Made by a program: the position numbers and the translations under genes. DNA of 35,030 bases from Draconibacterium orientale. GTDB taxonomy: Bacteria > Bacteroidota > Bacteroidia > Bacteroidales > UBA1556. The stretch lies in assembly GCA_020718275.1 (NCBI GenBank), contig DYSI01000019.1, positions 1 to 35,030 of the forward strand. Reading direction: 5' to 3'. The notes below the pieces were generated by a model. It was not told the origin of the DNA and made no database searches. It saw only the letters and a list, made by a program, of their open reading frames with translations. Of this stretch, positions 1 through 35,030 are shown in pieces. The first letter of the stretch is position 1. Each line of letters opens with the position of its first letter.

Positions 1-553
1 TGAAACAATAATAATACGCAGCAGAGCTGCGGGGAATTAACCCAAAGAGATTAAACGCTTTATCTAAAATACTTAATAACAATAATTTAGATGAATTTAA
101 AAAATATTGTGATTTTTTGTCATGTACTTAGTATAAATATAGTACTTTTTACATATCCTTTTAGCAAACCGCATTTTGTGATTAAGACTACGAATCTTGA
201 TTTTTGCTTTTTCAATATTAATCGATATGAAATACACAGAAAAGCTAGAATTGATACTGAAGCTTGTGAGCTGATTGCAGCGAAGCAGCTGTATTTGCCA
301 ATGAAAATAAAATCACCAACTTGCTTCCAATAGCTTTGGAGAGGTAGTTTACCGAAGTGATACAGCCATGCTTGAATGTTCTTTTTTGAGGGAGATTCAA
401 ATGCCTTTATGCAATAAATCTTATTTATCGCCTCCATAAACTACTGACCTAAGGCGAAGAAGGCTCCTAATTTGTGCTTTTTGAATGAGCAAAACCTCCA
501 TTCTAAGACCGTAATGCACATGCATTTGCCTTACAGAGATTGCCGTATTTTGC

Positions 554-811
554 TTAGCGTTTTAGGTAGTCAATTTTTGCTTGCACTGGCAATTCTTTGC
601 TAGTAGGATTATCCGCTAAATACTGTAAATCAGCTACAAAGCGTTCCAGATCATCGGTTTTAAACCCCTTTTCTTCTGCCGCTTCTTGCAAACTTCCCCA
701 AATGGGTTCGCCACAAACGATACAACGAATGCCCTCTTTCATCAAATACTCAACTGAACCTGGAAGACCTTCAATGAGGTCTTCAATACTAATTTCTTTG
801 GTTATTTTCAT
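554..811 (-). CDS. DUF1858-domain small protein (CxxC-containing)
   Basis: ORF 554..889; internal start at 811 gives MKITKEISIEDLIEGLPGSVEYLMKEGIRCIVCGEPIWGSLQEAAEEKG, a typical DUF1858 pattern. The upstream 26 codons of the ORF look non-coding. Confidence 0.8.
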   Translation of the reverse strand: MKITKEISIEDLIEGLPGSVEYLMKEGIRCIVCGEPIWGSLQEAAEEKGFKTDDLERFVADLQYLADNPTSKELPVQAKIDYLKR

Positions 812-898
812 TGGATAAAATCTAATTTCGATATTAATGGATGCAAAATTAATTAATAAATCGTTATTTTGCCATAAATTAGTAAGCACACCAAAAGC

Positions 899-1468
899 AT
901 GAAATTATTGATAATCGACAATTACGATTCATTCACCTATAACCTAAAGCATTATGCTTCAAAATTCTGCAGTGATATAGTCGTTTGTAGAAATGATGCA
1001 ATCAGATTGGAAGAACTTGATGCCTATGATGCCTTTATCATTTCCCCTGGTCCGGGCTTAGCTCGTGAAAGTGGAATAAGTTTTCAAGCCATTAGGCATT
1101 ACGCAGCATATAAAAAAATTTTAGGAGTATGCTTAGGACATCAGGCCATTGCAGAAGTATATGGTTCACTGCTAATTAATCTATCCAAACCACTCCATGG
1201 CCTATCGGTAGAGACCTACCTAAAATCATCGGACGCACTTTTTAAAAATATGCCAAGCACCATACAAACGGGACGCTATCATTCGTGGGTAGTTGATCCT
1301 AATACAATAGATTCTGAGGTATTTGATGTTACGGCTACCGATGTTTACGGGCAAGTGCAAGCGCTAAAGCATCGGGTTTACAACTTGAGAGGCGTACAAT
1401 TTCATCCGGAATCAGTTTTGACCGATTACGGATTGTTAATGATTGAGAACTGGATTAAGTATTGCTAG
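899..1468 (+). CDS. pabA: Class I glutamine amidotransferase, aminodeoxychorismate/anthranilate synthase component II
   Basis: LLIIDNYDSFTYNL N-terminus, GVCLGHQAI nucleophile motif and FHPES motif. Confidence 0.88.
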   Translation: MKLLIIDNYDSFTYNLKHYASKFCSDIVVCRNDAIRLEELDAYDAFIISPGPGLARESGISFQAIRHYAAYKKILGVCLGHQAIAEVYGSLLINLSKPLHGLSVETYLKSSDALFKNMPSTIQTGRYHSWVVDPNTIDSEVFDVTATDVYGQVQALKHRVYNLRGVQFHPESVLTDYGLLMIENWIKYC

Positions 1469-1471
1469 AAC

Positions 1472-2524
1472 CTATTGAATCTTCTCGACTTTATCGATCT
1501 TATTTTGCTGAAACTGAAAGCTTACTAGAAGTGCTTCAAGGTGCAAAATCAAATCGCGCTTCTCCTCTTTTGGTGCTTTAATATACCCATCGAGGGTAAT
1601 CAATCGATTAGCAATAGTATCAACAAAAGTATAACTGATAAAAGGCCCACCCATTGGATATCCTTCAACATCCCAAAATGAACGCAGTTGGGAAGCGTAA
1701 TTTCCTTTAAAATCAACCATTCGTTTTAGCGGTGGAAAATAATCAGATACTTTCATATAAGAGCCTTTCACTGGTCCGGGAACAAATTTAGCGGTCATCT
1801 CATTTCTATAATTTATAATTGCCTGCATTCCAAAACTAGCGGTATCGGTATATGGCTTGATAAAAATAAAAACGCCCTCTTCAATATCACCAGCCGGACG
1901 GCGAATCCAGGCAAAATTTGCCTTTTGATCGGCAATATAAAAACCTTCTGGAAAGCTTAAACTAAAACCAAATTGCTTCTCCAATTTTCCAGAAATACTT
2001 TTTAAATCAATGTTTTTATATGCTTTAGCAATTCTGTTCACCTCATTTTTATGAAAAAATTCTTTGATTTGATTTTGATACTTAAGATAAGTATCGGTAA
2101 ATCCTTGCACACTATTTGCCTTAATCGTAATCACTGTTTGCGGGGTTGAAAACAAATTATGTCGAACTTCAATTTTAGGTTCCTTTAGTTCAGCCTTTTT
2201 AAAGATCATAATATTTCTCTGCTTTTGGTAAACAGCCCCAAATGAGGAAAGAGGAATATGAGAAATTTCGTATTCGGGCTCAGCACGTGAGAGCCATAAT
2301 GGAACCGATTGCAAACTGTAAATGAGGGTGTCGCCAAGGGATGTTTTCCATAAATCATTGCTGATTACAATCAGCACCTCGCTAGTTCGACCACCTGAGG
2401 TATAAAGTAAATTCTTGGTCGATTTAGTTTGTTTACTATCTTTTAAGCAACTGGAAATCAGCACTAATACACTAAGGATTAAGCTGAGGGCTATTTTTCT
2501 ACTCATTAGGGTTAGTCGAAACAT
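1472..2524 (-). CDS. DUF4837 family lipoprotein
   Basis: Signal peptide with lipobox (SLILSVLVLISSC); sequence resembles Bacteroidota DUF4837 proteins. Start may be the internal Met at 2506. Confidence 0.75.
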   Translation of the reverse strand: MFRLTLMSRKIALSLILSVLVLISSCLKDSKQTKSTKNLLYTSGGRTSEVLIVISNDLWKTSLGDTLIYSLQSVPLWLSRAEPEYEISHIPLSSFGAVYQKQRNIMIFKKAELKEPKIEVRHNLFSTPQTVITIKANSVQGFTDTYLKYQNQIKEFFHKNEVNRIAKAYKNIDLKSISGKLEKQFGFSLSFPEGFYIADQKANFAWIRRPAGDIEEGVFIFIKPYTDTASFGMQAIINYRNEMTAKFVPGPVKGSYMKVSDYFPPLKRMVDFKGNYASQLRSFWDVEGYPMGGPFISYTFVDTIANRLITLDGYIKAPKEEKRDLILHLEALLVSFQFQQNKIDKVEKIQ

Positions 2525-2567
2525 TTGTAGCGTTTTTTGATTATTAAAAGCGGATTATACTCAAAAA

Positions 2568-3590
2568 TTATTCCGAAATTTCACCAGCCCAGGGTCGGGT
2601 AAAACTGGCAATGATGTCTTTATTATGTTTTTCTTCGCCCAAAATAACCATTAATTTAGTAAGTGCCGAAGCAGTGGTCATATCTTTAGCGCTTACAACT
2701 CCTATTTCGAGTAGACGACGTGAGGTTTCGTATTTTCCCATTTCAACACTACCACCAATGCATTGGGTGACGTTTACTATTATCAATCCCTTTTGAATGG
2801 CCGTTTGAAGTCCATCAATAAACCAATCTTTGGAAAAGGCATTTCCAGACCCAAAACTTTCAAGTACTAATGCCCGTAATCCCTTGGTTGCTAAGATAGA
2901 ATGGATAAAAGAGGCTTGCATTCCAGGGAATATTTTAATAATACCAACCCCTGTATCAAGCTGAGTGTGGAGTTTTAATTTCTTAAAATTTGGTTTCAAA
3001 ATATTTTCCTTATAAAATTTAAGGTAAACCCCTGATTCCGCCAGCAAAGGGTAATTACCACTCACAAAGGCTTTAAAATTTTCCGCATTGTATTTATAGG
3101 TTCTATTTCCTCTGAAAAGCTTGTTTTCAAAATAAATGCAAACCTCAGGCACTAGAGGTGTTTCATCCTCTTTGGCGGCAGCAATTTCAATGGCATTAAT
3201 AAAATTTTCTCGACCGTCGGTTCTCAATTCACCCAATGGCAATTGCGAACCGGTAATGATAACAGGCTTATTGAGATTGCCAAGTATAAAACTCAAAGCC
3301 GAAGCAGTATACGACATGGTATCGGAGCCATGTAAAATCACATATCCATCAAAATCTTCATATCTATTTTGAATAATATGCGCCATTTCCACCCACTGTT
3401 CGGGCATAATATCCGATGAGTCAATAAGTGGGTCGAAGGAAATCGCTTCAATCCGATAATGCAGTTTTTGCAATTCAGGGATTTGCTGATAAATCTGCGC
3501 AAAATTGAAAGGAACCAAGGAGCCTTTTTCGTTTTTCACCATGCCTATGGTACCGCCAGTATAGATAATCAGAATGGATGTTTGTGCCAT
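2568..3590 (-). CDS. ansA: Type I (cytoplasmic) L-asparaginase
   Basis: ILIIYTGGTIGM, YVILHGSDTMSYTASALSF and ITGSQLPLGELRTDGRENFINAIEIA motifs. Confidence 0.92.
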   Translation of the reverse strand: MAQTSILIIYTGGTIGMVKNEKGSLVPFNFAQIYQQIPELQKLHYRIEAISFDPLIDSSDIMPEQWVEMAHIIQNRYEDFDGYVILHGSDTMSYTASALSFILGNLNKPVIITGSQLPLGELRTDGRENFINAIEIAAAKEDETPLVPEVCIYFENKLFRGNRTYKYNAENFKAFVSGNYPLLAESGVYLKFYKENILKPNFKKLKLHTQLDTGVGIIKIFPGMQASFIHSILATKGLRALVLESFGSGNAFSKDWFIDGLQTAIQKGLIIVNVTQCIGGSVEMGKYETSRRLLEIGVVSAKDMTTASALTKLMVILGEEKHNKDIIASFTRPWAGEISE

Positions 3591-3596
3591 AAGAGC

Positions 3597-4364
3597 TTAG
3601 AGATTAAAGAGATTAGTTGCATTTCGGGTAGTTATTTCGGCCAGTTCGGTCAGGCTAAGTTGTTTTATCTCAGCCAAACGCTCCGCTACCAATTCGAGAT
3701 AGGCGCTTTCGTTGCGTCGCCCTCTATTCGGAACAGGGCTTAGATAAGGTGCGTCGGTTTCAAGGACTAGGTATTTCAAATCAATGGCTTGCAAGGTATA
3801 GGGCAATTGGGCATTTTTAAAAGTTAGAACTCCTCCAATTCCAAGCAAAAATCCCCTATCAATAATCTCTAACGCCTGCTCAGTAGTGCCCGTAAAACAA
3901 TGAAATACACCTCTTAACTTTTCAGTTTTAAAGGAATTCAACACTTCCATTATTTCATCGTGAGCCTCTCGCGAATGAATAACCAAAGGCAATTCTTGCT
4001 CAATAGACCACTGAATTTGCATTGCAAAAGCCTCCTTTTGTTGCGCAATAAAGTTTTTATCCCAATACAAATCAATACCAACTTCACCAATTGCAATATA
4101 GTTGTTGGAAGACAACAACATTTTCATTTTCGACAGAACTATCTGATAATCATCACCTACCGAGCTAGGATGCAATCCCATCATCGGAAATAGCAGTTGA
4201 GGATACTGAGCGCAAAGTTGATGCATTGGCTCAATACTTTGGAGGTCGATATTGGGCAAGAGTATGTTGGCAAGGCCTTTTTGAGTGGCGCGTGCTATCA
4301 TTTCGTCTCGGTCGCTATCAAATTCTTCAGCGTAGAGATGGGCGTGGGTGTCGATGAGAATCAT
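3597..4364 (-). CDS. TatD family metal-dependent hydrolase
   Basis: DTHAHLYAEEFDSDRD, AIGEVGIDLYWD, LPLVIHSREAHDE, GVFHCFTGT and LETDAPYLSP motifs. Confidence 0.93.
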   Translation of the reverse strand: MILIDTHAHLYAEEFDSDRDEMIARATQKGLANILLPNIDLQSIEPMHQLCAQYPQLLFPMMGLHPSSVGDDYQIVLSKMKMLLSSNNYIAIGEVGIDLYWDKNFIAQQKEAFAMQIQWSIEQELPLVIHSREAHDEIMEVLNSFKTEKLRGVFHCFTGTTEQALEIIDRGFLLGIGGVLTFKNAQLPYTLQAIDLKYLVLETDAPYLSPVPNRGRRNESAYLELVAERLAEIKQLSLTELAEITTRNATNLFNL

Positions 4365-4491
4365 GAGGCAAAATTAGGAATTTAAAAGCAGCTCTTCTAT
4401 CTTTGCAATAATTCTTTCAGCAGGATATAGGCTGTATTTGCAGTTGCATGCAAATTCATGTTTTAGCTTTCAGAAAATCAAATCGATACGG

Positions 4492-5481
4492 ATGAAATTA
4501 TTAATAATCAGGTTCAGTTCCATCGGCGACATCGTGCTCACCACTCCTTTGCTACGCGTGTTAGCACAGGCTGATGAAAAGCATGAAATCCATTATGTAA
4601 CAAAGAAAAAGTATTTACAAGTGATAGCTCATAATCCGTACATATCGAAAATCCACACTTTTGAGCATGGAATTACAGAAGTTGAAAAAAATTTGCAAGT
4701 CGAACACTTTGATTTCGTGCTAGATTTACACCATAATTTACGATCGCACCGATTGATTGCCACTTTGGGGCGTCCCAGCAAAAGTTTCAACAAGCTAAAT
4801 TATGAAAAGTGGATTGCAGTGAATTTCAAATGGAATATTTTGCCAGCAGTACATATCGTTAAACGCTATTTTGATCCACTGAGTTTTCTGAATTTAAAAT
4901 ACGATGGACAAGGTTTGGATTATTTTACAGGTGAAATAGATAGCGCCAAAATGCAATCCTTCGATATTAATTTCGAAGAAAATTTTATAGTCTTTGTAGT
5001 TGGTGGAGCCCATGCCACCAAACAGATACCGGAGGATATTTTAATAAAAATAGCAGCCAATTGTCAGAATAAAATTGTGCTATTAGGCGGAAAGGATGAC
5101 GTAACGAAAGCAAATAATCTCGCACTACAAATAGGCGTTGGATGTCACAACCTGACGGCACAGCTAAGTTTAAACGAATCGGCTTGGGTGGTCAGCAAAA
5201 GTACAAAAGTACTCACCTCTGACACTGGGCTTATGCATATTGCAGCAGCTTATAAAAAGGAAATAATAAGTCTGTGGGGCAATACCATTCCTGAATTTGG
5301 GATGTATCCCTTGATGCCGTTAGGCTTAGAAAAACAATCCCATATTTTTGAGGTTAAAGGTTTGAAATGTCGGCCATGCAGTAAGATTGGTTTTAAGACT
5401 TGTCCAAAAAAACATTTTCATTGCATGACACTTCAAGACATTGATGGAATTAGGGAAGCCCTGCATCGAGAAAAATATTGA
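4492..5481 (+). CDS. Glycosyltransferase family 9 (heptosyltransferase-like)
   Basis: MKLLIIRFSSIGDIVLTTPLLRVL from the internal start at 4492; SDTGLMHIAAA motif near the C-terminus. ORF opens at 4438. Confidence 0.88.
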   Translation: MKLLIIRFSSIGDIVLTTPLLRVLAQADEKHEIHYVTKKKYLQVIAHNPYISKIHTFEHGITEVEKNLQVEHFDFVLDLHHNLRSHRLIATLGRPSKSFNKLNYEKWIAVNFKWNILPAVHIVKRYFDPLSFLNLKYDGQGLDYFTGEIDSAKMQSFDINFEENFIVFVVGGAHATKQIPEDILIKIAANCQNKIVLLGGKDDVTKANNLALQIGVGCHNLTAQLSLNESAWVVSKSTKVLTSDTGLMHIAAAYKKEIISLWGNTIPEFGMYPLMPLGLEKQSHIFEVKGLKCRPCSKIGFKTCPKKHFHCMTLQDIDGIREALHREKY

Positions 5482-5532
5482 TAAGTTGTAGGCAATGCAA
5501 AGGATTTTGTAAAATAGAAAACGGAAAATTAT

Positions 5533-5540
5533 TAAATTTG
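5533..5540 (+). promoter_or_regulatory. Putative Bacteroidota -7 box (TAnnTTTG) upstream of frr
   Basis: TAAATTTG 31 bp upstream of the frr ATG; no convincing -33 TTG element at ideal spacing. Confidence 0.35.
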
Positions 5541-5570
5541 CCCATTCAATAAATATAAAAAATTAGCCCA

Positions 5571-6134
5571 ATGACCGAAGAAGCTGAAATGTGTTTGGAT
5601 ATGGCCCGAGAGGGAATGCAACACAGTATCAATCACTTAGAAAAAGAGCTGCACAAAATTAGAGCAGGAAAAGCCAATCCCGCTATGCTTGATGGTATTT
5701 ATGTAGATAATTATGGAGCCAAAATGCCCCTAATACAAGTCGCCAATATCAATACTCCTGATGCGCGAACCTTGGTAATTCAACCTTGGGATAAGTCCAA
5801 TTTGCATAAAATCGAAAAAGAGATAATCAATTCTAGTTTAGGATTAAATCCTCAAAACGATGGAATCGTTATTCGCCTCAATATCCCTGTTTTAACAGAA
5901 GATCGACGGATGGAAATGGTTAGAAAATCAAAACACGAAGCCGAAGAAGCCAAAGTGGGCATCCGCAATATTCGTAAACAAGCCAATCACGAAGCACAAC
6001 AACTTGAAAAAGATGGGATGAGCGAAGATGACCGTAAACGCTTAGAAGCTAAAATTCAAGAACTAACCGATTCCTATATTAAACTGGTGGACGAGAAATT
6101 CGTCGAAAAGGAAAAAGATATTACCACCATTTAG
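5571..6134 (+). CDS. frr: Ribosome recycling factor
   Basis: HKIRAGKANPAMLDGIYVDNYGAKMPLIQVANI ... LTEDRRMEMV family signature, 187 aa. Confidence 0.97.
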   Translation: MTEEAEMCLDMAREGMQHSINHLEKELHKIRAGKANPAMLDGIYVDNYGAKMPLIQVANINTPDARTLVIQPWDKSNLHKIEKEIINSSLGLNPQNDGIVIRLNIPVLTEDRRMEMVRKSKHEAEEAKVGIRNIRKQANHEAQQLEKDGMSEDDRKRLEAKIQELTDSYIKLVDEKFVEKEKDITTI

Positions 6135-6156
6135 AAATTTACTTTTTACCTTTTGT

Positions 6157-6193
6157 AAGCCTTGATACTTTTCGTTTCAGGGCTTTATTTTTT
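6157..6193 (+). terminator. Putative intrinsic terminator of frr
   Basis: AAGCCTTGA / TCAGGGCTT stem (8 of 9 pairs) followed by TATTTTTTAT. Confidence 0.65.
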
Positions 6194-6444
6194 ATCCATT
6201 TTAACTTAGTTCACACATCTTCTCTGTTGGCACAACTTCCACTAGCAAATCTTGCAAACGCTATTACGATAGCCTCCCCATTATAAGCTTGTTTTGAGGT
6301 TTGATAAGCCATTTTTCTAAGTATTTCTCTTTCCGACAAAATTGTGAAAAACCTGCCATATTAAGCTTTTTTTAACATCTATTAAACACCATTCTAAACA
6401 AGTTCTAAATAAGCCACAAAGGCTAATTAAGTATCAAAATACTT

Positions 6445-6452
6445 TATCTTTG
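6445..6452 (+). promoter_or_regulatory. Putative -7 box (TAnnTTTG) for the DUF4492-cydAB operon
   Basis: TATCTTTG located 11 bp before the MITE-like element and upstream of the first cyd-operon gene; no clear -33 TTG. Confidence 0.4.
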
Positions 6453-6463
6453 ATTTTTTGAAA

Positions 6464-6534
6464 CACTATTGTCCGTTAAAAATTATATTTAGTCCATTTC
6501 AGCAATTTAGTAGTTTTTTTATCGGACAACACTG
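6464..6534. mobile_element. 71-bp MITE-like element, copy 1
   Basis: CACTATTGTCCGTTAAAAA ... TTTTTATCGGACAACACTG terminal inverted repeats (16 of 19 matching); flanked by direct repeats TTTTTGAAA at 6455-6463 and 6535-6543; differs from copy 2 by one base. Confidence 0.85.
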
Positions 6535-6594
6535 TTTTTGAAATATTTAACTTAATTGTCAGTCAAAATAATTAACTAATACATTAAAATATAG

Positions 6595-6804
6595 ATGAAT
6601 ATATTAAAAAAAGTCTTCCTATTTTACTATGATGGTTTCAGAGGAATGACCTACGGAAAGAAGCTATGGTTCATAATAGGGCTTAAGTTATTCTTTATGT
6701 TTGTTATTTTGAAGTGGCTATTTTTCCCAAATTTTCTTAAAACGAACTTCAAAACAGATCAAGAAAGAAGTGAATATGTAATCGAGCAATTAACAAATAA
6801 TTAA
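6595..6804 (+). CDS. DUF4492 small membrane protein (cyd-operon associated)
   Basis: 69 aa, FYYDGFRGMTYGKKLWFIIGLKLFFMFVILKWLFFP; directly upstream of cydA, as DUF4492 commonly is. Confidence 0.85.
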   Translation: MNILKKVFLFYYDGFRGMTYGKKLWFIIGLKLFFMFVILKWLFFPNFLKTNFKTDQERSEYVIEQLTNN

Positions 6805-6806
6805 CT

Positions 6807-8363
6807 ATGGAAAACATCGACATTCAATTAATTGATTGGTCGCGGGCACAATTTGCGCTAACGGCTATGTATCATTGGCTATTTGTGCCATTAACCTTAG
6901 GGATTACTTTCATGATAGCCATCATGGAGACCATTTATGTAAAGACCGGCAATCCTGAATGGAAAAAAATCACCAAATTTTGGATGAAAGTCTTCGGGAT
7001 AAATTTTGCCATTGGCGTTGCCACCGGCTTGATATTAGAGTTTGAATTTGGCACCAATTGGTCAAACTATTCGTGGTTTGTGGGCGACATTTTCGGAGCA
7101 CCCTTGGCAATTGAAGGAATTATGGCTTTCTTTATGGAATCTACCTTTATTGCGGTCATGTTTTTCGGATGGAATAAAGTGAGCAAAGGCTTTCACTTGG
7201 CTTCTTCTTGGTTGGTAGCTATTGGCGGTAACCTTTCTGCCCTATGGATTTTGGTGGCCAATGGCTGGATGCAAAATCCTGTTGGAATGCGTTTTAACCC
7301 AGATACCGCACGAAATGAAATGATAAATTTCTGGGACGTTCTATTCAATCCAGCAGCCATTAACAAATTTCTGCACACCATTTTCTCGTCCTTTATTTTA
7401 TCAGCGGCCTTTATTATTGGTATTAGCGCTATCTATTTAATTCGTAATCGGGAACGTATTTTTGCCCGAAAAAGCATTCTATTGGGAAGCATTTTCGGCG
7501 TTTTATTCACCGTGATGACTATAGCCACAGGCGATGAATCAGCCCGCGAGGTGGCCAATTCGCAACCGATGAAATTAGCTGCCATGGAGGGTTTATACTA
7601 TGGAACCTCCGAAGCTCCACTTGTAGCTTTCGGTATTCTAAAAGATGCAGGCACCACAGAAACACCTCATTTAAAAGAGTTTATGATCGAACTAAAAATA
7701 CCTAACCTATTATCCTACATGGCCTTTCTGAAGAAAGATGCCTTTGTTCCTGGCGTACATGATTTGGTACATGGCAATGATGAACACCAGATAATGAGTT
7801 ATTCCGAAAGAATTGCGCGCGGTAATATAGCCCGGCAAGCCCTCGAAGATTTTAAAATTGCTAAGAAAACAAAGAATGTGGTGCTAGAGGAAGAATTGCG
7901 AGCCAAATTTCAAGACCCAGATTTTATAAATGATTACTTTAAACACTTTGGATACAGCTACTTCAAAAACCCACATGCCATTGTTCCGAACGTGCCACTC
8001 ACATTCTATTCCTTTCACACCATGGTAGGGATAGGATTTGTATTAATGCTCATATTTGTTTGGGCTTTGTGGCTTAGCCTTAAAGATAAATTACAAAATA
8101 AATGGTTTCTGCGTTTGGCAATCATTGGAATGCCGATGGCTTATATCGCAAGTGAAGCCGGCTGGATGGTTGCTGAATTTGGTCGTCAACCCTGGGTAAT
8201 TCAGGATTTAATGCCTACCCACACCGCCATTTCAAATATTTCATCGGGGATGGTGATTACTACTTTTTGGCTTTTTGCAATTGCCTTCACTGGCCTCTTG
8301 ATCGCTGAAATTAAAATTATGACTAAACAAATTAAAATTGGACCTAAAATAGAGGAGGAATAG
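6807..8363 (+). CDS. cydA: Cytochrome bd ubiquinol oxidase subunit I
   Basis: RAQFALTAMYHWLFVPLTLGITFMIAIMET, long Q-loop region, GWMVAEFGRQPWVI motif. Confidence 0.97.
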   Translation: MENIDIQLIDWSRAQFALTAMYHWLFVPLTLGITFMIAIMETIYVKTGNPEWKKITKFWMKVFGINFAIGVATGLILEFEFGTNWSNYSWFVGDIFGAPLAIEGIMAFFMESTFIAVMFFGWNKVSKGFHLASSWLVAIGGNLSALWILVANGWMQNPVGMRFNPDTARNEMINFWDVLFNPAAINKFLHTIFSSFILSAAFIIGISAIYLIRNRERIFARKSILLGSIFGVLFTVMTIATGDESAREVANSQPMKLAAMEGLYYGTSEAPLVAFGILKDAGTTETPHLKEFMIELKIPNLLSYMAFLKKDAFVPGVHDLVHGNDEHQIMSYSERIARGNIARQALEDFKIAKKTKNVVLEEELRAKFQDPDFINDYFKHFGYSYFKNPHAIVPNVPLTFYSFHTMVGIGFVLMLIFVWALWLSLKDKLQNKWFLRLAIIGMPMAYIASEAGWMVAEFGRQPWVIQDLMPTHTAISNISSGMVITTFWLFAIAFTGLLIAEIKIMTKQIKIGPKIEEE

Positions 8364-8365
8364 CT

Positions 8366-9514
8366 ATGTTTGAAAATATGCAATACGAAACATTACAGCA
8401 ATATTGGTTTTTTATCATTGCCCTTTTGGGGGCGCTCTTGGTTTTCCTACTTTTTGTTCAAGGAGGCCAAATGCTGATTTATACTTTGGGTAAAACGCCA
8501 AAAGAGAGAACCATTTTGGTAAATTTATTTGGTCGTAAATGGGAGTTCACTTTCAGCACCTTAGTTACTTTTGGCGGCGCCTTCTTTGCGTCCTTTCCAC
8601 TCTTCTACTCTACGAGTTTTGGCGGTGCTTATTGGGTTTGGATGATTATTTTATTGGCTTTTGTGATACAAGCGGTCTCCTACGAATATCGCTCAAAACC
8701 GAACAATTTCTTTGGGGCTAAGGTTTTTGAAGTGTTTCTTTGGATTAATGGTTTTGTGGCTACGCTATTCTTAGGTACCGCCGTTGCTACCTTTTTTACC
8801 GGATCTCCTTTCCACATCAACAATATGAATAATTCGTTTTGGGATAGCCCTTTTCATGGTTTGGAATTAGCGCTTCAGCTTTTTCGCTACGAAGTTTGGG
8901 TTAACCTGAGCCTTGGATTGGGCGTGTTTTTCCTTTCTAAAGTCTTAGCGGTACTTTATATTATGAATTCTGTGGAAGATGATGCTATTATCAGCAGAAT
9001 CCCTAAATCCTTGCTAATTAATGCGGTTGGGTTTTTGGTATTCTTCCTCTTCTTCTTAGCCAACGTTTTATTAATGCCAGGCTACGCGATCGATCCTAAT
9101 ACCCAAATGGTCTCTTTAGTGGATTATAAGTATTTTCACAATCTTTTGGAGATGCCTATCAACACCGCATTTTTCCTGCTTGGCGTGGTACTGGTATTGT
9201 GGGGAATAGGAACTGCCTACATCAAAAAAGCCAATAATGCGATTTGGTTTGCCGGAATTGGTACTGTACTGACTGTTTTAACCCTTTTCCTATTGGCTGG
9301 CTTTAACCATACGGCTTATTATCCTAGTTATACCAACCTTCAATCGTCGCTTACCATTTATAACAGTTCGTCAAGTGAATATACTTTGATTGCCATGAGC
9401 TATGTTTCCCTATTGGTTCCTTTCGTACTAGCCTATATTTGGTATGCATGGAAGGCCATTAATGGCAGCAAAATCTCTCAAAAAGAGTTGGATGAAGAGT
9501 CACATGTTTATTAA
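8366..9514 (+). CDS. cydB: Cytochrome bd ubiquinol oxidase subunit II
   Basis: Follows cydA with a GGAGG Shine-Dalgarno; multi-TM protein with CydB-like content, 382 aa. Confidence 0.95.
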   Translation: MFENMQYETLQQYWFFIIALLGALLVFLLFVQGGQMLIYTLGKTPKERTILVNLFGRKWEFTFSTLVTFGGAFFASFPLFYSTSFGGAYWVWMIILLAFVIQAVSYEYRSKPNNFFGAKVFEVFLWINGFVATLFLGTAVATFFTGSPFHINNMNNSFWDSPFHGLELALQLFRYEVWVNLSLGLGVFFLSKVLAVLYIMNSVEDDAIISRIPKSLLINAVGFLVFFLFFLANVLLMPGYAIDPNTQMVSLVDYKYFHNLLEMPINTAFFLLGVVLVLWGIGTAYIKKANNAIWFAGIGTVLTVLTLFLLAGFNHTAYYPSYTNLQSSLTIYNSSSSEYTLIAMSYVSLLVPFVLAYIWYAWKAINGSKISQKELDEESHVY

Positions 9515-9532
9515 TTATCTAAATTTAGAACG

Positions 9533-9634
9533 ATGTATTTAAGAGAAATAATCTGGCTTTTTACTTGGCCAATCAGCATTTATGTTTCTTACCTTTTGAT
9601 TCGCTATGCCATCAAAAAAATTGAGAAAATCTAA
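9533..9634 (+). CDS. 33-aa single-TM small protein, candidate CydX-like cytochrome bd accessory subunit
   Basis: Manual translation MYLREIIWLFTWPISIYVSYLLIRYAIKKIEKI, 18 bp after cydB stop, same strand; below the ORF-track size cutoff. Confidence 0.65.
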   Translation: MYLREIIWLFTWPISIYVSYLLIRYAIKKIEKI

Positions 9635-9676
9635 TCGGAAACGTTTTTTGCCAGCAAATTGAAGAAAGCTAGCCGT

Positions 9677-10687
9677 TTATAATCCCTCGGTACAATTTCT
9701 ACATATCTCAATCTGACTACGGTCGGTTAAGATTTGCTGCCTAAACGCTCGGTAATCAGCACTTTGCTGAATACTTTTATAGGAAGTATTGCGAAGGTTT
9801 CCAAATTGGTGACTGGCATCCTTATCAAAGCAACAAGGCACTACGTTTCCGTCCCAAGTAATGACATTGCCCGACCACGAACGATAACAGCGGTTGGGCA
9901 ATGCGCTTTTAATACGGAATTTGCCATCTTGGTATTCCTGGTATCGGGAATATTTCAGCAAGCCAGGCATCAATGGATTGCCATTTTCAAACTCGTATAA
10001 TTGCGCCGTTTTTATACTCACTTTGTTAACACCCATTTGTTTTCCTAATTTTTTAATTTCCTCCACTTGATGCTCATTATGTTTGAAAACAATAAATTGA
10101 AGTTCAATAAAAGGAGAAGCTGAGTGATGTAACTTTTTCAATCGCACTAGATTTTGCAGATTTTCCACCACAGTGTCAAAATTACCCCCTTGACGATAGG
10201 TCGCATAGGTTTCCTGATCAGTACCATCAAGGGAAATAATCAATCGATCGAGTCCTGAATCCAGCACTTCCAATATCTTTTGCTCAGTCAAAAAATGCGC
10301 ATTAGTGGAAGTGCCTACCAATAAGTTTTGATGCTTAAGCATTTTTACAAAGGAAAGAAATTGAGGATGCAGCAAAGGCTCCCCTTGAAAATAAAAGGTG
10401 ACATAAAAGAGGTATTTCCCTAATTCATCGATAATGCGTTGCAAGGTTTGAGTCTCCAATTTACCTGTTGCACGACTAAACTGCCGCAAGCCAGAGGGAC
10501 ACTCAGGGCAATGTAAATTACAAGAAGTGGTTGGCTCGATAGAAATACTGGAGGGCATTCCCCAATGCAAATTTCTGTGTAAAATAATGCTGAGATAATA
10601 TGAGCTACTGAGCTTAAGGATGTTAAGCAGGCGAGCAAAACTAAGAAGTTTGAGAATGCGAGGGATCCAAAAGCGTAAATTATTCAT
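9677..10687 (-). CDS. Radical SAM / SPASM domain protein
   Basis: SCNLHCPECPSG (CxxxCxxC) radical SAM motif; C-terminal SPASM cysteines NRCYRSW..., VVPCCFDKD, CRNCTEGL. Confidence 0.9.
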   Translation of the reverse strand: MNNLRFWIPRILKLLSFARLLNILKLSSSYYLSIILHRNLHWGMPSSISIEPTTSCNLHCPECPSGLRQFSRATGKLETQTLQRIIDELGKYLFYVTFYFQGEPLLHPQFLSFVKMLKHQNLLVGTSTNAHFLTEQKILEVLDSGLDRLIISLDGTDQETYATYRQGGNFDTVVENLQNLVRLKKLHHSASPFIELQFIVFKHNEHQVEEIKKLGKQMGVNKVSIKTAQLYEFENGNPLMPGLLKYSRYQEYQDGKFRIKSALPNRCYRSWSGNVITWDGNVVPCCFDKDASHQFGNLRNTSYKSIQQSADYRAFRQQILTDRSQIEICRNCTEGL

Positions 10688-10690
10688 CCA

Positions 10691-11782
10691 TTAAACCTCT
10701 CTCATCGATCTTTTCACAAAACTATGGTCGCTCAGAAATTCCTTAACCACAATGCGAATAATTGTATAAATGGGAATCGCGACGATCATTCCAAGTGCTC
10801 CACCTAGCGTGCCCCCAACAATAATTACAATAAATATTTCCAGAGGATGCGCATTGACGCTATTGGAATAAATTATCGGTTGCAGCAAAAAATTATCAAT
10901 CATGTTTGAAACAGCAATGACGCCAACCATGGCCCCCATCATTAACAGGGTATGGTCTAGCCCCAAATGAAGATTGGTGATGGACACTAAAACACTCGCA
11001 CTAAGCATGGCAATGAGCGGTCCCAGATAGGGGATTACATTCAATAGTCCACCCAAAAAACCTATTAAAAGCGCATTTTTAACGCCTAACAATAACCCTC
11101 CAACCGAGATTAAGATCATCATAGCCGTCACCTCAACCATAATACCGATAAAATATCGGCTGAGTGATTTCTTTATTTTTAAAAGTATTAATTCTGTTTT
11201 CCGCTTATTATTTTCAGGCACAAAAAGAAAAACAATATTGCGAAACAAATCATCATCCTTAATAAAGAAAAAGGACATGAAGAAAATCGAGCCAAAGCAA
11301 ATAAAGAAGCTCCCCATTACAGAAATGGCGGCGCTAAATACGCTTTCGACCTGTATTTTAGTCACAAAATCCGTAAGATACAAGGTAATTCGCGTTTCCA
11401 ACTCTTTTTCGGAACTCAGAATTCCCCAATTGATGAGCTCGTTTTCGATATTTATGAGCAAATTGCCAGCTTCTTGGCCCAGCAAATTAAAATCAACCGA
11501 CCCTAAATCAGTAGCTTGCGCGTTGAGAACAGGAATTAAGATGGCAACCAATCCAAGCATTAATACCAGAATTAGCAAAAGAGTAATTGCCGCATTCACA
11601 CTAGCAGGTAGATGGCGCTTTTTAATAGAAATTTTACTCAATAAAGTCATAACAGGTTGTGCAACAACACCTATCATAGAGGCAATAATCAGGTAAACTA
11701 CTATTGCGGTGAAGAAATAGACAAAGGCTAGAATTAAAATCCAACCAAGCAGGCGAAAGGTTTTGTGCTGATCCCAAGTCAT
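10691..11782 (-). CDS. AI-2E family / PerM-like permease
   Basis: Multi-TM; GFLGGLLNVIPYLGPLIAM and GGTLGGALGMIVAIPIYTIIRIV motifs. Confidence 0.9.
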   Translation of the reverse strand: MTWDQHKTFRLLGWILILAFVYFFTAIVVYLIIASMIGVVAQPVMTLLSKISIKKRHLPASVNAAITLLLILVLMLGLVAILIPVLNAQATDLGSVDFNLLGQEAGNLLINIENELINWGILSSEKELETRITLYLTDFVTKIQVESVFSAAISVMGSFFICFGSIFFMSFFFIKDDDLFRNIVFLFVPENNKRKTELILLKIKKSLSRYFIGIMVEVTAMMILISVGGLLLGVKNALLIGFLGGLLNVIPYLGPLIAMLSASVLVSITNLHLGLDHTLLMMGAMVGVIAVSNMIDNFLLQPIIYSNSVNAHPLEIFIVIIVGGTLGGALGMIVAIPIYTIIRIVVKEFLSDHSFVKRSMREV

Positions 11783-11958
11783 TGTAAATAATTTTTTACA
11801 AAGTAAATGAAATATGGTAAACTACCACCGAATAATCTTCAAAAATTCATCTTCGGGATTTGAGTTCCTAAGATTATCGAAGTCAAAAAAGAAATTGCTT
11901 AGTTTTGTATTGAAGGTCGGTGCAGAAGAATGATTAACAAATTAAAAATTTTAGACAG

Positions 11959-13137
11959 GTGAAATACATTACACAAACGATTTGGATATTATCGATGGTA
12001 AGTTTACTCACCGATGCAGCGAGTGAAATGCTATACCCAATTATGCCAATTTACCTACAAACCATAGGTTTTTCGGTGGTACTGATTGGCATACTCGAAG
12101 GATTTGCGGAGGCAACAGCAGGACTTAGCAAGGGATATTTTGGGAAACGGTCTGACCTATCGGGCAAGCGTGTACCCTTTGTGCAAATAGGCTATTCGCT
12201 GAGCGCCCTTTCAAAACCCATGATGGGACTCTTCGGATTTCCGCTGTGGATATTTTTTGCCCGCAGCATGGATCGTTTTGGGAAAGGCATCCGCACAGGT
12301 GCACGAGACGCCCTTTTGTCGGATGAATCGAGTCCACAAACCAAAGCCAAAGTATTTGGTTTTCATCGCTCCATGGATACTTTGGGTGCCGTCATTGGGC
12401 CAAGTTTAGCCTTGGCTTATCTATATTTTTTTCCAAGCGATTACCATACTTTGTTTTTCATAGCCTTTGTGCCCGGTTTATTAGCTATTATCAGTTCACT
12501 TTTGCTCAAAGACAAGAAAAAAGAAATTCGTAAATCCGAGAAACACCCCACTTCTTTTTTCTCTTTTTTGAAATATTGGAAAACGAGCCCAATAGCCTAT
12601 CGTAAATTAGCCACTGGTTTACTGCTTTTTACCCTTTTCAATAGTTCAGATTTCTTTCTCCTACTACAAGCAAAACAAGCTGGGCTAAACGATTCCATGG
12701 TTATTGGAACCTATATTTTTTATAACCTCGTGTACGCAATATTTGCATTTCCATTGGGTGTGATGGCAGACCGCTTGGGTTTGAAAAGCGTCTTTATTTT
12801 CGGCCTTTTACTCTTTTCAATCGTATATTTTGGGATGTCGACCAATGTGAATCTGTATCTATTTTACTTTTTGTTTTTCCTATACGGAATATTTGCGGCA
12901 GCAACTGAAGGCGTTTCCAAAGCCTGGATAAGCAATATTAGCGATAAGAAAGAAACGGGCACCGCCATCGGCACTTATTCGGCCCTGCAAAGCATTGCGA
13001 GCATGTTAGCAAGTTCGCTCACTGGTTTTATCTGGTTTCAGTTTGGAGCGCGTACGGCCTTCCTTATCACTGCTATTGCCACGCTGGTCATTATTGGCTA
13101 CTTTTTGAGCGTTCCAAATCCAAAAGCTAAGGAATAG
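11959..13137 (+). CDS. Major facilitator superfamily transporter
   Basis: 12-TM-like hydrophobic profile; DRFGKGIRTGARDALLSDES and GVMADRLGLKSVF MFS loops. Confidence 0.9.
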   Translation: MKYITQTIWILSMVSLLTDAASEMLYPIMPIYLQTIGFSVVLIGILEGFAEATAGLSKGYFGKRSDLSGKRVPFVQIGYSLSALSKPMMGLFGFPLWIFFARSMDRFGKGIRTGARDALLSDESSPQTKAKVFGFHRSMDTLGAVIGPSLALAYLYFFPSDYHTLFFIAFVPGLLAIISSLLLKDKKKEIRKSEKHPTSFFSFLKYWKTSPIAYRKLATGLLLFTLFNSSDFFLLLQAKQAGLNDSMVIGTYIFYNLVYAIFAFPLGVMADRLGLKSVFIFGLLLFSIVYFGMSTNVNLYLFYFLFFLYGIFAAATEGVSKAWISNISDKKETGTAIGTYSALQSIASMLASSLTGFIWFQFGARTAFLITAIATLVIIGYFLSVPNPKAKE

Positions 13138-13271
13138 GATTCAGTATAAATCCTGCATAGGGCGTTTTTTTTAATTCGTTTTTTCAACCGTAAACGCTAT
13201 TGAATTACAAAGTAATAGTAGTTACCCAAAACAGAGGCTGCATATCAAGTAAATAGCGTATATTCAGCTAG

Positions 13272-16200
13272 TTAACTTTGTGGAAATACCCATTGATTCA
13301 GATTAGATAATTTATCGAGCGCATGACCTAATGAACTCAGATTTCCAAAATTGAGCGTCAGTTTACCATTAATTTCCTTTACCGCAAGGGCGGCAGGATG
13401 CAATTGGATATAACTGATAATTTTGCCAAAAGTATCGCTGGAATAATAGGACGAATCTTGCTGATACACGAGGTACGCAATCATCTTCTGATTTTTAATC
13501 ACGACCTTTTCAAAACCAAGTTGTTGAGCTGTCCAACGTAGGCGAATGCTATCCATCAAACCCATAACAGGAGCGGGAATAGCGCCAAATCGATCGCTAA
13601 TTTCCTCTTCAAAAAGGGCCAATTCCTCCTCACTTTTGCAAGCATCCAATTTTTTGTAAAGCACCAATCGCTCAGCCGTTTGTTCGACATAATAGTCGGG
13701 GATTAGCAATTCGAGATCCGATTCGAAGCGGCTATCCGACACAAAGTATTTTTGTTTGCGGGCGTTTTCTTCCTTAAAAACATCTTTAAACTCATTTTCT
13801 TTGAGTTCCTGAATCGCTTCATCCATAATTTGATGAAACATTTCGAAGCCAATTTCAGAGATAAAACCACTCTGTTCGGCACCCAAAATATTCCCAGCAC
13901 CACGAATGTCTAAATCGCGCATCGAAATATTGAATCCCGAACCCAAATCAGAAAATTCCTCAATGGCTTGCAAGCGTTTTTTAGCTTCGGGGGTAAGCAC
14001 TGATAAGGGCGGCGAAAGGAGATAGCAAAAGGCTTTTTTATTGGTACGCCCTACTCTACCACGAAGTTGATGTAAATCGCTAAGTCCGTAATTATGAGCA
14101 TCATATATTATCATTGTATTGGCATTTGGAATATCCAAACCAGATTCAACGATGGTAGTTGCAACCAAAACATCATAATCACCGGCAATAAAATCCATCA
14201 TTGTTTGCTCAAGTTTTGCCCCGTCCATTTGTCCGTGGCCAACCGCCACGCGAGCCTGTGGAACTAATTTATTAATTAAGCCAGCAATTTCGTAAATATT
14301 CTGGATTCGATTATTGATCACATACACCTGACCGCGGCGCGAAATTTCGTATTGAATTGCGTTCCGAATAATATCTTCATTAATTGGATGAAGCTCGGTT
14401 TGCACAGGATATCGATTAGGTGGTGGAGTATTAATAATGCTTAAATCACGAGCTCCCATCAGGGAAAATTGAAGTGTTCGCGGAATAGGCGTGGCGGTGA
14501 GTGTTAGTGTATCGACATTTACTTTTATATTTTTCAACTTTTCTTTGATGCTGACGCCAAATTTTTGCTCTTCGTCAACAATCAGCAGCCCTAGATCCTT
14601 GAATTCTATGTCTTTGCTTACAATGCGATGGGTACCTATTAAAATATCGATTTGTCCACTTTTCAACTTTTGCAAAGTCTCCTGTTGCTGCTTAGCCGAG
14701 CGAAATCGGTTGATATAATCCACTTTAACGGGAAAATTTTCAAGCCTACTTTTAAAAGTATTATAATGTTGCAAGGCCAAAATAGTGGTTGGAACCAGCA
14801 CCGCCACTTGCTTATTATCACTCACTGCTTTGAATGCAGCCCGAATAGCAACCTCTGTTTTGCCAAAGCCTACATCGCCACAAACCAAGCGATCCATAGG
14901 ATTACTGCTCTCCATATCCCGCTTAATATCCTCGGTAGCTTTTGATTGGTCGGGGGTGTCTTCGTAGAAAAACGAAGCTTCCAACTCGTTTTGCAAAAAG
15001 CTATCAGGCTCAAAGGCATAACCATGCACCGCTTTTCGTTTTGCATAGAGTGCTATTAAATCTTTGGCAATATCCTTAACTTTTGATTTTGTTTTTGCCT
15101 TTAACAATGACCAAGCCTTTGAACCTAATTTACTTAGCTGTGGCTCGGTTCCATCTTTGCTTACAAATTTAGAGATGCGATGCAAGGCATGAATACTCAC
15201 ATAGATAAGGTCATTGTTGAGAAAGTGCAAACGAATGGCTTCTTGCTCTTTGCCGTTATTATTAATTTTTTCTAAACCTCCAAAGCGTGCAATTCCATGG
15301 TCAACATGGGTGACAAAGTCGCCAGGCTGCAAATTATAAATCTCTTTGAGGGTAATCGCTTCCTTATTACTAAAACGCTCTTTGATATGAAAACGATGGT
15401 ATCGGTCGAAAATCTGATGGTCGGTATAACAAGCAATATTCAATTCATTATCAATAAAACCACTTTCGAGGCTAACTAAAACAGGCTCCCAATCAATACT
15501 TTGGCTCATTTTAGAAACATCTTTAAAAATACTACTAATGCGTTTTATCTGATTCTCTTGATCAACCATGATAAAATTGCGAATGCCTTTGTCGGTATTT
15601 TGCCGCAAATTCTCAACTACCAGTTCAAAACTTTTGTGAAATAGTGGCTGCGGACTCAACATAAATTGAAAAGATTCGGCGCTTGGAAATAGCGTGGAAT
15701 GATCCGCTATCTCGATAGTATTATGACGATCTAATGCGTTCTTAAGCAAAGCTGAATCGCAAAACAACTCATTAGGATGCAATGGCTTGACTCCATTTTT
15801 AAGCGTATTGAAAATTTCCTTAGCTTTATCGAAGGCTTGATCCACCACTTGAAAGATATAGTCAAAATTCTTAGCCCAAATTTGTGAATCTGGGGGCATA
15901 AAAGTGAGCATGTCCGTTCTTTTTTCCAAGATGCCACGATCCTGAACATTTGGAATAATTTGAATTTTTTTATGATGTTCGATTGAGCGTTGAGTGCTAG
16001 GATCGAAGCTACGAATACTTTCCACCTCGTCGCCAAAAAATTCAATCCGATAAGGAAAATCGTTGGAGAAAGAGAATACATCAATTAAACCCCCGCGGTA
16101 TGAAAACTGGCCTGGCTCAACCACAAAATCAACCATCGAAAAACCATATTCTTGCAATAATTCGACAATAAAATCAAGGTTCACTTCTTCGCCTTGACTT

Positions 16201-16655
16201 AGTTTTAAGGTATTTTTGCTGACATAAGCCTTGGAAATGATTTTTTCGCTCAGCGCTTCAGGAAAACTCACAATCATCATATTCTTGCTACCACCACCGA
16301 TTCGCTTAATTACCTCCGTGCGATGCAGTAAATTATTATTGTCGATATGAGTCAAATCGTAGGCTCTACGATATGCAGTAGGGAAGAAAAGCACTTTCTT
16401 TTGCGCTAATTTCTTACCACTTTCGCCTATCAATTGCTCAAGATCATTCATAAAGTAAGCAGCTTGCTCCTTATCAGGCAATATAAAAAGGGAGATTCCA
16501 GGCTCAGCTTGATGCAGATTGTAGGCTAATAAAGCGCTAAAAGAACCTACTGCACCCTTCACAAGTGCATGTTTGTTTGGCTGCGCAATGTATTCTATAA
16601 AGCGCCTTTGAGTAGCACTTTGGGCAAAGAATTGGGAAAACTCATTAATATTCAT
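13272..16655 (-). CDS. mfd: Transcription-repair coupling factor
   Basis: LQPGDFVTHVDHGIARFGGLEK (RNAP-interaction domain), DRLVCGDVGFGKTEVAIRAAFKAV (Walker A), IVDEEQKFGV, LTATPIPRTLQFSLMGARDLSII, LRGRVGR; 1127 aa. Confidence 0.98.
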   Translation of the reverse strand: MNINEFSQFFAQSATQRRFIEYIAQPNKHALVKGAVGSFSALLAYNLHQAEPGISLFILPDKEQAAYFMNDLEQLIGESGKKLAQKKVLFFPTAYRRAYDLTHIDNNNLLHRTEVIKRIGGGSKNMMIVSFPEALSEKIISKAYVSKNTLKLSQGEEVNLDFIVELLQEYGFSMVDFVVEPGQFSYRGGLIDVFSFSNDFPYRIEFFGDEVESIRSFDPSTQRSIEHHKKIQIIPNVQDRGILEKRTDMLTFMPPDSQIWAKNFDYIFQVVDQAFDKAKEIFNTLKNGVKPLHPNELFCDSALLKNALDRHNTIEIADHSTLFPSAESFQFMLSPQPLFHKSFELVVENLRQNTDKGIRNFIMVDQENQIKRISSIFKDVSKMSQSIDWEPVLVSLESGFIDNELNIACYTDHQIFDRYHRFHIKERFSNKEAITLKEIYNLQPGDFVTHVDHGIARFGGLEKINNNGKEQEAIRLHFLNNDLIYVSIHALHRISKFVSKDGTEPQLSKLGSKAWSLLKAKTKSKVKDIAKDLIALYAKRKAVHGYAFEPDSFLQNELEASFFYEDTPDQSKATEDIKRDMESSNPMDRLVCGDVGFGKTEVAIRAAFKAVSDNKQVAVLVPTTILALQHYNTFKSRLENFPVKVDYINRFRSAKQQQETLQKLKSGQIDILIGTHRIVSKDIEFKDLGLLIVDEEQKFGVSIKEKLKNIKVNVDTLTLTATPIPRTLQFSLMGARDLSIINTPPPNRYPVQTELHPINEDIIRNAIQYEISRRGQVYVINNRIQNIYEIAGLINKLVPQARVAVGHGQMDGAKLEQTMMDFIAGDYDVLVATTIVESGLDIPNANTMIIYDAHNYGLSDLHQLRGRVGRTNKKAFCYLLSPPLSVLTPEAKKRLQAIEEFSDLGSGFNISMRDLDIRGAGNILGAEQSGFISEIGFEMFHQIMDEAIQELKENEFKDVFKEENARKQKYFVSDSRFESDLELLIPDYYVEQTAERLVLYKKLDACKSEEELALFEEEISDRFGAIPAPVMGLMDSIRLRWTAQQLGFEKVVIKNQKMIAYLVYQQDSSYYSSDTFGKIISYIQLHPAALAVKEINGKLTLNFGNLSSLGHALDKLSNLNQWVFPQS

Positions 16656-16778
16656 TGGGCAAAATTACAATTTGATTGAATGCCTATTTCAAAATTTTGA
16701 TGAAGAATATCGCTGGCAAATAAAACCAACCAAAATCAGTTAATAAGCCTTTGAAAAGAAGCTATTCAAAACCAAAGG

Positions 16779-17474
16779 CTAGCTCAATCCTTTAATTTTG
16801 CTAGGAACCGCCACAAATTCCTTTAAGTAAAAAGGTTCAAAATAGGCTACATCTTCAAAGCGATCGTTTAAGTAATCTTGATACGAAAGCGAAACCATGC
16901 CTATAGCACTAGCTTCTATAGAATCAATGAATAATGCGTTAGTATGCTGAATATGCGGTTTGCATTTATCAGCTCCATCTCCGAAGAAATAATGTTTAGT
17001 CTGCGACAATTCTTTTTCGAAACTTTGATTATCAATTACTAAAGGCTCAACAGATCCTAAAGGTTGCAAATTGACATCAAAGGCTTGCGTATACACTTCC
17101 ATACGGCGGGCATCAATCATTGGGTGCAAAATGCTACGCGGCGCTATTTCAACAGTATCAAGAGCCAAAGCGGCCATACTTTGAAGCGTATTGACCGAAA
17201 TTAACGGAATCTCAAGAGAGTAACAAAGTCCTTTGGCGGTTGAAGTACCGATGCGCAAGCCAGTGTATGAACCGGGGCCTCCGCTGATAGCAATGGCATT
17301 CAAATCATTATAATCTAAGTTATTACGATTCAATAAATCGTCGATAAAAGGGGCTAATTTAGCTGCATGTGCATTTCCTTCCTTTTGCTCAATCGAGTCA
17401 ATTAACTTACCATCAAGCGCTAAACTAACTCCACAAACGGAGGTAGTTGTTTCGATATTAAGAATGTAGGTCAT
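16779..17474 (-). CDS. tsaB: tRNA threonylcarbamoyladenosine biosynthesis protein TsaB
   Basis: ILNIETTTSVCGVSLA, AISGGPGSYTGLRIGTSTAKGLCYSLEIPLI, HPMIDARRMEVYTQ. Confidence 0.94.
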   Translation of the reverse strand: MTYILNIETTTSVCGVSLALDGKLIDSIEQKEGNAHAAKLAPFIDDLLNRNNLDYNDLNAIAISGGPGSYTGLRIGTSTAKGLCYSLEIPLISVNTLQSMAALALDTVEIAPRSILHPMIDARRMEVYTQAFDVNLQPLGSVEPLVIDNQSFEKELSQTKHYFFGDGADKCKPHIQHTNALFIDSIEASAIGMVSLSYQDYLNDRFEDVAYFEPFYLKEFVAVPSKIKGLS

Positions 17475-17503
17475 TCGATTTCAAAAAAATGTTTGTAATT
17501 GAT

Positions 17504-18517
17504 TCATTCGTTATTGAAATTGCTGTAAAACTGATCAAGTTTCACGAGCATTTCGCGCTTGCGCATATCATCGGCAAAACTCACCTCAAAAGAATTAAAA
17601 GCCAATTGATACAAATCAGCCTTATCTAAATGAAGGGCTTTACTCACTTCTATCAAGTTTTCATTGAGATATCCACCAAAGTATGCAGGATCATCAGAGT
17701 TAATGGTGGCTTTTATGCCTAGATTAAGCATTTTTTTCACCGGATGATCGCGAAGGTCTTTCACTACTTTTAGTTTCAGATTTGAGAGTGGACAAAGCGT
17801 TAGTCCCATGCCAAGTAGCACAAGCTCATTCAATAGGTTTTCGTGTTCCATGGCCCTATTTCCATGGTCAATTCTATCAATTTGAAGCAAGGAAAGGCTA
17901 TCCCAAATGTACTGAGGAGGACCTTCCTCGCCCGCATGAGCCACCCGTTTGAAGCCCAATTCGCCAGCCATTTGATACAGCTGTTGAAATTTTTCGGGGG
18001 GATTACCAATCTCTGATGAGTCTAAACCAATTCCAATAAAATGATGTTGAAGTGGAATAGCTTGTTCAAGATGCAAAAAGGCATCCTCCTCGCTGAGGTG
18101 CCGCAATAGGCTAAATATCAGATGGCTAGTAATTCCAAATTGAATTTGAGCCTGCTCCATGGCTTTGGTGATTCCATTTACTACTGTCGACAATTCCACT
18201 CCACGAGCGGTATGACTTTGTGGATCAAAGAAAATCTCAGCATGGATAATATTTTGCTCATGCGCTTTTGTAAAATAGGCAAAGCTCAAATCATAGAAAT
18301 CTTGTTCAGTAATAAGCACTTTAGTTCCCTCATAATAAATATCAAGGAAGTCTTGTAAATTACTGAAATGGTAAGCTTTGCGCAGTTCTTCAACGCTGGA
18401 ATATGGAAGTTGAATACCATTTCGTTCGGCTAACTCAAACATTAATTCAGGTTCCAGACTGCCTTCAATATGCAGATGAAGTTCTGCTTTTGGCATTTGC
18501 TTAATGAATTCTTCCAT
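17504..18517 (-). CDS. add: Adenosine deaminase
   Basis: MPKAELHLHIEGSLEPE, VAHAGEEGPPQYIWDSL, RIDHGNRAME, ATINSDDPAYFGGYLNEN. Start set at 18517 (MEEFIKQMPKAE) because the ORF-track start 18541 falls inside the upstream terminator hairpin. Confidence 0.92.
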   Translation of the reverse strand: MEEFIKQMPKAELHLHIEGSLEPELMFELAERNGIQLPYSSVEELRKAYHFSNLQDFLDIYYEGTKVLITEQDFYDLSFAYFTKAHEQNIIHAEIFFDPQSHTARGVELSTVVNGITKAMEQAQIQFGITSHLIFSLLRHLSEEDAFLHLEQAIPLQHHFIGIGLDSSEIGNPPEKFQQLYQMAGELGFKRVAHAGEEGPPQYIWDSLSLLQIDRIDHGNRAMEHENLLNELVLLGMGLTLCPLSNLKLKVVKDLRDHPVKKMLNLGIKATINSDDPAYFGGYLNENLIEVSKALHLDKADLYQLAFNSFEVSFADDMRKREMLVKLDQFYSNFNNE

Positions 18518-18533
18518 AATTATTAGAATAAAA

Positions 18534-18570
18534 AAGACCAAAGTGCCGAAATATACAGCACTTTGGTCTT
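18534..18570 (-). terminator. Intrinsic terminator of the S46 peptidase gene
   Basis: AAGACCAAAGTGC / GCACTTTGGTCTT perfect 13-bp stem with 11-nt loop; on the minus strand followed by TTTTATTC. Confidence 0.85.
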
Positions 18571-18582
18571 AGGAAATACATA

Positions 18583-20838
18583 TTATTTTATCAAATTCAT
18601 TTCCTGAATCAGGTGTTGTGCACCGCCCAACTTATCTATAATGAAAAGTACGTAGCGAATATCAACATTGATAGTTCTTTGGATATTTGGTTCGTAGAAA
18701 ATATCGCCGCTCATAGCTTCCCAGTTTCCGTCGAACGCAATTCCGATGAGTTCACCTTTACCATTCATCACTGGACTTCCGGAGTTGCCACCAGTAATGT
18801 CGTTGGTAGAGAGAAAACAAACGTGCATAGAACCATCTTTATCGGCATACATTCCGTAATCTTTGGCATTATAAAGTTCTTTCAACTTGGCAGGAACAAT
18901 AAATTCTTCATTGGTAGGATCTTCTTTAGCCATTACGCCATCCAAAGTGGTGAAATAATTGTAATGTACTGCATCAGCAGGAGCATAATCGCGCACCTGG
19001 CCATAACTCATACGAAGGCTTGAATTAGCGTTAGGATAAAATTTCTTATCAGGACTCATTTGACGAATTCCATCCACAAAAAGACGTTGGCCTTTGTCCA
19101 TAGATTCTTCAATTTCACCAACTTGACCATAAATTTGACGGATAGAATTAATCATAGCAAGGGTCAACTGAAAGCCTAAGTCATTTTCCAGCACATTCAA
19201 ACTTGGATTTTTCAAAAAAGCACTCAAACGGGTAGAATCAACAAAGATAGATTTTGAGTAGATAGCATTTGCATAAGCATTAATATCGCCTTTATACTGA
19301 TTATTAAGCACATCAAGCAAATAAGTTTTGGTTTCACTCTTCACCGAGCCGTCCTTGTTATATTTGGTAATGAGGGTATAGGCAGAAAATTCTTTAGGAA
19401 TTGATTTGAAATACATGCCCATCAATTCGGTAAAGAGGTGTTTATCGGTAGCAAAATCATAATCTTTGAAATAGCTTGGCATACCTGCAAGTATTTCGCT
19501 GCATTGACCTTGAATGGTTTCATTAAATTTTGCTTTGTCTTCCTTAGATTTCTTGGTTGATTGCGTTTGAAGGGTCATATAAAGCGAGAAAGCACCAAAA
19601 CTATAAACGATATTTTCGGAACCTTGAAAAACAGCTTCTTCAAGATATTTGAGCGGAACATTATAAGGTTCCATTTTAGCATAGCCGTCTTTAATCATGT
19701 CAATGGCTTGACCGTATTTAGCTTTTCGTTCGTCGTTAGCATTAGCCCATGTCACAAAGTTGTTTTCAATATTTAATTTCTTATCATACACCTTATTGGC
19801 TTTCAGTCCTTTAGTTTGTCCGATAAAATATTTCCAATAGTTAGCTGTTTGGGCATATTTGGCGGCATATTTAATACGAACAGCAGGATTAGCATCCATA
19901 TGTTCTTTCATTACATCCAATTTATGGGTTCTAATATCCACAACAGTAGGATTGCTTTGATCAATTGCTGCTTTAATTCCATAAGAAGTGAGGTAACGAT
20001 CAGTGGTACCAGGGTATCCCCAAATCATGGAGAAGTCATCCTTTTCAACTCCTTTGAGCGATACAGGAATAACATGTTTAGGTTTCATAGGAACATTATC
20101 CTTGCTAAATAGGCTACCTTCCCCTTGGGCAGAGGTGTAAATACGGAACATTGAAAAGTCGCCAGTATGACGAGGCCACATCCAATTGTCGGTATCTCCG
20201 CCAAATTTACCAATTGATTCAGGTGGAGCTCCCACTAAACGAATGTCTTGATATTGATTGTAAATAAACATATAATATTCATTTCCATTGAAGAAAGGTT
20301 TAACTTCAACATGAAATTTGCCATCAGGATTATGCTCTTTCTTGAGGGCGGCGATTGCTTTTCTCACTAAAATCCCACGATTAGCCTCAGAAGTGGTATC
20401 GCTAATACCTTGGAGAACTTTTGCAGTCACATCGTCCATTCTTTCGAGGATGTAGGCGGTAACTCCTTCAACAGGAAGTTCTTGCTCATAATTTTGTGCC
20501 CAGAAACCGTCGGTGAGGTAATCATGTTCAATTGTAGAATTAGCTTGGATGGTTCCATAACCACAATGGTGATTGGTAAGAAATAATCCTTTATCTGAAA
20601 CAATTTCGCCAGTACAAAAGAATCCCATACTCACGATGGCATCTTTCAAACTAGAATGGTTGATATCGTAAAGTTCTTGCGCAGAGAGGTGAAGCCCTTC
20701 TTTTTGCATGTCAGCAATGTTTAAACGCTCAATAAGCATTGGCAGCCACATACCTTCGTCGGGGGGGTTGGTGTTGCTTGCCTTCGATCCAAAACTCAAA
20801 GCGAGTATCAGCAGCAAACTAAGTAAGAGGTTTTTCAT
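18583..20838 (-). CDS. S46 family dipeptidyl-peptidase (DPP7-like)
   Basis: Signal peptide, LFLTNHHCGYGTIQ, GKFGGDTDNWMWPRHTGDFSMFRIY, DITGGNSGSPVMNGKGELIGIAFDGNWEAMSGDI. Confidence 0.95.
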   Translation of the reverse strand: MKNLLLSLLLILALSFGSKASNTNPPDEGMWLPMLIERLNIADMQKEGLHLSAQELYDINHSSLKDAIVSMGFFCTGEIVSDKGLFLTNHHCGYGTIQANSTIEHDYLTDGFWAQNYEQELPVEGVTAYILERMDDVTAKVLQGISDTTSEANRGILVRKAIAALKKEHNPDGKFHVEVKPFFNGNEYYMFIYNQYQDIRLVGAPPESIGKFGGDTDNWMWPRHTGDFSMFRIYTSAQGEGSLFSKDNVPMKPKHVIPVSLKGVEKDDFSMIWGYPGTTDRYLTSYGIKAAIDQSNPTVVDIRTHKLDVMKEHMDANPAVRIKYAAKYAQTANYWKYFIGQTKGLKANKVYDKKLNIENNFVTWANANDERKAKYGQAIDMIKDGYAKMEPYNVPLKYLEEAVFQGSENIVYSFGAFSLYMTLQTQSTKKSKEDKAKFNETIQGQCSEILAGMPSYFKDYDFATDKHLFTELMGMYFKSIPKEFSAYTLITKYNKDGSVKSETKTYLLDVLNNQYKGDINAYANAIYSKSIFVDSTRLSAFLKNPSLNVLENDLGFQLTLAMINSIRQIYGQVGEIEESMDKGQRLFVDGIRQMSPDKKFYPNANSSLRMSYGQVRDYAPADAVHYNYFTTLDGVMAKEDPTNEEFIVPAKLKELYNAKDYGMYADKDGSMHVCFLSTNDITGGNSGSPVMNGKGELIGIAFDGNWEAMSGDIFYEPNIQRTINVDIRYVLFIIDKLGGAQHLIQEMNLIK

Positions 20839-20867
20839 TTAAAAAAGATTTAGGATTGATAGATTGA

Positions 20868-21863
20868 TTAATTGAGTTTATCAGCCAAGAGCCTCATCTC
20901 CACAACAGGAGAAACTCCTTCGTAAAGAATATTGTAAACGGCTTCGGTGATGGGTAAATATACTTGGTGTTCTTTATTGATTTCCATTAAACATTTGACT
21001 GCATAATAACCTTCGGCAACCATTTTCATTTCAGCCATGGTGGCTTTGATGGAATAACCGCGGCCGATATAAGTGCCAAAAGTTCTGTTTCTACTAAAAT
21101 TAGAATAAGCGGTAACGAGTAAATCGCCCACATATTCGGTGTCCATTACTTTGCGGTATTGAGGGAAAACATCTTCTAAGAAGCGGCGTATTTCGCGCAT
21201 TGCGTTTACTATCAGCACCGCCTGAAAGTTGTCGCCATAACCCAATCCAACACAAATACCGTTGGCAATTGCAATGATATTTTTAATCATGGCGGCATAC
21301 TCCGTTCCTGCAATATCGGTAGAGGTTTTCATCTTCATAAACCAAGTAGAAAACAATTCTGCGATATGCTGGGCGCGTTCCTCATCCAAAAAAGCAATGG
21401 TAAGAAAGGAGAGCTTTTGCATGGCGACTTCCTCGGCATGGCATGGACCGGCAATAATACCGATATCGTTGTATTTTACTTGGTAATTATTATGAAAATA
21501 ATTGGCAACAATCTGATTAAATTCAGGAACAATCCCCTTAATAGCCGAAACAATTATTTTACCATCGAAATTGGTAACTCCTGCATTTACAATGCTTTTG
21601 TGAAGAAAAGCGGAAGGAATGGCAAAAATTAAAATATCATTTTCGCGAATAACGCGAGCCAGATCGGTACAAATATCTATTTTTTCGGGCACTAATTCAG
21701 CATATTGAAGATAGACAGGATTTCGGCCATGTCGCATCACGTAATCTTTGGTTTCTTGACTCCGCACCCACCAACCTACACGGTCGACATTGTGCGTGAG
21801 TAATTTAACCAAAGCAGTACCCCAGCTACCAGAACCAATGACTGCTATCTTTTTATCAATCAT
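20868..21863 (-). CDS. gpsA: NAD(P)H-dependent glycerol-3-phosphate dehydrogenase
   Basis: IAVIGSGSWGTALVKLL, IIAGPCHAEEVAMQ, EYAAMIKNIIAIANGICVGLGYGDNFQAVL. Confidence 0.93.
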   Translation of the reverse strand: MIDKKIAVIGSGSWGTALVKLLTHNVDRVGWWVRSQETKDYVMRHGRNPVYLQYAELVPEKIDICTDLARVIRENDILIFAIPSAFLHKSIVNAGVTNFDGKIIVSAIKGIVPEFNQIVANYFHNNYQVKYNDIGIIAGPCHAEEVAMQKLSFLTIAFLDEERAQHIAELFSTWFMKMKTSTDIAGTEYAAMIKNIIAIANGICVGLGYGDNFQAVLIVNAMREIRRFLEDVFPQYRKVMDTEYVGDLLVTAYSNFSRNRTFGTYIGRGYSIKATMAEMKMVAEGYYAVKCLMEINKEHQVYLPITEAVYNILYEGVSPVVEMRLLADKLN

Positions 21864-21871
21864 ATTGAATA

Positions 21872-23563
21872 TTAAAATTGAATGTTGAATTTACGCTTTT
21901 TACCGTTGCGCAAAGCTACAACTTTTGTTTTATCGCCTTTCTTAAAACTTTGAAGGGATTTCATATAATCTTGAATGTCATTTATCATGGTATCACCCAT
22001 TTTGATAACAACATCACCAGCTTGAAGTCCTGCCATGGCTGCTGGCTTATCGTCTAAAACTGCTTGAACGCCCACTCCTTGCGATTCGCTTGTAAAATCA
22101 GGCACTATGCCTAAAGTTACTCCCTTGCGATAATTTCTATTTTCACCTTGCGATAGATCTTTGGTTTTATTGTAGGTCAATTTAGGAAAACCATCCATGG
22201 TTTTAATCATGTCTTGCGCATAGAGCACCACTTGGCGCATGCCATCAAAGTTTATGCGGTCAAGGTCATCAGTTGGCGTATGATAATCGCTATGCAAACC
22301 TGTAAAGAAAAATAAAACTGGAAGTTTGGCGAGATAAAAACTCATTTGATCAGATCCACTAATACCTGATGCAGAACGTTTTATATCCAGATTATGATGA
22401 TTTGTAATTTTTATTATTGAATCCCATTCCGTGGCGGTACCGGTGCCAATAAGAGTTAAGCTGCGTTTGATAGAATCCAATCTGCCCACCATATCAAAGT
22501 TGAGCATTACTTCTAATTGGTCAAGATGAAAAAATTCACTTTTTACAAAAGCAGAAGAACCTAAAAGGCCTTTTTCTTCACCTGAAAACGCCATAAAAAT
22601 GAGGTTATAATTTTTGATTGGGTGGGCTTTAAAATACCGTGCTAATTCAATTACAGTAGCCACACCGCTGGCATTATCATCCGCCCCATTATGGATTGCA
22701 GGCTCGCCTCTGTATCTTGAACTTTCGCCTCCCATACCCAAATGGTCGTAGTGAGCGCCAATTAAAATACTTTTGCTAGCGCCATTATTGAGATAGCCAA
22801 TTACATTATACCCAGTTTTAGTGGTTTTATTGATTTGGACCCCAATAGTAATGGTTGCTTTCGAGAGATTTTTCAGCTCATTGGCTTGTTCACCCTGCGC
22901 AAAAACTACTGGAAAATCTATTTTTTCGACCCGGTTGCTAATCAGATTGCGCGGGTCAGTATTTTCAGAATCAGTATTGATAAAAACCACCGCTTTGGCT
23001 CCCTTAGCTTTAGCTAGCGCTAATTTAGCATCCAAATTGGCGTAGTCAATATGCTTTTGAAATTGCGAAGCCCCGCCAGGAACTGATACTTCTATAACAA
23101 ATATTTTATCTTGAAGATTACTAAGAGATTTATAATCATCGAATTTACCATCAGGCGACTGCATTCCAAAGCCAACATAAACGGCCTCGGCTTCAATTTC
23201 ACCATTGGCAGATTGCGAAAGCGGGTAAAAATCATCGTTTAAGCGAAATGACTCCCCATTGATTTTTAGAAAAGTTCCCGCTTCAAAATGATTTCCATCC
23301 TTAAAACTAAAGTCATGCAAATAACTTTTGTTCGGTAAATAAGGAACTAAACCCGCTTTAACAAATTCAGATTGGATATAATCACGAGCTTTAATCTCCC
23401 ATTCACTGCCTGCTTCACGTCCAAACAAACTATCATTGGCAAGCACCCCAACATCCAAATGCATTCGCTTTTCGATGGATTGATGGTCGAAGGAAAGTTC
23501 TTGCGAAAAAGAAAAAGAATGAGAAAAGAGTAAGATTAATAATAGGACTAAGTTTAATTTCAT
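21872..23563 (-). CDS. Secreted M28 family aminopeptidase with PA-like insert and C-terminal PDZ domain
   Basis: Signal peptide from internal Met at 23563 (MKLNLVLLLILLFSHSFSFS); SILIGAHYDHLG, HNGADDNASGVATVIELARYF, FMAFSGEEKGLLGS, GLHSDYHTPTDDLDRI; PDZ-like AGLQAGDVVIKMGDTMINDIQDYMKSL. Confidence 0.93.
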   Translation of the reverse strand: MKLNLVLLLILLFSHSFSFSQELSFDHQSIEKRMHLDVGVLANDSLFGREAGSEWEIKARDYIQSEFVKAGLVPYLPNKSYLHDFSFKDGNHFEAGTFLKINGESFRLNDDFYPLSQSANGEIEAEAVYVGFGMQSPDGKFDDYKSLSNLQDKIFVIEVSVPGGASQFQKHIDYANLDAKLALAKAKGAKAVVFINTDSENTDPRNLISNRVEKIDFPVVFAQGEQANELKNLSKATITIGVQINKTTKTGYNVIGYLNNGASKSILIGAHYDHLGMGGESSRYRGEPAIHNGADDNASGVATVIELARYFKAHPIKNYNLIFMAFSGEEKGLLGSSAFVKSEFFHLDQLEVMLNFDMVGRLDSIKRSLTLIGTGTATEWDSIIKITNHHNLDIKRSASGISGSDQMSFYLAKLPVLFFFTGLHSDYHTPTDDLDRINFDGMRQVVLYAQDMIKTMDGFPKLTYNKTKDLSQGENRNYRKGVTLGIVPDFTSESQGVGVQAVLDDKPAAMAGLQAGDVVIKMGDTMINDIQDYMKSLQSFKKGDKTKVVALRNGKKRKFNIQF

Positions 23564-23950
23564 ATATTCATAATTTTTAGGAATTGAGACCGCAAAGGTA
23601 CAAATATAATTTTGGGTACTTTGAGTTAACAAGCGTTAAAAAAGGGTCTGTAGTGACGTAAGAGAATTGGGAGAAAAAAGAAATGTAAGAACGCCTTGAT
23701 AATCCTGAAAATCAATCGAAAAGAAAAAGCTATTGAGATAAAAAAACGAATATTGAAAGGTGAAAAATGGTAAAAATGGCCATTTGATGCAAATTATTTT
23801 TAAAATAATTATCAGCTTTATCCTTAATTACGTATTTACATACTTAAATTATTTACATTTGCCCTTATCAAAATTTGAAGCTGCGAAAACATTAAATCTG
23901 AACATTTTATAATCAAATAATATTTTCAATCAATCATTAAATTACATCTT

Positions 23951-25408
23951 ATGGCAAAGGTCGTAGTGTTAGGAGCAGGTATTTCTGGGCATACTGCTGC
24001 ATTGTATTTAAAAAAATTACTTGCTAAAGAACACGCAGTAATAATGATTAGTCCAAATAGTAATTACCAATGGGTACCTTCCAATATTTGGGTAGGCGTT
24101 GGACTAATGGATCCAAATGAAGTGAAGTTCAAATTGGCGCCAGTTTATCAACGTAAAGGAATTGTTTACAAACAAGCCAAAGGAATTTCGATACATCCTG
24201 AGGGCAGTTCAGTGCATGAAAAGCCATTTGTAAAGATTGCTTATGTTACTGAGGAGATGCAAGGAAAAGAAGAAGATGTGACCTACGACTTTTTGGTAAA
24301 TGCCACAGGACCAGCATTAAACTTCAAAGCAACCCCTGGATTAGGGCCTGATTTATACTCTAATTCTGTTTGCGCCTATGACCATGCGCATCATGCCTGG
24401 CACAATCTTGAAAAATCATTAGCCAAGATGGAAAAAGGAGAGCACCAAACTTTTCTGATTGGAACTGGCCACGCCTTGGCCACTTGCCAAGGAGCCGCCT
24501 TTGAATATGCTTTAAATATTGCCTTTGAAATTGACAAACGCAAGCTCAATCATTTGGCTGATATTATTTGGATATCCAATGAATATGAATTGGGTGATTT
24601 TGGCATGGGCGGAGCTTACATCAAACGGGGGGGATACATTACACCCACTAGCATTTTCACAGCCTCGATACTTTCGGAATATGGAATACGTTGGATAAAA
24701 CGTGCTGGAGTCTATAAAGTAGAAGAAGGAAAGGCATTTTATGAATTATTGGATGGTAGCTATCACGAGCAGTCATTTGATTTTGCAATGCTTATACCTG
24801 GATTTGCTGGCGCAGGACTGAAAGCCTACAATAAAAGTGGAGAAGATATTTCTGCCACCGTATTCGCAGCTAACGGAATGATGAAAGTAGATGCCGATTA
24901 CACGCCAAAACCATATGAAGAATGGAAAGCCAGCGATTGGCCATCGATTTATCAAAGTCCATATTACGACCAAGTATATGCTGCAGGAATCGCATTTGCA
25001 CCACCCCATTCGATGTCGAAACCTATGGAGAGTCCAAATGGTACCAAAATATTTCCAACGCCACCACGTACCGGGATGCCATCAGGCGTTATTGGCAAAG
25101 TAGTGGCACAGAATATTGCCTACCGTATTAAAACAGGAAAAAAAGACCATCCCCATACTGGTTCAATGGCTCGCCAAGCGGCAGCTTGTATTGTAAGTGC
25201 GGGCTATGGTTTCACCAAAGGACAGGCCGCCACCATGACCGTTTCGCCCATTGTACCCGATTGGGAAAGATACCCAGAATACGGTCGCGATATTGAGGCA
25301 ACCGTTGGCGTTGTTGGTCTAGCAGGTCATTGGATGAAACTGTTTATGCATTATATGTTTTTATATAAAGCAAAAGCTAAATTCGGTTGGTCGCTTATTC
25401 CTGAGTAA
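23951..25408 (+). CDS. Sulfide:quinone oxidoreductase-like FAD/NAD(P)-binding flavoprotein
   Basis: VVVLGAGISGHTAALYLKK Rossmann motif, LVNATGPALNFKATPGLG, GTGHALATCQGAAFEYALNIA, GKVVAQNIAYRI; resembles SQR-family enzymes. Confidence 0.8.
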   Translation: MAKVVVLGAGISGHTAALYLKKLLAKEHAVIMISPNSNYQWVPSNIWVGVGLMDPNEVKFKLAPVYQRKGIVYKQAKGISIHPEGSSVHEKPFVKIAYVTEEMQGKEEDVTYDFLVNATGPALNFKATPGLGPDLYSNSVCAYDHAHHAWHNLEKSLAKMEKGEHQTFLIGTGHALATCQGAAFEYALNIAFEIDKRKLNHLADIIWISNEYELGDFGMGGAYIKRGGYITPTSIFTASILSEYGIRWIKRAGVYKVEEGKAFYELLDGSYHEQSFDFAMLIPGFAGAGLKAYNKSGEDISATVFAANGMMKVDADYTPKPYEEWKASDWPSIYQSPYYDQVYAAGIAFAPPHSMSKPMESPNGTKIFPTPPRTGMPSGVIGKVVAQNIAYRIKTGKKDHPHTGSMARQAAACIVSAGYGFTKGQAATMTVSPIVPDWERYPEYGRDIEATVGVVGLAGHWMKLFMHYMFLYKAKAKFGWSLIPE

Positions 25409-25445
25409 TAATTACATTTTAATAATCATAAAAAACTTATATACC

Positions 25446-25616
25446 ATGGCTACAATACAAGAGAGATTGCAAAACAAACCTTATGCTGAATACGCATACG
25501 CCACTCGCCCCATGCGCATGACCATGTTCTGGAGACGATGCCTTATTAAGCAATTTTATATGTTTTGGAAACTAAATCTGAAAATCATGATGATGGTAGT
25601 AAAAGGTCATAATTAG
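25446..25616 (+). CDS. 56-aa Met-rich basic small protein downstream of the SQR-like gene
   Basis: Manual translation MATIQERLQNKPYAEYAYATRPMRMTMFWRRCLIKQFYMFWKLNLKIMMMVVKGHN; 37 bp after the SQR-like stop and followed by a strong terminator. Confidence 0.65.
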   Translation: MATIQERLQNKPYAEYAYATRPMRMTMFWRRCLIKQFYMFWKLNLKIMMMVVKGHN

Positions 25617-25680
25617 TTATCGGCGAATTACAACTACATGATTGCTATATTTTTAGACTAATTTTATTTCCGATTACTTC

Positions 25681-25714
25681 AAAAAAAACTCAAAGCGATG
25701 CTTTGAGTTTTTTT
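25681..25714. terminator. Intrinsic terminator after the SQR-like/small-protein operon
   Basis: AAAAAAAACTCAAAGC GAT GCTTTGAGTTTTTTT: perfect stem with flanking A and T tracts, usable from both strands. Confidence 0.88.
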
Positions 25715-25817
25715 GTTTACGTGCGTTCGTGGTATTTTTTGGATAGTTGATAAGTCAAGGTATTAATGAATTTAAATTCTGCCCTTAAAAAAACTAGACC
25801 ACTATAATTTAATTGGT

Positions 25818-26675
25818 TTAGTTTTTTAGTTTTTCTATTTGTCGCGATTTTAACTTAAGTGATATTTCACTTTTATCGATGTTAACATACCAAAACAATT
25901 TATTTTCGAAAGAATCCTTTACTAAGTTATTCGTCAGAGAATTTACATTAGCTAAAATAGTAGAATCATTGGCAGAGTTTGAGACTTCAAAAAGTGGTTT
26001 GAAAAATTCATATAAATTGCCTCGATACTTAATAGAGAGATGATTTATGGAACTATAGTCCAGATTTTTTGGAATCACTATTTCAAGATTTTTTGGGTTT
26101 AATATCTCCGTTTTTGATGAATCTGAAAGTACTATGTATATTTTAAACTGCTCATTTTCAACACTCGAAATGCTGTCGTTATCAATAAACAAAACTAGTT
26201 TGAGCGGTAAGTGATTCGCCATAACTGCTTCCATTATAAATTTCAAGTCATGATTATAGGATAATTTCAATTGGTTAAATTCCTTTTCCAGTATTACAAA
26301 ATAACCTGATTGCTTAAGCAGATCTTCCCTATTCAATCCTTGTTGACCTAAAGTAACATACTGTTGCAGTTGAGCTACTTCCAAATTTGAATAATGGGAA
26401 TAGATACGATTATTGATTTCTTTTTTATAAGAGATAAAATTTTTTATGTACCAAACTATCAAATTCATGTTTGTCAATTGGGCTAGCATAATCAAGTCCA
26501 TAATTTTCAAAAGTTGGGGGGCAAGCGTTAAATATTTACCTTCAACATTCGTAAAAAACAAATCAATAAGGGTATCAGAATTAATCAATTTCATATAAGA
26601 GTTGACCAGGTCACTTTTTCCTTGCCCTAAACACAAAAAAGGCAGTAGCAAATACAGTATCAGGAGTTTTTTCAT
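25818..26675 (-). CDS. Hypothetical secreted protein
   Basis: 285-aa ORF with signal peptide MKKLLILYLLLPFLCLGQG; no recognised family. Confidence 0.65.
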   Translation of the reverse strand: MKKLLILYLLLPFLCLGQGKSDLVNSYMKLINSDTLIDLFFTNVEGKYLTLAPQLLKIMDLIMLAQLTNMNLIVWYIKNFISYKKEINNRIYSHYSNLEVAQLQQYVTLGQQGLNREDLLKQSGYFVILEKEFNQLKLSYNHDLKFIMEAVMANHLPLKLVLFIDNDSISSVENEQFKIYIVLSDSSKTEILNPKNLEIVIPKNLDYSSINHLSIKYRGNLYEFFKPLFEVSNSANDSTILANVNSLTNNLVKDSFENKLFWYVNIDKSEISLKLKSRQIEKLKN

Positions 26676-27092
26676 TGATTTTCTACTTTAATTTATAATT
26701 GATAATCATCCATTTTAGAAGTTAGATGGTCATTTGGAGGCCACTTTTAGTTTAACAATCAAACATAATGCAGAAGTCATTACCAGCTGAACTGTAAAAT
26801 TAATGCTATAATTGACCTCTGATCTACTAACCAATCAATTTACACAAGATCACCCTTGTAAATCATTATTAGATTCCGATCTATTAATTGCCTAATATCT
26901 TTTTCTGTAAGTCTTAATTTCAATTAATTGGTTTTTTGCATTAGCTATTAAACGTTCTAAATATTAAGTTCGGAAGCCAATCATACAAATCGCTGTCGAT
27001 AAGCCCTTCAATGAAAATAAACAAGAAGCTAAATCCAAAAGCTTTGTTAAACTCGCTTGAGATACAGAGAAATTCGATGATTCAATTCATTG

Positions 27093-28241
27093 TCATTCAA
27101 CATAAACACGTGTTAAACTTCTTTTCCTTCCATCGAGCAGAACCTCTGTACAAGGTTCTGTTTGTTCATTTTTCTTCTTAACAAACTCCCCCTTTTCATT
27201 GTAAATGTAGGTTGTTACCTTACAAAGAGTTCCATTTTCTGAACAGTAGGTTTCTTGGTGAATATTTCCACTTGGTTGATTGTAGGAAACGCTATAGAAT
27301 CTTTTGTCAGGCAATTGTAATTCATAGTGTGTTTTTTGTTTAAGGTAATTGTATTTCTCGGTGTACAAATAACTCGGACATCAATCAGAAAATTTCCTAT
27401 ATTCCCTGATGTCGCCATCATCAAAACGATTAATATACTCAGCATACAAATCAGTAAAATGGTTATAGAAATATTCATTCTTTATAGAACAACTGTCAGG
27501 TGGAAGATTGGTGATGTGATGGCAACTTGTGTCTGTGGTAATCTGAGGTAAGTTTTCTGATAAGTAGAAAAATAGATAACCATCAGTTTTAATGTAGTAC
27601 TTTTTTCGTTCTATCGTGACAATCGTGTCGTGGCTTCTCTTGATTTTTTAGGTACAGAAGTTACTTAAATCTCCATTTCCGGGCAATGCCTGTTTTCCAT
27701 TATTCGGAAGTTCGGTATCGGTATCGTAGTAATAGTTATAAATGCTGTCGCCTAATGCTATTCCATTGGGATTATAAGCAATCCTAACTTTGTAAATACC
27801 TGCAAACAGCGGAACTCCAAAACTATGGTGCGACGCGTTTTGTGTAGGATAGCTGTAATAGTTTTCAAAATCATTGAGGTAAATGGGAACTACAATTTGT
27901 TCAAGCGGTTTCAGGTATCTAATATGAACAGTTCCAGTATCATGAACCATCATGTTTAACATTCGGTCTTCAGTATATCTGAGGAGCCAAGTATTATTTG
28001 CTTTATCATACACATTCAGATAAAACAGCTTTTGCCCAACGTTTTGTGTATGCGGCAGTAGAACAGGGTAGGAATTCTCCTTATCGCTGTTGGTTATTGT
28101 AATGTTTAAAGTGATTTTTTCACCTTCATAATAACTCTCTTTATCCGTAGTTATGGCAAACCTAATGGGATGATATTTCAAGTCGGCAAACGCCATTTCA
28201 GTTAAAAAAAGAATAGAGAAAATTAAGATTACTGTTTTCAT
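27093..28241 (-). pseudogene. Secreted-protein gene interrupted by two in-frame stops (TAA 27648-27650, TGA 27381-27383)
   Basis: The same reading frame continues from ORF 27648..28241 (signal peptide, Ig-like YEGEKITLNITITNSD) through both stops: ...GDLSNFCT*KIKRSHDTIVTIERKKYYIKTDGYLFFYLSENLPQITTDTSCHHITNLPPDSCSIKNEYFYNHFTDLYAEYINRFDDGDIREYRKFSD*CPSYLYTEKYNYLKQKTHYELQ... to 27093; no in-frame ATG between the two stops. Confidence 0.65.
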
Positions 28242-28728
28242 ATAGAAATTTCTTAGAAAATTGTTTGGATATCTTTAGAAATTAAACAAAAATCTATCCA
28301 AAAATGCTATTCTTTTCAATTCGGCTAAATGAAATTTCTATAAAAAGTCATTTCGTCGCTATAATATTCAATTCGCTAATTACGAAGGTGTTGTATTTTT
28401 TAAAGCGTTTTTGATTATAAAACATTCGACCTCTTAGCGATTGGAGTGGTTGTTTACACACCTCTGATGTTTTTTTTCAAATTCTCCTATGAATTAAGTT
28501 TATAAGACCAAAGCGTAATTATTTAGAGGGGCAAATAACAGAAGTATTTTAAAACTACGCTTATTAATTCAAAAAAAATCGGTAATAAATTCGGCTAAAT
28601 GCAGTTTGTTGATTCTCTGTTTGGTTTTATTTTTCACAAGAATTATTGTAGCTTGTTACCTATTTTTGTTCTATAAATGAATGGCCTTTGTTGGCTAAGC
28701 AATTTTGTTTTTTAAGTAGAAATACCTC

Positions 28729-29286
28729 ATGCAAAAAGAGACTTATAACGTGATTAAGGAAAGCAAGGATAAGGGGCTGAAAGTCTTTTATGAGAGGTAT
28801 AGTAAGAAGTTGTTTTCGTATTCGATTTCGCATCTTAAACTCGACGAGGACGAAGCTTGGAATTTGATTTACAGTTCGTTTGAAAAGATTATGACGAAAG
28901 TAAAATCCTACACCTTCGAAAGCGAAGCCAAATTTGGGGCTTTTGTTTTGGTGGTCTTTCTCAACGATTTTCGCAATCTCTACAAAAGCCGAAAAAAGGA
29001 AATTCAATTCGATTTTAGCGAGAATATCGACGATTACAAATCATTGCCACAGGAACCGGAGAATAGCGAAAACGACTCCGAAAAAATGTGCCTGCTGAAA
29101 CGCGAACTTGAAAAATTGGAGGATTGGCAACGGATGTTGCTCCTGCTAAAAGCTCAACAAATGCCCTATTCTCAAATCGCAGAGTATGTGCAAAAACCTG
29201 AAAATCAGCTAAAAGTTTATTACGCGCGATTGAAGAAGAAACTAATGGAAAACATTTTATCGACAAAGGAGGTGCCCAATGATTAA
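28729..29286 (+). CDS. ECF/sigma-70 family RNA polymerase sigma factor
   Basis: 185 aa; region 2-like ERYSKKLFSYSISHLKLDEDEAWNLIYSSFEKI...YTFESEAKFGAFVLVVFLNDFRNLYK and region 4-like LEDWQRMLLLLKAQQMPYSQIAEYVQKPENQLKVYYARLKKKL. Confidence 0.82.
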   Translation: MQKETYNVIKESKDKGLKVFYERYSKKLFSYSISHLKLDEDEAWNLIYSSFEKIMTKVKSYTFESEAKFGAFVLVVFLNDFRNLYKSRKKEIQFDFSENIDDYKSLPQEPENSENDSEKMCLLKRELEKLEDWQRMLLLLKAQQMPYSQIAEYVQKPENQLKVYYARLKKKLMENILSTKEVPND

Positions 29287-32113
29287 TAACAAACTTCATT
29301 TTCAGCTCAATGAGTTGGACGACCTTCTTTTACAGACCATCATGGAGGATTTTAATACTAATTTAGAAATTCAAAAAACTATGGAAATGAGCATGAATTA
29401 CATCCAATCGCTGCCCTTAGAACAAAGTATCGCCCTAAGTTTTGAAAACAAATTTAACAAACTATTTAAAAACTATCGTTTTGCTAAGTTATTTTGGTCA
29501 GGCACTCTGATTATCAGTTTGATAGTTGCCTTATTAAACATCAACCTTTCCTCGACAACCAACTCACATCCAAGCACCCCAAACTCCTCCTCTTCAATCT
29601 TTTACAACGAAACCATCGATAGCGTGGAAGCAAATCCAAAGGCAGATTCAGTGATTGAATCAATCAACAATCGCTCAATCGTCGGAGATTCTGCTTTAGA
29701 AATAGTAATTGATTCCACCAAAATCACAGGATATCATTCAACAACCACCTCATTCCAAAGAATTTCCCAGCAAACAGGCAGCAGTTATAAATATAAAATA
29801 TTTGATGAGGAGTTTGCAATTGCTGTTCTTCCAAACCAAAACAGCGTAAAACTCGAACCTTCTTACTACGGCCTAAATGGTTATAAAACGATTATTTACA
29901 AGCCATTAAGCAGTTATTATTCTAAAGTATTGGATTCAGCTGGCAAACCGGCAAAAAAACCTGACTATCAAATTCTGCCCCTCTATGAAGGAATTCCATT
30001 TAAAAAACATTTCGACCATTTTACCTTTATCAGTCTAACGCCGCAATTGGAAAAACCTTCCACCAAGCTTAACGACATTACAATTAATAAGCGTTTACCT
30101 CAAACAATCGACCTATATTTCGATGATCAATCCCCTGATTTTTATGCAAATAAACTGATGCTGAACGATGAAAACCTAAAATTTATAGCTCCATTTTATA
30201 TCAGTAATTACGAGATATCTAACCTAGATTACCGCGAATTTTTGGTGTGGGTTGCAAAATATAATGGCTTGGATTATATCAAATTCACCAACGACAGTTT
30301 AAATTATTATAAACCCTATCTTATTTATATATTCCATTCAGAAGATCAAGAGGTTACAAAAAGATTTGGCACAAATACGATTAATGTCATGCCCAAAACC
30401 GATGTATGGGAAACCGATTTTCCAAATTCCTACAACCAACCAATGACAACACATTATTTGGCTCATCCTGCCTATAATCATTATCCTGTGGTTGGGGTAA
30501 CATATTGGCAAGCATTGGCTTACCTCGATTGGCTCACTTGGATTTGGCAATCGCGAATCGATGCGCAAAATATTCCTTATGAGATAAAATACGATTTGCC
30601 AACGGCTTATGAATGGGAAAGAAGCTGCGAATATACCTTGAATCAACATGCTATGGATTTTCCGATTTTCAACGGAGTTTGCAATTTGGCAGTCGAAAAT
30701 ATAGCAGATTTAGATTATCGACGAGCCTTGGGATTGATTCATAGCAATCATTTTGAACAAGTTATGGAATATTTCCACACGAGTTTAGTCACGTCACCAA
30801 CCTCTTCCAACCCGCCATTGAAAGACGGCATTTTGAATATGGCCGGCAATGTTTCGGAGTGGCTTAAGGAGGATTATCAGGGAAATTGGTCAGGCTATTA
30901 TTCGAGAAAAAGTGAAGAACTTGCTCAATCTGACCAAGCTTCATCCAAAATTTTCTTGGCCACTATGAGCTATTTCGACGAAACCTGCAATCATCCCAAA
31001 GGGAAAATGGTCATGGGCTCCAATTGGTTCGACCGCCGCTGGACCGACCGAAGCATTACTTTGGCCAATGGCATGTCGGTTAAGGCTTTTATCAATCCCG
31101 ATGAAGCCCATAGCACGGTGGGTTTTCGCCCTGCGATCAGAATAAGGTTGAAAAACGAGCAAGCAATAATCAACACCATTCGCATTCTTGGTCGCGTTTT
31201 GCCCGATATAGATTATAGTTTGATGCAACTTAAAAACACGGTTGATTTGCCATCCCTTGCTTTTGTGTCTATGGGCTCCTTCAAATCGAAGGGCAAAACC
31301 ATCAGTGTTCAGGCATTTTATGCTATGAAAACAGAGGTTTCAAATTTTGCTTGGATGCTGTTTCTGAACGATTTATTAAAATCAGGAGAAATGGCAAAAC
31401 TACAGGAATGTATTCCTTCCGAGTCAGACTGGGCGCTCAAAATGACTTACGAAACGGGAATGTATAAAGATTGGAAATGGGCTGACCGTTGGAAATATTT
31501 ACCGTTTTCAAAGAAATTTATTAGCGATAATAAACTGAAGGAGATTCCTTTAACTTCTTTCGCTTTTGAACCTGTGGTGGGAATCAGCCATAAAGCGATG
31601 CAATATTTCGCCCAATGGATGAGCGAGAAAAGCGGATTTGAAAACGATTTTCGACTTCCGATGGAGTTGGAATATGAGAGGATGAGCTTAGGTGGATTTT
31701 CTTCGGATTCAGTGATTTATCCTTGGCAAGGTATGTTTATGCGCGACTATCGGGGCTTGCTTTTGGCGCGATACCATACTCATATCTCCGATTTCGGAAA
31801 AGGTGATTCACCGATTCTTCCAACGGATTCAATTTTTTTCAACCAAAGAAAAACCTTACATGCTACCGATTCAAATTGGAGAAATCCAACCGGACCTTAC
31901 CTAATAGCATCCTTTAAACCAAACGGTTATGGTATTTATGATTTAGCTGGAAATGCCGCTGAGGCCGTTTATGAAACCGGATTTACCAAAGGAGGCAGTT
32001 GGGGCAGTACTTCCGCTTTCCTCCAAATCCAACAAAGGGAATATTGGTCGAGCCAAAGCTCTGATTGTGTTGGGTTTAGGTTGGTGATGGCGTATTTGGG
32101 AAAGAGGGAGTGA
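29279..32113 (+). CDS. Single-TM protein with two tandem FGE-sulfatase (SUMF1/GldK-like) domains, candidate anti-sigma or sensor partner
   Basis: Start overlaps the sigma-factor stop by 8 bp, preceded by AAAGGAGGTG. TM around aa 71-90 (LFWSGTLIISLIVALLNINL). Domain 1 motifs: FYISNYEISNLDYREFLVW, YPVVGVTYWQALAYLDWLTW, YDLPTAYEWERSCEY, LNMAGNVSEWL, VGFRPAIRI. Domain 2 motifs: FYAMKTEVSNFAWMLFLND, FRLPMELEYERMS, GIYDLAGNAAEAVYETGFTKGGSWGS, VGFRLVMAY. Confidence 0.85.
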   Translation: MINNKLHFQLNELDDLLLQTIMEDFNTNLEIQKTMEMSMNYIQSLPLEQSIALSFENKFNKLFKNYRFAKLFWSGTLIISLIVALLNINLSSTTNSHPSTPNSSSSIFYNETIDSVEANPKADSVIESINNRSIVGDSALEIVIDSTKITGYHSTTTSFQRISQQTGSSYKYKIFDEEFAIAVLPNQNSVKLEPSYYGLNGYKTIIYKPLSSYYSKVLDSAGKPAKKPDYQILPLYEGIPFKKHFDHFTFISLTPQLEKPSTKLNDITINKRLPQTIDLYFDDQSPDFYANKLMLNDENLKFIAPFYISNYEISNLDYREFLVWVAKYNGLDYIKFTNDSLNYYKPYLIYIFHSEDQEVTKRFGTNTINVMPKTDVWETDFPNSYNQPMTTHYLAHPAYNHYPVVGVTYWQALAYLDWLTWIWQSRIDAQNIPYEIKYDLPTAYEWERSCEYTLNQHAMDFPIFNGVCNLAVENIADLDYRRALGLIHSNHFEQVMEYFHTSLVTSPTSSNPPLKDGILNMAGNVSEWLKEDYQGNWSGYYSRKSEELAQSDQASSKIFLATMSYFDETCNHPKGKMVMGSNWFDRRWTDRSITLANGMSVKAFINPDEAHSTVGFRPAIRIRLKNEQAIINTIRILGRVLPDIDYSLMQLKNTVDLPSLAFVSMGSFKSKGKTISVQAFYAMKTEVSNFAWMLFLNDLLKSGEMAKLQECIPSESDWALKMTYETGMYKDWKWADRWKYLPFSKKFISDNKLKEIPLTSFAFEPVVGISHKAMQYFAQWMSEKSGFENDFRLPMELEYERMSLGGFSSDSVIYPWQGMFMRDYRGLLLARYHTHISDFGKGDSPILPTDSIFFNQRKTLHATDSNWRNPTGPYLIASFKPNGYGIYDLAGNAAEAVYETGFTKGGSWGSTSAFLQIQQREYWSSQSSDCVGFRLVMAYLGKRE

Positions 32114-32333
32114 GTAGATGGAAGTAGCTACTTTTTGGTGGAGAAAATCGATTGGCTGACTGAATTAGTGGCAAAATGCATTCTATTTTTCGAACACAGA
32201 CGCCCTAAAAGCTGTTGCAGGGCAGCTACCTAACTAATCTCTTGGTTAATAAATTAACAAATCATTATCGGGATAATCCATGCAATTTCCATGTCCAATC
32301 ATCTATTAAAATCGAATAATTACTATTTATATT

Positions 32334-32404
32334 CACTATTGTCCGTTAAAAATTATATTTAGTCCATTTCGGCAATTTAGTAGTTTTTTTATCGGACAAC
32401 ACTG
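32334..32404. mobile_element. 71-bp MITE-like element, copy 2
   Basis: 70 of 71 identical to copy 1 (A/G at 32371); flanked by direct repeats ATTTATATT at 32325-32333 and 32405-32413. Confidence 0.85.
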
Positions 32405-32421
32405 ATTTATATTATTATATT

Positions 32422-33355
32422 TCAATTATTTACATTGGATATCCAAGTAATTTCAGTTTTACGTTCGGGAATGCTATGCAAAATAACCGCAGGAAAACCA
32501 ATGGTCATTGCAGCATAGCATTTATGCCCTTTCGGGATTTTTAAAAACCTCTCTAATTTTTTAAATCCTTTCAAATGATCCCCTGCTGCTGCTCCTTGTA
32601 TCAAGCCATTCCAACAAGTTCCGAGACCATTTGCCTCAGCAAATAATTGAATTTGCAGGCATGCAGCATCACAATCTATTTGTGGAGTTGAGGATTTAAT
32701 TGGCGCATGGAGGAAAATTGCAACAGGTGCATTGTAGGTAATTAAGTTGTTTCCTGTTCTATACTCATTTAAAGCCTCTCTAAAACTGGGAACTACCCCT
32801 ATACCAGCTTTTGCTCTGTCATCAAATTTCGCTGCCCATTTCATAAACCAACTGCCCAACAATTTAATCATTTTTTCCATGTATTCCGTTGTCATTACTG
32901 TAACGATTTCCATGTTTTCATGACCAACTACTACCGCGGCATTTCTAACCCAACCAACTCTATGATGTGGACTACTTGGGGCGTAAGCGGCAATATCCAA
33001 TACTTTTGCTAATAACTCTTTTGAGGGTATCTCTTTTTTATAATTTCGTAATGAACGTCGTTGAGTTAACAATCTGAATGCCATATCTGTATCGATTGAT
33101 TGATGATCGTTAATTGGGATGAAATTGTTTTTATCAAATCCACTATGAGTGATTGAATTTGTTGTACAAGCACATAAACATTGTCCACACAATACACATT
33201 CGTCGTTATTTTCGATTTGGGGGACTTCCCCCTTTTCTATAATTAAATACCCCAATTGGACAGATTTTTGAACAAAGTCCACATTTTGTGCAGGTATCTG
33301 CATTAATTGAAATTGTAGGCGAATATTCAAATCTATTTTCCATATATTGCTCCAT
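32422..33355 (-). pseudogene. Ferredoxin (2x[4Fe-4S])-nitroreductase fusion with a 1-nt frameshift near 33245-33250
   Basis: ORF 32422..33330 carries only the second cluster CVLCGQCLCAC and the nitroreductase domain. The other frame from ATG 33355 encodes MEQYMENRFEYSPTISINADTCTKCGLCSKICPIGV, the missing first cluster. Removing one T from minus-strand GTATTTAA gives continuous CPIGVLIIEKGEVPQIENNDECVLCGQC. Confidence 0.8.
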
Positions 33356-33379
33356 TTAATTATCTGTAATTCTGATTAC

Positions 33380-33401
33380 TAGATAGATATATTTCTGTCT
33401 A
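33380..33401. promoter_or_regulatory. Operator-like palindrome upstream of the ferredoxin-nitroreductase gene
   Basis: TAGATAGA TATATT TCTGTCTA, 7 of 8 dyad positions matching, 25 bp upstream of the reconstructed ATG. Confidence 0.45.
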
Positions 33402-33570
33402 TTACACACATCTGCCAATCAATATACTTAGCGGGAGTTCTAAAAGTTGCAGTCACTAAATCGATAATTAGCCGCCGATAGAACAACAATTCTCTCTTAA
33501 ATTGTGAGCAAAAACCCCAGCCAAATATAATTTTAATTTTCTTTTATTAGCCGGGATTTTCTTTCCCGTC

Positions 33571-34211
33571 TCAGCCATTATACTTATCATGCAGACCAAT
33601 ACCATTAAAAATTTGCGCTTTGTACTTCTCAATTCGTCCAATTCTTGTTTAAAGTTGTTTTGGCTGCGAAAAGTAAATAATGTAAGCCCGTTGTCGTCCT
33701 GGAGTCAATGCATAAAATGCATTTTTAATAGTCGGAAGTTCTTCAAATGCTTTGCGCAGTTCGGGTGGAATTGATTCAAGGTTTTTCTTAATTTCCACTT
33801 TCTTTCCACTTTCTTCAATCGTCATTGCCTCCAAGATGTAAGCCATCAAAATATGTTTTACTTTTTAAATCTCATTTACATTGCTAAATTTAATGATTCT
33901 ACCAGATTGGATTTTTCCTTGCTGCTGGAGTATTTTATACGGATCGTTGAGTAAAACACCTTTAAAGAATCCAATGTTTGCAGATTTTTTAAGTGCATCA
34001 TAGTCACTACATTTTTTCCTTTAAGCGTATAAACAGGAACTCCCCATTTTAATTCTTCAATCAAACCCGATTCCAATACAATTTGCTTGAGCAATTCTAA
34101 TTCTACAACCCAATTCACCACTTTGCATTGCGGTGTTCCACCATATTTGCAACGCATACAGCCGTCAATCAGATATTTATCGACTTGATTATTTGTATTG
34201 ATCTCTTTCAT
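33571..34211 (-). pseudogene. YdeI/OmpD-associated (DUF1801-type) family protein, broken by one frameshift and two in-frame stops
   Basis: ORF 33876..34211 has CMRCKYGGTPQCK...GLIEELKWGVPVYTLKGKNVV; the other frame continues DALKKSANIGFFKGVLLNDPYKILQQQGKIQSGRIIKFSNVNEI*KVKHILMAYILEAMTIEESGKK...ALTPGRQRAYIIYFSQPKQL*TRIGRIEKYKAQIFNGIGLHDKYNG*. Stops at 33865-33867 (TAA) and 33649-33651 (TAA); frameshift around 33995-34004. Confidence 0.88.
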
Positions 34212-34246
34212 TTTAATGCTTTAACAAATTCGTTGTTTATTTAGGG

Positions 34247-34849
34247 TCACCTTTCTATGTCAATATCGTGTTTGTATAAAAGGCCTACAACTTCCAAAAT
34301 TGAAAATCTTGCTTTTTTAATTCGGTTGATTTCTGGGTCAATGGAATAATTGTAAGAAGTCCGAAAATCCGCCTTTTCAAGCATCGTATGGTCAAAAACT
34401 GCTTGGGTCAGATTGCAGTTGTCAAACAAGGAAGCGGTAAGGTCGGCTTCTGAGAAGTCCGTTTCTTGCAATTGTGAATTTTTAAAAATAGTCTTTTTGA
34501 TTTTCGTTTTGTAAAATGACGAATGATTTAGTTGACATCCATCAAAAGAAAAAGAAAGTCCAAAATCGTTACAGCGGTCGAAACTAAGTCCCAACATTTT
34601 GCATTCTTTAAATTTTACATCCCTAAAAGTAGTCTTATCGAGTTTTGCCAAACTTAGATCACAAACCATAAATGTACAGTCAATAAATTTAAATTCTGAA
34701 AGATTGCTTTGGGCAAATTTGCAACTGTTGAAAATACAATTTTCATATTCCCCTTTTAAAAGCGAGTCAATTCGGTCAAATGATTTGTCGGTGATATAAA
34801 CTTTTTGCATTTGCTTATTTTGATATTTTGAAAAGTTAATGGTTATCAA
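34247..34849 (-). CDS. Pentapeptide repeat-containing protein
   Basis: Repeated A(D/N)LxX-like units: CIFNSCKFAQSNLSEFKFIDCTFMVCDLSLAKLDKTTF... TDFSEADLTASLFDNCNLTQAVFDHTMLEKADF. Real start may be the internal Met at 34810 (MQKVYITDKSF). Confidence 0.88.
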   Translation of the reverse strand: MITINFSKYQNKQMQKVYITDKSFDRIDSLLKGEYENCIFNSCKFAQSNLSEFKFIDCTFMVCDLSLAKLDKTTFRDVKFKECKMLGLSFDRCNDFGLSFSFDGCQLNHSSFYKTKIKKTIFKNSQLQETDFSEADLTASLFDNCNLTQAVFDHTMLEKADFRTSYNYSIDPEINRIKKARFSILEVVGLLYKHDIDIER

Positions 34850-35030
34850 TTATAGATTACAATTTCAGAAACTTACTGACTTTCAATGAATTTGTTCCTT
34901 ACTAATTTGGTTTAATATTGATCCTTAGTCTGCTGATTCCTTGCATCATTGGCTGATCAATGCATCCAAAAAAATTCATAACTGTCCGAACAAATTATTA
35001 AAAGCAGAAAAGCTCGAAAGGCTATATTTG

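Follow-up and report, generated by a model that had tools for sequence, protein, structure and literature searches.

The window analysed here, a stretch of 35,030 nucleotides from Draconibacterium orientale, holds two overlapping genes that we consider likely to encode an ECF sigma factor and its membrane anti-sigma factor, whose sensor would be a non-catalytic FGE fold of the PorK/GldK type. The sigma factor gene (185 aa) is located at 28729..29286 on the forward strand. It is followed on the same strand by the gene for a 944-aa single-pass membrane protein with its N-terminus inside (29279..32113), the probable anti-sigma factor. Both ORFs are where the sequence-only reading had placed them, with the 8 bp overlap it described, and the canonical Shine-Dalgarno sequence it had noticed before the partner gene is indeed present (AAAGGAGGTG, 29265..29274, forward strand). 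The overlap suggests that the sigma factor and its partner are co-expressed. The genes flanking the pair are oriented in the opposite direction, and thus the operon in the window consists of the sigma factor and the partner only. The adjoining gene on the opposite strand (32422-33330) encodes a protein of the nitroreductase family whose N-terminal part is probably ferredoxin-like. The pair is found on contig C56 of a 1.97 Mb genome that is 71% complete.

The sigma2 and sigma4 regions of the window sigma factor both exceed the curated cut-offs of general ECF models only, namely TIGR02937 (56.1 bits, cut-off 42.9) and Sigma70_r4_2 (PF08281; 26.5 bits, cut-off 25.7). No NCBIfam equivalog or subfamily cut-off was reached. 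The sigma factor belongs to a clan that is recognized by its own profile. In the order sample, clan members score at least 147 bits and occur in 6 of 295 genomes, and the next ECF factor scores 51 bits. About 19 of the 395 genomes in the class sample carry a clan sigma factor. Scanning 84,980 species genomes with the sigma profile gave 65 loci, partly coinciding with the other clan loci of this analysis, all of which are in Bacteroidota except for one weak match in Ignavibacteria. Metagenome-assembled genomes (MAGs) account for nearly all of the clan members found. Within the genus, 3 of 11 genomes carry the sigma factor, always with the FGE gene directly after it, and it is thus an accessory trait; in a fourth genome the FGE gene is located at a contig end. 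We call this an ECF group undescribed so far, on the basis of a comparison with NCBIfam. The literature searched, which did not extend to the 2021 re-classification paper, contained no description of FGE/SUMF1 together with an anti-sigma or ECF factor.

A gene pair found in one genome could be accidental, as the sequence-only reading had allowed. Among the clan loci with a readable next gene, a co-directional gene lies directly after the sigma factor in 63/63. The two genes overlap or abut nearly always, and in most loci the overlap is 1-50 nt. The downstream gene encodes an FGE protein in 44/62 clan loci, compared to 0/35 other ECF loci in the same order (Fisher p ~3e-13). The gene-neighbourhood survey thus recovered the pair in approximately 60 Bacteroidota loci, and this recurrence, together with the ECF control, rules out accidental pairing.

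Shine-Dalgarno use is rare in Bacteroidota. GGAGG-type sites are found upstream of the partner gene in the window and in its seven nearest relatives and are rare elsewhere. In the same loci, no sigma gene (0/63) has such a site, and 5/313 other genes do. Because the site is kept in this clade though rare in the phylum, selection in the clade appears to have favored a partner that is translated strongly or in a coupled manner.

The sequence-only reading gave the partner about 70 aa of cytoplasmic N-terminus, one transmembrane (TM) helix and two FGE-like domains outside the membrane. This layout holds: the protein has about 65 cytoplasmic residues, a single TM helix and two copies of the FGE-sulfatase domain (PF03781). 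The hydrophobic helix begins at about residue 66-68, with four K/R before it and none after, as expected for an N-in protein. The TM helix, as delimited by AlphaFold2 and a reading of hydrophobicity and charge, spans residues 66-94 (29474..29560, forward strand). Just before it is the cytoplasmic part proposed to bind the sigma factor (residues 10-64; 29306..29470, forward strand), which recurs in all partners. A linker of low model confidence (residues 95-301; 29561..30181, forward strand; pLDDT mostly <50) leads to the outer domains. The first 110 residues contain no lipobox, in keeping with the earlier view that the protein has a TM anchor instead of a lipid one. The clan partners are built alike. 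Nearly all have a single TM helix near residue 70 (median start, residue 72), K/R are more frequent before the helix than after it in 51/61, and no lipobox was found.

Two AlphaFold2 runs placed three helices at about residues 10-25, 29-44 and 49-64, followed by a helix that includes the hydrophobic stretch and extends to residue 92-94. The N-terminal model, built from 54 sequences, has a mean pLDDT of 78.5 and a low pTM (0.34). The helix layout resembles that of class I anti-sigma domains (ASDI) but is not diagnostic. Searches of residues 1-105 against known anti-sigma domains (Pfam, PDB sequences and Foldseek) found no match in sequence or fold, which, like the low pTM, counts against the anti-sigma reading.

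The outer part of the partner is exchangeable. Among 62 intact partners, it is FGE in 44, a repeat fold in eight, MG2/A2M in five, FecR in one, DUF3471 in one, and something else in three. All 18 non-FGE partners keep the N-terminus and the TM helix. The repeat fold looks DUF4097-like by eye, and the one example tested had no Pfam match. On the sigma tree (a quick tree with moderate support), the outer-domain labels require nine changes. At five loci (L162, L187, L188, L189, and L211; L188 is truncated where its contig stops), a 1117-aa outer part with MG2/alpha-2-macroglobulin and carboxypeptidase-regulatory domains replaces FGE. With a constant N-terminus and TM helix and a swapped outer domain, the partner behaves like an anti-sigma factor. 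The swapped domains are the strongest argument, one from gene structure, that the N-terminus rather than the FGE part would serve the sigma factor. They also support the anti-sigma topology that had been suggested from the window, particularly as one of the exchanged domains is FecR. FecR is an established anti-sigma family.

The clan member with FecR raises the question of whether the partner is instead a FecR-like two-way regulator, without which the sigma factor would not be activated and which an outer-membrane transducer would cut or drive, as in the FecI/FecR system. Like FecI/FecR of Bacteroidota, the pair combines a sigma factor with an inner-membrane regulator, and the one clan member carries a true FecR and FecR_C domain pair at the same place. 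We regard this reading as improbable. The window protein contains PF03781 only and no FecR domain (PF04773), the FecR outer domain is limited to 1/62 partners, and no TonB-dependent transducer gene was recognized beside the window pair or stood out in an unsystematic look at its relatives.

The favored reading, an anti-sigma factor with a PorK-like sensor, also draws on the nature of the FGE domains. Domain 1 (residues 302-617; 30182..31129, forward strand) is PorK/GldK-like, matching PF03781 and, by phmmer, PorK (E 4e-12). Domain 2 (residues ~673-936; 31295..32086, forward strand) matches PF03781 with an E-value of 2.8e-18. The two copies score 127 bits in all. Taken at face value, these matches would also suit outer domains that act as FGE/EgtB-type enzymes on an envelope protein, under regulation by the sigma factor. 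The sequence-only reading had seen no catalytic cysteine pattern, and this was found across the clan: the C-x4-C pair after the GGSY motif is absent from all 46 partner domains with a readable motif region, including those of the window, which have GSNWFDRRWTDRSITL and GGSWGSTSAFLQIQQR at the site. An active FGE was rejected on account of the missing cysteine pair. PorK, the nearest relative, is itself a cysteine-less FGE fold that acts as a docking hub for PorN (PMC12421860), and we consider the enzyme reading very unlikely.

The best named family of the window partner is NCBIfam GldK (TIGR03525), at a sub-threshold score (177.7 vs. 350 bits). A profile of 13 two-domain partners matched PorK with 222 bits and its best FGE with 58 bits. 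Foldseek with the full-length partner model, a poor one (mean pLDDT 54.6), listed PorK structures first (E 9.5e−9) and FGEs next. The likeness to GldK/GldJ noted from the window therefore stands for GldK, and GldJ is a less apt comparison than GldK/PorK. The partner is not a GldK orthologue, given its sub-threshold score and the canonical gldKLMN genes elsewhere in the genome. Contig C38 encodes the true GldK (524.8 bits, cut-off 350) together with GldL, GldM and GldN, and the window protein is thus a distant paralogue that is anchored differently. It shares with PorK/GldK, the T9SS ring lipoprotein, an FGE fold without catalytic cysteines and its best match in sequence and fold, and differs in having an inner-membrane TM anchor and a cytoplasmic domain, in scoring below the GldK cut-off, and in lying outside the gldKLMN operon. 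In a tree, window domain 1 groups beside GldK-like proteins (99/87), and neither window domain 2 nor the partners from other orders with one domain are grouped with GldK. A single clade of partner FGE domains separate from GldK was not supported, as the labels (partner or GldK-like) have to change at least 3-4 times. In the related locus of the same-genus genome G006 (L034), two further GldK-like FGE genes (3864-4805 and 14469-15962) lie no more than about 6 kb from the pair, and the tree places window domain 1 close to one of them.

A paralogue of GldK could be a structural part of the envelope or T9SS that is co-transcribed with a controlling sigma factor and does not bind it. GldK as the nearest named family, the two additional GldK-like genes near the pair in G006, and PorP/SprF in the operons of some relatives are all in line with this. 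Against it, FGE is the part that is replaced, as 18/62 intact partners keep the N-terminus and TM helix without FGE; the protein also has no lipobox, and the window genome has its canonical GldK-L-M-N elsewhere. We find the structural reading unlikely for these reasons.

A 20 bp box is found at the head of the operons, with the clan consensus TGTTACC-N4-TGTGTTATA. The window copy (TGTTACC-TATT-TTTGTTCTA; 28654..28673, forward strand), a probable autoregulatory promoter element, is 75 nt before the sigma start and has one mismatch to the consensus. With up to three mismatches allowed, the box is found within 400 nt upstream of the sigma factor in 50/63 loci. In nine further loci (L192, L195, L197, L198, L203, L205, L208, L212, and L217), it heads a longer operon with the pair as its last genes, for a total of about 59/63 loci with the box at the operon head. 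In approximately 13 loci of a common layout, TGTTACC starts 39-41 nt upstream of the start codon. In 1.4 Mb of strand-searched sequence from the loci, all six other matches with 0-1 mismatch are in the same systems. An exact box occurs in 6/395 class genomes, five of which have a clan sigma factor (p 3e−6, with genomes treated as independent). As the box heads the operon in about 59/63 loci, the sigma factor probably drives, and so autoregulates, its own operon.

The only full box match in the window genome (71% complete) and in G006 (97% complete) is that of the pair itself, and no box-bearing output gene beyond the pair was found in either, which counts against the favored reading. A large regulon was rejected, because sites with two mismatches were not more common than reversed-pattern controls in the window genome and related genomes. 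A divergent promoter formed by the box on the other strand was also rejected, as that side shows no conservation. The longer box-headed operons of some relatives encode PorP/SprF (PF11751), DUF4139, VWA and predicted barrel proteins. A single box-headed operon in L203 (2202-5784) combines the sigma pair with PorP/SprF, a predicted barrel protein and a DUF4139 protein.

The geometry of the box is odd. Its two blocks are just 4 nt apart, too close for a −35 and a −10 element. This geometry does not account for recognition by the sigma factor and counts against the favored reading. If TGTTACC is the −35 element, then TGTGTTATA would be inside the spacer and the −10 element would be the weakly conserved TAAATAAG-like stretch at 28675..28682 (forward strand; box positions 22-29), a tentative assignment made from spacing and weak information content. 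A second factor may conceivably be behind the conserved spacer block.

Among known systems, RseA-type ECF/ASDI pairs are similar in having an overlapping single-pass membrane gene after the sigma factor, a short helical cytoplasmic N-terminus, a variable outer part, and apparent autoregulation. They differ in that the window N-terminus matches no known anti-sigma domain, the sensor is a PorK-like FGE fold, and the window sigma factor reaches no NCBIfam sigma equivalog. In FecI/FecR systems there is a transducer gene, and none was recognized alongside the window pair. PorXY-SigP, which controls T9SS in P. gingivalis, likewise connects T9SS genes with an ECF sigma factor, but SigP acts with a two-component system, whereas the window sigma factor has its own membrane partner. 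The Dma1/Dma2 dual membrane-spanning anti-sigma factors of Bacteroides are also from Bacteroidota and have an outer part; compared by description, they differ in that no FGE domain is mentioned for them in the text consulted (PMC13088901).

If the partner is an anti-sigma factor, one promoter at the 20 bp box would make both proteins, and the overlap and strong Shine-Dalgarno site would keep the partner level with the sigma factor. The three cytoplasmic helices of the partner would keep the sigma factor bound to the inner membrane. The two periplasmic FGE-fold domains may dock an envelope protein, peptide or glycan, as PorK docks PorN. Binding of this ligand, or its loss, would alter the cytoplasmic part or make it accessible to proteolysis, freeing the sigma factor. 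The freed sigma factor would then raise transcription of its own operon, to which relatives add outer-membrane and surface genes.

That the partner senses T9SS is a guess. Three weak links point this way: the PorK-related domain, PorP/SprF in the operons of some relatives, and T9SS in the host. We do not yet call the pair a T9SS regulator. A more specific version, to which we give little more weight than to the alternatives we find unlikely, is that the partner carries a PorK copy as bait, whose periplasmic FGE domains bind PorN or another part of the ring or translocon, and that the box is a new promoter type. If so, the cell would monitor the state of T9SS parts (free, assembled or jammed) and release the sigma factor accordingly, and the sigma factor would also read the spacer block TGTGTTATA that is normally ignored.

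The clan has a sister group in a different type of operon. Five sister sigma factors (L134, L136, L137, L138, and L142) score ~84-111 bits to the clan profile and are followed by a soluble protein of ~190 aa, a Cas4-like nuclease, a class II prokaryotic Argonaute (783 bits to PADLOC pAgo_II in L134) and a small protein. Plasmids of Emticicia oligotrophica and Spirosoma oryzicola (L267, L268) carry this operon as well. The N-terminus of the soluble protein (L134:3930-4493 and equivalents) weakly matches the anti-sigma N-terminal profile (hhalign probability 82, E 1e−5), and this protein is perhaps a cytoplasmic anti-sigma factor. An older sigma-binding module used in both membrane and Argonaute settings would suit these data. 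A sigma-controlled Argonaute defence operon would be a subject of interest by itself.

Only approximately 6% of Bacteroidetes ECF factors have a class I anti-sigma neighbour (PMC7406223), and most thus lack a recognizable one. The clan described here would be a phylum-wide ECF group in which the membrane partner is consistent, the sensor modular and the promoter predicted, and its regulation is thus directly testable. Sensing would be a further role for the cysteine-less FGE fold, in addition to those already known, and the pair raises a link to the type IX secretion ring that can be tested.
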